DNA from: Roseobacter sp. SK209-2-6
GTDB lineage: Bacteria; Pseudomonadota; Alphaproteobacteria; Rhodobacterales; Rhodobacteraceae
Assembly: GCF_000169455.1 (NCBI RefSeq)
Contig: NZ_AAYC01000011.1
Location: forward strand, 62,001-126,000
DNA: 64,000 nucleotides
Reading direction: 5' to 3'
The notes under the pieces were generated by a model. It ran no database searches and had not been told where the DNA came from. It worked only from the letters and a program-made list of their open reading frames with translations. The position numbers were made by a program, and so were the translations under genes. Shown here in pieces: positions 1 through 64,000 of this stretch. Within the stretch, counting starts at the first letter, position 1. Every line of letters starts with the position of its first letter.

Positions 1-730
1 TGATGACCAGAGCGAGACCAATCCAAAACAGGAAGCGCCGTATCAGGGTGGCGAGATCGAAGTCCAACTCCATCAGTCCCGCGAGTTGCTGTTCCAGCAC
101 CGGATTGGCCTCAACCAGCAGGCTGAGCAGCAAAAATGTACCGCCTAGGGGAAAACCCCAGTTGCGCAACGCCTGCAGCAGCAAAGCTCGTTGGGGACCT
201 GAGCTATCACCTCGGCTGCGCAGCAGGGCAAGGAAATTCCTGATACCGCCAAGTGGGAGGGACTTGGCCAGTTTGCCGGTGGCTGAAAGCAGATCCAGCA
301 GCGGCGTGTCGGGTTCCTGCCGCAACCAGCTGACCGCCATGAGAGTGCCGAGGCCCAGAAACAGTGTTGAAAGCGCCTGATAATGCTCGATCACTGGCAG
401 GGCAGAGGCGAGCAGCAGCAAGGCGGGGCGGGTCGCATTGCGTGCCGATTGCGGTGGGCTACAGAGCAACACTGCCGCGAAGACCACAAAGGCAAACAGC
501 GCCAGCGACAACCCCGGTTGATACTGCCAAAAAAGGAAGTCCCCCAAAGCGGTCAGCGCCAGCAGGATCAGCGCCATCCGATACTCAGATTCCGGCAGCA
601 AACTGCCGGAAGAGCGGGGGACGCCCCTCCGAGGCTGCTCCTCCGTTTGCGCATTGTCTTCTACAGTCAGCCACCAGCTGTCCTGTGCGATCGATCTGGG
701 TACGCCACGAAGGGTCAATTGGCCTGTCAT
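1..730 (-). CDS. DUF4173-like multi-pass membrane protein (C-terminus outside the window)
   Basis: The frame is open from an ATG at 730 to the window edge, about 243 residues, so the C-terminal part is missing. A GGAG Shine-Dalgarno lies about 8 bases upstream. After about 45 soluble residues come hydrophobic stretches near residues 48-65 (ALILLALTALGDFLFW), 70-88, 100-135 and 195-212, so it is an inner-membrane protein. Start and order of segments resemble DUF4173/DUF4153 membrane proteins of Rhodobacteraceae, which have no established function. The family name is my recollection of the pattern, not a search result. It is transcribed away from the lytic transglycosylase, with 237 bp between the two starts. 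Confidence 0.75.
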   Translation of the reverse strand, partial: MTGQLTLRGVPRSIAQDSWWLTVEDNAQTEEQPRRGVPRSSGSLLPESEYRMALILLALTALGDFLFWQYQPGLSLALFAFVVFAAVLLCSPPQSARNATRPALLLLASALPVIEHYQALSTLFLGLGTLMAVSWLRQEPDTPLLDLLSATGKLAKSLPLGGIRNFLALLRSRGDSSGPQRALLLQALRNWGFPLGGTFLLLSLLVEANPVLEQQLAGLMELDFDLATLIRRFLFWIGLALVI

Positions 731-967
731 CACTGTCTCCGCTTGTTTTGGTCATTGTTCTGTTCTGTTCTGGATGGCAGGGCGGTTGCGCAGTTCCCCC
801 GCAAAAAACGTGCAGAAGATGTGCAGAAACTTGCTCAGGCGTGGCTGCGTTTGGCGGAAACTGGCAATTCCTCGCAAAGAGCCGTTTGCGAAGGCTGCCT
901 ACGCGTTGCAAGCGGGTCGGGATCGTCTAGACTTGGGGTAAGGACCTTAAAACAGGCGGGCAGATAG
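731..967. other. Divergent intergenic region
   Basis: A 237 bp spacer between the leftward membrane protein and the rightward lytic transglycosylase. It should hold both promoters, but I could not assign -35/-10 boxes with confidence. No open frame here looks like protein. Confidence 0.5.
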
Positions 968-2116
968 ATGATCCTTACAAGACGCAGCTTTGCATTTGGG
1001 TTGGGGGCCTTTGGCCTTGCGGCCTGCAGCGATAGTTCCGTGACTACGCCGGGGCAACCCGTGGTGAAACCGGGGCTACCGGCGGATCTGCGGCCAGTGC
1101 CAAACGCGGGCTATGATGCCTGGGTTGCCTCCTTTCAGGGCCGCGCGCAGGCGGCGGGCATCAGTGATGCAACCTTCCGTGCAGCTTTCCGGGGCGCGGG
1201 CTATCTGCCGGGGGTGATCAAGCGCGACCGCAACCAGACCGAATTCAAGCGCACGCTGGAAGATTATCTGTCGATCGCGGTTTCGGACGAGCGGCTCACC
1301 AAGGGCCGTGCGGCCTATCAGCGCCACGGGGGCACCCTGCGGCGGCTTGAGGCGGAATACGGCGTTGCTGCAGAGATCATCACCGCGATCTGGGGGCTGG
1401 AGAGCTTTTACGGCGAGCGGCGCGGCGATGTGCCGGTGATCTCTGCCACCTCGACCCTGGCCTATGACGGCCGGCGGGGCAGTTTCTTTGAGAAACAGCT
1501 GATTGCGGCGCTGAAGATCCTGCAGAACGGCGATATCAGCCCGGCGCGGATGACCGGCAGCTGGGCGGGTGCCATGGGGCACACCCAGTTCATTCCGACC
1601 TCTTATCAGGCTTATGCGGTGGATTTTACCGGCGACGGACGCCGTGATATCTGGTCCGAGGATCCCAGTGATGCGCTTGCTTCGACTGCCGCCTATCTGG
1701 CGCGCAATGGATGGACCCGGGGGCTGCGCTGGGGCGGTGAGGCCGGGGCAGGGGCGCCATCCGGCACCGTGATCCAGCCGCAGGAGGGCGGGCCGAAGTT
1801 TGCGGTGACCAGCAATTTCCGAGCCATCAAGCGTTATAACAACTCGGATGCCTATGCCATCGGTGTCGGACATTTGGCGGACCGCATCGCCGGTGCGGGC
1901 CCCCTGCGCGGCAAATTCCCGCCGGATGCCAATGGCTTGACCAAAGATGACCGCATCGCCCTGCAGCGGCGTCTGACCGCCAAGGGCTTTGACACCGGCG
2001 GCGCTGACGGGGTGCTGGGGCCGAATAGCCAGGCCGCCATCCGCGCCTATCAGTCTAGCATCGGGCTGCCCGCGACCGGCCAGCCTTCACCAGAGCTGCT
2101 GCGCAGGCTGGGGTAG
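968..2116 (+). CDS. Lytic murein transglycosylase, MltB family, lipoprotein
   Basis: A 382-residue protein expected to cleave peptidoglycan between MurNAc and GlcNAc, leaving 1,6-anhydro-MurNAc. The N-terminus is a lipoprotein signal: TRRSF near residues 4-8, a hydrophobic core and a lipobox LAAC with Cys20. The SLT_2 (MltB) domain spans about residues 45-315. WGLES at 142-146 supplies the catalytic Glu145, and GAMGHTQFIPTSY at 201-213 is the family signature. A C-terminal PG_binding_1 domain covers about 325-382 (ALQRRL, DGVLGP, AIRAYQ). This two-domain layout is usual in alphaproteobacteria. It appears to be a single-gene unit, followed by a toxin-antitoxin pair. Confidence 0.9.
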   Translation: MILTRRSFAFGLGAFGLAACSDSSVTTPGQPVVKPGLPADLRPVPNAGYDAWVASFQGRAQAAGISDATFRAAFRGAGYLPGVIKRDRNQTEFKRTLEDYLSIAVSDERLTKGRAAYQRHGGTLRRLEAEYGVAAEIITAIWGLESFYGERRGDVPVISATSTLAYDGRRGSFFEKQLIAALKILQNGDISPARMTGSWAGAMGHTQFIPTSYQAYAVDFTGDGRRDIWSEDPSDALASTAAYLARNGWTRGLRWGGEAGAGAPSGTVIQPQEGGPKFAVTSNFRAIKRYNNSDAYAIGVGHLADRIAGAGPLRGKFPPDANGLTKDDRIALQRRLTAKGFDTGGADGVLGPNSQAAIRAYQSSIGLPATGQPSPELLRRLG

Positions 2117-2166
2117 GGGTTATCGGCGGCGGCGCGCGCTGTCCTTGAATATTGGCGGTTCTTCAC

Positions 2167-2184
2167 GTATATACATTCATATAC
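2167..2184. promoter_or_regulatory. Palindromic operator ahead of the toxin-antitoxin pair
   Basis: GTATAT, six bases, ATATAC: a perfect 6-bp inverted repeat. It lies 27 bp before the antitoxin ATG and overlaps AT-rich promoter-like sequence. AbrB/MazE-type antitoxins normally bind such palindromes to repress their own operon. The assignment follows from position and symmetry only. Confidence 0.5.
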
Positions 2185-2211
2185 ACAGTCGCCAATCTGC
2201 AAGGGCCAGAG

Positions 2212-2436
2212 ATGATCGAGACCAAAATCCGCAAGGTCGGCAACTCTGCCGTCCTTACCCTGACGACAGAAATGCTGGCCATCTTGGACGCCAAGGAGGG
2301 TGATACTCTCTTTGTGGTGCGCGGCGATGACGGCAGCCTCCGGGTGATGGCGCATGACCCCTCGGTGGCGGAGGCCTTGGCTGCGGCTGAGGCGGTGATG
2401 GACGAAAACCGGGATCTGCTTCAGGCCCTGGCATGA
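2212..2436 (+). CDS. AbrB/MazE-type antitoxin
   Basis: A 74-residue protein. The N-terminal half is a SpoVT/AbrB swapped-hairpin domain (IRKVGNSAVLTL at about 5-16, EGDTLFVV further on), which binds the operator. The C-terminal tail (about 48-74, VAEALAAAEAVMDENRDLL) is acidic and helical and should wrap around the toxin. I place the start at 2212 because homology begins with MIETKIRKVG. An upstream in-frame ATG at 2152 would put the palindromic operator inside the gene. Its stop overlaps the toxin start (ATGA), so the two are translationally coupled. Pairing an AbrB-fold antitoxin with a Doc toxin is less familiar than Phd-Doc, though known. Confidence 0.85.
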   Translation: MIETKIRKVGNSAVLTLTTEMLAILDAKEGDTLFVVRGDDGSLRVMAHDPSVAEALAAAEAVMDENRDLLQALA

Positions 2437-2822
2437 CGCCGCCTATTTGGGTGCCACTGGCGGTAGTCACCATTTTTCATGACCGGCAGATTTCCCGCCA
2501 TGGCGGCGCGCCGGGTATGCGCGACCGCGCGCTGTTGGAGATGGGCTGTGCAAGGGCGATGAACCTTGCGGCCTATTCCGAGGAGGCAACCCTGGCCGAT
2601 ATTGCTGCCGCCTATGCTTTTGGCATCGCCAAGGCCCATGCCTTTGTGGATGGCAACAAACGCACGGCCTTTGTGACGGCGGTGACTTTCCTGCGCCTCA
2701 ATGGTTATCACTTCCGCCCGGACCCAATAGAGGGCGTGCGGATGATGGAGGACCTTGCCCGCGGAGCCGTGGATGAGGCGCAGTTTTCCCAGTGGCTTTC
2801 TGCGGGAATGACGCCGCTTTGA
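2433..2822 (+). CDS. doc: Death-on-curing (Doc) toxin, Fic-fold kinase
   Basis: A 129-residue Fic/Doc protein. The Doc signature HxFxDGNKRTA is complete: His69, Phe71, Asp73, Gly74, Asn75, Lys76, Arg77. In P1 Doc this loop phosphorylates elongation factor EF-Tu and stops translation; the same target here is inferred from the family. Doc-type proteins have NKR where AMP-transferring Fic proteins usually have GNGR, so a kinase is the better guess. The start ATG lies inside the antitoxin's last codons. Length and ends match full-length Doc, so the toxin looks intact. Confidence 0.88.
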   Translation: MTPPIWVPLAVVTIFHDRQISRHGGAPGMRDRALLEMGCARAMNLAAYSEEATLADIAAAYAFGIAKAHAFVDGNKRTAFVTAVTFLRLNGYHFRPDPIEGVRMMEDLARGAVDEAQFSQWLSAGMTPL

Positions 2823-2919
2823 AAAGGCGCGTGATGCCTTTCCTTGGGGGGCTCAGGTGCAATGCCATTTTTTAACAGGGTGCCAACCTAGAGCGTCACC
2901 CGTCCAAGCAGCAGCTCAG

Positions 2920-2981
2920 TTTGGAGAGCTCGAGGGCAATGGTTGACCTCGGGAAGGTGCATAGCGCCTTCCCGTTTTGCC
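2920..2981 (+). repeat. Dispersed intergenic repeat A, copy 1, with 10-bp hairpin
   Basis: A roughly 62-bp unit that recurs at 34707-34769. Shared blocks, in order, are TTTGGAGA, GAGGGC, TGG.TGA, then GGGAAGGTGC, a 3-base loop and GCGCCTTCCC, then TTTGCC. The hairpin (2951-2973) has one G.T pair and is followed by GTTTTG, so it may end the toxin-antitoxin transcript. Confidence 0.7.
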
Positions 2982-3006
2982 GGAGGCAAACCTGCGGTTT
3001 GATGGG

Positions 3007-3040
3007 AAGGTCAGGCGCTGCCCGGCTCAATGGCCGGGCC
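3007..3040. repeat. Dispersed repeat B, copy 1 (degenerate arm)
   Basis: The 17 bases AAGGTCAGGCGCTGCCC at 3007-3023 are identical to those at 18073-18089. Here the right arm has diverged and only CCCGGC/GCCGGG around TCAATG still pairs. The other copy is a perfect 12-bp hairpin. Confidence 0.65.
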
Positions 3041-3082
3041 GGACTTCACAAACGAACCGACAAAGGTACTCAGGAAGAAGCC

Positions 3083-4633
3083 CTAGAACATCACCCTTGG
3101 CAGATAGGTGGCGATCTGCGGCAGGAACCAGATCAGCGCCACCGCCAGCACTTGGATCAGGATGAAGGGGGCAACCCCGGCATAGATCTGGCCCGTGGTG
3201 ATCTCCTTTGGTGCTGCGCCGCGCAGGTAGAACAGCGAGAACCCGAAGGGTGGTGTCAGGAAGGAGGTCTGCAGATTGATCGCAATCAGCACCGAGAGCC
3301 AGATCGGATCATGTCCCATCAGGATCAGCGCAGGCAGCACCAGGGGCAGCACGATCACCGAGATCTCCACAAAGTCGAGGAAGAAGCCCAGGACAAAGAT
3401 GAAGAGCATCGAGAAGACCAGCGCCCCCATCGGACCGCCGGGCATCTCAGCCAGGAACCCATGCACCCGGTCCTCGCCGCCCAGCCCGATAAAGACCAGC
3501 GAAAAGATCCCAGCCGCCAGGATGGTGGCAAAGATCATCGAGGTCATGGTGAGGGTGGAATTCAGCGCCGGCTGCAGTACCTTCTCCGCAATAAGGTTGC
3601 GCAGGGCCATCAGAATGGCCGCCAGCCCTGCAAGGGTGAGCAGCACATATAGGGCACCCAGCGCATAGTCGCCGCCGGTCAGGTCACTGCGTTGCAGACG
3701 CACCGGGAACAGCCCTGCGCCAATCGCCAGGAGGATCAGGCAGGCGGTGCCAATCAGCAAGAAACGCCGGTTGGCGCCTGCTTTGACCGCAGCCATCAGC
3801 ACCGCACCGATACCGCCGACCGATGCCGCCTCGGTGGGGGAGGCAATGCCGCTGAGGATGGCGCCCAGCACCGCCAGGATCAGTAGGATCGCGGGCAGGA
3901 TGGCTTGCAGCACTTCTGCCAGAGGCGGGCGCGGCAGATCGGATGGGGCAGGGGGCAGATCCTGCGGCCGCAGCGCCCCCCGGATCAGCACATAGAGGAT
4001 ATAGAGACCCACCAAGGTGAGGCCCGGCAAGAGGGCAGAGGCAAAGATCTGCCCGACGGATATGGTCTCGATCGAGAACTTGCCCTGCTCATACTGGGCC
4101 TGCTGATAGGAATTAGAGACCACATCCGAGAGGATGATCAACAGAGTTGAGGGCGGGATGATCTGGCCCAGGGTTCCGGCTGAACAGACCAGTCCGGAGG
4201 CCACGCGGGGGTCATATCCCGCGCGCAGCATCGTCGGCAGGGCAATCATGCCCATGGCGACCACGGTTGCGCCGACAATCCCGGTGGAGGCCGCCAGCAG
4301 CATGCCCACCAGAATGACGGAGATCCCCAACCCGCCGCGCAGCTGTCCGAAGGAGCGGCCCATTGTGTCGAGCATATCCTCGGCGATACGGCTCTTTTCC
4401 AGGATCGCGCCCATCAGCACAAAGAGCGGGATGGCGATCAGCACATTGTTGGTCAACAGGCCAAAGATCCTCTGCGACATGGCCCCCAGAAGGTTGAGGT
4501 TCATCACCCCCAGTGCCCAGCCCAGGATGGCAAAGAGAATGGCGGTTCCGGCGATGGAAAAGGCCACTGGAAAGCCGGAGAGAATGGCCAGAACCAGGGC
4601 GGCGAACATCAGGATATCGAGATACTCAGCCAT
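3083..4633 (-). CDS. dctM: TRAP transporter large permease, DctM family
   Basis: A 516-residue inner-membrane protein rich in hydrophobic segments over its whole length. It is the ion-coupled transport subunit of a tripartite ATP-independent periplasmic transporter. The start MAEYLDILMFAAL and the GLVCSAGTLGQIIPPS and FLDFVEISVIVLPLVLP stretches are typical of DctM. It is about 80 residues longer than the common 430-residue form, with an extra loop and helices around residues 290-370, as in the larger keto-acid/mannitol-type permeases. It overlaps dctQ by 8 bp and is the last gene of dctP-dctQ-dctM. Confidence 0.92.
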   Translation of the reverse strand: MAEYLDILMFAALVLAILSGFPVAFSIAGTAILFAILGWALGVMNLNLLGAMSQRIFGLLTNNVLIAIPLFVLMGAILEKSRIAEDMLDTMGRSFGQLRGGLGISVILVGMLLAASTGIVGATVVAMGMIALPTMLRAGYDPRVASGLVCSAGTLGQIIPPSTLLIILSDVVSNSYQQAQYEQGKFSIETISVGQIFASALLPGLTLVGLYILYVLIRGALRPQDLPPAPSDLPRPPLAEVLQAILPAILLILAVLGAILSGIASPTEAASVGGIGAVLMAAVKAGANRRFLLIGTACLILLAIGAGLFPVRLQRSDLTGGDYALGALYVLLTLAGLAAILMALRNLIAEKVLQPALNSTLTMTSMIFATILAAGIFSLVFIGLGGEDRVHGFLAEMPGGPMGALVFSMLFIFVLGFFLDFVEISVIVLPLVLPALILMGHDPIWLSVLIAINLQTSFLTPPFGFSLFYLRGAAPKEITTGQIYAGVAPFILIQVLAVALIWFLPQIATYLPRVMF

Positions 4634-5129
4634 TGGCGCGCTCCCCGCCCAAAAGGATGCGTAAGACGCAGGCCAGGGATTGCAGCAGCACCAGGATGCA
4701 GAAGGCGGGGATCAGGCTTTTCAGCAGGAACACCGCCTTGATGCCACCCACGGAAATAGGACCCTCAAGGATCTTCCAGGAGTTCGCGACAGCGGGCCAG
4801 GAATAATAGATCACCATGACCATGGCGGGCATCAACAGGCAAAGATGCCCCAGGAGGTCGATGCGGTTTTTGCCCAGGGAGCCCAGCTTGTCATAGAAGA
4901 TGTCAACGCGGACATGGCCATCCATCAGCAGCGTATAGCCTGCGCCCAGCATGAACATGGCGGAATGCATATAGAGCACTGATTCCTGCGCCGCGATGGA
5001 GGAGAGCCCAAAGACATAGCGCGCAATGACGATGAGAAACTGCGCCAGCAGCATCCCCAGCGCCAGCCAGCGCGTGAGGCTGCCCGTGGTCCGGCTGATG
5101 CCGTCCAGGAAGTGAAGAAAGCCCTGCAT
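4626..5129 (-). CDS. dctQ: TRAP transporter small permease, DctQ family
   Basis: A four-helix membrane protein of about 167 residues, the small permease subunit that partners DctM. Hydrophobic segments lie near residues 18-40, 50-70, 90-112 and 132-152. I prefer the ATG at 5129 because AAAAGGGCGGAA directly precedes it. An in-frame ATG at 5144 has a poorer ribosome site. A stem-loop separates it from dctP, and its end overlaps dctM. Confidence 0.88.
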   Translation of the reverse strand: MQGFLHFLDGISRTTGSLTRWLALGMLLAQFLIVIARYVFGLSSIAAQESVLYMHSAMFMLGAGYTLLMDGHVRVDIFYDKLGSLGKNRIDLLGHLCLLMPAMVMVIYYSWPAVANSWKILEGPISVGGIKAVFLLKSLIPAFCILVLLQSLACVLRILLGGERANG

Positions 5130-5149
5130 TTCCGCCCTTTTCATGACAG

Positions 5150-5178
5150 CGGCGCGGGCCGTAGGAGGACCCGCGCCG
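5150..5178 (-). promoter_or_regulatory. Intercistronic stem-loop between dctP and dctQ
   Basis: A perfect 9-bp GC stem (CGGCGCGGG with CCCGCGCCG) around an 11-base loop, between the stop of dctP and the start of dctQ, without a U-run on the dct strand. Such elements often protect the 3' end of the binding-protein mRNA, so that it is made in excess over the permeases. Confidence 0.5.
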
Positions 5179-5203
5179 TGTTTTCAGTCTAGTTCGTTCC
5201 GCC

Positions 5204-6289
5204 TCAGTACCCCAGCACTTTGGCGCGGGCGTTCATCTGGCCGTTATCCGCATAGCTCATGTAGGAGCCAACGGAGTCGCGGTACTCGGTAAAGCTGGCG
5301 GTGATGCGGCGCACCAGTTCGTCCTCATCTTCTGCCAGCTCAGCCATGACCTCGGCCGCAGCGGCGCCCATGGCGGCGATCACGTCTGCGGGCAGGTTGC
5401 GCACCTGCACGCCCTCATTGGCAACCATCTGCGCCAGGGCCTTGGCGTGTTTGGTGGTGTATTCGGTCCAGACCGGATTATAGAGGCTCTCGCAGGCAAA
5501 GCTGACCGCCTGTTTCAGATCATCCGGCAGCTCTGCATAGGCGGTGGCATTGATGGCGCATTCTTCCGCGGAAGAGGGCTCGCCCACGCCGGGCCAGTAG
5601 TAGTTCTTGGCCACCTGATAGAAGCCAATGGCGCTGTCGGTCCAGGGGCCGATGAACTCACCCGCATCCAGGGCACCGGTCTGCAGCGCCTGGAACATGT
5701 CGCGCGGCCCCATGGCCTGCACGGCCATGCCGATCTTCGAGCACATCTCGGAAGCCAGGCCGGTGGTGCGGAACTTCAGGCCTTTGAGGTCATCCAGTGA
5801 GTGGATCTCATCGCGGAACCAGCCCTGCCATTGCGGGCCGGAGTTGCCGCAGAGAAAGGGCTTGAGGTTGAAGCGGGCGTAGATCTCATCATAGAGCGCC
5901 TGGCCGCCGCCATGGTAAAGCCAGCCGAATTGCTCATCCGCGCGAAGGCCAAAGGGCTGCGAGCCAAAAAGCAGGATGCCCTTGGATTTGGAGCCCCAAT
6001 AGGCCGGAACCGCGTGATAGAGCTCCGCCGTGCCTTCAGAGACCGCATCAAAGACGCCGCGTCCGGGCACCAGTTCACCTGCCGCATGCAGTTTTACAGT
6101 GATACGTCCGCCGGAGAGCGTGGTGATCCGGTCCGCCAGCATCTGTGCTGCGACACCGGGGCCAGGCAGGTTTTTCGGCCAGGCGGTGACCATATTCCAT
6201 TGGCGGATGCCCTGGGCCACAGCCGGTGCGGCCAGGGTGGAGGCGGCGGCGCCCGCGGCACCGATCTTGATGAAGTCTCTGCGTTTCAT
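5204..6289 (-). CDS. dctP: TRAP transporter periplasmic substrate-binding protein, DctP/TakP-like
   Basis: A 361-residue periplasmic binding protein. The N-terminus carries a twin-arginine signal (MKRRDFIK, then an Ala-rich core) with likely cleavage after AVA at residue 25. The body matches the DctP family, closest in my reading to TakP-type 2-oxoacid/carboxylate binders: AGELVPGRGVFDAVSEGT, WYH-type YHGGG, RTTGLASEM with the Arg that binds the carboxylate, and GEFIGPW. The exact substrate cannot be read from sequence. I use the ATG at 6289 because GGGGAG lies 5 bases before it; upstream in-frame starts add only a non-signal extension. First gene of the operon, divergent from a GntR regulator. 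Confidence 0.9.
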   Translation of the reverse strand: MKRRDFIKIGAAGAAASTLAAPAVAQGIRQWNMVTAWPKNLPGPGVAAQMLADRITTLSGGRITVKLHAAGELVPGRGVFDAVSEGTAELYHAVPAYWGSKSKGILLFGSQPFGLRADEQFGWLYHGGGQALYDEIYARFNLKPFLCGNSGPQWQGWFRDEIHSLDDLKGLKFRTTGLASEMCSKIGMAVQAMGPRDMFQALQTGALDAGEFIGPWTDSAIGFYQVAKNYYWPGVGEPSSAEECAINATAYAELPDDLKQAVSFACESLYNPVWTEYTTKHAKALAQMVANEGVQVRNLPADVIAAMGAAAAEVMAELAEDEDELVRRITASFTEYRDSVGSYMSYADNGQMNARAKVLGY

Positions 6290-6308
6290 GATGGCTCCCC
6301 GTTTTGTG

Positions 6309-6347
6309 ATGCTTTTATTAAGCATGTACTTGAGATTTTTAAGCATG
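6309..6347. promoter_or_regulatory. Candidate GntR operator at the dctP/gntR divergent promoter
   Basis: ATGCTT, TTATT, AAGCAT (6309-6325) is a perfect 6-bp inverted repeat. A second half site repeats TTAAGCATG (6318-6326 and 6339-6347) exactly 21 bp, two helical turns, away. It lies just upstream of dctP, where a repressor would block it. Assignment to the neighbouring regulator is by position. Confidence 0.45.
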
Positions 6348-6464
6348 GACATAATAATTTGTCAATCGGCCAGATCCGGGGGCGGGGGACTGGTACTAGG
6401 CACCAGAGTTTGGCTTTTGTGCGGATGACGGCTATAGGGCCTGCGGGCAGGGGAGAAACATCAG

Positions 6465-7163
6465 GTGAGCACGCGCAGCAGTTGGACCAGCATCCGGGAT
6501 GAGATCAAACGCCGCGTGCAGGCGCGTGAGGTTCTGCCGGGGGACAAACTGCCCAATGATCAGGAGCTTGCGCAGGAGTTTGGCTGTGCCCGCACGACGG
6601 TGCAGCGTGCCATGCAAGAGCTGGCAGCGACAGGCACCGTGGTACGCCGCCGCAAGGGTGGCACCACCGTGGCGGCGCATCCGGTGACCCGCACCACCTT
6701 TGACATTCCCATTACCCGGCTGGAGGTCGAGGCTCTGGGCCAGGACTATGGCTATTTCTTGGTCTCGCAGGGCATTGAGCAGATTTCGCGAAGCGCCGCC
6801 GCCTCTTTTGGGCTGCAGGATCAACCTGAGATGCTGCATGTGCGGGCGCTGCATCTGGCCGGCAACCGCCCCTATATCTATGAGGATCGCTGGATCAGCC
6901 AGGAGACCGTTCCGGAAATCCTGGATGTGGATCTGACCCGCGAAAGCGCGAATGAATGGCTGATCCTCAACCGCCCCTACAGCGACTGCGAGGTGCGGTT
7001 CTTGGCCAAAAAGGCAACCCCGCAGGAGGCGGAGCTGCTGGAGACCGAGGCGGGAGAGGCCCTCTTTGTGATGGAGCGTACCACCTGGAGCGATAGCGCG
7101 CCGATCACCCGTGTGCGGGCCATTGCAGCGCCGGGGTATCAACTAACTGCGCGCGCAAAATAG
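6465..7163 (+). CDS. GntR-family transcriptional regulator (HutC/UTRA subfamily)
   Basis: A 232-residue protein starting with GTG after a GGGGAG ribosome site. A GntR winged helix occupies about residues 5-75 (DKLPNDQELAQEF, CARTTVQRAMQELA). A UTRA ligand-binding domain follows (about 85-230; PYIYEDRWIS is characteristic). It is divergent from dctP and is the likely regulator of the TRAP transporter, responding to its substrate or a breakdown product. It is clearly related to the hutC product at 34829 but too distinct to be a recent copy. Confidence 0.88.
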   Translation: MSTRSSWTSIRDEIKRRVQAREVLPGDKLPNDQELAQEFGCARTTVQRAMQELAATGTVVRRRKGGTTVAAHPVTRTTFDIPITRLEVEALGQDYGYFLVSQGIEQISRSAAASFGLQDQPEMLHVRALHLAGNRPYIYEDRWISQETVPEILDVDLTRESANEWLILNRPYSDCEVRFLAKKATPQEAELLETEAGEALFVMERTTWSDSAPITRVRAIAAPGYQLTARAK

Positions 7164-7225
7164 CCTGTGTGTTTCTGCACGTTCCTATACCTTGAGGCCG
7201 GAGATAGCACTTTCCGCAGGGTCAA

Positions 7226-7244
7226 AATTCTATATAATGGAATT
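7226..7244 (+). promoter_or_regulatory. Promoter and candidate autoregulatory site of the IclR gene
   Basis: TATAAT at 7233-7238 is a perfect -10 hexamer lying inside an inverted repeat AATTC/GAATT with a 9-base spacer. The -35 position shows only a weak TTTCCG. A palindrome over the -10 box suggests self-repression by the gene just downstream. Confidence 0.45.
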
Positions 7245-7271
7245 CGAGACCACTAGAAGGCCCGCGGTATC

Positions 7272-8066
7272 ATGCGAGATCTGAAAGACGACAAGCGATT
7301 CGCCAATACGCTGGCGCGGGGGTTGAGCGTTCTGCGGGCCTTTGGGCCCAATGACGACGGGCTGGGCAATCTGGAGCTCTCGGAGCGCACCGGGCTGCCG
7401 CGCTCCACCGTGTCACGGCTGACCTTCACCCTATGCGCCCTGGGCTATCTGACCCATGGCCGCCACCACGAGAAATACCGGCTCGGCCCGGCGGCGCTGG
7501 CGCTTGGCAATATCGCCGGAGCCTCTTTTGGCTTTGTCGAAACCGCCGCGCCGATCATGCAGAGGCTTGCAGATGAGACCATGACCCTGCTGGGGGTCGC
7601 CATCCAGGATGACGACAGGATGCTGATTGTCAAAACCTGGCGGCCAAAGAACTCCACAACCACCTGGCTGGATGTTGGCTATCGGATGCCGCTTCTCACC
7701 TCTTCTAGTGGGGCAGCTTTCCTGGGGGCGCTCAGCCGCAGTGAGTTGCAAAAGCAGATGGCAGGGGTGGCGGATGAAGAACGCCAGCGCTATGAAGAGG
7801 CTCGCAAGCGCAATCAGGCCAAACTGTTAAATGATGGCTATGCTTTTGTGCAGGGCGACCAGCGCTATAACCTGTCGATCAATGCGATTGCTGCTCCCTA
7901 TCGGCCATCTGAATTTGGTGAGCCGGTGGTCTTTTTCTCTGGCGCGCGTGCGCAGGATCTGGACGACAAACGCATCGCCGACAGTCATGGCCCGGCCCTG
8001 GTGGCAGCACTGCAGGAGCTTCTGCACATCACCGGTCGCCGCTTTCCGGTCATGGCTGAAGAGTGA
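7272..8066 (+). CDS. IclR-family transcriptional regulator
   Basis: A 264-residue protein. The N-terminal winged helix (about 10-70; ERTGLPRSTVSRLTFTL) is followed by the IclR effector-binding domain (about 85-255), with the LPLLTSSSGAAFL-like loop here reading MPLLTSSSGAAFLG. Members often control aromatic or carboxylic-acid catabolism. No catabolic gene is directly beside it, so its target is unknown. It ends near a terminator shared with the converging CBS-domain gene. Confidence 0.88.
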   Translation: MRDLKDDKRFANTLARGLSVLRAFGPNDDGLGNLELSERTGLPRSTVSRLTFTLCALGYLTHGRHHEKYRLGPAALALGNIAGASFGFVETAAPIMQRLADETMTLLGVAIQDDDRMLIVKTWRPKNSTTTWLDVGYRMPLLTSSSGAAFLGALSRSELQKQMAGVADEERQRYEEARKRNQAKLLNDGYAFVQGDQRYNLSINAIAAPYRPSEFGEPVVFFSGARAQDLDDKRIADSHGPALVAALQELLHITGRRFPVMAEE

Positions 8067-8111
8067 TCCGCGAGAACGGGTATTCAGCGCTGCAACTTCA
8101 GAAGGCAACAA

Positions 8112-8143
8112 AACAAAAAAGGGCCCGGTTAGCGCGGGCCCTT
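8112..8143 (-). terminator. Rho-independent terminator of the CBS-domain gene
   Basis: AAGGGCCCG and CGGGCCCTT form a 9-bp stem around a 7-base loop. On the minus strand it is followed by a T-rich tail (TTTTTTGTTTTG). It lies between two converging genes and may also stop the IclR transcript. Confidence 0.8.
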
Positions 8144-8169
8144 AGAGTACCAATCAGCAAAGTGCGGGT

Positions 8170-8691
8170 TTAGCCGACTATCATCTGTTTCAGCTGCATC
8201 GCCTCATATTCCAGCTCAAGCAGGCGGTAGTTCACCACATCGCCAATGGTCAGCATGCCACATAGCTTGCCATCCTCAAGCACCGGAATATGGCGGAAGC
8301 GCCCATCGGTCATGGTTTTCAGGACATCAACCAATTGATCGTCCAAGCTGCAGGTCTGAACATTCTTGGTCATGTTCTCGGCAACAGTCTGCGGCAGAGT
8401 TTGACCGGGAGTCGCGGCCAGTTTACGTACGATGTCGCGCTCCGAGAGGATGCCAACAAGGGCGCCATCCGCATCAGTTACCAGTAGGGCGCCGATATGC
8501 TTGTCAGCCAGAACCTTTACGGCGGTGCTGAGAGTGTCGTCGGGCGTGATCGAAAATACGCTGCGACCTTTGTGATCAATCAGTTTCCTGACCGTAGCGT
8601 TCTCTTGTGCAGTATTGCTGATCAGGGACTGGCTGTGAGTGGTCTCTTTGGCCTTGTCGCCACGTTTTGGTGCCTGAAACGAACTTGGCAT
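8170..8691 (-). CDS. CBS-domain protein
   Basis: About 173 residues with two CBS motifs forming one Bateman module: first around residues 45-100 (ADKHIGALLVTD, GILSERDIVRKLA), second around 108-165 (DGRFRHIPVLEDGKLCGMLTIGDVVN). Such stand-alone modules bind adenine nucleotides and adjust partner proteins; the partner here is unknown. I use the ATG at 8691. A TTG two codons upstream (8697) sits closer to the AGGAGAG site and is equally possible. It is monocistronic, with a strong terminator. Confidence 0.87.
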   Translation of the reverse strand: MPSSFQAPKRGDKAKETTHSQSLISNTAQENATVRKLIDHKGRSVFSITPDDTLSTAVKVLADKHIGALLVTDADGALVGILSERDIVRKLAATPGQTLPQTVAENMTKNVQTCSLDDQLVDVLKTMTDGRFRHIPVLEDGKLCGMLTIGDVVNYRLLELEYEAMQLKQMIVG

Positions 8692-8771
8692 GCTCAAATG
8701 CTCTCCTGTTGTCTATTGACCCAGTACTGTGTCATTGAGCTTAGACGAGAAAATGCCTTTGGGGAAAGACC

Positions 8772-8960
8772 TTGCTTTTTGACGACCTCATACTGTCGCC
8801 TTTTTCTGCTACAATTTTGATTGTGACGGCGGTGCTGGCAGGCACGCGTTACCGGCGGGTCTGGAAAGAAGAGGGGCCGCGTTGGCAACTTTGGTTCTTT
8901 GGACTGATCGCCGCCATTAGCCTTTTGCTGCTGGCCTTTGTGCCGCTGGAGGTGGGCTGA
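8772..8960 (+). CDS. Small two-helix membrane protein, function unknown
   Basis: A 62-residue frame with two hydrophobic stretches (about 13-25 and 40-58) joined by a charged, Trp-containing loop (YRRVWKEEGPRWQ). That layout is what a genuine small membrane protein would show. The start would be TTG at 8772 with GGGGAAA ahead. I do not recognise a family. It could be a chance frame, but its composition argues against that. Confidence 0.55.
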   Translation: MLFDDLILSPFSATILIVTAVLAGTRYRRVWKEEGPRWQLWFFGLIAAISLLLLAFVPLEVG

Positions 8961-9084
8961 GCCGGTGGCGCGGCGCCCGGGCGGCCCGGCGTCAGGCCTG
9001 GGGCCGACCGGCAAGGCGCAGGCCGAAGGCCGGTTTCGCAACGAATTGTAAGTGCTTTCGACTTGCCGAGGACAATGAGGGGCC

Positions 9085-9333
9085 CTAGGCCTCTTTGTTG
9101 CCTTCGGCTTCCATCTGTTCCAGCATTTTGCGCGCGCGTTTGCACTGCAGCTTGTCGCGCAGCGGGCTGTCGGGGTCTATGTCCTTGCTGCAGACTACAC
9201 ATTTGTCGGCGCCAGAAATGGCGTTGAGCCCGCCGCAGCTGCCCTTGATGGTTTTGCCCATCAAGAGAACACCCAGTGACATGCCTAGCATCACAAGTGC
9301 CAAAAGGCCAAAAGCGAGGAGAAAGGTGGACAT
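9085..9333 (-). CDS. nqrM: NqrM, Na+-NQR maturation factor
   Basis: An 82-residue membrane protein (DUF539). One N-terminal helix (about 3-26) is followed by KGSCGGLN with Cys33, then the pair Cys45 and Cys48 in CVVC, and Cys64 in LQCKRAR. NqrM is required to deliver or assemble the iron centre between NqrD and NqrE. It starts 12 bp after the apbE stop, in the same transcript, and divergent from nqrABCDEF. Both maturation genes are thus linked to their target. Confidence 0.88.
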   Translation of the reverse strand: MSTFLLAFGLLALVMLGMSLGVLLMGKTIKGSCGGLNAISGADKCVVCSKDIDPDSPLRDKLQCKRARKMLEQMEAEGNKEA

Positions 9334-9345
9334 GAGCGACTGCCT

Positions 9346-10371
9346 TTACTTACTGGCCTGCAGTTTCTCGAACTGCGAGCTGACGGTGGTTTCAAAACCG
9401 ATTTCGGCTGTTTCGGGGTTGCGCGCAATGAACAAAACCGCGAGGCCTTCTTCTTCGGCGATCTTCATGCCGCGTTCCTGACCCAGAACCAACAATGCCG
9501 TGGCCCAGCCATCGGCCATCATCGCATCCTTGGCCAGAACTGTGACAGAGGCGGTGCCGTGGGTGATCGGGCGGCCGGTACCCGCATCAATGATGTGGGA
9601 ATAGCGCACGCCGTCTTCTTCAAAATAGTTGCGATAGTCGCCGGAGGTGGCCATGCCGAGGCCAGAGAGCGCAACTATTTCCTCAACAGTCTTGCTGACC
9701 GCATCCGGGCGCTCGATGCCGATGCGCCATTTTTCGCCACTTGGACTCTGGCCGGATGTGACAAGGTCGCCACCGATCTCAACCATGTAATCACTGATCC
9801 CCGCGTCACGCAGCACTGCGGCAACTTGATCCACCCCGTAGCCCTTGGCGATGGCGGCCAGGTAGATAGAGGTCTCCGGCAGGCTCTTTTGCAGCGTGTC
9901 CGGATTGCTGGTGAGGGTCAGGACCTTCTTTTGGCCCACCACTTCCAGGGCTGAGGCGATGGCTTCATCCGAGGGGATTGGGCTTTCGGAATTGCGGGCA
10001 CCAAAGCCCCAGATCTCGATCAGCGGGCCCAGGGTCACGTCAAAAAGCCCATTGCTCTTGTCGTGGATCTCATTGGCCGCAGTCATCACTTCGGCGAATT
10101 CCGTAGAGACTTCAACTGGTTCCGTGGAACTGTCTGAATTGAAGCGCGAGACCTCTGAATTGGGGTCCCAATTGGACATCTTTTTGTTGACGTCGCTAAG
10201 CTGTGCCTGAATGGCAACTTCCAACGCATCTGCATCAATATCAGCACTCTTATCCAGCGCAGTGATGTTATAGGTCGTGCCCATAGTCTCACCGCTGAAG
10301 GTCAAAGTGACCGGGTCGGATTTGCATGCTGCAGTAAAAAGCGCGAGAGCGACAATAAGAAGCCGGGCCAT
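9346..10371 (-). CDS. apbE: FAD:protein FMN transferase ApbE
   Basis: A 341-residue lipoprotein (signal with lipobox TAAC, Cys16) anchored on the periplasmic side. ApbE attaches FMN through a phosphoester bond to a threonine of the SGAT-type motif in NqrB and NqrC, using FAD as donor. Family marks are GTTYNITA near residue 32, AIAKGYGVDQVA, YMVEIGGDLVTSG and the metal-binding C-terminal DGWATALLVLG. It is first in a two-gene unit with nqrM and faces away from nqrA; both of its expected target threonines are encoded in this window. Confidence 0.93.
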   Translation of the reverse strand: MARLLIVALALFTAACKSDPVTLTFSGETMGTTYNITALDKSADIDADALEVAIQAQLSDVNKKMSNWDPNSEVSRFNSDSSTEPVEVSTEFAEVMTAANEIHDKSNGLFDVTLGPLIEIWGFGARNSESPIPSDEAIASALEVVGQKKVLTLTSNPDTLQKSLPETSIYLAAIAKGYGVDQVAAVLRDAGISDYMVEIGGDLVTSGQSPSGEKWRIGIERPDAVSKTVEEIVALSGLGMATSGDYRNYFEEDGVRYSHIIDAGTGRPITHGTASVTVLAKDAMMADGWATALLVLGQERGMKIAEEEGLAVLFIARNPETAEIGFETTVSSQFEKLQASK

Positions 10372-10570
10372 CTGTCCACCTACTCTTGAATCGCCCTTCT
10401 ATTGTACGCTATTCGCGGCCCTGTCAATCTAGGCCTCCAATGACACTATAGGAAACATTTTGATTTTTCCGGTGGGAACTTGGACCATATCAGACTATTT
10501 GCAGGCCGAATCCGAAATTTCGGCCAGGACATGCCGGCGCTGAACCGGCAGCAGAGAAGAAGAGAAACCG

Positions 10571-11914
10571 TTGCGGCATTACAAGCTACGAAAAGGACTC
10601 GAGCTTCCGGTAGAAGGGGCTCCGGCCCAGGAAGTTCACGAAGGTCCAGCAGTCAGGACCGTTGCCCTCTTGGGCAGCGATTACCTGGGTCTTAAACCCC
10701 GCCTTGCGGTGCAGGAAGGCGATGTTGTCGCCGCCGGTACCCCGGTCTTTGCCAATAAGGATACCGCCGCAGCGCAGGTGGTCTCTCCGGTGGCCGGCCG
10801 CGTCAAGGCGGTGAACCGCGGTGCGCGCCGGGTTCTGATCAGCGTCGAGATCGAAGTCGATCCCGCTGCCGCAGAGCCGGTAGACTTTAGCGCCGTTGGT
10901 GATGTCACCACCGCTGAAGGCCTGGCAGAGCGCTTGTGCGCTGCTGGCCTCTGGACCTCTTTCCTTACCCGGCCCTATTCCAAGGTGCCCGACCCTGAAA
11001 GCCGCCCTGCGGCTCTTTTTGTAACCGCGATAGAGTCCGAGCCGCTTGCCGCAGATGCTGCTCTGATCATCAAGGAGCAGAAAGAGGCCTTCGCGGCTGG
11101 CCTCAAGGCCGTGGCGATGCTGAGTGAGGGCAAGACCTATCTTTGCCAGGGCGCAGGCGAGGCCCTGCCCGGCGCCGATCTGCCCGGCGTCGAAGCCGCC
11201 AGTTTTGAAGGCCCGCACCCCGCAGGCCTGGCTGGCACCCATATGCATTTCCTGGAACCCCCCACCGCGGCCAAGACCGTTTGGAGCATCGGCTATCAGG
11301 ATGTGATCGCCATTGGGCACCTGCTGCTCACCGGCAAGATCAACTCCGAGCGTGTGATTGCCCTCTCCGGTCCGCTGGTTGGCCAGCCACGCCTGCTGCG
11401 CACCATTCAGGGTGCATCGATGGCGGATCTGACCGTCGGCGGGATCGATACTTCGGTGCCAGCGCGGATGATCTCCGGCTCGATCCTGTCGGGACGTGCC
11501 GGTGAAGGTGCTGATGGTTATCTGGGACGCTACGCCCGTCAGGTGACCGTGATCGAGGAAGACCAGAAGCAGATCCCCATGGGCTGGATTCGCCCCATGG
11601 CCAGCAAATATGCTGTGCAGCCGGTGCTAGGGTCCTTGTTTTCCAAGAAACTCTATGCGCTGACCTCGAACCTGAACGGCGGCCGCCGTGCCATGGTGCC
11701 AACCGGCACCTTTGAAGAGCTGATGCCGCAGGACTTCCTGCCGACACAGCTGCTGCGCGCTTTGCTGGTGATGGACACCGATCAGGCGCAGGCGCTTGGT
11801 GCACTGGAGCTGGACGAAGAGGACCTGGGCCTCGTCGGTTTCGCCTGTCCCGCAAAATATGAATATGGTCTCGCCCTCCGCGACAGCCTCACGAAGATCG
11901 AGAAGGAGGGATAA
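10571..11914 (+). CDS. nqrA: Na+-translocating NADH:quinone reductase subunit A
   Basis: A 447-residue peripheral, cytoplasmic-side subunit involved in quinone binding. The start MRHYKLRKGLELPVEG matches the NqrA N-terminus (KKGLDLPI in relatives). VSPVAGRVKAVNRGARRVL around 70-90 is the biotinyl-lipoyl-like fold, without a modifiable lysine. The start codon is TTG with an A/G-rich AGAAGAAGAG ribosome site. First gene of nqrABCDEF; nqrB begins 3 bp after its stop. Confidence 0.95.
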   Translation: MRHYKLRKGLELPVEGAPAQEVHEGPAVRTVALLGSDYLGLKPRLAVQEGDVVAAGTPVFANKDTAAAQVVSPVAGRVKAVNRGARRVLISVEIEVDPAAAEPVDFSAVGDVTTAEGLAERLCAAGLWTSFLTRPYSKVPDPESRPAALFVTAIESEPLAADAALIIKEQKEAFAAGLKAVAMLSEGKTYLCQGAGEALPGADLPGVEAASFEGPHPAGLAGTHMHFLEPPTAAKTVWSIGYQDVIAIGHLLLTGKINSERVIALSGPLVGQPRLLRTIQGASMADLTVGGIDTSVPARMISGSILSGRAGEGADGYLGRYARQVTVIEEDQKQIPMGWIRPMASKYAVQPVLGSLFSKKLYALTSNLNGGRRAMVPTGTFEELMPQDFLPTQLLRALLVMDTDQAQALGALELDEEDLGLVGFACPAKYEYGLALRDSLTKIEKEG

Positions 11915-11917
11915 GCC

Positions 11918-13117
11918 TTGGGTCTGCGTAATTTCTTCGACCGCATCGAGCCGAACTTTACCAAGGGCGGCAGGTGGGAGAAGCTCTTCCCCGTCTATGA
12001 GATGGTGGAAAGCTTCCTCTACACCCCGAAGACGGTCACCACCGCGGCGCCGCATGCGCGCTCCTATGTGGATATGAAGCGGATCATGACCTATGTGGTC
12101 ATCGCCACGATCCCCTGTATCCTGATGGGTCTCTATAACACTGGCCTGCAGGTCAATACCGCCATCGGCACCTATGGGGCCTCGGGCTGGCGTGCCGCAA
12201 TCATCGAGTTCCTCGGCATCGGTTTTGATCCCCAGAACCCGATTGGCAATATGGTGCACGGGCTTTTGTACTTCCTGCCGATCTATATCACCACGCTGGT
12301 GGTGGGCGGCATCTGGGAAGTGCTCTTTGCCACCGTGCGCGGCCATGAGGTCAACGAAGGCTTCCTGGTGACCTCGATGCTCTATGCGCTGATCGTGCCG
12401 GTGAGCATCCCGCTCTGGCAGGTGGCTCTGGGCATCTCCTTTGGCGTGGTCATCGGCAAAGAGGTTTTTGGCGGCACCGGCAAAAACTTCCTGAACCCGG
12501 CCCTCACCGGCCGTGCCTTTCTCTATTTTGCCTATCCGGCCTATATGTCCGGCGACACCATCTGGACGCCTGTTGACGGTTTCTCTGGCGCGACCGCGCT
12601 GTCGGTTTCCGCTTCGCAGGGCTTTGATCAGCTGGCGGCCAATGGCGTTACCTGGATGAACGCTTTCATCGGCACCATTCAGGGCTCCTTCGGGGAGACC
12701 TCGACCCTGGCCTGCCTCATCGGCCTGGCCTTCCTTCTGATCACCAAGATCGCCAACTGGCGCCTGATCGTCGGCTGCATGGCGGGCATGGTGGGCTTCT
12801 CGCTGCTGCTCAATGCTATCGGGTCTGACAGCAACCCGATGTTTGCGATGCCTTGGTACTGGCATCTGGTCACCGGCGGTTTTGCCTTTGGCATGGTCTT
12901 TATGGTCACCGAACCGGTTTCCGCCAGCCACACCAATATGGGCCGCTATATCTACGGCGCGCTCATCGGCTTCATGGTGGTGATGATCCGGGTGATCAAC
13001 CCGGCCTTCCCCGAAGGCATGATGCTCGCCATCCTGTTCGGCAACGTCTTTGCGCCGCTGATCGACTACTTCGTCGTGCAGGCCAATATCAAACGGAGAG
13101 CGAAGCGCCATGTCTGA
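11918..13117 (+). CDS. nqrB: Na+-NQR subunit B, FMN-carrying membrane subunit
   Basis: A 399-residue polytopic membrane protein with about ten helices. It binds covalent FMN, riboflavin and quinone and forms much of the sodium path. The FMN acceptor is Thr226 in DGFSGATALS. It starts with TTG 3 bp after nqrA. Its last 8 bp overlap nqrC, so the subunits are translationally coupled. Confidence 0.96.
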   Translation: MGLRNFFDRIEPNFTKGGRWEKLFPVYEMVESFLYTPKTVTTAAPHARSYVDMKRIMTYVVIATIPCILMGLYNTGLQVNTAIGTYGASGWRAAIIEFLGIGFDPQNPIGNMVHGLLYFLPIYITTLVVGGIWEVLFATVRGHEVNEGFLVTSMLYALIVPVSIPLWQVALGISFGVVIGKEVFGGTGKNFLNPALTGRAFLYFAYPAYMSGDTIWTPVDGFSGATALSVSASQGFDQLAANGVTWMNAFIGTIQGSFGETSTLACLIGLAFLLITKIANWRLIVGCMAGMVGFSLLLNAIGSDSNPMFAMPWYWHLVTGGFAFGMVFMVTEPVSASHTNMGRYIYGALIGFMVVMIRVINPAFPEGMMLAILFGNVFAPLIDYFVVQANIKRRAKRHV

Positions 13118-13916
13118 AGCTCAAAACAAGGGTGCAATCCAGCGCTTCCTCGAAGCCTCTCCGGATTCCACCGGCAAGACCCTCTTTGTCGCCATCGCCC
13201 TGTGCCTCTGCGCCTCGATGATTGTTTCGGCAGCTGCTGTTGCCCTGCGTCCGACGCAGGAGATCAACAAGCTGAAGGATAAGCAGGTCAACATCCTGCA
13301 GGTCGCGGGCCTTTATGAGCCCGGCGTTGACATCACCGAGGCTTTCGCCGCCTCGTTTGAACCGCGCGTGCTGGAGCTGGCCACCGGCCGCTTCACCGAC
13401 CAGTTCGACGCGGCGACCTTTGACGACCGCGCATCCGCCGATGATCCGGCGACCTCCATCGCGCTGGAAGAAGACCCGGCTTCGATCGGGCGCCAGTCCA
13501 AGTTCATGACCGTCTACCTTCTGAAGGATGACGCAGGCGAGATCGACAAGGTGATCCTGCCGTTGCATGGCTACGGCCTGTGGTCGACGCTCTATGGCTT
13601 TATCGCGGTTGAGGAAAACGGCAATGACATCTTCGGTCTGCAGTTCTACAGCCATGCAGAAACTCCCGGCCTCGGTGCTGAGGTGGACAACCCGCGCTGG
13701 AAAGCGCTCTGGAGTGGCAAGCGTCTGACCGACGAAAACGGTGATCTGCAGATCACCGTGGCCAAGACCGCCCCGGCGGCGGGTGCCGATTTCCACGTCG
13801 ATGCGCTGTCCGGTGCAACGCTGACCTCGGTTGGTGTCGATAACCTGGTGCGCTTCTGGATGGGTGAAACCGGCTATGCGCCCTTCCTCGCCAATCTCAA
13901 AGCAGGAGATTTCTGA
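13110..13916 (+). CDS. nqrC: Na+-NQR subunit C, FMN-carrying
   Basis: A 268-residue protein with one N-terminal membrane helix (about 25-47) and a large periplasmic domain with a second covalent FMN. The acceptor is Thr237 in [21 protein letters not shown] (182-192) is a family motif. Its stop and the nqrD start share one base (TGATG). Confidence 0.96.
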
Positions 13917-14569
13917 TGGCCCAGACACGCAGGGAAATGCTGCTCGACCCATTGGTCGACAACAACCCGATCACATTGCAGGTGCTGGGCATCTGTTCCG
14001 CCCTGGCGGTGACCTCCTCGCTGAAAGTGGCGCTGGTGATGACCATCGCGGTGACCTTGGTGACGGCGTTCTCGTCGATGTTCATCTCGATCCTGCGCAA
14101 TCAGATCCCCAGTTCCATCCGGATCATCGTGCAGATGGTGATCATCGCCTCCTTGGTGATCCTGGTGGATCAGGTGCTGAAAGCCTATGCCTTTGAGATC
14201 TCCAAGACGCTCTCGGTCTTTGTCGGGTTGATCATCACCAACTGTATCGTAATGGGCCGCGCCGAAGCCTTTGCCATGAAGAACCCGCCTATGGCTTCTT
14301 TCATCGATGGCATCGGCAACGGGCTGGGCTATGGTCTGATCCTGATGCTGGTCGGTTTCTTCCGCGAGCTTTTCGGCTCTGGCAGCCTCTTTGGGGTCAC
14401 AATCCTGGAGACCGTGAACAACGGCGGCTGGTATGTGCCAAACGGCATGCTGTTGCTGCCGCCCTCGGCCTTCTTCATCATCGGTCTTCTGATCTGGGGT
14501 TTCCGCACCTGGAAACCGGAACAGGTCGAAGAGCGTGAACATAAAATTCAAACAGTTGAGGCCCATTGA
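13916..14569 (+). CDS. nqrD: Na+-NQR subunit D
   Basis: A 217-residue membrane protein with six predicted helices, homologous to NqrE with inverted topology. Together they hold the intramembrane iron centre, liganded by conserved cysteines; [11 protein letters not shown] near residue 20-30 and [14 protein letters not shown] near 105-118 supply them. [12 protein letters not shown] at the N-terminus is family-typical. Both junctions overlap by one base. Confidence 0.96.
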
Positions 14570-15177
14570 TGGAAGCGCTGCTGTCCCTTGCGGTCAAGGC
14601 GATCTTTGTTGAGAACCTGGCCCTCTCCTTCTTCCTCGGCATGTGTACCTTCATCGCCGTCTCCAAGAAGATCTCGACCGCGATCGGTCTTGGCATCTCG
14701 GTGATGATCGTGCAGTCGATCACCGTGCCCGCCAACAACCTGATCCTGACCTACCTGCTGGCGCCGGGCGCCCTGGCCTGGGCGGGCTTCGGTGAGGTTG
14801 ATCTCACCTTCCTCGGCCTGATCTCCTACATCGGCGTCATCGCGGCGCTGGTGCAGATCCTTGAGATGGTCTTGGATAAATACTTCCCGCCGCTCTACAA
14901 CGCGCTGGGGATCTTCCTGCCCCTCATCACCGTGAACTGCGCCATCCTCGGCGGCTCGCTCTTCATGGTGGAACGCGACTATGGCTTTGCCGAAAGTGTC
15001 ACCTACGGCGTCTCCTCCGGCTTTGGCTGGGCGCTGGCGATCACCGCCATGGCGGGCGTGCGCGAGAAGCTGAAGTACTCGGACATCCCCGATGGGTTGC
15101 AGGGCCTCGGCATCACCTTCATCACCGCTGGATTGATGGCTATGGCCTTCATGTCTTTCAGCGGCGTGAAGCTGTAA
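14569..15177 (+). CDS. nqrE: Na+-NQR subunit E
   Basis: A 202-residue membrane subunit paired with Nqr[21 protein letters not shown] near the start and [13 protein letters not shown] near residue 120 carry the conserved cysteines. I use the ATG at 14569, sharing one base with the nqrD stop, because the family begins MEALLSL; a TTG codon directly before it is unlikely to be used. Confidence 0.96.
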
Positions 15178-15193
15178 GGGGAGGGCGGAACTG

Positions 15194-16417
15194 ATGACAA
15201 CTTTTGCTCTGGGCATCCTGCTCTTTACCCTGATCGTTCTGGCCCTGGTCACGATCATCATCGCGGCGCGTTCAAAACTGGTCTCCACCGGCAATGTGAA
15301 CATCACCATCAACGGTGAGAAGACCATCTCGGTCCCTGCCGGCGGCAAACTGCTGCAGACCCTGGCGGCAGAGAAGCTCTTTGTGCCTTCAGCCTGCGGC
15401 GGTGGCGGTACCTGTGCGCAATGCCGGGTCAAGGTGCATTCCGGTGGTGGGTCGATCCTGCCCACCGAGGAAAGCCATATCACCAAGCGTGAAGCCTCCT
15501 GCGGCGACCGGCTCTCCTGTCAGGTGGCGGTAAAGCAGGATATGGACGTTGAAGTGCCGGAAGAAGTGTTCGGCGTCAAAAAGTGGGAATGCACCGTGCG
15601 TTCCAACGAAAACGTTGCCACTTTCATCAAGGCGCTGGTTCTGGATCTGCCCGAAGGCGAGGATGTGAACTTCCGCGCCGGCGGCTATATCCAGATCGAA
15701 GCCCCTGCGCATGCGCTGAAGTACACCGATTTCGACATCGAAGAGCAGTACCGCGAGGACTGGGACCGCTTCAATCTGTGGCAGTTTACCTCCACTGTCA
15801 CCGAGCCGGTCGAGCGTGCCTATTCCATGGCCAACTACCCGGATGAAAAGGGCATGATCATGCTCAACGTCCGCGTCGCCTCGCCGCCTCCGGGCTCTGA
15901 GGGGATCCCGGCCGGTCAGATGTCGAGCTACATCTTCAACCTGAAGCCCGGCGACAAGGTGACGATCTCCGGTCCCTTCGGTGAGTTCTTTGCCCGCGAC
16001 ACCCAGAAAGAGATGGTCTTTATCGGCGGCGGCGCCGGCATGGCGCCGATGCGCAGCCATATCTTCGACCAGCTCAAGCGCTTGCAGAACCGCGACCGCA
16101 AGATCTCCTTCTGGTACGGCGCGCGTTCGAAGAAAGAGATGTTCTTTGTCGAGGACTTCGACCAGCTGGCGGAAGAGTTCGACAACTTTGAATGGCACGT
16201 GGCCCTGTCGGACGCGATGCCAGAGGACGACTGGAAAGGCTACACCGGCTTTATCCACAATGTTCTGTTCGAAGAATACCTGAAGAACCACCCGGCGCCC
16301 GAGGACTGCGAGTTCTACATGTGCGGCCCGCCGATCATGAACCAGTCGGTGATCAACATGCTGCTGGATCTGGGCGTCGACCGCGAAGACATCATGCTGG
16401 ACGACTTTGGCGGCTAA
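15194..16417 (+). CDS. nqrF: Na+-NQR subunit F, NADH-oxidising
   Basis: A 407-residue electron-entry subunit. One N-terminal helix (about 3-25) precedes a 2Fe-2S ferredoxin domain with Cys68, Cys74, Cys77 and Cys109. An FAD-binding domain follows (RAYSMANYP) and then an NADH-binding domain ([20 protein letters not shown]). It passes electrons from NADH to the FMN of NqrC. Last gene of the operon; a terminator follows. Confidence 0.97.
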
Positions 16418-16445
16418 GGCGCGCTGGATACGCTGTAAGAACAAG

Positions 16446-16476
16446 GGCGGTCCCTCTTGGGGGGCCGCCTTCTTTT
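16446..16476 (+). terminator. Terminator of the nqr operon
   Basis: GGCGGTCCC pairs with GGGGCCGCC (one T.G pair) around TCTTGG, followed by TTCTTTTG. It begins 29 bp after the nqrF stop. A second small hairpin (ACCCAG/CTGGGT, 16545-16564) lies further on. Confidence 0.75.
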
Positions 16477-16632
16477 GTTTCATGGCAGAGGGCCGCGCCT
16501 GCCCTTGAGCAGGTACGAATGCGCCCGCACGTGGCGCGGGTGTGACCCAGCTTTTTGTCTGGGTTTGGGTTGTTCTGCGAATTCAGGATAGTTCGGTGTC
16601 TGTGAGTATTGAAAACTAACCATAGGCTAAAC

Positions 16633-17484
16633 ATGAGTGATGAGAACGCCGTCGGCGAAACAATTTCGCTTGAAGGAAGACTAACAAGAAAAGACCTGCG
16701 AGGGTTAAGGCCTCGTGGGGCAATTCGTCAGTTTCATGCCGGGCGAGGGTGCCTTTTTGATATCAAAAAGGCGCGAGAACTCTGCACATGGCCCTCCATT
16801 CAGGAGGTTGAGCTCTGGTGCGATGTTACAAAGGCGGCGTTCCGGGAACTCATGTCGGTACGGGGTCTGGAAGAACTCCATGTTCTCAATCTTCGAACCC
16901 ATGGGGGCTTGCAGGGGATGCCGCTACCGGCTTCGCTCAGCACGGTCGGGGTGGGTTGGGCCACAAGTGGAGATTTGCAACAGATTGCAAGGCTGACGGG
17001 ATTGAAATCTCTGCGCGCAGAAAACTCCGGGCTTTCTACTCGTGCTGTTTCAGCACTTCTCGAGATGGACTCTCTCGAAAGCTTGGATCTGGGGGCGTCA
17101 AATCTGGATGACGGATTGGCAGAAACACTTTCTCATTCTGGCAGTATCCAAAGGCTGTTCATTCAGGGCACTAGGGTGACGAGCAGTGGGCTAAAGCGCG
17201 TCTGCGCCATGAAGCAATTGAGAGAACTTGATATCTGGGCGCTCAGAATCGAGGAAAAGGATCTTGAGATGCTCTCTGAGCTGCCGAATTTGGAGTATCT
17301 GTCGGTTGGCGGTTACGATAACCAAACCGAACTGACAGCAGAGGGCGTTTTGCCCAGGATAGAAAAGCTGCCCGCACTCAAAAGTATTTGGTTAGATGGG
17401 ATTCGTGTCCCAGATGCAGATGTTTCGCGGCTTAGGGAAAAATACGAGCACGTGCAGGTTTCGTTTTGTGACTATTCTGAGTAG
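16633..17484 (+). CDS. Leucine-rich-repeat protein, function unknown
   Basis: About 283 residues with at least seven degenerate leucine-rich repeats from residue 50 to the end (LEELHVLNL, LKSLRAENSGLS, LESLDLGASNLDD, IQRLFIQGTRVTSSG, LRELDIWALRI, LEYLSVGGYDN, LKSIWLDGIRV). No signal peptide or membrane segment is seen, so it is probably a cytoplasmic binding scaffold. I prefer the ATG at 16633 over an upstream TTG (16609). It is transcribed alone between the nqr terminator and a converging Lrp gene. Its wording is visibly less GC-rich than the neighbours, which may mean recent acquisition. Confidence 0.8.
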   Translation: MSDENAVGETISLEGRLTRKDLRGLRPRGAIRQFHAGRGCLFDIKKARELCTWPSIQEVELWCDVTKAAFRELMSVRGLEELHVLNLRTHGGLQGMPLPASLSTVGVGWATSGDLQQIARLTGLKSLRAENSGLSTRAVSALLEMDSLESLDLGASNLDDGLAETLSHSGSIQRLFIQGTRVTSSGLKRVCAMKQLRELDIWALRIEEKDLEMLSELPNLEYLSVGGYDNQTELTAEGVLPRIEKLPALKSIWLDGIRVPDADVSRLREKYEHVQVSFCDYSE

Positions 17485-17507
17485 TTAAGATCAGTTCCCG
17501 TCCACTG

Positions 17508-17957
17508 CTAAATAATATCCAGCGAGACCTTCACCCGGTCCATCACCACCGAGGTGGTGAAGCGCGCCACGTTGGATTCGTCAAAGAGATACTCCTGGGT
17601 GAAGGCCTCATATTCCTTGATGTCGCCGGTCACCACGATGAGGATGAAATCCGCCTCGCCGGTGGCGTAGTAGCATTGCTGCACCTGCGGGGCCTCGCGC
17701 ATGCGGCGTTTGAAGGTTTCCAGGTGGCCGCAGTTCTCGCGTTCCAGCACCACTTCGACAATCAGCGTCATTTCGCGGCCCAGTTTTGTGGGAGAGAGTA
17801 CTGCGATCTCGCGCTCGACCACGCCAGTGTCGCGCAGCCGTTTCAGCCGTTTTTGCACCGCAGGCGGGCTAAGGCCGACTTCGGCGCTCAGCGCATCGGC
17901 GGTGAGCCGGGCATTGCTCTGCAGCAGTTTCAGAATCTCGCGGTCTTTTTCATCCAT
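17508..17957 (-). CDS. Lrp/AsnC-family transcriptional regulator
   Basis: A 149-residue regulator starting MDEKDREILKLLQ: N-terminal helix-turn-helix (ALSAEVGLSPPAVQKRLKRL) and a C-terminal RAM amino-acid-binding domain (about 65-145). It is oriented like the M24/ammonia-lyase/M20 genes upstream of it and is separated from them by 233 bp, so it has its own promoter. It probably senses the amino acid that this island degrades. Confidence 0.88.
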   Translation of the reverse strand: MDEKDREILKLLQSNARLTADALSAEVGLSPPAVQKRLKRLRDTGVVEREIAVLSPTKLGREMTLIVEVVLERENCGHLETFKRRMREAPQVQQCYYATGEADFILIVVTGDIKEYEAFTQEYLFDESNVARFTTSVVMDRVKVSLDII

Positions 17958-17960
17958 GGG

Positions 17961-17974
17961 GTGATAAAGATCAC
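17961..17974. promoter_or_regulatory. FNR/CRP-like palindrome at the Lrp gene
   Basis: GTGAT, AAAG, ATCAC: a perfect 5-4-5 palindrome 3 bp ahead of the Lrp start codon. The core TGATN4ATCA equals that of FNR-type sites, but the outer bases are G/C rather than T/A, so a CRP-like or unrelated binder is possible. Confidence 0.4.
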
Positions 17975-18072
17975 AAATGGGGGTGCAGGCAACCAAATTC
18001 GTCACCCCTGCGTGAGTATTGCGGCGATTTGGAGCCTCATCACTGTAAGTAGCAACGCTTGCAGGAGATCCC

Positions 18073-18113
18073 AAGGTCAGGCGCTGCCCCTTCAAAAGGC
18101 CGGGCAGCGCCTG
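18073..18113. repeat. Dispersed repeat B, copy 2, perfect 12-bp hairpin
   Basis: CAGGCGCTGCCC (18078-18089) and GGGCAGCGCCTG (18102-18113) pair perfectly around 12 bases. The left part AAGGTCAGGCGCTGCCC also occurs at 3007-3023. It lies between the M24 gene and the Lrp gene, where it could end the upstream transcript. Confidence 0.7.
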
Positions 18114-18190
18114 TCAAGAAAACCGTTTCGGATTCTCAGAACGAGGCTCTCGGTGCCATTTGAAGGGGGCGGTCTGCGGTCATTAGGGTA

Positions 18191-19369
18191 TCAGCCCAGA
18201 ACCGGGAGTTCCGGCGCGGCGCGTTTGGTCAGCATCTCGGCGCCGTCAGCGCGGATCACGATGTTCTCCTCATGCACCATGATGCGGCCCTGGCCGTAAC
18301 CGAGAGAGGGCTCCAGCGTCAGCACCATGCCCTCTTTCAGCTCGGTCTGGTCAAAGGCTGCATGCGAGGGCTGTTCGGTCAGCTGCATGCCGAGGCCATG
18401 GCCCAGCCGCCCGATGTCGCCGCCCTGATCATCCATCTCCGCAATGACGCCCTGCATCGCCTGGAAGAGGCCGCTGCAGCTGTTGCCGGGACGCGCGGCG
18501 GCAAACCCGGCTTCTGTGGCGCGCCAGAGGGTGTCATAGGCGCGGCGGGACAGATCGTCCGGCGTGCCTATGGCCCAGTTGCGGTCAAAATCGCAAAAAT
18601 AGCCGTCCCAAGTAGAGCCCGTGTCCAGCATCAGGATATCCCCTTGCTGCAAGGGCCGGCGCGAGGGCGGGGAGATCACATCCTCATAGCCGCCCTGATC
18701 GGCGCCGCCGACCAGATAGGGCACATCATCTGCACCCTGCAAAAGCGCTTCGCGGCGGTAGGCGCGAAAGACCTCCTCCAGCGGCATGCCTGCCGAGACA
18801 AATTCCGGCACGCGCTCGAATGTGGCGGAGCCTATGCCGCAGATATGGCGCAACTTGGCGACCTCGGCCTCGGATTTCACCATGCGCAGGCCCTGCACCA
18901 GAGCGGTGGCATCGCCGAATTGCAACCCGGGCAATTGCGAGACCAGGCGCTCCCAATCGCCAAGCGGCATGCGCCAGCCGGTCTCATGGCCCTTCATGAT
19001 CCCCAGTGTGGCGCCGCGTTCCGCCAGAGGCGACAACAGCTCCGTCAGCAGCGAGATGCCGTCATTGGCAGGGTTGGGGGCGCTCCAGGTTCGGATGTCT
19101 TCGACCCAGGTCTGGCGCATCAGCGCCGCGCCGATTTCCGGGATCACCGCAATGGGCTTGCCGCTGGCGGGCAGAAACAGGAACCAGGGCCGGGTCGGGC
19201 TTTGCCAGAACAGGGTGTGGAAACCACTGAAATAGCGCACATCCGGCTCGCTGAGCAGCAGGATCCCGTCGAGCCCAGTCGCTGCCATCAGCGACTGGGC
19301 CTTTTCGGTGCGGGCCGCAAATTCCGCGGTCTCAAACCCGCGGGAAGGGGCGTCAGGCCGCATCCGCAC
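18191..19369 (-). CDS. M24-family metallohydrolase (Xaa-Pro peptidase/ectoine-hydrolase-like)
   Basis: A 392-residue pita-bread protein. A creatinase-like N-domain (about 15-150; GILLLSEPDVRYFSGF) precedes the M24 catalytic domain. Metal ligands are in place: Asp249 (LDTG), Asp260 (CDFDRN), His324 (GHGLG), Glu353 (LEP) and Glu367 (HEEN). The family includes aminopeptidase P, creatinase and ectoine hydrolase DoeA/EutD, all of which open an amide bond. It overlaps the ammonia-lyase gene by 17 bp and may start at GTG 19369 or ATG 19363. With an M20 deacylase and an ammonia-lyase beside it, a role in dismantling an amide-linked diamino acid is more likely than general peptide turnover. Confidence 0.85.
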   Translation of the reverse strand: MRMRPDAPSRGFETAEFAARTEKAQSLMAATGLDGILLLSEPDVRYFSGFHTLFWQSPTRPWFLFLPASGKPIAVIPEIGAALMRQTWVEDIRTWSAPNPANDGISLLTELLSPLAERGATLGIMKGHETGWRMPLGDWERLVSQLPGLQFGDATALVQGLRMVKSEAEVAKLRHICGIGSATFERVPEFVSAGMPLEEVFRAYRREALLQGADDVPYLVGGADQGGYEDVISPPSRRPLQQGDILMLDTGSTWDGYFCDFDRNWAIGTPDDLSRRAYDTLWRATEAGFAAARPGNSCSGLFQAMQGVIAEMDDQGGDIGRLGHGLGMQLTEQPSHAAFDQTELKEGMVLTLEPSLGYGQGRIMVHEENIVIRADGAEMLTKRAAPELPVLG

Positions 19370-20546
19370 CCTCCATGATCTGCGCGAAGATGGCCGGGTC
19401 GGTCACACCCTCAGAGCCGATGAGCAAAACGCGGGAGTTTGCGTCCAGGCCCAGCTTGGCAGAGAGATCCGCGTCCTGCCGCGCTGCGATCAGGGCGGCG
19501 AGGCCCGCAATGGCGCTTTCGCCGGCCTCAATGGCCTCATCGCCGGGCAGTGGGCGGGCCAGCAGGCGCACCGCCGGGGCCACCAGGCTTTCGGGCATGG
19601 TGAGGAAGTCATCAGCCTCTTCGCTCAGCACTTCCCAGGCCATGCCGGAGGGCTCGCCGCAGGAAAGGCCCGCCATCAGGGTTTCTTCCTGGATGGCAAA
19701 ATTGGTGGCCTCGCCGTTGCGCGCGCTCTCAAAGAGGCAGGCAGCCAATTCAGGCTCCACGATGACCACGCGTGGACCTTCTTTGCCCCAGTGCTGGCGC
19801 AGGCCCGCGACGACGCCCGCCGCCAAGCCGCCGACGCCGCCCTGCAGGAAGACATGGCTGGGGGGCGTGCCAAGACTGTTGCAGATCTCGCTGGTCATCA
19901 CGCCATAGCCGGCCATAACGTCGCGGGGCGGTTCGGAGTATCCCTCCCAGGAAGTGTCGGAGACCACGAACCAGCCGTTTTCTTCGGCCTCGGTCTTGGC
20001 CAGCACCACGGATTCATCGTAATCTCCAGTGATGCGGATCACCTCGGCGCCCAACTCTCGCATGGCTTCGGCACGGCCTTCGCTGACCTCGGCGTGGATA
20101 TAGATCCGGCAGGGGGCGCCAAAGCGCTGGCAGCCCCAGGCGAGGGAGCGGCCATGGTTGCCGTCGGTGGCAGAGACCAGGGTGATCTTGGCCGCCTCGT
20201 CCTTGTATTTGCCCAGGCGGATGTCTTCGAGGCTGACTTCCTGGCCCAGCTTGGCCGAGATCTGGCGCTGCAGCACGCGCAGTGCTGCGTAAGAGCCGCC
20301 AAGCGCTTTGAAACTGCCAAGGCCAAAGCGTGGACCTTCGTGTTTGTAGTGGATCTCACCCACGCCGATGGCGGCGGCGAGGGCCGAAAGAGAGACCAGC
20401 GGCGTGGGCGCATAGCCCTCCCACTGGGTGATCTCGGCGCGGGAATTGGCGAAATCCTCGACTGAGAGGACCCGGAAGGCGGCGTCACCCTCTTTGCGGG
20501 TGGCGGCGATATGGCCCAGTTTGGCAGCAGGCAGAAGATCTGACAT
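19353..20546 (-). CDS. dpaL: Diaminopropionate ammonia-lyase
   Basis: A 397-residue fold-type II PLP enzyme. DpaL converts 2,3-diaminopropionate to pyruvate and two ammonia. PLP binds Lys80 in RFGLGSFKALGG, a DpaL-specific setting. SATDGNHGRS (125-134) holds the catalytic Asp128, and QGGVGGLAAG is the phosphate-binding glycine loop. Length agrees with E. coli YgeX. It stands between the M24 and M20 genes in the same orientation, 95 bp from the M20 gene. Confidence 0.9.
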   Translation of the reverse strand: MSDLLPAAKLGHIAATRKEGDAAFRVLSVEDFANSRAEITQWEGYAPTPLVSLSALAAAIGVGEIHYKHEGPRFGLGSFKALGGSYAALRVLQRQISAKLGQEVSLEDIRLGKYKDEAAKITLVSATDGNHGRSLAWGCQRFGAPCRIYIHAEVSEGRAEAMRELGAEVIRITGDYDESVVLAKTEAEENGWFVVSDTSWEGYSEPPRDVMAGYGVMTSEICNSLGTPPSHVFLQGGVGGLAAGVVAGLRQHWGKEGPRVVIVEPELAACLFESARNGEATNFAIQEETLMAGLSCGEPSGMAWEVLSEEADDFLTMPESLVAPAVRLLARPLPGDEAIEAGESAIAGLAALIAARQDADLSAKLGLDANSRVLLIGSEGVTDPAIFAQIMEGADAA

Positions 20547-20641
20547 CGGACGGTCCTTTGGAGTTTGAAGCGCGGGATCCGGCCAGACCGGCCCCGGTTT
20601 TTTGCGGTATGCGATTAGGCCCCGCAGGGAGTGGGGCCGGA

Positions 20642-21781
20642 TTATGCGGGCAGGCGGTTGCGCACCAATGCGGCCCAGAGGTCCGAGCCGATCGGCAGGA
20701 GTGCGTCGTTGAAATCATAATCATCGGAATGCAACGGCTGGCCTTGGGGGCCCTCCTCACCATTGCCCAGAAGCATAAAGCAGCCCGGAACCGCAGCGCA
20801 GAAATGGGCGAAATCCTCGGAGAAGCTCATCGGTGTGCGGTTGCTGATGGTGTCGAGATCCATGCCGCGCGCCGTGGCGGCCACCGCAGCGGTGGGCTCT
20901 GGGGCGTTGATGGTCTCGATGAATTCGGTGTTGAATGTCATGTCTGCCGAAATGCCATGGGTGGCGGCTACGCCTTGCACGATCTGGCGCATGAAGCGCT
21001 CGACGGCCTCACGGTCTTCCGGCGCACGGGCGCGCACGTCGCCTTTCAGCGTTGCGGTGCCGGGCAGAACATTGCGCTGCCCGTCGGTGAGGAACTCTGT
21101 CACCGAGACAACCGCTCCGGCACCGGGTGCCAGTTTGCGCGAGACGATTGTTTGCAGCGCCAGCACCAGCTCCGCGCCCACGGTGATGGCATCCACCCCG
21201 ACCTGCGGCATCGAGGCATGCCCGCCCTGGCCATGAATAGTGATCTCAAACAGGCTCTCGCTGGAGCAGATCAGCCCCGGCCGGGTGGAGACCTGACCCA
21301 GCGGTGCTCCGGGCAGATTGTGGATGGCAAAGACCTCTTCCATCGGGAAACGTTCCAGCACGCCCTCAGCAATCATCGCCTTGGCGCCGAGGCCGTGCTC
21401 CTCATTGGGCTGAAAGATAAAGACCACGGTGCCGTCAAAGCCGGGATCGGCGGCAAGCTTCTCTGCCGCCCCCAGGAGCATGGTCATATGGCCGTCATGG
21501 CCGCAGGCATGCATGACGCCGGGATTTTGCGAGACATAGCCGTGGCTGCTGGCCTCAGTGATCGGCAGCGCATCCATATCGGCGCGCAGGCCGATAGCGC
21601 GATTGCCGCTGCCCGCCCGCAAAAGGCCGATCACGCCGCAGCCTTCGTCATGCACCTCAAGACCCAGGCCGCGCAGATGCCGGGCGACCTTCGCTTTGGT
21701 GCGGTGCTCGTCAAAGCCCAGCTCCGGGTCCTGGTGAAAGGCCTGACGCATCTGGGTCAAACGCTGGTGCAACTCATCCAT
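20642..21781 (-). CDS. M20-family amidohydrolase/deacylase
   Basis: A 379-residue zinc amidohydrolase of the M20D (hippurate hydrolase, N-acyl amino acid deacylase) branch. Metal-binding motifs are visible: LRADMDALP, MHACGHDGH around 92-100 and FQPNEEHGLGAK. A dimerisation domain lies at about 178-290. DoeB/EutE of ectoine breakdown belong to the same family. First gene of the M20-dpaL-M24 row, it could remove an acyl group from a diamino acid before DpaL acts. The substrate is inferred from neighbours only. Confidence 0.87.
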   Translation of the reverse strand: MDELHQRLTQMRQAFHQDPELGFDEHRTKAKVARHLRGLGLEVHDEGCGVIGLLRAGSGNRAIGLRADMDALPITEASSHGYVSQNPGVMHACGHDGHMTMLLGAAEKLAADPGFDGTVVFIFQPNEEHGLGAKAMIAEGVLERFPMEEVFAIHNLPGAPLGQVSTRPGLICSSESLFEITIHGQGGHASMPQVGVDAITVGAELVLALQTIVSRKLAPGAGAVVSVTEFLTDGQRNVLPGTATLKGDVRARAPEDREAVERFMRQIVQGVAATHGISADMTFNTEFIETINAPEPTAAVAATARGMDLDTISNRTPMSFSEDFAHFCAAVPGCFMLLGNGEEGPQGQPLHSDDYDFNDALLPIGSDLWAALVRNRLPA

Positions 21782-21968
21782 GTTTTACGCTCGTCAATCG
21801 AAGGTTTGCATTGGCAATCAATGTAGCCCGGTTAGGCGACTAATGGCGTCAAAGTTTCAGCAGGCTGGCAGAGAAAAAGATCATGCTTGGGGTGTTCCGT
21901 GCGGAAAAACGGAATTCCGGTTTGCTCCTGCGCACTTCCCCGCTGACACTCTCTATGAGAATGCGCCG

Positions 21969-22820
21969 CTATTCAGAAACAGAGCGCAGATCAGACAGAC
22001 AGGATGCCACTTGCTGGTGTTGCTCCCGGGCGGGGCTGTCTTTCCTGCTGATCAGATAGCAGGGCAGGGAGAGTGGCTCGGATTGAGGCAGAAGGATCAG
22101 GCGGCCCTCTTCCAGGTGGGGGTCAACCAGGTATCGTGGAAAGAGCCCTTGACCACCACGTTTGAGCATATACCGCAAAGCCATGAGGCAATTGCCGAGA
22201 AACAAGTTCTGGCCTGTTTGCTGTGGAATGCGCTGTTGTACTGCGTTTCTGTAATGCTCACCCAAGTCGAGATTGATGAACAGCTGATCCTCTGCCCGGC
22301 CGCTTTCAGGAGGGGTCGCAACAGGAAGTAGGAGTTCTGGGGCAAGCTGCTGATGTGAAACCCGTGGATCGCCTGATTTTTCATGGCTGAGGGCCAGATC
22401 CAGGATATGGTTGCCGACCGCTTCGCCCATATCCAGCGTGTGATCAAAATTCAGCGCAAAAACCAGCTTGCCAAAACCTTGCTCTAACGCGATGGCAAGA
22501 TCCACCAGCAGCGGGTCCCAGATGCTGAGTTGCGCGCCAACCCGGAGCGAAAGGCGGGAAGTCATGCGATCAGGCAATTCAGTTGCTGCGATTTTCCAAA
22601 GGCTGACCATCTCCTGGGCGAAGGGACGGAACTCTTCACCAAATCGCGTCAAAGTGCTGCCAGAGGCGCCGCGTTCAAAAAGCTTGTTTGAGAGCGCATC
22701 TTCCAGGGTGCGAATACGGGCGCTCACAGTTGTCTGTGGAAGATTCAACTGGCGCGCGGCTGCGTGAAAGCCGCCGTGTTCGATAATTTGAAGAAAGGTT
22801 TCTATCGCTGCCATCTGCAT
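21969..22820 (-). CDS. LysR-family transcriptional regulator
   Basis: A 283-residue regulator. N-terminal winged helix (FLQIIEHGGFHAAARQLNLPQTTVSARIRTLE split over about 8-40) and a LysR substrate-binding domain (about 90-280). It is oriented like the M20 gene, with 187 bp between them, so it is not obviously the regulator of that island. On its other side lies 400 bp of AT-rich sequence and a chemoreceptor. Confidence 0.88.
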   Translation of the reverse strand: MQMAAIETFLQIIEHGGFHAAARQLNLPQTTVSARIRTLEDALSNKLFERGASGSTLTRFGEEFRPFAQEMVSLWKIAATELPDRMTSRLSLRVGAQLSIWDPLLVDLAIALEQGFGKLVFALNFDHTLDMGEAVGNHILDLALSHEKSGDPRVSHQQLAPELLLPVATPPESGRAEDQLFINLDLGEHYRNAVQQRIPQQTGQNLFLGNCLMALRYMLKRGGQGLFPRYLVDPHLEEGRLILLPQSEPLSLPCYLISRKDSPAREQHQQVASCLSDLRSVSE

Positions 22821-23238
22821 GAGATTGATATTTCATATCCTTGGCTCTGTTTCAATTTCCACATTTGGATGACAAAAAAATTTACGGCACCGAAATTTGT
22901 TTGAGGTTGTTCTGCCTGCAGCTGTTCAGCGGTTTAGCCAGGCATCTCGCTCTGAAGAGGGGTCAGAAAAGGTGACACGGTTCAAGAAAATGCTTCGCGA
23001 ATCGGTCAAAATGCACAGAGAGAGATTTCCGGAAAGGTTAAAATTTTAAATTATTTGAAAATATCTGAATCATCCAAAAGGATATATGCAGGATCAAAAT
23101 GAAACCTAATTAGCCGAAAAATCCCTTTTTTAAATGCATGAATTAACGGTGAAACAATCCTAGGCTGCAGTTGTCGAGTTGTTAACTAATTGGGGTGCAG
23201 CTGGGAGGTGAAAATGCGCCAAGTGAATGAGGAATGCC
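22821..23238. other. AT-rich intergenic region upstream of a chemoreceptor
   Basis: About 420 bp without a gene, clearly more AT-rich than its surroundings, especially 23035-23160. It should hold the promoter of the chemoreceptor and that of the LysR gene. A short palindrome ATCCAAAAGGAT lies near 23073. I could not identify a definite sigma-factor box. Confidence 0.5.
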
Positions 23239-25587
23239 ATGTTAGACATGCGATCGATGAAGCTTTCTAAGAAATTACCGCTCTTTATCGTAAGCTTCAG
23301 TATATTCATTGCTGCCGCTTTGATCAGCATCAGTGTGTATAATGTACAGCGATATGCCTATTCCAATATTCAAAATCAAATGTCTTCTTTGGTTTCTGAT
23401 AGAAAAGCTGCAATCAAACAGCTTATGGAAGGTGTCGATTCCGATCTGATGACCCTTGCAGCATCCCCTGCAACCTCCGAAGCACTGGAAGCTTTTAGCA
23501 AATCCTGGGCTGGTCTAGGAGGGAATGCAGAAGCAGCTCTGCAGAAATCCTACATTACCGATAACCCGAATGAGACCGGGTCCAAGCACCTGATGGATCG
23601 GGCACCGGGTAGTGAGGCCTATCATGAGGATCACTACCACTATCACTCCGGGCTCCGCACGCTGATTGATACCAAAGGTTACTATGATGCTTTCCTGATC
23701 AATCTAGAGGGCGATATTGTCTATTCGGTCTTCAAGGAAATGGACTATGCGACAAACCTTATGAATGGTGCGTATAAGGATTCTGGCCTGGGCCAGGTTT
23801 TCCGGGATGCAAAGCGCGGTAAACAAGGGGGGGTCTATTTCAACGACATGAAGCCCTATGCGCCAAGCTTTGGGGCCGCTGCAGCCTTTGTTGCCTCCCC
23901 GGTTTATAATCTGAAAGGCAAGCTGGTTGGTGTTGCTGCGCTGCAGATCCCGGTTGCGATGCTGGGTCAGATTGTCAACAACGTCGAAGGGCTTGGCGAA
24001 ACCACGCAGATTTATCTGGTTGGTTCCGATCATCTGGCACGCACAACTTCCCGTTTCGAAGGTGGGTATCAAGTGCTGGATCAGATGCCTGCCAGCGAAC
24101 ATATTGCTTCCGCTATGGATGGTAACAGTCATTTCTTTGAGGCGGCGACGGGGCTGGCCGGAAATGCGGCGGTCGCCTTTACCCGACCTCTCGACTTGGG
24201 CAATGCAAATTGGGCTATCATTGCGGAGCAGGACGTGAGTGAAATCATGGCTCCGGTAAACAACAAGCGCAATATACTGGTTGGGGTTGGTATTGGCGTA
24301 TCCATCCTCATGTCAGTGGCCGGCATGCTGTTTGCCCGTTCTATCACAGGACCCGTTGGCCGTATTTGCGAACAGATGAACGCGGTTTCCGCTGGTGATC
24401 TGGAGACCGAAGTGACCTCCGCCTCCCGTGGGGATGAGATCGGCGATATCGGTAAGACATTGGTTTCTATGCAGGCCGACCTAAAGCAGGCCCGGATCGC
24501 AGAAGATGCGCGCCGTGAGGACCAGAAGGCTCAGGCAAAAGTGGTCGAAACACTCAGTGCAGGTCTGCTGCGCCTGTCCAACGGCGACTTCTCTGAAGTG
24601 ATCAGAGAAGCCTTCCCCGGCGAGCATGAAAAGCTGCGGGCCGATTTCAACAAGACCGTTGAAACGCTAAGCAATACCGTAAGCCAGGTCATCGACAACG
24701 CCTCGAGCATTAGCAATGGTGCCGCTGAAATCAGCCAGTCCTCGGATGATCTCTCTCATCGGACCGAAAGCCAGGCGGCAACACTGGAAGAGACCGCAGC
24801 GGCCCTGGAAGAGCTGACCGCATCAGTCAAATCCGCTGCTGAAGGCGCCCGTAGTGTGGAAAACATTATGGGAGAAGCAAAAGCCGAGGCCGAAAATAGC
24901 GGTGAGGTTGTCCAGAGCGCGGTTGCGGCAATGACCGAGATCGAGCAGAGCTCCTCCAGCATTGCACAGATCATCTCGGTGATTGACGACATCGCCTTCC
25001 AGACCAACCTCTTGGCTCTGAACGCCGGGGTCGAAGCCGCACGGGCTGGCGAAGCGGGTAAGGGTTTTGCGGTTGTGGCCTCTGAAGTGCGTGCCCTGGC
25101 GCAGCGCTCCTCTGATGCGGCGATGGAGATCAAGACCCTGATCGGCGACAGCTCCAAACAGGTGGAGCGTGGCGTGGATCTGGTTGGCAAGGCCGGGGAG
25201 GCACTACATAGCATTGTGGAACGTGTCAGCCATATCTCCAGCCTGGTGACCGATATCGCTGAGGGCGCGGTGGAGCAGTCCACCGGCCTGGGCGAAATCA
25301 ACACCGGTGTGACCCAGCTGGATCAGGTGACCCAGCAGAATGCCGCCATGGTGGAAGAGGCAACGGCCGCAGGTCATATGCTGAAGACAGATGCGCAGAA
25401 TCTGACAGAACTGGTTGGCCGGTTCCGGGTGAAGGGAGGCAGCGTTATTGCAGCTCCAAAACCCAGTCAGGCAGCTTCTTCAACGCCTTCGGCCCATGGG
25501 GAAGATGACTGGGCGATGGAGCCTGCTGCGGCTGCTGCCACGGCTGTGGATGGAAATGCGGCCCAAAAGATGTGGGATGATTTCTAA
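23239..25587 (+). CDS. Methyl-accepting chemotaxis protein with periplasmic Cache-type sensor
   Basis: About 782 residues. A first membrane helix (about 14-36) is followed by a large periplasmic sensor (to about 330) reminiscent of dCache domains ([26 protein letters not shown]). A second helix (about 345-365), HAMP (about 366-420) and a long coiled-coil signalling domain come next. The kinase-contact tip contains [23 protein letters not shown]. The protein ends MWDDF, fitting the xWxxF tether bound by CheR/CheB. I choose the ATG at 23239 because GAGGA precedes it by 6-7 bases; another in-frame ATG lies at 23227. The ligand is unknown. Confidence 0.92.
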
Positions 25588-25614
25588 ATACGCCTGACCT
25601 TACAGGACACGGGT

Positions 25615-25655
25615 TAACCGCTCTCTGCCTAGGTGGCTGGGGGCGGTTATCTATT
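25615..25655 (+). terminator. Possible terminator after the chemoreceptor
   Basis: TAACCGC and GCGGTTA can pair over a 21-base loop, followed by TCTATTTTT. The stem is only 7 bp and overlaps the end of the converging AraC gene, so support is modest. Confidence 0.4.
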
Positions 25656-26735
25656 TTTGGTGGGGCGGCTTGAACCCCTTTCCTGTGCTTTGGCACGACA
25701 GTCAGAAGGGGTTTGATCATAGGCTCTTTTGAACTCACGATAGAAATTTGACCGGGTTAGAAAGCCGGATTGCCGGGCGATTTCTCCAATGTTGAGCGTG
25801 CTGCCTCGCAGTAGGTTGGCCGCATGTTCCAGTCGAAAACCATTGACATATTGCGAGATATTCATGCCTTGGCTTTGATTGATTGCGGTAGAGAGTGAGC
25901 GTTCAGGGACATGAAGGCGGCGCGCCAGCCGTTGCACGGTGAGTTCGGGATCTAGGTATAACTGGGATTCCAGCAGTAGTTTTCGCGTTGCCTGCTCTAA
26001 ACTTGCGGCTTCCCCCTGTTCGCCTGTATCGGTTTGTTGATCGGAGAGGGATACTCGGTTTGCGCGTGTCGATTGGGGCAATTTAACCAGCATGAGGATC
26101 AGCAGGGCGGCTAGGATGACAGAGCCAACCGACATCAATCCCATGGCATAGTGCAGATCTTGCAGGGCAAAACTCAGCGCTATCGCGCTGTCCAGAAGCA
26201 ACAGGCCCGCCAGCAGGAAAATCGCCCAGAGCATCCACCGGCGTAGCAGGCGCGCGGTGTCGAACCTAGCTTGAATCAAAGCATCTGCACCCTGATGGTG
26301 CAGGCGCAGGATAAGCAAAAGGTACGCGGTATAGCTGAGGGCAATCAGCAAATCGACCAGCCCCGATAGCTCCGACCCCAGAATTTGGCTGCCGACAGAG
26401 ATCAAAATGGCAAGTGTGGTGGCGATACTGATATGCCAGCCAATCAAACGTGAGGCGCGTCTGTCAGAAACAGCAAACAGCGCAAAGCCAATATAGGTCA
26501 GAGGCCCAGCAAACAACGGGAGTAGGCGCTGCAGAACGATCAGCTCGGAATATCCGTAGCCAAAGCGAAGCGAGACCAGTAGCGACTCCACTGCAAAAAG
26601 AAAAAACAGACCCGCAAAGACCCTGCTCGCCAGCGCATGGCCTATCTCCCGATGCCAGAGCAGCACCGAAACAGCAAAGCAGAGCGCTGCGGTGAACAGT
26701 GGGAGCGGCAGATCCAGTAGGGCGCTTTGACTCAT
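25647..26735 (-). CDS. AraC-family regulator with N-terminal membrane domain
   Basis: About 362 residues. The first 215 hold about seven hydrophobic segments, and the last 110 (from about 250) are an AraC/XylS double helix-turn-helix (LTVQRLARRLHVPERSLS, IGEIARQSGFLTRSNFYREF). Membrane-anchored AraC regulators are a known but minor type and sense a signal in or across the membrane. The start at 26735 is chosen for its AGAGGA site; a GTG seven codons upstream lacks one. It diverges from a secreted hydrolase, its likely target. Confidence 0.88.
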   Translation of the reverse strand: MSQSALLDLPLPLFTAALCFAVSVLLWHREIGHALASRVFAGLFFLFAVESLLVSLRFGYGYSELIVLQRLLPLFAGPLTYIGFALFAVSDRRASRLIGWHISIATTLAILISVGSQILGSELSGLVDLLIALSYTAYLLLILRLHHQGADALIQARFDTARLLRRWMLWAIFLLAGLLLLDSAIALSFALQDLHYAMGLMSVGSVILAALLILMLVKLPQSTRANRVSLSDQQTDTGEQGEAASLEQATRKLLLESQLYLDPELTVQRLARRLHVPERSLSTAINQSQGMNISQYVNGFRLEHAANLLRGSTLNIGEIARQSGFLTRSNFYREFKRAYDQTPSDCRAKAQERGSSRPTKNR

Positions 26736-26865
26736 TTGTCCTCTTTCTTGTCTCACTCTGTCCTGAAACCCGATTGAGGACAGGACAAACGCACTGATCG
26801 CATTGTTTCAACGATCTTCCTAGGCAATCTCCAGACCAGAACACATAGCAAACGGAGGATCCAAC

Positions 26866-27894
26866 GTGAAAAACCTAGTCCTGTCAGCGGCCCTGACATG
26901 TGCCGCTCTGGTGCAGGCACTGAATGCCGCTCCCTATCAATCCGGGTTGTCCGACCTGAAAATTGCAGATGCTGGCGCGGAACGCCCACTGGAGGGATTT
27001 GTTTGGTATCCAACGCAGGAGGTCGAGGGGCAAGAGGAACAGCACAGCAGTATTGTCTGGGAAGGCAACATGGCCATTCCAGATGCCACCCCGGCAGAGG
27101 GGGATCTTCCATTATTGGTGCTGTCCCACGGAATGTATGGCAATGCTATGAACCAAGGTTGGCTGGCTGCCGCTCTCTCTCGTCAAGGCTATGTCGTTGC
27201 CACGATCAATCATCCTGGCACGTCAACTTGGCTGCGTGATGCAGAGCAAAGCCGCATGCTCTGGGAGCGGCCCAGAGATATTTCGCGCGTGATTGACCAC
27301 TTTTTAGCGCCCTCTGCCGAGGCACTGCGGATAGATCCCGACCGGATCTATATGGCGGGACATTCTCTTGGCGGTTTCACTGCGATTGCTCTGGCTGGTG
27401 GACGATATGATGCGGCCCATTCCGCAACCTTCTGCGCTGCGCATTCCAGTGACCTCGCCTGTGGGGTTTTTGAGAGGTGGGAAATCGCAAAGACAGCGCA
27501 GGACCAGAGAGCGATGGAGGCAGACCTAACTGATCCACGGATTCAAGGTTTTGCGGTGTTTGATTTGGGAGGCACACAGAGTTTTGCCCCAGCCAGCCTT
27601 GGGTTAATCGAAAAGCCATTGCTGGTTTACGGTGCGCCCAGGGCAGCCGCAGGCCTCAATCTCGAAACAGAAGCGCGTGCTTTGGCTGCAATGGCCCCTA
27701 ACGTGACCTATCGTGAACCCTCGGAGCTGGCCCATTTTGACTTTCTGGGGGTCTGCAAACCTGGCGCTGAAGAAATCCTGGCAGAGGAAAATCCGGGGGA
27801 TGAGGTGGTTTGTTATGAGGGCGGTGACATGCGGCGCTCAGAGCAGAAAAAAATCGCGGCGGAGGTTCTGACGTTCTTTGAAAGCCTGCGCTGA
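26866..27894 (+). CDS. Secreted alpha/beta hydrolase (dienelactone-hydrolase/lipase-like)
   Basis: A 342-residue protein with a signal peptide (about 1-22, LNAA cleavage region), so periplasmic or exported. The nucleophile is Ser167 in GHSLGG, LPLLVLSHG around 81-89 carries the oxyanion residues, and the catalytic His is probably in ELAHFDF. It resembles Rhodobacteraceae dienelactone-hydrolase-like lipases of unknown substrate. It is the divergent neighbour of the membrane AraC regulator, 130 bp away. Confidence 0.82.
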   Translation: MKNLVLSAALTCAALVQALNAAPYQSGLSDLKIADAGAERPLEGFVWYPTQEVEGQEEQHSSIVWEGNMAIPDATPAEGDLPLLVLSHGMYGNAMNQGWLAAALSRQGYVVATINHPGTSTWLRDAEQSRMLWERPRDISRVIDHFLAPSAEALRIDPDRIYMAGHSLGGFTAIALAGGRYDAAHSATFCAAHSSDLACGVFERWEIAKTAQDQRAMEADLTDPRIQGFAVFDLGGTQSFAPASLGLIEKPLLVYGAPRAAAGLNLETEARALAAMAPNVTYREPSELAHFDFLGVCKPGAEEILAEENPGDEVVCYEGGDMRRSEQKKIAAEVLTFFESLR

Positions 27895-27976
27895 GGGTGT
27901 TCTTAGCACTTTTGGAGAGGCCTGGTGCTCTGTCAATCAGACAATGCCTCTCCATCTTCTTCAAAGGATAGATCTC

Positions 27977-29347
27977 TTACAGGCTATCCACGAGTTCCTC
28001 AATGGCCTTGCGATACTGCTTGAGGATGCTGTCACGGGCGATGTGGCTTCCATCGCGTACCATGTGGCGGCCTCCGGACCAAAGATCTGTCACTACATGG
28101 TCCTTGGCAGCAAAGACCAACCCGTCCAGGATCTGTTCTGGCTGCAAGGCACAGAGGGCAGGGTCCTGGCTGTCGATGGCCACCAGATCAGCCAGCTGGC
28201 CGGTTTCGATCCGGCCTGATTTGCGTCCCAGCGCCTGCGCCCCTCCAGCAGCCGCGCCGCAATAGAGCGTCTGACCGACGGAGCCTTCGCTGCCGGGCAC
28301 CAGCACATTGCGCGACAGGTCCCGCAGTCGCTGCGAATACTCCAGGGTGCGCAGCTCTTCGGTCAGCGAGATAAGCACATTGGAATCCGATCCAACCCCA
28401 AAAGCGCCGCCCGCCTGCAGATAGGTGGCCCCGTTGAAAGGCCCGTCGCCGAGATTGGCCTCGGTCACCGGGCAAAGCCCCGCTACTGCGCCGCTGGCGG
28501 CCATATTGCGGGTTTCTTCATCGGTCATATGGGTGGCGTGGATTAGGCACCAGTGGGCATCAACCGGTGCGTTCTCGAGTAGCCATTCGACGGGTCGCGC
28601 GCTCATTCCTTCGAGGACTTCCTGAACTTCCTTCGGCTGTTCGGCGATATGGATGTGGACCGGGCCCTCCCCATGGGCCTGCAGAACGTCCTCCAGGTCA
28701 CGCGGCGAGGTTGCTCGCAGCGAATGCGGCGCAATGCCGACCCGGCAATCTGCGGGCAGCTGACCGGCGGCATGGGCCTTAGCCTGATCCACCAGCCTGC
28801 AGAAGCGGCTCATGTCATTGCCAAAACGCGCCTGGCCGCTTTCCAGGGGTTTTTCGCCCACTCCAGCATAGCTGTAGAGCACCGGCAGATGGGTCAGGCC
28901 GATGCCGGTCTCAAGCGCGGCCGCCATGATCCGGTCCGAGTGCTCCGCCAGGTTATCATAGGCGCTGCCATCTTTCTGGTGGTGCAGATAGTGGAACTCC
29001 CCAACCGAGGCATAACCCGCTTCCTGCATCTCGAGATAGACTAGGGCGGCTATGGCCTCGATCTGCTCTGGCGACAGCTGTGCGGTAAAACGATACATCA
29101 GATCGCGCCAGGTCCAGAAACTGTCCCGCCCCGCCATGCGGTATTCAGTCATGCCGGCCATGGCGCGCTGGAAGGCATGGCTGTGCAGGTTAGCGAGCGC
29201 TGGCAGCAGGGTGTCGACCTGAGTGTCGCCGGGCTGGGCCATGCCATCTGCAGCCAGCGTTGAAATATGGCCGCATTCAATCTCAAGCCGTAGATTTTCT
29301 GCCCATCCGCCGGGCAGCAGGGCGCGTTTTGCAAAAAGTGCCGTCAT
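27977..29347 (-). CDS. hutF: Formimidoylglutamate deiminase HutF
   Basis: About 456 residues, an amidohydrolase that converts N-formimino-L-glutamate to N-formyl-L-glutamate and ammonia (step 4 of the five-step histidine route). Metal-binding LPALANLHSHAFQRA (about 50-62) and GIAPHSLRA with the catalytic His are visible, with LCPVTEANLGDG near 300. I use the second of two adjacent ATGs (29347), spaced 6 bases from GAGG. It is divergent from hutIHGUC. Pairing it with hutG makes formate the one-carbon product. Confidence 0.93.
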   Translation of the reverse strand: MTALFAKRALLPGGWAENLRLEIECGHISTLAADGMAQPGDTQVDTLLPALANLHSHAFQRAMAGMTEYRMAGRDSFWTWRDLMYRFTAQLSPEQIEAIAALVYLEMQEAGYASVGEFHYLHHQKDGSAYDNLAEHSDRIMAAALETGIGLTHLPVLYSYAGVGEKPLESGQARFGNDMSRFCRLVDQAKAHAAGQLPADCRVGIAPHSLRATSPRDLEDVLQAHGEGPVHIHIAEQPKEVQEVLEGMSARPVEWLLENAPVDAHWCLIHATHMTDEETRNMAASGAVAGLCPVTEANLGDGPFNGATYLQAGGAFGVGSDSNVLISLTEELRTLEYSQRLRDLSRNVLVPGSEGSVGQTLYCGAAAGGAQALGRKSGRIETGQLADLVAIDSQDPALCALQPEQILDGLVFAAKDHVVTDLWSGGRHMVRDGSHIARDSILKQYRKAIEELVDSL

Positions 29348-29361
29348 CATCCACCTCGATT

Positions 29362-29376
29362 TTATGTATAGACATA
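29362..29376. promoter_or_regulatory. Candidate HutC operator between hutF and hutI
   Basis: TTATGTATAGACATA is an imperfect palindrome sharing the pattern TTATG..TAG.CATA with the sequence at 34792-34806 ahead of hutC. It also contains TGTATAGACA, one base from the TGTATAYACA type described for HutC in other proteobacteria. It lies where one repressor dimer could control both directions. Confidence 0.6.
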
Positions 29377-29430
29377 TGCCATATTGATTTGTACTAGAAA
29401 AGAGAAGATTTGCACATCGAAGAGGATCAG

Positions 29431-30642
29431 ATGCAGGCGGAAAACCAGGTTTTCACCGACTTGAGTGCGGCCACCATGGCAGATGGGGCTGCGGCCTATG
29501 GGCTGATCAATGCGGCTGCCATTGCGGTATCGGAGGGGAAGATCGCCTGGGTGGGCGCGGAACAGGACCTGCCCGCAGACTACGCTGCGTGGACCCGGCA
29601 CTCGCTGGGCGGCCGGCTGGTCACCCCGGCGCTGATCGATTGCCACACCCATGTGGTGCATGGCGGCCATCGGGCGGTGGAGTTCGAGATGCGCCTCAAC
29701 GGCGCCTCTTATGAAGAGGTCGCCCGCGCCGGCGGCGGCATCATTTCCACGGTCAAGGCAACGCGGGCCGCCTCAGTTGAAGATCTCATCGCCCAGGCCC
29801 TGCCGCGCGTCGATGCGATGCTGGCCGAGGGGGTCTCGCTGATCGAGGTGAAATCTGGCTACGGGCTAGACCGGAAGACCGAGCTCAACATGCTGCGCGC
29901 CGCCCGTGCGCTGGAAGAGCACCGCCCCATCCGGGTGGTGACCAGTTTTCTGGGCGCCCATGCGGTGCCAGTGGAATATAAGGACCGGCCCGAGGCCTAT
30001 ATCGCCGATCTCTGCATTCCGGTGCTGAAAGAGGCCCATGCTGAAGGTCTGGTGGATGCTGTGGATGCTTTCTGCGAAGGCATCGCCTTCTTGCCGGACC
30101 AGCTTGTGCCGCTCTTTGATGCCGCGCGCGACCTGGGCCTGCCGGTGAAACTGCATGCAGAGCAGTTGTCGAACCTGGGCGGGGCCAAGCTGGCCACCAG
30201 CTATGGCGCGCTTTCGGCGGATCACATCGAATACCTGGATCAAGCGGGCGTCGCGGCCATGGCCGGGGCCGGTACCGTGGCGGTGATCCTGCCCGGCGCC
30301 TTTTATACCCTGCGCGAAACCCAGGCGCCGCCGATTGATCTGTTGCGCGAGGCCGGCGTGCCGATGGCGCTGGCCACAGACAGCAATCCCGGCTCGGCGC
30401 CGATGACCTCGCTCTTGCTCACCATGAACATGGGCTGCACCCTGTTCCGCATGACTCCCGAAGAGGCTCTGCGTGGGGTCACCGCCCATGCGGCCCAGGC
30501 TCTGGGCCTGAAGGACTGCGGCCGAATTGCCGCCGGCCAGCGCGCTGACCTGGCTGTCTGGAACGCGGAACACCCGGCAGAGCTCGCCTACCGTATCGGT
30601 TTCAACCCGCTTCATGCCCGTATCTTTGGAGGCAAACTGTGA
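29431..30642 (+). CDS. hutI: Imidazolonepropionase HutI
   Basis: About 403 residues, an amidohydrolase opening 4-imidazolone-5-propionate to N-formimino-L-glutamate. Motifs: [10 protein letters not shown] (metal His pair), [26 protein letters not shown] and [11 protein letters not shown] use the ATG at 29431 because AGAGGA stands 6 bases before it; a TTG at 29410 is the alternative. Its stop overlaps the hutH GTG by four bases. Confidence 0.95.
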
Positions 30643-32192
30643 CCACGCAATCCGTGACCACCCTGACCCTGACCCCCGGCGCCGTTTCCCTGGCCGATCT
30701 TGAGCGTGTCTTCCGCGAGGAATGCGCGGTGCGGCTGGATACCGCTTGCCGCCCGGCGATTGAGGCCGCGCAAGCGCGCATCGCAGCTGCGGCAGCGGGT
30801 GAGGCCGCTGTCTATGGCGTCAACACCGGCTTTGGCAAATTGGCCAGCGTAAAGATCGCAGCCGAGGATACCGCTACCCTGCAGCGCAACCTGATCCTCA
30901 GCCATTGCTGCGGTGTCGGCCCGGCGATCCCGCGCGCCCATGCCCGGTTGATGATGGCGCTGAAGCTGCTCAGCCTGGGGCGCGGCGCCTCCGGCGTGCG
31001 GCTGGAGCTGATCGACTTGATCGAGGCCATGCTGGAAAAGGGCGTCACCCCGGTGATCCCGGCGCAGGGCTCCGTCGGCGCCTCGGGCGATCTGGCGCCG
31101 TTGTCGCATATGGCGGCGGTGATGATGGGGGCCGGAGAGGCAGAATTCGGCGGCGCGGTCATGACCGGCGGCGAAGCCCTGGCAAAGGCCGGACTTGAGC
31201 CGGTGGTTTTGGGCCCCAAGGAGGGCCTGGCGCTGATCAATGGCACGCAGTTTTCGACCGCCTTTGCCCTGGCAGGCCTCTTCGGGGCCTGGCAGGCGGC
31301 ACAAAGCGCCCTGGTCACCTCGGCCCTGACCACTGACGCCATCATGGGCTCCACCGCGCCTTTGCAGCCGGAGATCCATAGCTTGCGGGGCCATCGTGGT
31401 CAGATTGAGGCCGGATCGACCATGCGCGCGCTTTTGGCTGGTTCTGTAATTCGCGAAAGCCACCGCGAAGATGACACCCGGGTGCAGGACCCTTACTGCA
31501 TCCGCTGCCAGCCACAGGTGGTGGGTGCTGCGATGGACGTCCTGCGCCAAGCCGCTACGACGCTGGAGATCGAGGCCAATGCCGCCACCGACAATCCGCT
31601 GGTCCTGTCAGAGGCCGGGCTGATTGTCTCCGGAGGTAACTTCCATGCTGAGCCGGTGGGATTCGCTGCCGATATGATCGCCCTGGCTGTGGCAGAGATC
31701 GGCGCCATCGCGCAGCGCCGCATCGCGCTGATCGTCGATCCGGTGCTCAGCCATGATCTGCCGCCCTTCCTGACGCCGAACCCGGGCCTGAACTCCGGCT
31801 ATATGATTGCCGAGGTTACTACCGCCGCCCTGATGAGCGAGAACAAGCATCTCGCCAATCCTTGCGTCACGGACTCTACCCCGACCTCGGCCAACCAAGA
31901 GGACCATGTCTCGATGGCTGCCCATGGCGCGCGGCGCCTGGCGCAAATGGTGGAGAACCTGGAGCGCATCCTCGGCGTGGAGCTGCTCTGCGCCACGCAA
32001 GGGGTTGAGTTCCGCGCGCCGCTGCCCACCAGTGAGACTCTGCAGGGTGTCATGGCGCGCCTGCGCGCAGTGGTGCCGCCGCTTGGGGATGATCGTTATA
32101 CCGCCCCGGATATCGAGGCAGCCTCTACTCTCATCGCCAGCGGTGACATCGCCAGCGGCACAGGCATCGGCATGCCGGAGCTGGGCGCATGA
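30639..32192 (+). CDS. hutH: Histidine ammonia-lyase HutH
   Basis: A 517-residue enzyme that removes ammonia from L-histidine to give urocanate. Ala148-Ser149-Gly150 in [13 protein letters not shown] cyclise to the MIO cofactor. [10 protein letters not shown] (59-68) supplies the active-site Tyr, and [12 protein letters not shown] and [12 protein letters not shown] are family marks. GTG start overlapping hutI; four-base overlap with hutG. Confidence 0.97.
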
Positions 32193-32992
32193 TCGACCCC
32201 GTTGAAATCACGCGCGGCGACAGCCCCGTGGTGCTGGGCTTGCCCCATACCGGGACCTATGTGCCCGAGGAGGTCCTGGCCAGGTTGAATGCGCGGGGCA
32301 GGGGGCTGGATGACACCGATTGGCATATCCACCAGCTTTACGATGGGCTTTTGCCTGGTGCCACCACAGTGCGCGCCACTTTCCACCGCTATGTTATTGA
32401 CGCCAACCGGGATCCTTCCGGTGTCTCGCTTTATCCCGGGCAGAACACCACCACCCTGGTGCCGCTCACGGATTTTGAAGGGCGTGACATCTGGGATGTG
32501 CCGCCGACAGAGTCGGATATCGAAGCCCGCCGCGCGGCGTTCCACGCACCCTATCACGCGGCGCTGGAGGCAGAGCTGCAGCGGGTGAATGCCAAGCACG
32601 GCTTTGCCATTCTTTACGACTGCCACTCGATCCGGGGGCAAATCCCCTTTCTGTTTGAGGGCGTGCTGCCGGATTTCAACACCGGCACCAATATGGGCGC
32701 GACCTGCGATCCTTTGATCGAAGAGCTGGTAGTCTCGCGCTGCGCCAGTGCCGAGGGCTATACATCGGTGCTGAATGGCCGCTTCAAGGGCGGCTGGACC
32801 ACCCGCCATTACGGGCGCCCCGCCGAGGGGCTGCATGCGATCCAGATGGAACTGGCGCAAAGCACCTATCTGACCTTAGAGGCCGCCCCCTGGACCTATG
32901 ACAGCGCCAAGGCAGTCCGCCTGCGCGCCCATCTCAAAGACATTCTTGAAAGCCTGGCCGCCTGGGCCCCGCAAACCGGAGGAAACTCATGA
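32189..32992 (+). CDS. hutG: N-formylglutamate deformylase HutG
   Basis: A 267-residue zinc amidohydrolase, product L-glutamate plus formate. [10 protein letters not shown] (residues 16-25) and YDCHSIRG around 145 supply the metal ligands, and [13 protein letters not shown] is characteristic of the HutG deformylase. It overlaps hutH and hutU by four bases each. With HutF it makes the formylglutamate branch of the pathway. Confidence 0.95.
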
Positions 32993-34671
32993 CCGATCCC
33001 CGCAAGAACACCCGTGACATCTTCCCGCCCACCGGACCCGAGCTCAACGCCAAGAGCTGGATGACCGAAGCGCCCTTGCGGATGCTGATGAACAACCTGC
33101 ATCCCGATGTGGCGGAAAACCCGCATGAGCTGGTGGTTTACGGCGGCATCGGCCGGGCGGCACGGACCTGGAAAGACTTTGACCTTATGGTCGAGAGCCT
33201 TAAGGATCTGGAAGAGGACGAGACCCTCCTAGTGCAGTCTGGCAAGCCGGTCGCCATCGTCAAGACCCACGCGGACGCACCCCGTGTGCTGATCGCCAAC
33301 TCCAACCTGGTGCCCCATTGGGCCAATTGGGACCACTTCAACGAGCTCGATAAAAAGGGCCTGATGATGTACGGCCAGATGACGGCCGGCTCCTGGATCT
33401 ACATCGGTACCCAGGGCATCGTACAGGGCACCTATGAGACCTTTGCCGAGGCGGGCCGCCAGCATTATGGCGGTGCCCTCACCGGCAAATGGATTCTGAC
33501 TGGCGGCCTGGGCGGCATGGGCGGCGCCCAGCCTCTGGCGGCAGTCTTTGCCGGCGCTTGCTGCTTGGCGGTGGAGTGCAACCCCGACAGCATCGATTTC
33601 CGGCTGCGGACAAAATACCTGGACGAAAAGGCGGAGAGCCTGGACGAAGCGCTGGAGATGATCGAGCGCTGGACCGCAGCCGGTGAGGCCAAATCTGTCG
33701 GCCTCTTGGGCAATGCGGCCGAGATCTTTCCCGAGATCCTGCGCCGCGCCGAAGCGGGCGGTGCGCGCCCCGATATCGTCACTGACCAGACCTCTGCCCA
33801 TGATCCGGTAAATGGCTACTTGCCGCTGGGCTGGACCATGGGCGAGTGGAAAGAGCGCCGCGAGAGCGACCCCAAGGGCGTCGACAAGGCCGCGCGCGCC
33901 TCCATGAAAGTGCAGGTTGATGCCATGTGCAAATTCCATGCCATGGGCATTCCTACCGTGGATTACGGTAACAATATCCGCCAGATGGCGCTGGAAGAAG
34001 GGCTGGAGAACGCCTTTGACTTCCCCGGTTTTGTGCCGGCCTATATCCGTCCGCTGTTCTGCCGCGGCATTGGCCCCTTCCGTTGGGCGGCCCTGTCGGG
34101 CGATCCGGAGGATATCGCAAAGACCGACGCCAAGATGAAGGAACTCTTCCCCGAGAACACCCATCTGCACAACTGGCTGGACATGGCGCGGGAGCGCATT
34201 GCTTTTCAGGGCCTGCCCGCGCGGATCTGTTGGATTGGCCTGGGCGATCGTCACAAGGCGGGACTAGCCTTCAACGAGATGGTCAGGAACGGCGAGCTGA
34301 AAGCGCCGGTTGTCATTGGCCGCGACCACCTGGATTCAGGTTCCGTGGCCTCTCCCAACCGTGAGACCGAGGCAATGATGGACGGCTCTGACGCCGTTTC
34401 CGACTGGCCTTTGCTGAATGCGCTGACCAATACCGCCTCGGGCGCTACCTGGGTGTCGCTGCACCATGGCGGCGGCGTTGGTATGGGCTTCTCGCAGCAC
34501 TCCGGCGTGGTGATTTGCGCCGATGGCACGGATGCGGCGGCCAAGCGGCTGGAGCGGGTGCTGTGGAACGACCCGGCGTCTGGCGTCTGGCGTCATGCGG
34601 ATGCGGGCTATGAGATCGCCAAGGACTGCGCCCGCGAACATGGACTGCGCCTGCCGGGGATCCTGGGCTGA
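32989..34671 (+). CDS. hutU: Urocanate hydratase HutU
   Basis: A 560-residue enzyme using tightly bound NAD+ as electrophile to convert urocanate to 4-imidazolone-5-propionate. Motifs: [57 protein letters not shown] and the conserved Cys in [10 protein letters not shown]. Length matches the family. Last enzyme gene of the row; an intergenic hairpin repeat separates it from hutC. Confidence 0.97.
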
Positions 34672-34706
34672 ATAGAAACGGCTTGAAGTCTGAAACTGCA
34701 ACGAGT

Positions 34707-34769
34707 TTTGGAGAAAATGAGGGCCGTGGCTGATTTTGGGAAGGTGCAAAGCGCCTTCCCGCGTTTGCC
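34707..34769 (+). repeat. Dispersed intergenic repeat A, copy 2
   Basis: Aligns along its length with 2920-2981. The hairpin arms GGGAAGGTGC (34738-34747) and GCGCCTTCCC (34751-34760) are identical to those of copy 1; the loop is AAA instead of ATA. Placed between hutU and hutC, it may lower read-through into hutC. Confidence 0.7.
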
Positions 34770-34791
34770 TATACATTCAGACAAAATATTG

Positions 34792-34806
34792 TTATGCGTA
34801 GTCATA
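34792..34806. promoter_or_regulatory. Candidate HutC operator ahead of hutC
   Basis: GTTATG, CGTAGT, CATAAC (34791-34808) is a perfect 6-bp palindrome 20 bp before the hutC start. It shares TTATG..TAG.CATA with the hutF/hutI spacer, so HutC probably also represses itself. Confidence 0.6.
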
Positions 34807-34828
34807 ACAGCTGAATGGACCCGACGCG

Positions 34829-35518
34829 ATGAAAGCCACTTTCCGGGATGTCAAAGCCGACATCATGCGTAAGATTTCTGCCGGGGAATGGGCGCCGGGC
34901 GCTCTGATTCCCAATGAGATGGACCTGGCCGAAAGCTATGGTTGCGCCCGCGCCACGGTGAACCGGGCCATGCGGGAGCTGGCGGATGAGGGCGTCATTG
35001 AACGCCGCCGCAAAGCGGGCACCCGCGTGCGCATAGCGCCGGTGCGGCAGGCACGTTTCGCGATCCCGGTGGTGCGCGACGAGATTGAAGAGCAGAACGG
35101 TGAATACCGCTATGCCCTGATCAGCCGCAGCAAGGACGCGGCGCCCGGCTGGCTGCGCGCCCGGTTGCAGCTGCCCGAAGGCACCCCGGTTCTGCATCTC
35201 ACCTGCATGCATTACGCCGACGGCAACCCCTATCAATATGAGGACCGCTGGATCAATCTGGCATTGCTGCCACAGGCGGAAGCGGCGGATTTTGCCACGC
35301 TTGGCCCCAATGAGTGGCTGGTGGCAACTGTGCCCTTCTCCGATGCGGAGATCAGCTTTTCCGCCGCCAGCGCCGATGAGACCCTAGCGGATTGCCTGAG
35401 CTGCACCCGTGGCGCGGCCCTCTTCACGGTGGAGCGTTCAACCCGTCTGGAAGGGGAGGCGGTCACCTTTGTGCGCCAGTATTTCCGCCCAGGCCACCGA
35501 ATGACCACTCGCTATTGA
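34829..35518 (+). CDS. hutC: Histidine utilisation repressor HutC
   Basis: A 229-residue GntR/UTRA regulator. DNA-binding domain at residues 1-70 (IPNEMDLAESYGCARATVNRAMREL split around the turn) and UTRA ligand domain from about 85 (YQYEDRWINLALLP). In other proteobacteria HutC binds urocanate and releases the hut operators. Its place at the end of hutIHGU, with its own operator, supports the name. Confidence 0.92.
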   Translation: MKATFRDVKADIMRKISAGEWAPGALIPNEMDLAESYGCARATVNRAMRELADEGVIERRRKAGTRVRIAPVRQARFAIPVVRDEIEEQNGEYRYALISRSKDAAPGWLRARLQLPEGTPVLHLTCMHYADGNPYQYEDRWINLALLPQAEAADFATLGPNEWLVATVPFSDAEISFSAASADETLADCLSCTRGAALFTVERSTRLEGEAVTFVRQYFRPGHRMTTRY

Positions 35519-35889
35519 AATCAAAGGCGCTTTGGCACAACCGGGGAAAGTTGGGTTAGCGGGTGGTGCCTGGGTTTTTTGCCCAGGACCACCTAAAAGA
35601 AGCAGGTTCGGCATGTCGCAGGAACTGCTCAACGTCCTTAATGCCAAAGCCAAAACAATCTATCCACCGCTACTTCTAGAAGGCGGCTTATTGCTTTTGC
35701 AAGTTCGGAGCTTGGCATGACCTTGTACTCGGTTTGATCCTGAATACCGGCTGGCTGTGCTTTGTTTTGCACAGGAGAGAGGTGCGGTTGTAACGCCGGA
35801 AAGAAAACACAAAGGCCCAGCAGGATAGAGCTCGTTCTTTCAAGAACTTGGTAACGAGTTTCCTGCACAACCCTCACAAAGGGGACTCC
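35519..35889. other. Intergenic region after hutC, with a 12-bp hairpin
   Basis: About 370 bp. GGTGGT(G)CCTGGG and CCCAGGACCACC (35562-35593) form a strong stem whose loop contains TTTTTT, so it is not a standard terminator but may end the hut transcript. A 35-codon frame (35613-35720, + strand) and an 85-codon frame on the minus strand (35638-35895) exist; neither has good start-site support and I do not call them genes. Confidence 0.5.
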
Positions 35890-36189
35890 ATGCAAAATCT
35901 GTTTCTGATTCTCGGTGCAGCCGCCGTCGTACTTTGTTCGCCTGTTCTGTTATTGGCTGCGCAAAGCCGCCCTTCAGAGGGGGAGGTGGCATTGGTTATC
36001 GCGCCTCCATGGGGAGAGAGCGCGGCGGTTATTGCAGCAAAAAACGGATTGCTGGAAGTCACGCCAGAACGGGCACCCATGGGGGCTCTGGTTTTGCTGC
36101 AGTCTCCACACAGCATTGATCAACTCTACAATCAGGGAGCTTGGCTGGTTGTAGATGGAAAGAGGGTTTTAGAACTATGCGCAAACTGA
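35890..36189 (+). CDS. Small membrane-anchored or secreted protein, function unknown
   Basis: A 99-residue protein with a hydrophobic N-terminus (about 3-24, signal anchor or signal peptide) and a soluble part ([31 protein letters not shown]) with no family I recognise. AAAGGGGA lies 5 bases before the ATG. Its last 13 bp overlap the following chemoreceptor, so the two are translationally coupled and probably work together, perhaps as a periplasmic sensing accessory. That role is inferred from position only. Confidence 0.72.
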
Positions 36190-37751
36190 TGACATCCGCG
36201 CTTCCAAAGACTGGTTCCCTGGGGACTGATGCAACGGAACGGCGCATTCAGCAGATCTCCAGCTGGATTTTGGTCCCGCTTCCGGCCCTGGCCGCCTATT
36301 TCTTGAACGATGGTGCGGGATGGTGGTTGTTTGCAACCCTTGGACTGACCTTGGGGGCCTTGGCATTCCTTTCGCAAAAACTGGCGGATTCAACCCGGGA
36401 CTATCTGCTGAGTTTCTGTTTCATCGGACACTGCATTTTGTTCACCGCTTCCCTGAGCGGGCACGCCTGGCAGCTGGATGCGCATATGCTCTTCTTTGCA
36501 GCGCTGGCCATCGTATCAACTCTGGCCAATGCCAATGCGCTGCTCTTTGCAACGGTTCTTGTGGCGCTGCATCATATCTCCTTTAGCTTCCTGTTGCCGA
36601 CCCTGGTCTATCCAAGCGGTGGATTGGCTGAAAACCTGCAGCGTACGGTGTTGCACGCGGGCATTGTCTTGCTGGAATCGGGCGTCTTGCTGATTAGCCT
36701 GCGCAAAAGTGCAGCGGCGGATGCCGCACTAAAGCAACAACAAAAAGCCGCGCAGGAGCAGGCAGAAGCAGCCGCCCGTGCCGAGGCAGAGGCGACACAA
36801 AACAAGAAGGACGCCGAGCGCGTGGTCGGCATCGTTGGGGACCATCTCTGTGATTTGGCAGATGGCCGTTTGGATAGCCGTATTGATGAGGAGTTCCCGG
36901 CAGAATACCGCCTGCTGCAAAAGAACTTCAACGCGACGGTTGATACACTGAAGGAAACGATCGATCAGGTTCTGGATGCAACCCATAGCATCAACAGCGG
37001 GGCAACCGAAATTAGCCAGGCGTCAGAAGATCTGTCCAACCGAACCGAAAGCCAGGCCGCGACTTTGGAACAGACAGCCGCAGCACTGGAGGAACTGACT
37101 GTTTCTGTGAAATCGGCTGCCGAAGGGGCAAAAAGCGTCGAAGCCACCATGGGTGAGGCCAGAGACGAAGCGGTCAACAGTGGGCAGATTGTCAGAGATG
37201 CCGTTTCGGCAATGGGCGAGATCGAAAACTCTGCCACGCAGATTGCGCGCATCATCAGCGTGATCGATGATATTGCCTTTCAGACCAATCTATTGGCCTT
37301 GAATGCCGGGGTGGAAGCTGCCCGCGCCGGTGAGGCAGGCAGAGGCTTTGCCGTGGTCGCGTCCGAGGTACGTGGCCTGGCGCAACGCTCTTCGGATGCA
37401 GCAACCGAGATCAAAACACTGATCCATGAAAGCTCTGAGCATGTTGAGCAGGGGGTCGATCTGGTTGGTAAAGCCGGTGATGCGATTGAGAGCATCGTAG
37501 AACGTGTGAACCAGATCTCTGGACTGGTTTCCAACATCGCCAAAGGTGCCGCTGAGCAATCCATAGGCCTGAGCGAGATCAACACCGGTGTTGGCCAGCT
37601 GGATCACGTGACACAGCAGAATGCGGCCATGGTCGAAGAAGCCAACTCAGCCGGTCACATGCTGCATTCAGATGCTCAGAAGCTTGCGGAACTCGTGGGG
37701 CATTTCTCTTCCGAGAGCTCGGCACATGCAATTTCTGCAGCGGCGGCCTGA
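36177..37751 (+). CDS. Methyl-accepting chemotaxis protein with multi-helix membrane N-terminus
   Basis: About 524 residues. The first 170 contain some six hydrophobic helices with short loops and no periplasmic sensor domain. A charged coiled coil (about 185-220), a HAMP-like segment (about 225-280) and the signalling domain follow, with [23 protein letters not shown] near 360-380. The tip is nearly identical to that of the receptor at 23239. It ends in an Ala-rich tail without the xWxxF tether. The ATG at 36177 lies inside the preceding small gene; an upstream GTG-type start would make the overlap longer. It probably senses membrane state or through the coupled small protein. Confidence 0.88.
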
Positions 37752-37791
37752 ACTACAGGCTTGCCCGGATCGGGATTGATTGCTCTATGCA

Positions 37792-37830
37792 GCGAAGAAA
37801 CGCCAGTCAGGATCCGTTGCGTTTCTTCGC
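37792..37830 (+). terminator. Terminator-like hairpin after the chemoreceptor
   Basis: GCGAAGAAACGC and GCGTTTCTTCGC pair perfectly over 12 bp around a 15-base loop, 40 bp after the stop. The following bases (AGTCAAAAGCGTTTTAGG) give no clean U-run. Confidence 0.6.
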
Positions 37831-38389
37831 AGTCAAAAGCGTTTTAGGTGGATGCGAAACATCCGCTTGGCCTGTCTGACTGGCAATCATTGTGGATGAG
37901 GGGGCTCAAAGCGTATTCAATCATGAATAGCCGCTCTGATAGGGCGCATCATAAACATGGTTGCGCAATGCAGCTCACGAGCCCTTCTACCAACTACCAT
38001 CCAGTGAGTTGTGCTGTAGTTGTGGGCCTGTTGATCTTCTGATCTCAATGGACGTCTGAGAGTGGGGCCAGTCGAGAGTGGGGGTTGAGCAAAAGTGATT
38101 TGCGGGAGGTTTGCCCCCCGCAACACTTTTTAGGAATGCTTTTGCCGCTCACTCCGAGAGCAAAGCGGTCGTCAGTTCGGCTGTGCGTGTTTTTGCGGCG
38201 GCCAAAGAGTGACGGGCCAAAGACTGGGGTTTACGGGGAACGCGATCCAATCCTGCGCCTTGCCGCACCTCAGCTGGAATATGTTTACCCACCATTTTTT
38301 GTGTTCTAGGGCGGTGCCATTGTTTCGGTGCATGGCCAAGAGTGGCTGGCCGCATTGGAAGCCGCAGGCCAACTGGCCGGACAGGCCGG
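37831..38389. other. Non-coding or decayed intergenic region
   Basis: About 560 bp without a gene I can support. A 7-bp inverted repeat CAACTAC/GTAGTTG lies at 37991-38022. Near 38310-38392 a 25-codon stretch (VHGQEWLAALEAAGQL) without a good start ends on the ATGA of the next broken gene; it may be the remnant of an upstream partner. Confidence 0.45.
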
Positions 38390-38958
38390 ATGACTTTGCT
38401 GCGCGATTTGGCAATCGGCATGGGGCTACTGCTGGCGGAAGGCCCCGCCGCGGCCTAGGATCTGCAGGGGCGTGACACGGCAGGAAACTGGCGTGTCACG
38501 CATTATGGGCCCATGGCATTTGGAAGAGTTTCTGTGATGAGCGCGAAGAAGACGGCTCTTTGAGGCAACGATGCTACATTCGTTGGGTTGATGTTTACGC
38601 CCCAGCGCCTCGGTTAGGCGCATTGTTCACCTTTATGACACCGCAAAAGGAGAGGCTTGGCGGGCATGATGTGAAGTTTGGACCCGAGCCAGGGACCGCC
38701 ATTGTTGCTGATGGTCTTCGGATAGATCTGGATAATGGCACCACCTGGCAGATGACAGATCGTCAATGCCTGCTTTGGGCGGACTGCAGCCTGGAAGCAG
38801 AGGCCCCAGCGCAACTCCTTGAGGCAAAGCTTCAGGGCGGAAGTTTTCATTTTGAGTTTGCTGACAGCCGCGGCCGCCACTTCAATTTGCAATGGCCCTT
38901 GGAGGGGTTTGCGGAGGCTTTTGCAACCTATGAGGCCGAATGGCAACGGCGTCAGTGA
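38390..38958 (+). pseudogene. Broken gene for a secreted protein of unknown family
   Basis: From the ATG at 38390 the frame reads a good signal peptide (MTLLRDLAIGMGLLLAEGPAAA), then TAG at 38456-38458 where the usual cleavage context would have Gln (CAG), then DLQGRDTAGNWRVTHYGPM in the same frame. Near 38513-38530 the coding signal jumps frame and goes on as WKSFCDEREEDGSLRQRCYI and a well-formed domain to 38958 (YAPAPRLGALFTFM, DGLRIDLDNGTTWQM). A nonsense change plus a frameshift explain both breaks. The 3' portion alone has an open frame but no credible start. Confidence 0.65.
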
Positions 38959-39040
38959 CAAATCTACTTTCTATTGTTCCTCAACAAGCAAAAGCCGTCC
39001 CGCTATGGGGGTGGCTGTACTCGTGACCGTGTGAGGTGCG

Positions 39041-39364
39041 TTATTCGCTGTGGAAAATCGCATCTCCCTTGCCGTCTTGAAAGATGAAGAGAACACAGTC
39101 TTCCACACTTATACAAGCGTCGCCATGGAAGGCGTAGGTATTGGCATGATCCGGTACGGCAAATCCGTCTGGCATTTTGAGGTACATAGCACAGGGCCAA
39201 CTGTCACGGTCGCCCCAAAGATTGGACAGCGACATCGGAGTGCCTTCGATCGGGGTCCATTGGATGTCGTCGAATTTGGTCATCAGGCCGGTGTCTGCAA
39301 CAGCGGCAGTGGCCGCGGCGAAGGAAACTGCGGCGGCGGCCACAAGTTTGAAAATACCCTTGAT
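39041..39364 (-). pseudogene. Broken cupin-like secreted protein gene
   Basis: Reading leftward, AAAGGAG stands 5 bases before ATC (39364-39362) where ATG would be expected. What follows (KGIFKLVAAAAVSFAAATAAVA) is an ideal signal peptide, so the start codon appears to be lost. The mature part begins like DUF4437-type cupins (FDDIQWTPIEGTPMSLSNLW, PDGFAVPDHANTY) and then goes straight to HGDACISVEDCVLFIFQ. The roughly 30-40 residues that normally complete the metal-binding barrel are missing, in frame. An ATG at 39445 stays in frame but would add an implausible leader. Divergent from a broken LysR gene. Confidence 0.6.
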
Positions 39365-39498
39365 TTGAGCTCCTTTAGCAATGACGGCCAGCGACGGAGT
39401 GCCGTTGACGGGCCGGGCGAAGTTGATGGGATTGAACCTAAGCAAATGGCAGAGGAGCTAAATATGCAGCGCTGCAACCAACTGTTTCGGAGTTGCCG

Positions 39499-40339
39499 AT
39501 GAAACTGACGAGCGATGATCTGATGGTGGTGTTGGCTCTGTGTTGCGAGGGGACACTTGAACGGGCCGGGTTGTTTCCGGATCGGGATGTCTCATCAGTA
39601 TTTCGGGCCATCAAACGGATCGAGACAAAGGTCGGAGCACCGCTTTTCTCCCGCTCAAAGACCGGATTCGAGCCCTTTCCCGCAGCCGCAGAACTGGCTG
39701 AACGGGGGCGTGAAATCAGTGAATCCCTGTCTCATGCGGATCGGATCTGTTCTGGTCTGGAAGAGCAGCTGACCGGGCGGTTACGCATCACGACAACGGA
39801 CGTTCTTTTGGAGCACTTTATCCTGCCGAACTTGGCACAGTTCAGGCGCGAGGTGCCGCAGATCGAAATTGAATTCAGCACCAGCAACCAGTTTGCGAAA
39901 CTCTGGGAACGTGGCTTTGATCTGGCTGTGCGCCCCTCGTCCAACCCGCCAGGTCAACTGCTTGGACAGTTCCTGACCCGGTTGGGATTTGTTGCGGTCG
40001 GTGGGCCAGGCTATATGGCGGCAGATCGGGGATCTGGATTGGCTGATCCCGGGTAGCGGGCTGGCACAGCACCCTATCCGCAGGTGGTTTGCCAGAAACG
40101 CTGTCCCCAGCGCCTCCGTTACCAGTCTTGATTTCATGAACCTCATGATCAAAGCGGTCCGGGAGGATCTGGGTGTTTCTTTGCTGCCGGATCTTCCTGC
40201 CCTGACCGAGGGGTTGCACAAAATCGAGGGGCTGGAGGTCACAGAGACCTCTGAAATCTGGTGCCTTTATCATTCCAGCAACCGTGGGAATCCTCTGATT
40301 CAGGCCTTTGTCAAATTCATGAAACGCGCCATGGCTTGA
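39499..40339 (+). pseudogene. Frameshifted LysR-family regulator
   Basis: From ATG 39499 the product has a LysR helix-turn-helix (about 8-60) and the first part of the substrate-binding domain (LRITTTDVLLEHFILPNLAQ), as far as VGGPGYMA. It then runs into another frame and stops at 40056. The continuation is in a second frame from about 40022 (GDLDWLIPGSGLAQHPIRRWF, DLGVSLLPDLPALTEG) to the stop at 40339. The two parts add to about 278 residues, some 20 short, so a small deletion caused the frameshift. It is divergent from the broken cupin gene, its likely former target. Confidence 0.75.
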
Positions 40340-40388
40340 TGCAACAATGGGGCCAGAGGCAGCAAACGCGACCTGACCTCTCCGTTGA

Positions 40389-40757
40389 TCAGGCCTGTTT
40401 TTGCGTCTGGGTCATCGCGTCAAAATTCTCGATGACCCAGTTGTCGAGGGTGCCGATTACCTGAGCCAGAGACAGCCCAAGCGGGGACAGGCGGTAGTCC
40501 ACCCGAGGCGGGACTTCGCCATAGTCCTGGCGGATCACCAGATTGTACTCCTCCAGCCTTTTTAGGGTCTGAGTTAGCATTTTCTGCGAGATTCCCTCAA
40601 TCGCACGCATCAATTCGGCGTTGCGCATCGGCCCCTCCAGCAAGAGGGGGATGACCAGTAAAGACCACTTATCCCCGATCACAGCGATGATCTGGCGCGA
40701 CGGGCAGAGAGCGATATAGGGGTCAGGCTTGATATCAAGCATATGTGAAAATCCCAT
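40389..40757 (-). CDS. HxlR-family transcriptional regulator
   Basis: About 122 residues, a MarR-like winged helix (about 15-105) with the HxlR pattern CPSRQIIAVIGDKWSLLVIPLLLEGP cut by the first helix, ISQKMLTQTLKRLE and RVDYRLSPLGLSL. HxlR proteins often sense reactive electrophiles or redox state, sometimes through the N-terminal Cys (CPSR, present here). The start is uncertain: ATG 40757, ATG 40742 or TTG 40766; none has a strong ribosome site. Divergent from the metallo-hydrolase, its likely target. Confidence 0.85.
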   Translation of the reverse strand: MGFSHMLDIKPDPYIALCPSRQIIAVIGDKWSLLVIPLLLEGPMRNAELMRAIEGISQKMLTQTLKRLEEYNLVIRQDYGEVPPRVDYRLSPLGLSLAQVIGTLDNWVIENFDAMTQTQKQA

Positions 40758-40898
40758 AGGAACCAAAAGGTGCGTACTTCTTCTGTGGTGCCCTTGATCT
40801 TATCCTCTGATTCAATCGATGCAAGCCACGGATGCAGTTCGGCCGCGCTGCCTGCGTCATCCGGATTGGCTTGCGAAAGAATTGCAAGGAGATCAATG

Positions 40899-41864
40899 AT
40901 GACATCACTGACACGCAGACAGGTTTTTGGAACCGCCGCCGCTGCCGCTGCTGCAACCACTTTGTCAGGTGCGGCTTCGGCCAAGGCGCCACGCGCAACC
41001 GGTCAGGCACCGGGATTTTATCGTCGCAAGGTGGGGGAGGCCCAGGTCACGGCCCTGCTAGACGGCTATATTGATGTTGCCCATGGGTTCTGGACCGGGA
41101 TTGAGCAAGCCACCGTTGAAGAGTTGGCAGCCGCCGCCGGCCTTCCCGACAATGGCTCTATTAGGATTGGTGTAACCTCTTATCTGATCAATCAGGGCGA
41201 TCGCCTGGTTCTGGTCGATACTGGCTCGGCGGATCTGTTTGGCCCGACCGCGGGAAAATTCCTTTCTGCGCTGGCAGCGGCGGGCCATACACCGGATCAG
41301 GTGGATGACATTCTGATCACCCACATGCACCCGGACCATATCGGGGCCCTGCTGGAAAACGGCGCCGCAGTTTTCCCGAATGCACAGATCCACGTCGCCA
41401 GACTGGAGTTCGACCATTGGACATCGACAACCGCTCAGTCCAATGCGCCTGATTTCGCCAGACCCTGGTTTGATGCGGCGCTCGGCGTAAAGGCGGCCTA
41501 TGACGGACGCCTCAATGTCTTCTCTGGCGCTCCCGAAGTGCTCCCAGGGCTTACGGCGGTGCCACTTCATGGGCATACCCCCGGCCATAGCGGCTATCGC
41601 CTGTCGTCCCGTGGTGAAGATCTGTTGATCTGGGGGGATGCCTGCGGCATCGCATCAGTGCAGTTCGAGCACCCCGAAGCGGGTCTGGCCTTTGACGTTG
41701 ATGGGGCCACTGGAAAGGCAACACGTGCCAAGCTGTTGGATATGGCCGCTGGTGAGGGTGTTCTGGTTGCATCGGCGCACCTGCCGTTTCCCAGTTTTGG
41801 CCGTGTGTTGCGCGCCGGGGAGGCATATGCCTGGCAGCCCGGCGAATACCGTTTTGAGGTCTGA
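40899..41864 (+). CDS. Exported metallo-beta-lactamase-fold hydrolase
   Basis: About 321 residues. A twin-arginine-type signal (MTSLTRRQVFG, Ala-rich core) points to the periplasm. Zinc ligands: HMHPDH (THMHPDHIGAL), a His in HGHTPGHSGY and an Asp in WGDACG. Lactonases, sulfatases and glyoxalase-like enzymes share this fold; the substrate cannot be told. I use ATG 40899, 7 bases after AAGGAG, rather than long upstream extensions. Its neighbour HxlR gene probably controls it. Confidence 0.87.
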   Translation: MTSLTRRQVFGTAAAAAAATTLSGAASAKAPRATGQAPGFYRRKVGEAQVTALLDGYIDVAHGFWTGIEQATVEELAAAAGLPDNGSIRIGVTSYLINQGDRLVLVDTGSADLFGPTAGKFLSALAAAGHTPDQVDDILITHMHPDHIGALLENGAAVFPNAQIHVARLEFDHWTSTTAQSNAPDFARPWFDAALGVKAAYDGRLNVFSGAPEVLPGLTAVPLHGHTPGHSGYRLSSRGEDLLIWGDACGIASVQFEHPEAGLAFDVDGATGKATRAKLLDMAAGEGVLVASAHLPFPSFGRVLRAGEAYAWQPGEYRFEV

Positions 41865-41900
41865 TTGAACCTTTCAGTGATCCATCAGGTTTTCCCGATT

Positions 41901-41923
41901 GGAGCAGGCCTTGTGCCTGCTCC
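41901..41923 (+). terminator. Hairpin after the metallo-hydrolase gene
   Basis: GGAGCAGGC and GCCTGCTCC form a perfect 9-bp stem around CTTGT. Only CTTCATCT follows, so termination strength is uncertain. It lies 36 bp after the stop. Confidence 0.5.
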
Positions 41924-41944
41924 CTTCATCTCGATGAGGCAATC

Positions 41945-42871
41945 ATGATGAGCAGCATCCCGAGACGTGGCCTGTGTCAAGGCCAATGGCATGCGGATCT
42001 AAACACTATGCCGGACCGCAACAGCGACTTTCAGCAGAGTTTTAAAACGCCAGCGGCCCGGGTTGAGATCGACATTGATCGTTTGCGCCAGCGGCCAGAG
42101 AGCTATCAACTCTATGCCGCCAAGGCCTGTCCCTTTGCCCATCGTGTGCTGATGATGCTGGCCCTTTTGCCGGACGCTAAAATCGGCGTGACCCATTGTG
42201 CTCCTTGGTTGGGGCACCCGCAGGGTTGGACATTTGAGGCCGGAGCGACCTCACCCATAGGAGGTCAATATCTCTGGCAGGTCTACACTGCATCTGACCC
42301 AGCCTATTCCGGGCGAGTAACTGTGCCTGTGCTATGGGATTGTGACGCTCAGGCCATCGCTTCAGCGGAGTCGCTGGACATCATTCAAGCGCTGGCGATA
42401 GCGTTTGGCCCACATCTTATTCCCAATGAGACGGGTTTTGCAGAACTATGCGATTGGATCCACGATGCTCTGAATGTGGGGGTCTACAAGGTTGGATTTG
42501 CCACCACTCAGCAAGACTATGATGCTGCCATTGCGGCACTTGAGGATACGCTGCAGCAGGTCAGCACGCTGGTCTGCGATGGCTATGCCTATGGTGATAG
42601 CCCGACATTAGCCGATCTCATGATTTTTGCCACAGGCATAAGGTTTGACGTGGCCTATCAAGGTGCGTTCCAAATCCAGCATCGGCGTTGGAGCGATGAC
42701 TCCAGCCTGAGTGCCCATTTGAAACGTGTTGCTCAGCTGGAAGGCATTGCAGAAACCGTGGCAGTTGACGACTATCGCAGGCACTACTTTGATGAGATTG
42801 GTTTTCCAATCCGCCACACGATGGATGACGGGCACTACATTATACCCTTTACCCCAGATCCGTTCGCGTGA
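41945..42871 (+). CDS. Xi-class glutathione S-transferase (glutathionyl-hydroquinone reductase type)
   Basis: 308 residues. The Xi-class catalytic motif CPxAHR is present as CPFAHR with Cys62; most members have CPWAHR. FEAGATSPIGGQYLWQVYTASDP matches the substrate loop of the family (kept in two parts around Gly), and ADLMIFATGIRFD lies in the C-terminal helical domain. Members reduce S-glutathionyl-hydroquinones with glutathione. Start at the first ATG (41945) after GAGG; a later ATG at 42008 is possible. Transcribed alone toward the Lrp gene. Confidence 0.82.
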   Translation: MMSSIPRRGLCQGQWHADLNTMPDRNSDFQQSFKTPAARVEIDIDRLRQRPESYQLYAAKACPFAHRVLMMLALLPDAKIGVTHCAPWLGHPQGWTFEAGATSPIGGQYLWQVYTASDPAYSGRVTVPVLWDCDAQAIASAESLDIIQALAIAFGPHLIPNETGFAELCDWIHDALNVGVYKVGFATTQQDYDAAIAALEDTLQQVSTLVCDGYAYGDSPTLADLMIFATGIRFDVAYQGAFQIQHRRWSDDSSLSAHLKRVAQLEGIAETVAVDDYRRHYFDEIGFPIRHTMDDGHYIIPFTPDPFA

Positions 42872-42939
42872 GGGCGAGACGGGGGTATAAAGCACTAGTG
42901 TCGAAGACCTTAGGCTTGTTTTGCTAGGCCCGCTACCTA

Positions 42940-43395
42940 CTATAACATTGGGAAAACACTGGTCTTTTTCACGACCCCGTAGACGAAACTGCTATCAATT
43001 GATCCGACCCCACCGATCGAGTGCAGCTTGTTGCGGATGAAATCCTCATAGGCACCCAGCCCGGATACCATGACCTTCAGGAAATAGTCCGTTCCGCCGG
43101 TCAGCATGAAGCACTCGAGCACCTCGTCGAATAAAGCAATTTTCCGCTCAAAGTGTTGAACCGCATCACCGTTGTGATGCTCCAGTCGGACATTCACAAA
43201 CGCAACAATGGGCAAACCATAGGCAACCGGATCAACATCCGCGCTATAGCTTTTTATGGCTCCCGTGGTCTCCAAATTACGCAAGCGTCTTAAGCAAGGA
43301 GAGGGCGAGAGGCCGACCTTCTCGGCCAAATCTTGATTCGTGATACGCCCTTCCGATTGCAGGGTTCTCAATATTTGGCGGTCAATCTGATCCAT
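42940..43395 (-). CDS. mdeR: Lrp/AsnC-family regulator of the methionine-degradation cluster
   Basis: A 151-residue regulator: helix-turn-helix (LAEKVGLSPSPCLRRLRNLE) and a RAM domain (FMLTGGTDYFLKVMV). The GAGGAG site 6 bases upstream supports the ATG at 43395. It is divergent from methionine gamma-lyase. In P. putida the Lrp-like MdeR beside mdeA and mdeB activates them in response to methionine; the same arrangement here is the basis for the name. Confidence 0.85.
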   Translation of the reverse strand: MDQIDRQILRTLQSEGRITNQDLAEKVGLSPSPCLRRLRNLETTGAIKSYSADVDPVAYGLPIVAFVNVRLEHHNGDAVQHFERKIALFDEVLECFMLTGGTDYFLKVMVSGLGAYEDFIRNKLHSIGGVGSIDSSFVYGVVKKTSVFPML

Positions 43396-43509
43396 CCTTT
43401 GCTCCTCGTTGGCATAATCTGCCATTTTTCATATCAACTTGAGCATAGTTCGCAATAAAATTTCCCTCAGCCTGTGCGCAAATTTCGTTGTCCACATGAG
43501 GAGCAACAA

Positions 43510-44709
43510 ATGACCACTTCACAGGGTTTCGCCACGCGAGCAATCCATCACGGGTATGATCCACAGGAAAACGAGGGCGCTTTGACGCCGCCGATCCACA
43601 TGACATCAACCTTTGCCTTTGAAAGCGCTGAAGCTGGCGGGGCGATGTTTGCAGGTGAAGCATCCGGTCATTTTTATTCACGGATTTCCAACCCAACGCT
43701 TGATCTGTTGGAACAACGCATGGCGACCCTGGAAGGCGCCGAAGCTGGGCTGGGCACGGCTTCTGGTATGGGGGCAATCACCTCAACCCTCTGGTCTCTG
43801 GTCCGCGCGGGCGATGAGGTGATCATCGACAAGACGCTCTATGGCTGCACATTTGCCTTCTTGACCCATGGTCTTACCCGGTTTGATGTTTCGGTGCGTC
43901 CGGTGGACATGACGGACCCATCCAACCTGGAAGAGGTTATCAGTGATCGCACACGTGTGGTCTATTTCGAGACACCGGCGAACCCAAACAACCGGCTGGT
44001 GGATATCGCTGCGATTTCGAAAATTGCGCATCGAGCGGGGGCCAAAGTCGTTGTTGATAACACCTATGCAACCCCGGTGCAGACCCGCCCGATCGAGCAT
44101 GGCGCGGATATCGTCGTGCATTCTGCAACCAAATATCTGGGTGGCCACGGCGATTTGATTGCCGGGATTGTGGTAGGCTCCGCGGAAGACATCACCAATA
44201 TTCGTCTGGTCGGATTGAAAGACATGACTGGCGCGGTGATGGCGCCGATGACCGCAATGCTGGTTATGCGCGGCCTCAAGACCCTGCAGCTAAGGGTTGA
44301 GCGGCACTGCAAATCTGCATTGGAAGTTGCCCAGGCGTTGGAGGCACACCCGGCGGTGGCCAAGGTCTATTATCCTGGGCTAGCGAGCTTCGAACAGGGT
44401 GATCTGGCGCGGCGTCAGATGGCCAATTTCGGTGGCATGATCCCATTTGAAGTTGTCGGCGGCAAAGAGGGCGGCATTGCCTTTATGAACAGGCTGTCCA
44501 TGATCCAGCGGGCTGTCAGCCTGGGGGACGCGGAAAGCCTGATCCAGCATCCCGCCTCCATGACACATTCGACCTATACCCCGGAAGAACGCGCGAAACA
44601 CGGTATCGGCGAAGGTCTGCTACGGCTCTCCGTCGGTCTGGAGGACGTCGATGACATCCTGAGCGATCTGATGCGCGCTTTGGGACAGCATAACAGCGCA
44701 GCCGCCTAA
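43510..44709 (+). CDS. megL: Methionine gamma-lyase
   Basis: A 399-residue PLP enzyme of the gamma family splitting L-methionine to methanethiol, 2-oxobutyrate and ammonia. PLP lysine: Lys208 in HSATKYLGGH. Tyr111 and Cys113 in LYGCTFAF are the residues that separate methionine gamma-lyase from cystathionine lyases, which usually lack this Cys. YSRISNPT binds the phosphate of the neighbouring subunit. The ATG at 43510 follows GAGGAG. First gene of a run that continues to the E3 gene at 52371. Confidence 0.9.
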   Translation: MTTSQGFATRAIHHGYDPQENEGALTPPIHMTSTFAFESAEAGGAMFAGEASGHFYSRISNPTLDLLEQRMATLEGAEAGLGTASGMGAITSTLWSLVRAGDEVIIDKTLYGCTFAFLTHGLTRFDVSVRPVDMTDPSNLEEVISDRTRVVYFETPANPNNRLVDIAAISKIAHRAGAKVVVDNTYATPVQTRPIEHGADIVVHSATKYLGGHGDLIAGIVVGSAEDITNIRLVGLKDMTGAVMAPMTAMLVMRGLKTLQLRVERHCKSALEVAQALEAHPAVAKVYYPGLASFEQGDLARRQMANFGGMIPFEVVGGKEGGIAFMNRLSMIQRAVSLGDAESLIQHPASMTHSTYTPEERAKHGIGEGLLRLSVGLEDVDDILSDLMRALGQHNSAAA

Positions 44710-44737
44710 GGCTTCCCAAACCGGATTGGAGAGCAAG

Positions 44738-46087
44738 ATGACAACTACAGAAATTAGAGGCGACCATTCCAGCAAGGCGCCAAACAGAACTCAGGACAGC
44801 TGGCTGGACACTCTTGAGCGCAAACGTCAGGCCGGCCCATTCATGGGGGCTGATCATGTCAACTCCTTGGGTTTGTCAACATGCGCAGTTCATGCCGGGA
44901 CCCATGATGACCCGCGTACGGGCGCCGTTGGCACCCCGATCTATCAAACATCAACCTTTGTGCTGAACGACGATCAGTATGAATCGGTCGAAGGTGGTTT
45001 TGCCCGTGATCGCTTTATCTACAGTCGCTATGGAAACCCTTCCCAATGGGCCGTCCAAGAGAAGCTGGCTGCACTGGAAGGTGCTGAATCTGCGATTGTC
45101 TTCAGCTCTGGCATGGCGGCCATCACCGCCGGCGTCCTGGCGATGGTTGACAAGGGGGCACATGTGGTCGCGGCGAGCGACCTTTATGGGGGCACCTACA
45201 ATCTGTTCAATCAAGAGTTTCCATCCTTTGGGATGTCAGCGACGCTGGTGGATTCCTATGATCTGGACGCCATCGAAGAAGCAATTCAGCCCAACACTCA
45301 GGCATTGTATTTCGAAGCAATAACCAACCCGGTTTTGAAGGTTGTGAACATCCCGGCCTTGGTTGAGATCGCAAAACGTCACAATCTTCGCCTGATTGTT
45401 GATAGCACCTTTGCGCCGCCACCTGTGATGCGCCCGCTGGAGTTGGGGGTCGACTTGGTCATCCATTCTGCCTCCAAATATCTGAATGGGCATTCTGATT
45501 TGATCGCAGGCGTCGTGGCCGGCCCACGTAAGCTGGTTGATACGGTCTGGCCCAGGCTCCTGAACTTTGGCGGGTCACTAGATCCACATGCCTGTTTCTT
45601 GCTGGAACGCGGATTGAAAACCCTACCAATCCGCATGCGCGCCCATGAAGAAAGCGCCACGGCCCTGGCCAAGTTCCTGGAAAGCCACCCGATGGTGGAA
45701 AAGGTGCTCTATCCCATGTTGCCAAGCCATCCCGATCATGCCCTGGCCAAAAGCTTGATGAAGATGGGAACGGGCAATGTGACCTTCTTTGTCAAAGGCG
45801 GCGACATGGCGGCGCTGGCTTTGCTGGACCACCTGAACCTCCCAAAACAGGCCACTAGTCTGGGTGGAGTCGAAAGCCTGATTAGCCTGCCTTTCAATTC
45901 TTCTCAGGCAACCATGACCTCCAAGCAACGGGCTGAAATCGGGATTGATCCCGGCTGCGTCCGCTTATCTGTTGGCATCGAAGATGCCGCTGATCTTATT
46001 CAAGATTTTGACCAGGCTTTGAAGCGGATCTCAAGGGAGATCCCCACTCAACCTGCTGAAAATAAGGAAATATCCCATGCGAAATAG
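44738..46087 (+). CDS. Second gamma-family PLP lyase (cystathionine gamma-lyase/synthase-like)
   Basis: A 449-residue enzyme, about 50 residues longer than usual because of an N-terminal extension before LGLSTCAVHAGTHDDP. PLP lysine in HSASKYLNGHSD, YSRYGNPSQ for phosphate binding. The active-site loop reads DLYGGTYNLF: Gly replaces the Cys of methionine gamma-lyase, so substrate preference probably differs (cystathionine, homocysteine, O-acylhomoserine or S-methyl derivatives). It starts 28 bp after megL with GGAGAG, and its end overlaps the OsmC gene by 11 bp. Confidence 0.87.
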   Translation: MTTTEIRGDHSSKAPNRTQDSWLDTLERKRQAGPFMGADHVNSLGLSTCAVHAGTHDDPRTGAVGTPIYQTSTFVLNDDQYESVEGGFARDRFIYSRYGNPSQWAVQEKLAALEGAESAIVFSSGMAAITAGVLAMVDKGAHVVAASDLYGGTYNLFNQEFPSFGMSATLVDSYDLDAIEEAIQPNTQALYFEAITNPVLKVVNIPALVEIAKRHNLRLIVDSTFAPPPVMRPLELGVDLVIHSASKYLNGHSDLIAGVVAGPRKLVDTVWPRLLNFGGSLDPHACFLLERGLKTLPIRMRAHEESATALAKFLESHPMVEKVLYPMLPSHPDHALAKSLMKMGTGNVTFFVKGGDMAALALLDHLNLPKQATSLGGVESLISLPFNSSQATMTSKQRAEIGIDPGCVRLSVGIEDAADLIQDFDQALKRISREIPTQPAENKEISHAK

Positions 46088-46628
46088 CATCCCGGCAGCC
46101 GCTCTGAGTGAATTTGTCAACGAAGTGAGCGATAGCCCGGAAGAGGGGCTGATGCGCTATGGCATCGAAATCGATTGGGAAAGCGGTACGCGTTCAAAGA
46201 CCGAGACCAAACCTATGTTGGTCGGGCCTCATCGTGTCAGCCGATCCTTTAGCTGGAAAGCGGACGAACCACGGCAGCTCATGGGCAATAACCACGGTCC
46301 CAACCCGCAGGAGCTGCTGATGTCGGGGCTGGGCTCCTGCATGATGGTGGCCTTTGTTACAGGGGCAACCGCCGAGGGGATCCAACTGGAATCCGTCAAG
46401 ATCGACTTTGATGGTGAATTGGATCTGCGCGGATTTATGGGGTTGGGCACAAATTCCGCCATTGGTTTTCCTGAACTCTCCTACAGGATCCATGTGGTAG
46501 GTGACGGAACCAAAGAGCAATTCGAAGACCTGCATAAAAAGGCAATTGCTCACAGTCCAAATGCACAGACCATCATGAACCCGGTTCAGCTAAAGGGCGA
46601 GGTTCTCAGCACTCCAATCTCCACCTGA
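46077..46628 (+). CDS. OsmC-family protein with a single cysteine
   Basis: A 183-residue OsmC/Ohr-fold protein (QELLMSGLGSCMMVAFVTGA around 78-97). Peroxide-reducing OsmC and Ohr need two cysteines; here Cys88 is the only cysteine, and the second position reads SPNAQT. It is therefore unlikely to be a classical peroxidase. Encoded between sulfur-amino-acid lyases and a dehydrogenase, it may handle methanethiol or persulfide chemistry at Cys88; that is inference. It overlaps the preceding lyase gene. Confidence 0.85.
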   Translation: MRNSIPAAALSEFVNEVSDSPEEGLMRYGIEIDWESGTRSKTETKPMLVGPHRVSRSFSWKADEPRQLMGNNHGPNPQELLMSGLGSCMMVAFVTGATAEGIQLESVKIDFDGELDLRGFMGLGTNSAIGFPELSYRIHVVGDGTKEQFEDLHKKAIAHSPNAQTIMNPVQLKGEVLSTPIST

Positions 46629-46661
46629 TCCCTTCTCAAAGACCAATCTCCGGAAGACCCC

Positions 46662-49343
<2,682 letters not shown>

Positions 49344-49356
49344 GGGGGCAAAGATC

Positions 49357-50661
49357 ATGACAAATACAATTGAACTGCGTGTGCCCGATATTGGCGATTT
49401 CAACGATGTCCCGGTGATTGAAATTCCCATTTCGGTTGGTGATACAATTGCCGAAGATGACACGATCATGGTGCTGGAAAGCGATAAGGCGACGCTGGAT
49501 GTACCAGCGGAACAGGGTGGCAAGCTGATCGAGCTTTTGCTGGCAGAGGGGGACACAGTCTCAAAGGGGGATCTTGTCGCCCGGCTTGAGGTTACCAGTG
49601 ATGCCGCAGATGAAAGCGCAGCTGCTGCTCCTGCACCTGCAGTGGAGCCAGAAATTGGAGTACCCGCTGCTGAAACAAAAACAGCAGTTGCACCGGTAGC
49701 GCCTGCGGAACAACCAACTGTTCCAGTGGCCACTCCGCTGCCCGGGCCGACTGCGGACAATATGGTCTATGCTTCCCCGTCGATCCGAAAATTTGCCCGT
49801 GAACTAGGGGTCGATATCAGTCAGGTTTCCGGTAGCGGTGTCAAAGGGCGTGTGACTCGCGAAGATGTTGCAGGTTTTGTGAAGACGGCGCTTCAATCGC
49901 CAAAAACCGCACCCTCTGGCACCGGGCTTGGCCTGGAGCTGCCCGTCTGGCCGCAGGTGGATTTTGCCAAATTTGGTCCAACCTCCCGCCAGAAACTTTC
50001 ACGTATCGCCAAAATCTCGGGCCCTAGCCTTGCGCGCAATTCGGTCATCATCCCGCATGTGACCAACTTTGAAAGCGCCGACATCACGGATCTGGAAGCC
50101 TTCCGCAAACAGGTGAACAGCGAAGCGAAAGACGGGTCAAAAATGACCATTCTGGCGTTTGTTGTAAAAGCTGTGGTCGCCGCATTGAAACAACACCGGA
50201 CCTTCAACAGTTCGCTTGATGGCGATGAACTGGTGATGAAGGACTATTACCACATTGGTGTGGCCGCAGATACGCCAGATGGGTTGGTGGTTCCGGTAAT
50301 CAAGGACGCAGACCAGAAGAGTCTCTCTGAGATTTCCCGGGAAATGGCCTCCTTGGCGCAACAGGCGCGTGACAGAAAACTGAAATCTGCAGACATGCAG
50401 GGTGGGACGTTCACAATCTCTTCCCTCGGCGGAATTGGCGGCGATAATTTCACACCGATCATCAACGCGCCAGAGGTGGCTATTCTCGGCATGGTGCGCT
50501 CTTCGATCCAACCGGTTTGGGATGGCGATGCCTTTCAGCCACGGCTTATCCAACCCATGAGTTTGAGTTGGGATCACCGCGTTGTTGATGGTGTGGCCGC
50601 CGCACGCTTCCTGAAATCTGTGCAGGCAATCTTGCAGGATTTTAGGCGTATCAGCCTGTAA
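49357..50661 (+). CDS. aceF: 2-oxoacid dehydrogenase E2, dihydrolipoamide acyltransferase
   Basis: A 434-residue E2. One lipoyl domain (about 3-80) has the modifiable Lys in ESDKATLDVP. An Ala/Pro/Glu-rich linker (about 85-125) leads to a peripheral subunit-binding domain (about 130-168; ASPSIRKFARELGVD) and a catalytic domain with the DHRVVDG active site near the end. Start ATG 49357 follows GAGGGGG; an upstream ATG inside aceE is unlikely. Only one lipoyl domain here, against three in E. coli, but another is fused to E3. Confidence 0.92.
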   Translation: MTNTIELRVPDIGDFNDVPVIEIPISVGDTIAEDDTIMVLESDKATLDVPAEQGGKLIELLLAEGDTVSKGDLVARLEVTSDAADESAAAAPAPAVEPEIGVPAAETKTAVAPVAPAEQPTVPVATPLPGPTADNMVYASPSIRKFARELGVDISQVSGSGVKGRVTREDVAGFVKTALQSPKTAPSGTGLGLELPVWPQVDFAKFGPTSRQKLSRIAKISGPSLARNSVIIPHVTNFESADITDLEAFRKQVNSEAKDGSKMTILAFVVKAVVAALKQHRTFNSSLDGDELVMKDYYHIGVAADTPDGLVVPVIKDADQKSLSEISREMASLAQQARDRKLKSADMQGGTFTISSLGGIGGDNFTPIINAPEVAILGMVRSSIQPVWDGDAFQPRLIQPMSLSWDHRVVDGVAAARFLKSVQAILQDFRRISL

Positions 50662-50673
50662 CGGAGACAGATC

Positions 50674-52371
50674 ATGACTATGAATGTGGAAATCCCCGAT
50701 ATTGGCGACTTTAGCGATGTGCCGGTGATCGAAATCAACGTGGCGGTGGGCGATACCGTTGCCATAGATGACCCGATTTTGCTGCTTGAAAGTGATAAGG
50801 CCACTTTAGATATACCAGCTCCATTTGCTGGGACCGTGTCCGAGATTCTGGTCGCAGAAGGTGACACTGTAAGCCAAGGCTCTCTTGTGATGCGGATTGA
50901 ACCGTCGCAAGGGGTAGCGCAGGAAGCGGCGCTCAGCTCGCAAAAACCTGCAGCAGCACCGGCACCAGTTGCAGACAACAGCGACCAGATGTTTGATACC
51001 GTTGTCATTGGCGCAGGCCCTGGCGGCTATAGCGCGGCCTTCCGTGCGGCAGACCTTGGGCAATCTGTAGCCCTAGTTGATAGTGGGGCAAACCTGGGCG
51101 GTGTTTGCCTGAATGTCGGCTGTATCCCATCCAAAGCACTGCTGCATGTTGCAAAAGTCATGGATGAGGCAGAGGATCTTGCCGCCCATGGCGTTGATTT
51201 TGGTACAGCACAGTTCGATCTGGAAAAGGTTCGTGCCCGAAAAGAGAGCATTGTGGCGCGTCTGACCGGCGGGCTGGACGGATTGGCGAAAAAGCGCAAA
51301 GTAACGGTGATCCAAGGCACTGGCCGGTTCTCCGGCTCGCATCAGCTGAGTGTCACAATACCCGATGGTGAGAAGACCATTGGCTTCAAGCATGCAATCA
51401 TTGCTGCGGGCTCCAGCCCCGTGCGTCTGCCATTCTTGCCTGAAGATCCCCGTGTCATCGACAGCACCGGTGCCCTAGCGCTGGAAGATATTCCTGCCCG
51501 AATGTTGGTTTTGGGTGGCGGAATTATCGGTATGGAACTGGGGCAGGTCTACCAGCGTTTTGGCGCAGAGGTCTCGGTGGTTGAAATGATGCCTCAGATC
51601 ATTCCTGGTGCGGACAAGGATATTGTCGCCCCATTGATGAAGCGCATCTCGACCAAGTTCAAAAACATCCACCTTACAACGCGTGTAACGGCAGTGGACG
51701 CGCAGGAGGAGGGGCTGCTGGTTACCTTCGAAAAAGGCGGCGACAGTTTCCAGGAGAGCTTTGACAAGATCCTTGTGGCTGTTGGGCGCAAACCCAATGG
51801 GACCAGATTGGCAGCTGAAGCGGCAGGCGTCGCTGTCGATGACCTTGGGTTCATTGCTGTTGATCGCCAGATGCGGAGCAATGTGCCGCATATCTTTGCT
51901 ATTGGCGATGTCGTCGGCCAACCAATGTTGGCACATAAGGCCGTACACGAAGGCCATGTCGCAGCAGAGGTCATCGCCGGGCAGAAGGCCGCGTTTGATG
52001 CGGCGGTGATCCCTTCAGTTGCCTACTGTGATCCGGAAATCGCCTGGGTCGGACTGACAGAGAGCGAAGCCAAAGTGCAGGGCATTGCCATCAAGAAAGC
52101 AGTCTTTCCCTGGATGGCTTCGGGGCGGTCCCTGTCCATGGGGCGCGACGAAGGGCTGACCAAACTGATCTTTGACCCCAGTAGCAAACGTGTGCTGGGA
52201 GCGGGTATCGTGGGGCAGGGCGCAGGGGATCTGATTGCCGAAGTTTCCCTTGCGATTGAAATGGGTGCGGACGCTGAGGACATCGCCCTGACGGTCCACC
52301 CACATCCAACGCTTTCAGAAACCATTGGGCTTTCTGCTGAGGTCTTTGAGGGCACCATTACGGATCTTTGA
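50674..52371 (+). CDS. lpdA: Dihydrolipoamide dehydrogenase E3 with N-terminal lipoyl domain
   Basis: A 565-residue fusion. Residues 1-80 are a lipoyl domain (ESDKATLDIP), then a linker, then a complete E3: FAD-binding VVIGAGPGGYSAAF, redox disulfide GGVCLNVGCIPS, NAD-binding VLGGGIIGMELG and the C-terminal HPHPTLSE with the catalytic His. It reoxidises dihydrolipoate with NAD+. Its lipoyl domain is very like that of the E2 next door, suggesting duplication. Last gene of the cluster, 12 bp after E2. Confidence 0.94.
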   Translation: MTMNVEIPDIGDFSDVPVIEINVAVGDTVAIDDPILLLESDKATLDIPAPFAGTVSEILVAEGDTVSQGSLVMRIEPSQGVAQEAALSSQKPAAAPAPVADNSDQMFDTVVIGAGPGGYSAAFRAADLGQSVALVDSGANLGGVCLNVGCIPSKALLHVAKVMDEAEDLAAHGVDFGTAQFDLEKVRARKESIVARLTGGLDGLAKKRKVTVIQGTGRFSGSHQLSVTIPDGEKTIGFKHAIIAAGSSPVRLPFLPEDPRVIDSTGALALEDIPARMLVLGGGIIGMELGQVYQRFGAEVSVVEMMPQIIPGADKDIVAPLMKRISTKFKNIHLTTRVTAVDAQEEGLLVTFEKGGDSFQESFDKILVAVGRKPNGTRLAAEAAGVAVDDLGFIAVDRQMRSNVPHIFAIGDVVGQPMLAHKAVHEGHVAAEVIAGQKAAFDAAVIPSVAYCDPEIAWVGLTESEAKVQGIAIKKAVFPWMASGRSLSMGRDEGLTKLIFDPSSKRVLGAGIVGQGAGDLIAEVSLAIEMGADAEDIALTVHPHPTLSETIGLSAEVFEGTITDL

Positions 52372-52892
52372 TGCAATTAAAGGTGCCCGGGCTGAATGCA
52401 TGCTGCAAGCGGCTTTTTTACATAAATGAGTTGAGGGATTCATCTCGCGACTCCAGTATTCTAGCTTGAGCATATGAGCAGTTGGGCCCCTAGGAAGTAC
52501 AAGACGACGAACTGGTCGGCTTACAATGACAGCTTGCAGCGACTTGGGGCGCGATCAATCTGGTTTACCCCAGATGGTCTGAGTGCCGCCGCCGTGTCGA
52601 GATAAGAGGAAGGTTAGAAAACGTTCCGGGGATCGTTTTCTGACGTTTGGGTGCAATCTGTGAAGCGACAGGATCATGCCGCACGGCGGCAGACGTCCAC
52701 CGACAGATCGTATAGGTCCAAAACAGCATTGTCGTGCTAAACCGTTTCACAGGGCTTGGCATGTCCGTCACTGAGCCCGTAGGGCAAGCCTCTCAGGGGA
52801 AAAAGGGGAAGACCGCTTCACCCGATTTGTGCAACTAAACCGATAGTTGGCAAATGCCCTCAGGTGGCCATCTGGTAGTTTCGGTCCTTGAC
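52372..52892. other. Intergenic region between the methionine and polyamine islands
   Basis: About 520 bp without a supported gene. An 8-bp hairpin AGAAAACG/CGTTTTCT around a 10-base loop lies at 52616-52641. The stretch 52640-52760 has a weak protein-like look on the minus strand but no start or family I can defend. Both flanking genes end toward it, so it may contain old debris. Confidence 0.5.
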
Positions 52893-53687
52893 CTACATAC
52901 TCAGCAAAAATGGGGTGAGCAGGGAAAACAGCTCCGCTTGAGAGGAAATCTCGCATTTGCGATAGAGCTGTTTGCGGATCACTTTGACGGTTTGTGGGCT
53001 GATACCCAAAAGCAGACCGATCGATACCGAGGAATGCCCCTGCAGGATCAGAAAGGCGATCTCGGATTGTCGTGGACTCAGCGCAATACCCTTGTCCTGC
53101 CTTACTCTTTCGCGAAGCAATTCAGCCACTTGCGGTTCACTCTGGGGTTCTGCGGAGCGCAGGTTTCCCCAGTGGCGTTTCGCCAAGGCCAGAACGATGG
53201 GCGCGCTGGTGCGGAGCTTTTCAAACATATGGGCGGAGAATTTTCGCCCGGAACTGGCATCCCGACCAACGCAGACCATAACCGAAACCCCGGGGGAGGG
53301 ACGTACGAAGTAGATCATCTCATCGATCAATGTGGTGCGCCGGTAATAGGTGGCGTAATACTCGTTTCGCTGAAATTGATCGGGCGCAATATCATAGAGC
53401 CGATACAGATCTTCATCGGCGCGATCCGCATGCAAGGCATAGGCCGGATCCAACAGATAGACCCCGCGCACATAGTCGCTGTCTAGCTTTTCGAAAACCC
53501 TTCGATCCCTGGCCCGCGAGTAGAACACCTCTGGCCTACGATCATCAAAGAAAGCGATCATCGTCACGTTGTCGATCTTGTAGCTCACCCCCAGCCAGGT
53601 ATCCAAACTGGCCTCAAAAGCAGGTGTTCCCACATTTGTGATCGTCTGGGCCAAGGCCTGTGCTTTCTCTGTACCTAGCTGCTCCAC
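52893..53687 (-). CDS. LuxR-type (GerE helix-turn-helix) regulator of the polyamine island
   Basis: About 264 residues. The C-terminal 65 form a LuxR/GerE DNA-binding domain (LSPRQSEIAFLILQG, ISPQTVKVIRKQLYRK). The N-terminal part (about 15-170) is a sensory region (FEASLDTWLGVSYKIDNVTM) that does not look like an acyl-homoserine-lactone domain. I favour the GTG at 53687 after a G-rich site; ATG 53720 would place G-tracts of six and seven inside the gene. Divergent from the aminotransferase, so it probably controls the island. Confidence 0.82.
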   Translation of the reverse strand: MEQLGTEKAQALAQTITNVGTPAFEASLDTWLGVSYKIDNVTMIAFFDDRRPEVFYSRARDRRVFEKLDSDYVRGVYLLDPAYALHADRADEDLYRLYDIAPDQFQRNEYYATYYRRTTLIDEMIYFVRPSPGVSVMVCVGRDASSGRKFSAHMFEKLRTSAPIVLALAKRHWGNLRSAEPQSEPQVAELLRERVRQDKGIALSPRQSEIAFLILQGHSSVSIGLLLGISPQTVKVIRKQLYRKCEISSQAELFSLLTPFLLSM

Positions 53688-53690
53688 CTC

Positions 53691-53718
53691 TATACCCCCC
53701 CAGAGGTATATACCCCCC
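53691..53718. promoter_or_regulatory. Tandem TATACCCCCC motif upstream of the aminotransferase
   Basis: TATACCCCCC occurs exactly twice, at 53691-53700 and 53709-53718, 18 bp apart and read toward the aminotransferase. Tandem GATACCCC motifs in the same sense relative to the gene lie upstream of the aldehyde dehydrogenase (63066-63087). Probably binding sites for a common activator. Confidence 0.5.
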
Positions 53719-53730
53719 ATTGTCGCAATA

Positions 53731-53759
53731 ATACCATTGGTGCCCAATATGGTTGGTAT
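53731..53759. promoter_or_regulatory. Nested inverted repeat in the luxR/aminotransferase spacer
   Basis: ATACCA (53731-53736) pairs with TGGTAT (53754-53759), and inside it ATTGG, TGC, CCAAT (53736-53748) is a second perfect palindrome. It sits between the tandem motif and the aminotransferase start, a plausible operator or promoter overlap. Confidence 0.4.
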
Positions 53760-53843
53760 AAAACTGCAGCTCACACATGACAAGCCGCCGACCGAACCTC
53801 TGTTACCGCCCCGCTTGGCGGGCTACTGCGAGAAGGCTTCAAT

Positions 53844-55196
53844 ATGGCAAAAGATACCCATGATATTCTCTTGCAGGATGACCATCTGATCCAGTCCTTT
53901 GCCGATCTGAACGGGTTGAAGGCGCAGGGGGCACGCACGGTGATCAGCAAGGCCAAGGGGGCCTATGTCTACGACAATGCGGGAACGGAGTTGATCGACG
54001 GTATCGGCGGGCTTTGGTGTGTCAACATCGGTCACGGCCATCCAGAGATGATCGCGGCTATTACTGAACAGCTGCAAACACTGGACTATTATTCGACCTT
54101 CTACAATTTTACCCATCCCACCGCTGCGGCTCTGGCAGCCAAGGTGGTTGAACTGGCGCCCGGCCATCTGAATGCGGTGCATTTTGGCAATTCAGGGTCC
54201 GTTGCTAACGACAGCGCGATCCGGATGCTGCATCACTACAATATCCGCAAAGGCCGCCCGGAAAAGAAGATGGTGCTGTCGCGCCAAGGCGCCTATCACG
54301 GCTCCACCCATCTGGCGATGGCGATGACCACGCCGCTTTATTCCGAAGGTTGGCACTGCGCGCGCGAACTGGTTCATCACTTGCATTCACCGCATTTCTG
54401 GCGCGAAGGGGCAGGGGCCTCGGAAGCGGAGTTCCTCGATGCCTTGATGGAGGATCTGAGCGGCAGTATCGAGCGTATCGGGGCCGAAAACATCTGCGCC
54501 TTCATTGCTGAGCCCATCCAGGGTGCTGGCGGTGTTGTCACCGCGCCCGCAGGCTATCACAAGCGCGCCTGGGAGATCTGCCAGGCCAACGATATCAAAT
54601 ACATCGCTGACGAAGTGGTCACCGCCTTTGGCCGGTTGGGGCATTTCTTTGCCTCTGAGGATGTCTTTGGCATGGTGCCGGATATCATCACCACCGCCAA
54701 GGGGCTCACCTCGGGCTATCAGCCGCTCTCGGCCACTATTGTCTCGGACGAGATCCATGATGTGGTCTCGGGGCCGGACGGCATGTTTCTGCATGGCATG
54801 ACCTATTCCGGTCACCCAGCCGCCACCGCTGCGGGTCTGGCCAATATCGCGATCATGGAACGCGAAGAGATCCCGCAGCGCGTCCGCACTACCGGCGGTT
54901 ATTTTGAAGAGAAGCTGCGCGGGTTGTCTGACATTGAAATCGTCGGAGAAGTGCGCGGCAGTCATTTCATGATGGGCATCGAATTCACCCGCGACCGCGC
55001 CAGCAAAGAGAGTTTTGATGCAGATCTCCAGGTCGGCCTCAGGGTCGCCCAGGCCTGTCAGCGGCGTGGTTTGATCGCGCGTCCGCTGGGCAATGTGCTG
55101 ATCCTGTCGCCAACTCTGATCATGGATCACGCGATGATCGACCGGGTCGAAGCGATCCTGCGAGAGGCCATTCTCGAAGTTGCCGCCGGTCTGTGA
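53844..55196 (+). CDS. Class III aminotransferase (polyamine/omega-amino acid:pyruvate type)
   Basis: A 450-residue PLP enzyme. PLP Lys in TTAKGLTSGYQPL, the Asp that binds the pyridine nitrogen in IADEVVTAFGRLG, and GNSGSVANDSAIRML for the phosphate. It resembles SpuC-like putrescine/cadaverine/spermidine:pyruvate aminotransferases and taurine- or beta-alanine:pyruvate relatives. The downstream polyamine transporter and aldehyde dehydrogenase favour an aminoaldehyde-forming role. First gene of a rightward run of six. Confidence 0.88.
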   Translation: MAKDTHDILLQDDHLIQSFADLNGLKAQGARTVISKAKGAYVYDNAGTELIDGIGGLWCVNIGHGHPEMIAAITEQLQTLDYYSTFYNFTHPTAAALAAKVVELAPGHLNAVHFGNSGSVANDSAIRMLHHYNIRKGRPEKKMVLSRQGAYHGSTHLAMAMTTPLYSEGWHCARELVHHLHSPHFWREGAGASEAEFLDALMEDLSGSIERIGAENICAFIAEPIQGAGGVVTAPAGYHKRAWEICQANDIKYIADEVVTAFGRLGHFFASEDVFGMVPDIITTAKGLTSGYQPLSATIVSDEIHDVVSGPDGMFLHGMTYSGHPAATAAGLANIAIMEREEIPQRVRTTGGYFEEKLRGLSDIEIVGEVRGSHFMMGIEFTRDRASKESFDADLQVGLRVAQACQRRGLIARPLGNVLILSPTLIMDHAMIDRVEAILREAILEVAAGL

Positions 55197-55247
55197 CCCG
55201 CCCCCTGTATCCGCTGCCCAGCACATCAAATTCCAAAGGAGCGAGCC

Positions 55248-57317
55248 TTGCGCGAGCCACGCTACGATATCCTCTTTGAGCCGATCCAGATCGGCCCCCA
55301 CACGGCCAAGAACCGCTTCTATCAGGTGCCGCACTGCAATGGCGGCGGCTATCGCGACCCTTCGGCGGCAGCAGCCATGCGTGGCATCAAGGCCGAAGGC
55401 GGCTGGGGGGTGATCTTTACCGAACAATGCGAGATGCATCATACCTCGGAAATCACTCCGTTCATCGAGCTGCGCCTTTGGGAAGACAAGGACATCCCGC
55501 AACTGCGCCGGATGTCGGAAAAGATGAAAACCCATGGCGCCCTGGCGGGTATTCAGTTGGCCTATTCCGGTATCAACGGGCCGAACCTCTATACCAAAGA
55601 AGTGCCGCTTGCGCCTTCGGCCCTGCCGATACGCACCTTCACCAATGATCCGGTGCAGGCGCGCGCGTTGTCCAAGAGTGAGATCAAGGATCTGCGCCGC
55701 TGGTTCGTGAATGCCGCCAAACGCTCCAAGGAAGCGGGCTTTGATCTGATCAACCTCTATGGGGCGCATGGGTTTGGCATCTTCCAACACTTCCTCAGCC
55801 GTGCCACCAATCACCGTACAGACGAATATGGCGGCAGCTTGGAAAACCGCTCGCGTTTTGCCAATGAGGTGATCGCCGATATCCGCGATGCGGTGGGCGA
55901 CAAGATCGCCATCGCCCTGCGGGTTTCACTGGATGAGAGCATCGGCGATCTTGGCTTCTCTAACCAGGAAGTGCGGGAATTCGTCGAGATGAACCGCAAC
56001 CTGCCCGATATCTGGGATCTGGCGCAGGGCGCCTGGGAGGATTGCTCCGGGCCGTCGCGTTTTACCGAAGAAGCAGCGCAGGAACAGCTGGTGCGGGGCA
56101 TTCATGACCTCACCGACAAGCCCATTGTTGGGGTAGGGCGCTTCACCTCGCCAGATGTCATGGCGCGGATGATCAAATCCGGCACCCTGGATATGATCGG
56201 CTGCGCCCGGCCCTCGATTGCCGATCCCTTTATCCCTCGCAAGATCGAGGAAGGCCGGGTGGAAGACATTCGCGAGTGCATTGGCTGCAATATCTGCATC
56301 ACCGGCGACATGACCATGTCGATCAGCCGCTGCACCCAGAATCCCACCTTTATGGAGGAATGGCGCAAGGGCTGGCATCCCGAAATCATGAACAAAAAGG
56401 GCGACAGCTCCAATATTCTGGTGGTGGGGTCAGGCCCCGCCGGGCTCGAGGCCGCCTGGGCGCTGAGCCGCCGCGGCTATGATGTTGCCATCGCTGAGGC
56501 CAAGACGGAAATCGGCGGGCGTGTCACGCAAGAACGCACACTTCCGGGCCTGTCAGCCTGGGGCCGCGTCGTGGACTACCGTGAATACCAACTGCAGCAA
56601 CGAGCCAATGTCGATATCTACCTCGACAGCGCGCTGGATGCCGAAAGTATCCTGGAATTCGGTTTTGAAAACATCGCCATAGCCACCGGCGCCACCTGGC
56701 GTCGCGACGGGGTCAGCCGCCAGCATGTGGTGCCGATGCCCATCGACACTGGCGCAAAGATCTATACGCCTGATGATCTGATGGCAGGCCGAGTGCCGGT
56801 GGGCTCTGTGGTGATCTATGATGATGATCACTACTACATGGGTGGGGTTCTGGCAGAGCTGCTGGTCAAGGCGGGCGCCAAGGTGACCCTCATCACCCCT
56901 GCGGCCTATGTGTCCGACTGGACCAACAATACGCTGGAACAGGCCACCATTCACGCGCGCCTTGCTGAGATGGGCGTTGAGATCGTGCTCAACCGGGGGG
57001 TCACCCGGATTGCCGCTGATCATGTTGAAAGCAACTGCACCTATACCGGGGCGACCCAGCCCTATGCAGCAGATGCGGTGGTCATGGTGGCCTCGCGCAT
57101 TGGCAATGACAGCGTCTTCAGCGCGCTAAAAGCGCGCGCGGCTGAATGGGCGGATGCGGGCATCAAATCCGTCAAGATCTTTGGCGATGCAGAGGCCGCA
57201 GGCCCCATCGCCTGGGCCACCTATGCAGGCCATCGCTACGCACGCGAGCTGGACGGGGATGACATTGGTGATGCTCTGCCCTTCCGCCGCGAAATCACAG
57301 AATTGGCGGCGGAATGA
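55248..57317 (+). CDS. Trimethylamine-dehydrogenase-like FMN/4Fe-4S/ADP oxidoreductase
   Basis: A 689-residue protein with the layout of trimethylamine, dimethylamine and 2,4-dienoyl-CoA reductase type flavoproteins. An old-yellow-enzyme FMN barrel spans about residues 1-345 (YGAHGFGIFQHFLS, NHRTDEYGGSLENRSRF). A 4Fe-4S loop follows (CIGCNIC at about 345-351 plus a later SRCTQNP Cys), and then a two-part nucleotide-binding region (VVGSGPAGLEAAWALSRRGY). It probably oxidises an amine and passes electrons to a flavoprotein acceptor. It starts 51 bp after the aminotransferase and runs into the polyamine ABC genes. TMADH-type enzymes usually act on methylamines, so the setting is unusual. Confidence 0.88.
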   Translation: MREPRYDILFEPIQIGPHTAKNRFYQVPHCNGGGYRDPSAAAAMRGIKAEGGWGVIFTEQCEMHHTSEITPFIELRLWEDKDIPQLRRMSEKMKTHGALAGIQLAYSGINGPNLYTKEVPLAPSALPIRTFTNDPVQARALSKSEIKDLRRWFVNAAKRSKEAGFDLINLYGAHGFGIFQHFLSRATNHRTDEYGGSLENRSRFANEVIADIRDAVGDKIAIALRVSLDESIGDLGFSNQEVREFVEMNRNLPDIWDLAQGAWEDCSGPSRFTEEAAQEQLVRGIHDLTDKPIVGVGRFTSPDVMARMIKSGTLDMIGCARPSIADPFIPRKIEEGRVEDIRECIGCNICITGDMTMSISRCTQNPTFMEEWRKGWHPEIMNKKGDSSNILVVGSGPAGLEAAWALSRRGYDVAIAEAKTEIGGRVTQERTLPGLSAWGRVVDYREYQLQQRANVDIYLDSALDAESILEFGFENIAIATGATWRRDGVSRQHVVPMPIDTGAKIYTPDDLMAGRVPVGSVVIYDDDHYYMGGVLAELLVKAGAKVTLITPAAYVSDWTNNTLEQATIHARLAEMGVEIVLNRGVTRIAADHVESNCTYTGATQPYAADAVVMVASRIGNDSVFSALKARAAEWADAGIKSVKIFGDAEAAGPIAWATYAGHRYARELDGDDIGDALPFRREITELAAE

Positions 57318-57372
57318 TGCGGATCAGCAAGAAACAGGGTGAAAACCAGGACTTCGCAACAGGGAGGCGCAC

Positions 57373-58464
57373 GTGCCACTAGACCGGGAAATCGCAATTG
57401 ATGTGCGAAATGCGGTGAAACGCTATGGCGATTTCACGGCCCTCAAGCAAATCTCGCTTTCCATCATGGATAATGAGTTTTTCACGCTGCTCGGCCCCTC
57501 GGGCTGCGGCAAGACCACTCTGTTGCGGATGATTGCAGGGTTTGAGGATGTGACCCAAGGCGGGATCTATCTTTACGGGGATGAAATCGAGAACCTGCCG
57601 CCCAATCAGCGTCCGGTGAACACGGTGTTTCAGAACTACGCGCTGTTTCCCCATATGACCATTCTCGACAATGTGGCCTTCGGGCTAGAGATGCGCGGCA
57701 GCTCCAAGGCTGACGCGCGCAAACGCGCGGGTGAGATGCTCGAACTGGTGCAACTGTCGCAATTTGCGGCACGCAAGCCATCACAGCTCTCTGGCGGGCA
57801 GCAGCAGCGCGTAGCGCTTGCCCGCGCACTTGCACCGCAGCCAAAGGTTCTCCTGCTGGATGAACCCCTGTCGGCGCTGGATCTGAAGCTGCGCAAGGCG
57901 ATGCAGCTGGAGCTGAAGCATCTGCAGCGCGAAACCGGGATCACCTTTATTTTTGTGACACACGACCAGGAAGAAGCCCTGACGATGTCGGACCGCATCG
58001 CGGTGATGTCTGCCGGTGAGCTGCAGCAGCTGGGGTCTCCGGTCGATATCTATGAGCGCCCGCACAACATGTTCGTTGCGGATTTCATTGGCGAAACCAA
58101 TCTGCTGGAGGTTTCTGTCGACAAGATCGAAGCGGGCAGGGCGATTTGCCATCTGGGTGGCGGGCATGAGCTGACTTGCAATGAAGTCGCGGGTATCGGG
58201 GTTGGCTCAAATGTGCATATGTCGATCCGTCCCGAACGCCTGTTCATGTCCGACCAGCCGGCCGAAGGCGAAAGCCTGCATGGAAGGGTCAAAGAGAACA
58301 TCTTTGTCGGCACTGATATCTCCACCATCGTTGCCCTCGACGAAGGGCCGGATTTCATCGTGCGCACCTCAAATTCCGACCGCGGCAACAAGCGCATCTT
58401 TGAACCGGGCACCGAGATGTTCATCAATATGGAGCTGGGGGCCGCGCGCCTCCTGGTGGACTGA
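57373..58464 (+). CDS. potA: Polyamine ABC transporter ATP-binding protein
   Basis: A 363-residue ATPase. Walker A GPSGCGKTT (about 39-47), Q-loop VFQNYALFPHMT, signature LSGGQQQRVALARAL, Walker B LLLDEPLSALD and switch His in FVTHDQEEAL. A C-terminal TOBE domain (from about 275) marks the PotA/spermidine-putrescine branch. GTG start after AGGGAGG. It powers the two permeases next to it; its stop and the next ATG overlap (ATGA). Confidence 0.92.
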   Translation: MPLDREIAIDVRNAVKRYGDFTALKQISLSIMDNEFFTLLGPSGCGKTTLLRMIAGFEDVTQGGIYLYGDEIENLPPNQRPVNTVFQNYALFPHMTILDNVAFGLEMRGSSKADARKRAGEMLELVQLSQFAARKPSQLSGGQQQRVALARALAPQPKVLLLDEPLSALDLKLRKAMQLELKHLQRETGITFIFVTHDQEEALTMSDRIAVMSAGELQQLGSPVDIYERPHNMFVADFIGETNLLEVSVDKIEAGRAICHLGGGHELTCNEVAGIGVGSNVHMSIRPERLFMSDQPAEGESLHGRVKENIFVGTDISTIVALDEGPDFIVRTSNSDRGNKRIFEPGTEMFINMELGAARLLVD

Positions 58465-59393
58465 TGGCGGCGGGTGCAGCAAGCGGCGGCAGCGCAACCA
58501 CCGACACCTACAAGGAGTCCCGGACCTGGCTGTTGATGCCGGCCTGGCTCACCCTCAGCATTCTGGTTCTGGCACCGGTCAGCATGATGCTGGTCTATTC
58601 CTTCCTGACCAAGGAATTTCGCGGTGGGGTGATCTGGGAGTTTTCCCTCGCAGCCTATGATCAATTCTTCTTTGATCGCGGATTGTTTGGCGATGAAGCG
58701 CCCAAGATCGAATGGACTTACATTTTGATCTTCTGGCGCTCCATCTGGCAGGCCGGAGCGGCGACACTCCTCAGCCTGGCGATTGGCTTTCCAACCGCCT
58801 ATTTCATCGCCACAAGGCCAGAGCATTCTCGCCCGCTTTGGGTTTTCCTGATCACCATTCCCTATTGGGTGAACCTGCTGATCCGGACGGTCTCGATGAA
58901 GTTTCTCCTGCGCGATCAGGGGCCCTTCAATGACCTCTTGATCAGCATCGGTTTGATCGACAGCCCGCTGCATATCGTGAACACCAATTTTGCAGTGCAA
59001 CTGGGGCTGTTCTACTCTTACCTGCCCTTCATGGTGCTGCCGATCTATGCGGCGGTGGAGCGTTACAATTTCTCGCTCAGCGAAGCGGCGGCGGACCTCT
59101 ATGCCAGCAAATGGGTCACGCTACGGCGTATCCTGCTGCCTGCGGTGAAACCCGGTGTGATTGCCGGTTGTATCCTCGTCTTTGTCCCTTCGATGGGGTC
59201 CTTTCTGGCGCCGGATCTCCTGGGGGGTGCCAAGAACTTCATGATTGGCTCCCTCATTGAGGAACAGTTCAAGGGCAATGCGGGCAATTGGCCCTTTGGG
59301 GCCGCCGCTTCGATGATCCTGATGACCATGGTTCTGATCCTCCTGCTCATCTATGCGCGCCAGCAGGCCCGCGCTGAAAAGACGGAGGGCTAA
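58464..59393 (+). CDS. potB: Polyamine ABC transporter permease (PotB type)
   Basis: A 309-residue permease with six membrane segments (first at about 22-45). The EAA-type loop that contacts the ATPase is EAAADLYASKWVTLRRILLP split near residue 205. ALDH and aminotransferase genes on either side point to a polyamine cargo. Short soluble N-terminus (AAGAASGGSATTD). Overlaps potA by one base; potC begins 3 bp after its stop. Confidence 0.92.
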   Translation: MAAGAASGGSATTDTYKESRTWLLMPAWLTLSILVLAPVSMMLVYSFLTKEFRGGVIWEFSLAAYDQFFFDRGLFGDEAPKIEWTYILIFWRSIWQAGAATLLSLAIGFPTAYFIATRPEHSRPLWVFLITIPYWVNLLIRTVSMKFLLRDQGPFNDLLISIGLIDSPLHIVNTNFAVQLGLFYSYLPFMVLPIYAAVERYNFSLSEAAADLYASKWVTLRRILLPAVKPGVIAGCILVFVPSMGSFLAPDLLGGAKNFMIGSLIEEQFKGNAGNWPFGAAASMILMTMVLILLLIYARQQARAEKTEG

Positions 59394-59396
59394 GGG

Positions 59397-60215
59397 ATGG
59401 CTGCTGCAAAATCCACCAGGTTCGACATCAAATCTTATCGCGGTTTCAAGAGCATTACCCTGCTGTGCCTCTTCATACTCTACGCCCCCTTGGTGGTGGT
59501 GACGATCTACAGCTTCAACGCTTCCAATTCGATCACCACCTGGGAGGGGGCCTCGTTCCACTGGTACGCGGATGTCTTTACCGGACCGGAAAGCGAAAAG
59601 TTCAAGTCAGCAGCCTTCAACAGTTTTGTCATCGCCATTGTGGCGGCAACCCTCGCCACCACAATCGCCACGCTGGCCGCCACCGGCATGGTGCGGGGTG
59701 GCAAGTTTCGCCTGCGCGCACTCTCCTTTGGTCTGATCAGCCTGCCGCTGATGGTGCCGGAAATCGTTACCGCTGTGGCCACGCTGATCTTCTTTAATTC
59801 CATCGGCTTTGACCGGGGCACCATGACCATTCTCTTGGCCCATACTGCCTTTTGCATCCCCTTTGCCTACCTGCCGATCTCGGCCCGGATGCAGGGGATC
59901 GAGGACAGCTATGAGCAGGCCGCGATGGATCTCTATGCGACCAAGCGGCAGGCCTTCACCAAGATCCTGCTGCCGCTGATGATGCCCGGCATCATATCCG
60001 GTTTCATCCTCGCCTTTATCGTCAGTCTGGATGATTTCATCATCACCAATTTCGTCAAAGGCGCCGGGGTAGAGACCCTGCCCACCGCAATCTTCGGTTC
60101 GGTCAAGCAAGGCATCAAGCCCAACATCATGGCGATTTCCACCATGCTGCTTGGGGTCTCGGTGCTGATGGTGACGATCAGCTACCTCGTCAGCAAATCC
60201 GACAACACAAAGTGA
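59397..60215 (+). CDS. potC: Polyamine ABC transporter permease (PotC type)
   Basis: A 272-residue partner permease with six helices and the EAA-like loop [20 protein letters not shown] near 170-190. [19 protein letters not shown] is typical of PotC. It forms the channel with the preceding permease. The binding-protein gene starts 19 bp after its stop. Confidence 0.93.
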
Positions 60216-60234
60216 ACAACACAGGGAGAAGACA

Positions 60235-61272
60235 ATGAAAAACCTCATGAAGATCAGCACCGCTGCCCTGGCCCTGAGCCTGGGTGCCACCAGCGCAAGC
60301 GCCGAAGGCAATCTGGTGCTGTACCACTGGTTTGAATACATTCCGCAGGAGCTTTTGGACAAGTTCACCGCCGAGACCGGCATCAACGTCACCATGGACA
60401 CCTATGACTCAAATGAGTCGATGCTGGCCTCGCTGAAGGCAGGCGCCATTGGCACCTATGATCTGGCTGTGCCCGGTGACTACATGGTCAAGATCATGGC
60501 GGGCGAAGGTCTGCTGGACACGATTGCAGACGGCGAGCTGGCCAACAAAGGCAATATTGCCAGAGAATGGGCCGATCCCAGTTTTGACCGAGGTCGTACG
60601 CATTCCATTCCTTATCAGTGGGGCTCAACCTCTTTTGCGGTGAACCGCGACGTTTATCAGGGTGATATCAATACTACCGATATCCTGTTCAACCCACCGG
60701 CAGAGCTGGCCGGCAAGATCAACATGCTGGACAGCCAGGGCGAAGTCATGGCGATGGCCTCGCTGCATCTGGGGATGGAGCAATGTTCAAATGACCGCAC
60801 CCAGCTGAAAGACCTCAACGCGATGCTGACAGCGGCCAAGGCGAATTGGGCTTCGTTCAACTCCGACACCGCAAAAGAAGTGCTGGTGTCCGGCGATGCT
60901 GCCGTTGGCCAGATCTATGATGGCTTCTCTGCCAAGGCGCGTGAAGAAGGCGCCAATGTGGAATATGCCTTCCCGGTGCAGGGCTATGTGGTCTGGATGG
61001 ACAACGTGGTGCTGCTGAAAGATGCGCCCAACCGCGAGAACGCGCTGAAGTTCATGGATTTCCTGCTGGAGCCTGAAAACATTGCCGCCGTGTCCAACTA
61101 TGCTCGCTATGCCTCCGGAGTGAATGGCGTGGCGGATTTTGTCGACCCGGAATTGGCGAAACTGCCCGAAGGCAATCCACCTGTTTCGGCTGGTGCGCCC
61201 GTCTTTATTGAGGTCTGCAACGCTGAAACTCAGGCTGTTTATGACAAGATCTGGACCAATCTGAAGAAGTAA
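60235..61272 (+). CDS. potD: Polyamine ABC transporter periplasmic binding protein
   Basis: A 345-residue binding protein with a Sec signal peptide (about 1-23, cut after ASA). LVLYHWFEYIPQELLDKF and TYDSNESMLASLKAG are PotD/PotF family marks. The conserved Trp and acidic residues that grip the diamine (WFEY, VPGDYM, YQWGST, LLDSQGEV-like LDSQGEV) are seen. Spermidine and putrescine cannot be told apart from sequence by eye. Ends in a strong terminator. Confidence 0.92.
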   Translation: MKNLMKISTAALALSLGATSASAEGNLVLYHWFEYIPQELLDKFTAETGINVTMDTYDSNESMLASLKAGAIGTYDLAVPGDYMVKIMAGEGLLDTIADGELANKGNIAREWADPSFDRGRTHSIPYQWGSTSFAVNRDVYQGDINTTDILFNPPAELAGKINMLDSQGEVMAMASLHLGMEQCSNDRTQLKDLNAMLTAAKANWASFNSDTAKEVLVSGDAAVGQIYDGFSAKAREEGANVEYAFPVQGYVVWMDNVVLLKDAPNRENALKFMDFLLEPENIAAVSNYARYASGVNGVADFVDPELAKLPEGNPPVSAGAPVFIEVCNAETQAVYDKIWTNLKK

Positions 61273-61297
61273 CTCTCCTGAAGACCCCAACTGAAAA

Positions 61298-61328
61298 CGG
61301 CCGCAGAAGTATCTGCGGCCGCTTTTTT
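61298..61328 (+). terminator. Rho-independent terminator of the polyamine operon
   Basis: CGGCCGCAGA, AGTA, TCTGCGGCCG: a perfect 10-bp stem with a 4-base loop, then CTTTTTTT. It starts 25 bp after the potD stop. Confidence 0.9.
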
Positions 61329-61378
61329 TACTTTGGCAGGGAAGGGCAGGGCGATGGCACCGCCCGCCGTCGCGCAGA

Positions 61379-62875
61379 TCACGTCCTATACTTGATCCAG
61401 GTGGTTTTCAGCGCTGTGTATTTGTCAAAGCTGTGCAGCGAGAGATCGCGGCCAAAGCCGGATTGCTTCATACCGCCAAAGGGTGTCTGCGCCGAAAGCG
61501 CATCCATGGTGTTCACCGATACGGTGCCGGCCATCAGGTTCTCTGCCACCCGGTGCGCCCGGCTGAGGTTGTCGGTCCAGACTGAGGCCGCCAGCCCGTA
61601 AATCGAGTCATTGGCCATGCGGACCGCCTCTTCTTCGCTGTCGAAAGGAATGATCGAAACCACGGGCCCAAAGATCTCATCCCGTGCCAGCGGGTCGGAA
61701 TGATCGACATCGCAGAACACTGTGGGCTGCACGAAATACCCTTTGCCCCCCACGGTGACACGATTGCCGCCCTCGGCCAGGGTTGCGGTTTTCCTGCCTG
61801 CTTCGATAAAGCTCATGATGCCGTCCAGCTGACGTTCGCTGACAATGGCCCCCATCTTGGAGGCGGGATCCAGTGGGTCGCCCGGTTGCATCGCCTGGGC
61901 GCGGGCGATTATCTTGTCGGTAAATTCCTGCGCTATGCTGCGTTCCACATAGATGCGGGAATTGGCTGAACAAACCTCACCCTGATTGAAGAAGATGCCA
62001 AAGGCGGCCATATCCGCCGCGGCTTCCAGATCTTCGCAATCGGCAAAGATCAGGTTCGGACTTTTGCCGCCGGTTTCGGGCCAGACCTGTTTCAGGTTGG
62101 ATTGGCCGGCATATTGCATGAACATCTTGCCAATCCCGGTGGAACCAGTGAAGGCGAGGCAATCCACATCCATGTGCAGTCCCAGGGCCTTGCCTGCGGT
62201 TGCCCCATAGCCGGGCACAACGTTGAATACCCCATCGGGCACCCCGGCCTCACTGGCAAGCTCCGCCAGCCGCAGCGCTGACAGCGGCGATTGTTCCGCC
62301 GGTTTCAACACAACGGAATTGCCAGCTGCCAGCGCTGCGGCAGCTTTCCAGGTGGCCATATCAAGCGGGAAATTCCACGGGGTAACGGCCCCCACAACCC
62401 CCAGAGGCACCCGTTTGACCAGGGCCAGATCACCGGGACCCGTCGGCGCAACCTCGTCATAGATTTTGTCGATCGTTTCTGCATACCACTGAAAGAAATG
62501 CGCCGAGCCAGGCGCATCGATGGTCACCGCATCAGAGACCAGCTTCCCCATGTCCAGACTGTCCAAAAGTGCCATCTCTTCCAGATTGGCCCGGATCAGG
62601 TCTGCCAATTTCAGCATCACCGCTTTTCGATCTCCTGGTGCCATGCGTGACCAGCGACCGTCTTCAAACGCCCTGCGCGCCACGGAGACCGCCAGATCGA
62701 CATCGGCTGCATCGCATTCTGCAACGGAGGTCAGAACAGCGCCATTTGCCGGGTTTATACTTTCAAAGACCTTGCCGGATACGGAATTGACAAAGGCCCC
62801 GTCGATAAAAGCCTGATTACGAAGCCGCAACGCTGCAGCGCGCGCCTGCCAATCCTCACGCGTGTATTCAACCAT
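61379..62875 (-). CDS. puuC: Aldehyde dehydrogenase, PuuC-like (gamma-glutamyl-aminobutyraldehyde/aminoaldehyde)
   Basis: A 498-residue NAD(P)-dependent enzyme. Catalytic Cys302 (GEVCSANSR), Glu268 (PETGGKSP), Asn168 (TPWNFP) and the NAD-binding FTGSTGIGK are all present. Best resemblance is to PuuC-type dehydrogenases that oxidise aminoaldehydes made from polyamines. The aminotransferase upstream would make its substrate. It is transcribed toward potD. Start ATG 62875 after AGGAGAG; a TTG five codons earlier is the alternative. Confidence 0.9.
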   Translation of the reverse strand: MVEYTREDWQARAAALRLRNQAFIDGAFVNSVSGKVFESINPANGAVLTSVAECDAADVDLAVSVARRAFEDGRWSRMAPGDRKAVMLKLADLIRANLEEMALLDSLDMGKLVSDAVTIDAPGSAHFFQWYAETIDKIYDEVAPTGPGDLALVKRVPLGVVGAVTPWNFPLDMATWKAAAALAAGNSVVLKPAEQSPLSALRLAELASEAGVPDGVFNVVPGYGATAGKALGLHMDVDCLAFTGSTGIGKMFMQYAGQSNLKQVWPETGGKSPNLIFADCEDLEAAADMAAFGIFFNQGEVCSANSRIYVERSIAQEFTDKIIARAQAMQPGDPLDPASKMGAIVSERQLDGIMSFIEAGRKTATLAEGGNRVTVGGKGYFVQPTVFCDVDHSDPLARDEIFGPVVSIIPFDSEEEAVRMANDSIYGLAASVWTDNLSRAHRVAENLMAGTVSVNTMDALSAQTPFGGMKQSGFGRDLSLHSFDKYTALKTTWIKYRT

Positions 62876-63216
62876 GTTTCTCTCCTGCAAATTCTGGGTC
62901 CCTAGGCAGGCGCCGCGCGGCCCAACAGCGCAAAAAAGAGCTGAACAGGAAACCGCATCCGATGCGGAATGGGGATGTGCCGCAGCGCTCCAAGGGACCG
63001 AAATTGTGTTTCAACCTTCCGAAGAGAGGGTACAAAGCCCATGAGAAAGAGCATATAATCCCAAAGGGGTATCCTTTGGGGGGTATCTTTGGATTTGCAT
63101 TGCTTTGAAGCACACCCATCACGCCCCCAACAGGGATGGAGGCGGGCGCTGAGTAAGGGGACCCTTTTGCTTTGCGGGGCTATGACCTCCTGCGGGTCGG
63201 TAGCCAGAACGTGGGG
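62876..63216. other. Intergenic region upstream of the aldehyde dehydrogenase
   Basis: About 340 bp with no gene. It contains the ATACCCC/palindrome site at 63060-63087, followed toward puuC by TATATG, a possible -10 box (near 63052-63057 on the minus strand). The 3' end of the acyl-CoA synthetase gene borders it. Confidence 0.5.
63060..63087. promoter_or_regulatory. Palindrome and tandem GATACCCC motif upstream of puuC
   Basis: CCCAAAGG, GGTAT, CCTTTGGG (63060-63080) is a perfect 8-bp palindrome. Over it lie two GGGGTATC copies (63066-63073, 63080-63087), which read GATACCCC toward puuC. This matches the orientation of TATACCCCCC upstream of the aminotransferase. Confidence 0.5.
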
Positions 63217-64000
63217 CTATCCAAGTATTTCCATCATTTTGTCTCGCATCACAAACTTCTGAGGCTTTCCGGTAATTGTCATGGGCAATTCGTCAACAAT
63301 CCGGAAATGGCGCGGTATCTTAAAGTGGGCAATCTGTCCGTTTAGCGCGTTGCGAAGCTCCTCTTCGGTCAGATCCATGCCGGGTTTGGCGATTGCCCAG
63401 GCGCAGACCTCCTCACCAAAGGTCTCATCGGGAATACCAAAGACCTGAACATCGCTGACCTTTGGATGTCGCATCAGGTATTCTTCGATCTCACGGGGAT
63501 AGATGTTTTCACCGCCACGGATAATCATGTCCTTCACACGACCCACGATGGAGCAGAAACCTTCTTTGTCGAAAACGGCCAGATCGCCTGTATGCATCCA
63601 GCCATCGACAGTGCTTTCGCCGGTTTTTTTCACGTCTTCCCAATATCCCTTCATGACCGAATAACCCCGGGTGCACAGCTCACCCTGCTGTCCGACAGGC
63701 ACTATTTGGCCGTCCTGATCGATGATCTTGACTTCAAGGTGTGGGTGAACGCGGCCCACCGTTTCGCAGCGTTTGTCAGTAGGATCGTTGACAAAACTCT
63801 GGAAAGAAACAGGTGAGGTCTCGGTCATGCCATAGCAAATTGTGACCTCTTGCATGTTCATATCCGTGTTCACACGCTGCATGACCTCTACGGGGCAGGG
63901 GGCCCCGGCCATAATGCCGGTGCGCATATGAGAGAGATCACGCGGGTTTTTTCCCAGCTGTTCTAGCATCGCAACAAACATGGTTGGCACACCATAGAGG
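63217..64000 (-). CDS. Acyl-CoA synthetase/AMP-binding enzyme (N-terminus outside the window)
   Basis: The frame is open to the window edge; about 261 C-terminal residues are seen. MTETSPVSF and GYSVMKGYW, then [17 protein letters not shown], then [15 protein letters not shown] are the A-motifs of ANL ligases. The C-terminal Lys for the adenylation step lies in [11 protein letters not shown]. It activates a carboxylic acid as acyl-AMP and then acyl-CoA; medium-chain fatty acids or methylmercaptopropionate are possible substrates in this group of bacteria. The beginning of the gene is not in view. Confidence 0.88.

Follow-up and report, generated by a model that had tools for sequence, protein, structure and literature searches.

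Four adjacent decayed genes in Roseobacter sp. SK209-2-6 as the probable 3' end of a degraded accessory cluster

Results and Discussion

Overview of the locus

The window analyzed here, a stretch of 64,000 bases within a 172,500-base contig of Roseobacter sp. SK209-2-6, contains at bp 38226-40339 the remains of four adjacent genes, which encode in order a thioredoxin-like protein (+ strand), an IalB-like protein (+), a DUF4437 cupin (-) and a LysR-family regulator (+). The locus very probably represents the decaying 3' end of a roseobacter accessory cluster, in which a large loss may have been followed by small lesions. No intact gene was recognized between the intact chemotaxis gene that ends at bp 37751 and the HxlR-family regulator gene at bp 40389-40742 (-). 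All four genes in this interval are damaged, while neither a frame change nor an internal stop was found when the HxlR, metallo-hydrolase and glutathione S-transferase (GST) genes that follow were compared in an identical manner. Because these three neighbours are clean, the lesions are clustered above what would be expected by chance. A first-pass annotation of this DNA had described three adjacent decayed genes. Sequence comparison with Leisingera indicates that all three are indeed broken, but the count was too low: a fourth, the thioredoxin-like remnant, lies directly upstream.

Lesions in the four genes

Of the thioredoxin-like gene, only the 3' part remains (bp 38226-38393, +; homologous to L026:6387-6797, L026 being the corresponding locus of Leisingera sp. 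ANG1). DNA homology begins at bp 38226 of the window, which corresponds to position 6627 of L026, inside the Leisingera gene; at the protein level, the match (tblastn) perhaps starts already at bp 38193. The remnant has an in-frame TAG (bp 38307-38309) and lacks one codon, but is otherwise in a single frame up to its stop at bp 38391-38393. This stop overlaps the IalB-like start as ATGA, an arrangement also found in L026 and L077, while the overlap in L076 is 1 base. A CPPC motif was seen by eye in the thioredoxin-like genes of L026, L014 and L076, in a part of the gene that is absent from the window. The L026 protein had no match in Pfam or NCBIfam.

The adjoining IalB-family secreted-protein gene (bp 38390-38958, +) is intact in L026 (6794-7360), L076 (9140-9709) and L077. 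As previously noted, it contains a TAG at codon 23 (bp 38456-38458, counting from the start at bp 38390) and a later frame change, which we attribute to the loss of 1 base near bp 38502, after which a second frame runs to bp 38958. The assignment to PF06776 is borderline: the second window frame scores 22.9 bits against a cutoff of 22.1, and the intact L026 copy scores 20.3. In a protein search of 12 genomes of the genus, two had a match to IalB (SK209-2-6 itself and G008).

The cupin gene (bp 39041-39376, -, including an AAAGGAG at bp 39370-39376) has coding remains from bp 39041 to approximately bp 39364. It is intact in L026 (7445-7861) and L014 (8830-9249) and annotated in L067 and L068. 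The first-pass annotation had placed its start at an ATC behind AAAGGAG. There is no ATG, GTG or TTG at the expected position, but it is uncertain that the ATC is the former start: the ATG of the Leisingera gene aligns with the codon after it (bp 39359-39361), where there is no usual start either. Upstream, the frame is open as far as a TTG at bp 39443-39445. The claim that the gene lacks the middle of its barrel is borne out, as 99 bases are missing in frame relative to the Leisingera gene. In Leisingera, the sequence ACGCCT is present at both edges of the missing segment, while the window has a single copy (bp 39130-39135). In terms of the conserved cupin motifs, the Glu of motif 1 and almost all of motif 2 are lost with this deletion; in addition, the HAH of the relatives is HAN in the window, with the second His replaced. 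The window frame matches none of the Pfam families up to an E-value of 0.1, while the intact L026 protein matches Cupin_7 (E-value: 4.4e-12) and DUF4437 (E-value: 1.8e-9). Judging from its sequence, the window gene is a remnant of a DUF4437/Cupin_7 gene and probably not a working member of the family. A literature search found no paper under DUF4437.

The LysR-family gene (bp 39499-40339, +) is intact in L026 (8001-8855) and L014 (9390-10253). In the window it is split into two frames, as the first-pass annotation had recognized, with the first (bp 39499-40056) encoding 186 residues up to a stop at bp 40054-40056 and the second extending from approximately bp 40022 to bp 40339. The same annotation had estimated that about 20 residues were missing; the actual net loss relative to Leisingera is 14 bases (approximately five residues) near bp 40023, and it is this loss that shifts the frame. 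LysR length varies among the relatives at this position, and the gene of G211, another genome of the family, is longer. The domain match in the window is split over the two frames and HTH_1 scores 25 bits, below the Pfam cutoff of 26.6 (36.8 in Leisingera); in L026, both HTH_1 and the substrate-binding domain are above cutoff. The window protein also has a cysteine and a proline at sites where both intact relatives share other residues.

The cupin and LysR genes had been described as divergent in the manner of a regulator and its target. This arrangement is conserved in relatives, and between the two genes lies a palindrome, TGCAGCGCTGCA (bp 39464-39477), which is a possible LysR operator with the same core in L014 and L067; the sequence shared with these two loci spans bp 39465-39476. 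Such palindromes are usual for LysR operators. It is kept in the window and has diverged in part in Leisingera L026; its survival fits a recent loss.

The intact cluster in relatives

When the genome collection was scanned with the first LysR frame as query, a single relative was obtained, Leisingera sp. ANG1, with 78% identity over this frame. On its contig_12 (NZ_AFCF02000012.1, L026), the genes are in the same order as in the window (thioredoxin-like, IalB, cupin, LysR, HxlR, MBL, GST) and all seven are open, so that intact versions of the four broken genes do exist in a relative, a comparison that the first-pass annotation had proposed. Unlike in the window, importer, GDSL and LysR genes lie upstream of them. 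The same divergent DUF4437 cupin/LysR pair, intact and with an intergenic palindrome, is found on plasmids of Rhodobacteraceae bacterium M382 (CP081101.1) and Alisedimentitalea scapharcae (NZ_CP123585.1), where it adjoins GDSL, LysR and importer genes; these two loci differ in having no IalB gene beside the cupin and other genes after LysR. In G008, a genome of the same genus, contig C11 (L076) carries intact genes for the importer, two GDSL hydrolases, LysR, a metallo-beta-lactamase-fold (MBL) hydrolase, the thioredoxin-like protein and IalB, but it has no cupin/LysR pair and the MBL gene is inside the cluster. No match to the cupin or the second LysR was found in the 18 kb read of G008 or in the 14 kb of G097; both genomes do have the cluster, including its thioredoxin-like and IalB genes. 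Intact forms are thus available for the cupin/LysR pair in L067 and L068 and for the thioredoxin-like and IalB genes in L076 and L077, and none of the searches made revealed a relative that shares the short forms.

The cluster is sparsely distributed. With the intact Leisingera DNA as query, matches were found in 5 of 394 family genomes, among them SK209-2-6 itself and G008; the match in G230 was short. When the decayed stretch was used against the 12 genomes of the genus, only SK209-2-6 was found, a result limited by sensitivity, as G008 was found later with the intact Leisingera genes. The intact cupin matched only SK209-2-6 among the same 12. A cupin search of 295 family genomes gave eight matches including SK209-2-6, and of the others only G211 was strong. 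LysR matched 11 family genomes including SK209-2-6, with G211 at 61% identity and nine at 28-34%. The weak cupin and LysR matches in other family genomes (28-35% identity) are taken as distant relatives or paralogues. Relatives of the intact cupin are encoded on 10 plasmids among 72,556 records, and those of M382 and A. scapharcae both match at 88.7%.

Upstream of the region retained in the window, the order in L026, L067, L068, L076 and L077 is ABC importer (partial where the stretch ends), GDSL hydrolase, small protein, LysR and second GDSL hydrolase. In L026 (1-6358), L076 (22-9709) and L077, we observed a sparsely distributed cluster of ABC importer, two GDSL, LysR, SnoaL-like, MBL, thioredoxin-like and IalB genes that is without a named function. 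The solute-binding protein of G008 is weakly similar to PotD/PotF (40.6 bits, far below the PotD cutoff of 582). Judging from this composition, uptake and hydrolysis of an ester- or lactone-bearing compound is the most likely role of the cluster.

When the L026 proteins were compared with the window by tblastn, the genes from thioredoxin-like to GST were found, the importer and first LysR had only distant paralogues elsewhere in it (23-46% identity) and the GDSL genes had no match in the window. In the SK209-2-6 genome, 17 of 19 DNA matches to L026:1-9400 lie outside the locus; these are short and all inside the ATPase gene. For remnants of the upstream genes at bp 37700-38190, there were only weak matches (E-value: 0.099 or worse). 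On these matches, the larger part of the cluster has either gone from this genome or never arrived, and loss is the likelier reading because the thioredoxin-like gene breaks off midway.

Intact neighbouring genes

Downstream of the decayed genes, the window retains the HxlR-family gene, the MBL hydrolase gene (bp 40899-41864, +) and a GST-family gene (bp 41945-42871, +); HxlR and GST are the same neighbours as in Leisingera ANG1. The MBL hydrolase, which is retained while its neighbours decay, has as its best NCBIfam match the AidB quorum-quenching lactonase, at 206.5 bits and under the curated cutoff of 360, and is described here as AidB-lactonase-like. Its gene is located beside the cluster in L026 and inside it in L076 and L077 (G008 and G097). 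Elsewhere in the window, bp 27977-35518 contains histidine-utilization (hut) genes, which are also found on the 109,761-base plasmid CP104105.1 of Phaeobacter sp. G2. At bp 42940-46087, a Lrp/AsnC regulator gene and a methionine gamma-lyase-like gene are divergently oriented, and after the latter comes a second PLP-enzyme-like gene (identified by eye); matches to this segment include 15 Leisingera plasmid records.

Timing of the loss

The first-pass annotation had stated that the reading frames are otherwise well preserved and that an accessory function seemed to have been lost recently, and both statements agree with the substitution data and with the existence of intact relatives. Relative to Leisingera (Nei-Gojobori method), dN/dS is 0.087 for the remaining thioredoxin part, 0.063 for the cupin and 0.096 for LysR (a range of 0.063-0.096 for the three broken genes with a computable value); for IalB, dN is 0.211 and dS is saturated. 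The values for the intact genes are 0.061 (HxlR), 0.041 (MBL) and 0.130 (GST). As the broken genes fall within the range of their intact neighbours (0.041-0.130), constraint was held until recently.

Amino acid changes specific to each lineage were also counted. Over the four genes there are 49 changes in the window and 32 in Leisingera, a difference that is not significant (p = 0.075) and so does not prove relaxed constraint. With G008 as outgroup, the counts are 5 versus 2 for the thioredoxin part and 17 versus 10 for IalB; with G211, they are 10 versus 3 for the cupin (p = 0.09) and 17 versus 17 for LysR. The intact MBL gene has 10 versus 11. If the relaxed period is estimated from these counts, it comprises roughly 5% of lineage time (95% range 0-15%), assuming an omega of 0.09 and equal branches. 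The polarization is rough and outgroup-dependent, as the intact relatives lie at some distance (dS 1.4-2.5 or saturated): the thioredoxin part gives 1 versus 3 when G211 is used instead, and with G211 as sole outgroup and without IalB, the sum is 28 versus 23 (p = 0.58), for a relaxed period of approximately 2% (95% range up to 12%, omega 0.09). Codon-position counts by branch for LysR and the cupin (46:65 versus 34:64) showed no significant difference (p = 0.32). A long absence of constraint would be expected to raise the window count several-fold, and a weak signal of relaxation is what is expected if the loss is recent. Within the limits set by such distant relatives, a recent loss is supported. 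The 10 versus 3 changes give a hint that the cupin may have decayed earlier.

Alternative explanations

Loss of accessory operons is a general source of pseudogenes in bacteria. The known cases show the same nonsense mutations, frameshifts, start losses and repeat-bounded deletions, with neighbouring genes hit together, and have no essential difference from the locus described here, which is ordinary pseudogenization, a gene loss caught part-way. Three other explanations were weighed. As the assembly is a draft of 29 contigs, sequencing or assembly errors might make intact genes appear broken, and any single lesion, above all the 1-base loss (a typical error), could be one. It is very unlikely that errors account for the whole, as they would have to produce, within 2.2 kb, two TAG codons, deletions of 99 and 14 bases and the loss of both a 5' part and a start, while leaving the three adjacent genes clean. 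Recoding, in which TAG read-through and programmed frameshifting join the frames, would draw on the fact that both nonsense codons are TAG, but it leaves the missing 5' part, the lost start and the 99-base deletion unexplained, and the same genes in the relatives have no internal TAG or shifts; its probability is vanishingly small.

Some of the short forms might still work, such as a first LysR frame that binds the palindrome or a shortened cupin whose translation begins at an unusual or upstream codon. The retained palindrome, the in-frame cupin deletion with a frame open upstream to a TTG and the well-preserved reading frames would all fit. Against this, the LysR helix-turn-helix falls below its Pfam cutoff, and substitutions occur at sites on which the relatives agree; the cupin is without one of the two His residues of HAH, the Glu that comes next and almost the entire second motif, and it has no Pfam match; and the loss is too recent for frame preservation to carry weight. 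We therefore regard working short forms as very improbable. A more specific version, in which the first LysR frame was kept as a truncated regulator that binds the palindrome and was redirected to the retained MBL and HxlR neighbours, is considered extremely improbable.

Proposed course of the decay

Based on these comparisons, we favour pseudogenization after loss of the cluster. In its intact form, the cluster would encode an ABC importer together with a LysR regulator and two GDSL/SGNH hydrolases, as well as small exported proteins; the thioredoxin-like protein is one of these, and the IalB-like protein is another in some genomes. Some genomes also have an MBL-fold hydrolase in the cluster, and in some there is an exported DUF4437 cupin whose gene is divergent from that of its own LysR. 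The importer, GDSL and first LysR genes were probably lost through a large deletion or rearrangement with one end inside the thioredoxin-like gene. We propose that once the pathway had been lost, the thioredoxin-like, IalB-like, cupin and second LysR genes were no longer under selection, and that these four would then have gathered stops, small deletions, the start loss and the 99-base deletion, the last probably a slippage-type event between the 6-base direct repeats. The MBL and HxlR genes are still under purifying selection and probably serve without the rest. The evidence supports a recently lost accessory function whose regulator and target decayed together, and because much of the cluster is gone, this loss is wider than the first-pass annotation had suggested.

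Although the process of decay is itself ordinary, the locus is a clear snapshot of the loss of a roseobacter accessory cluster, in which some genes are absent outright, some are broken and some are still under selection. It further reveals an importer, GDSL, MBL and cupin gene cluster of sparse distribution, which is intact in the strains named above and plasmid-borne in at least two genomes.
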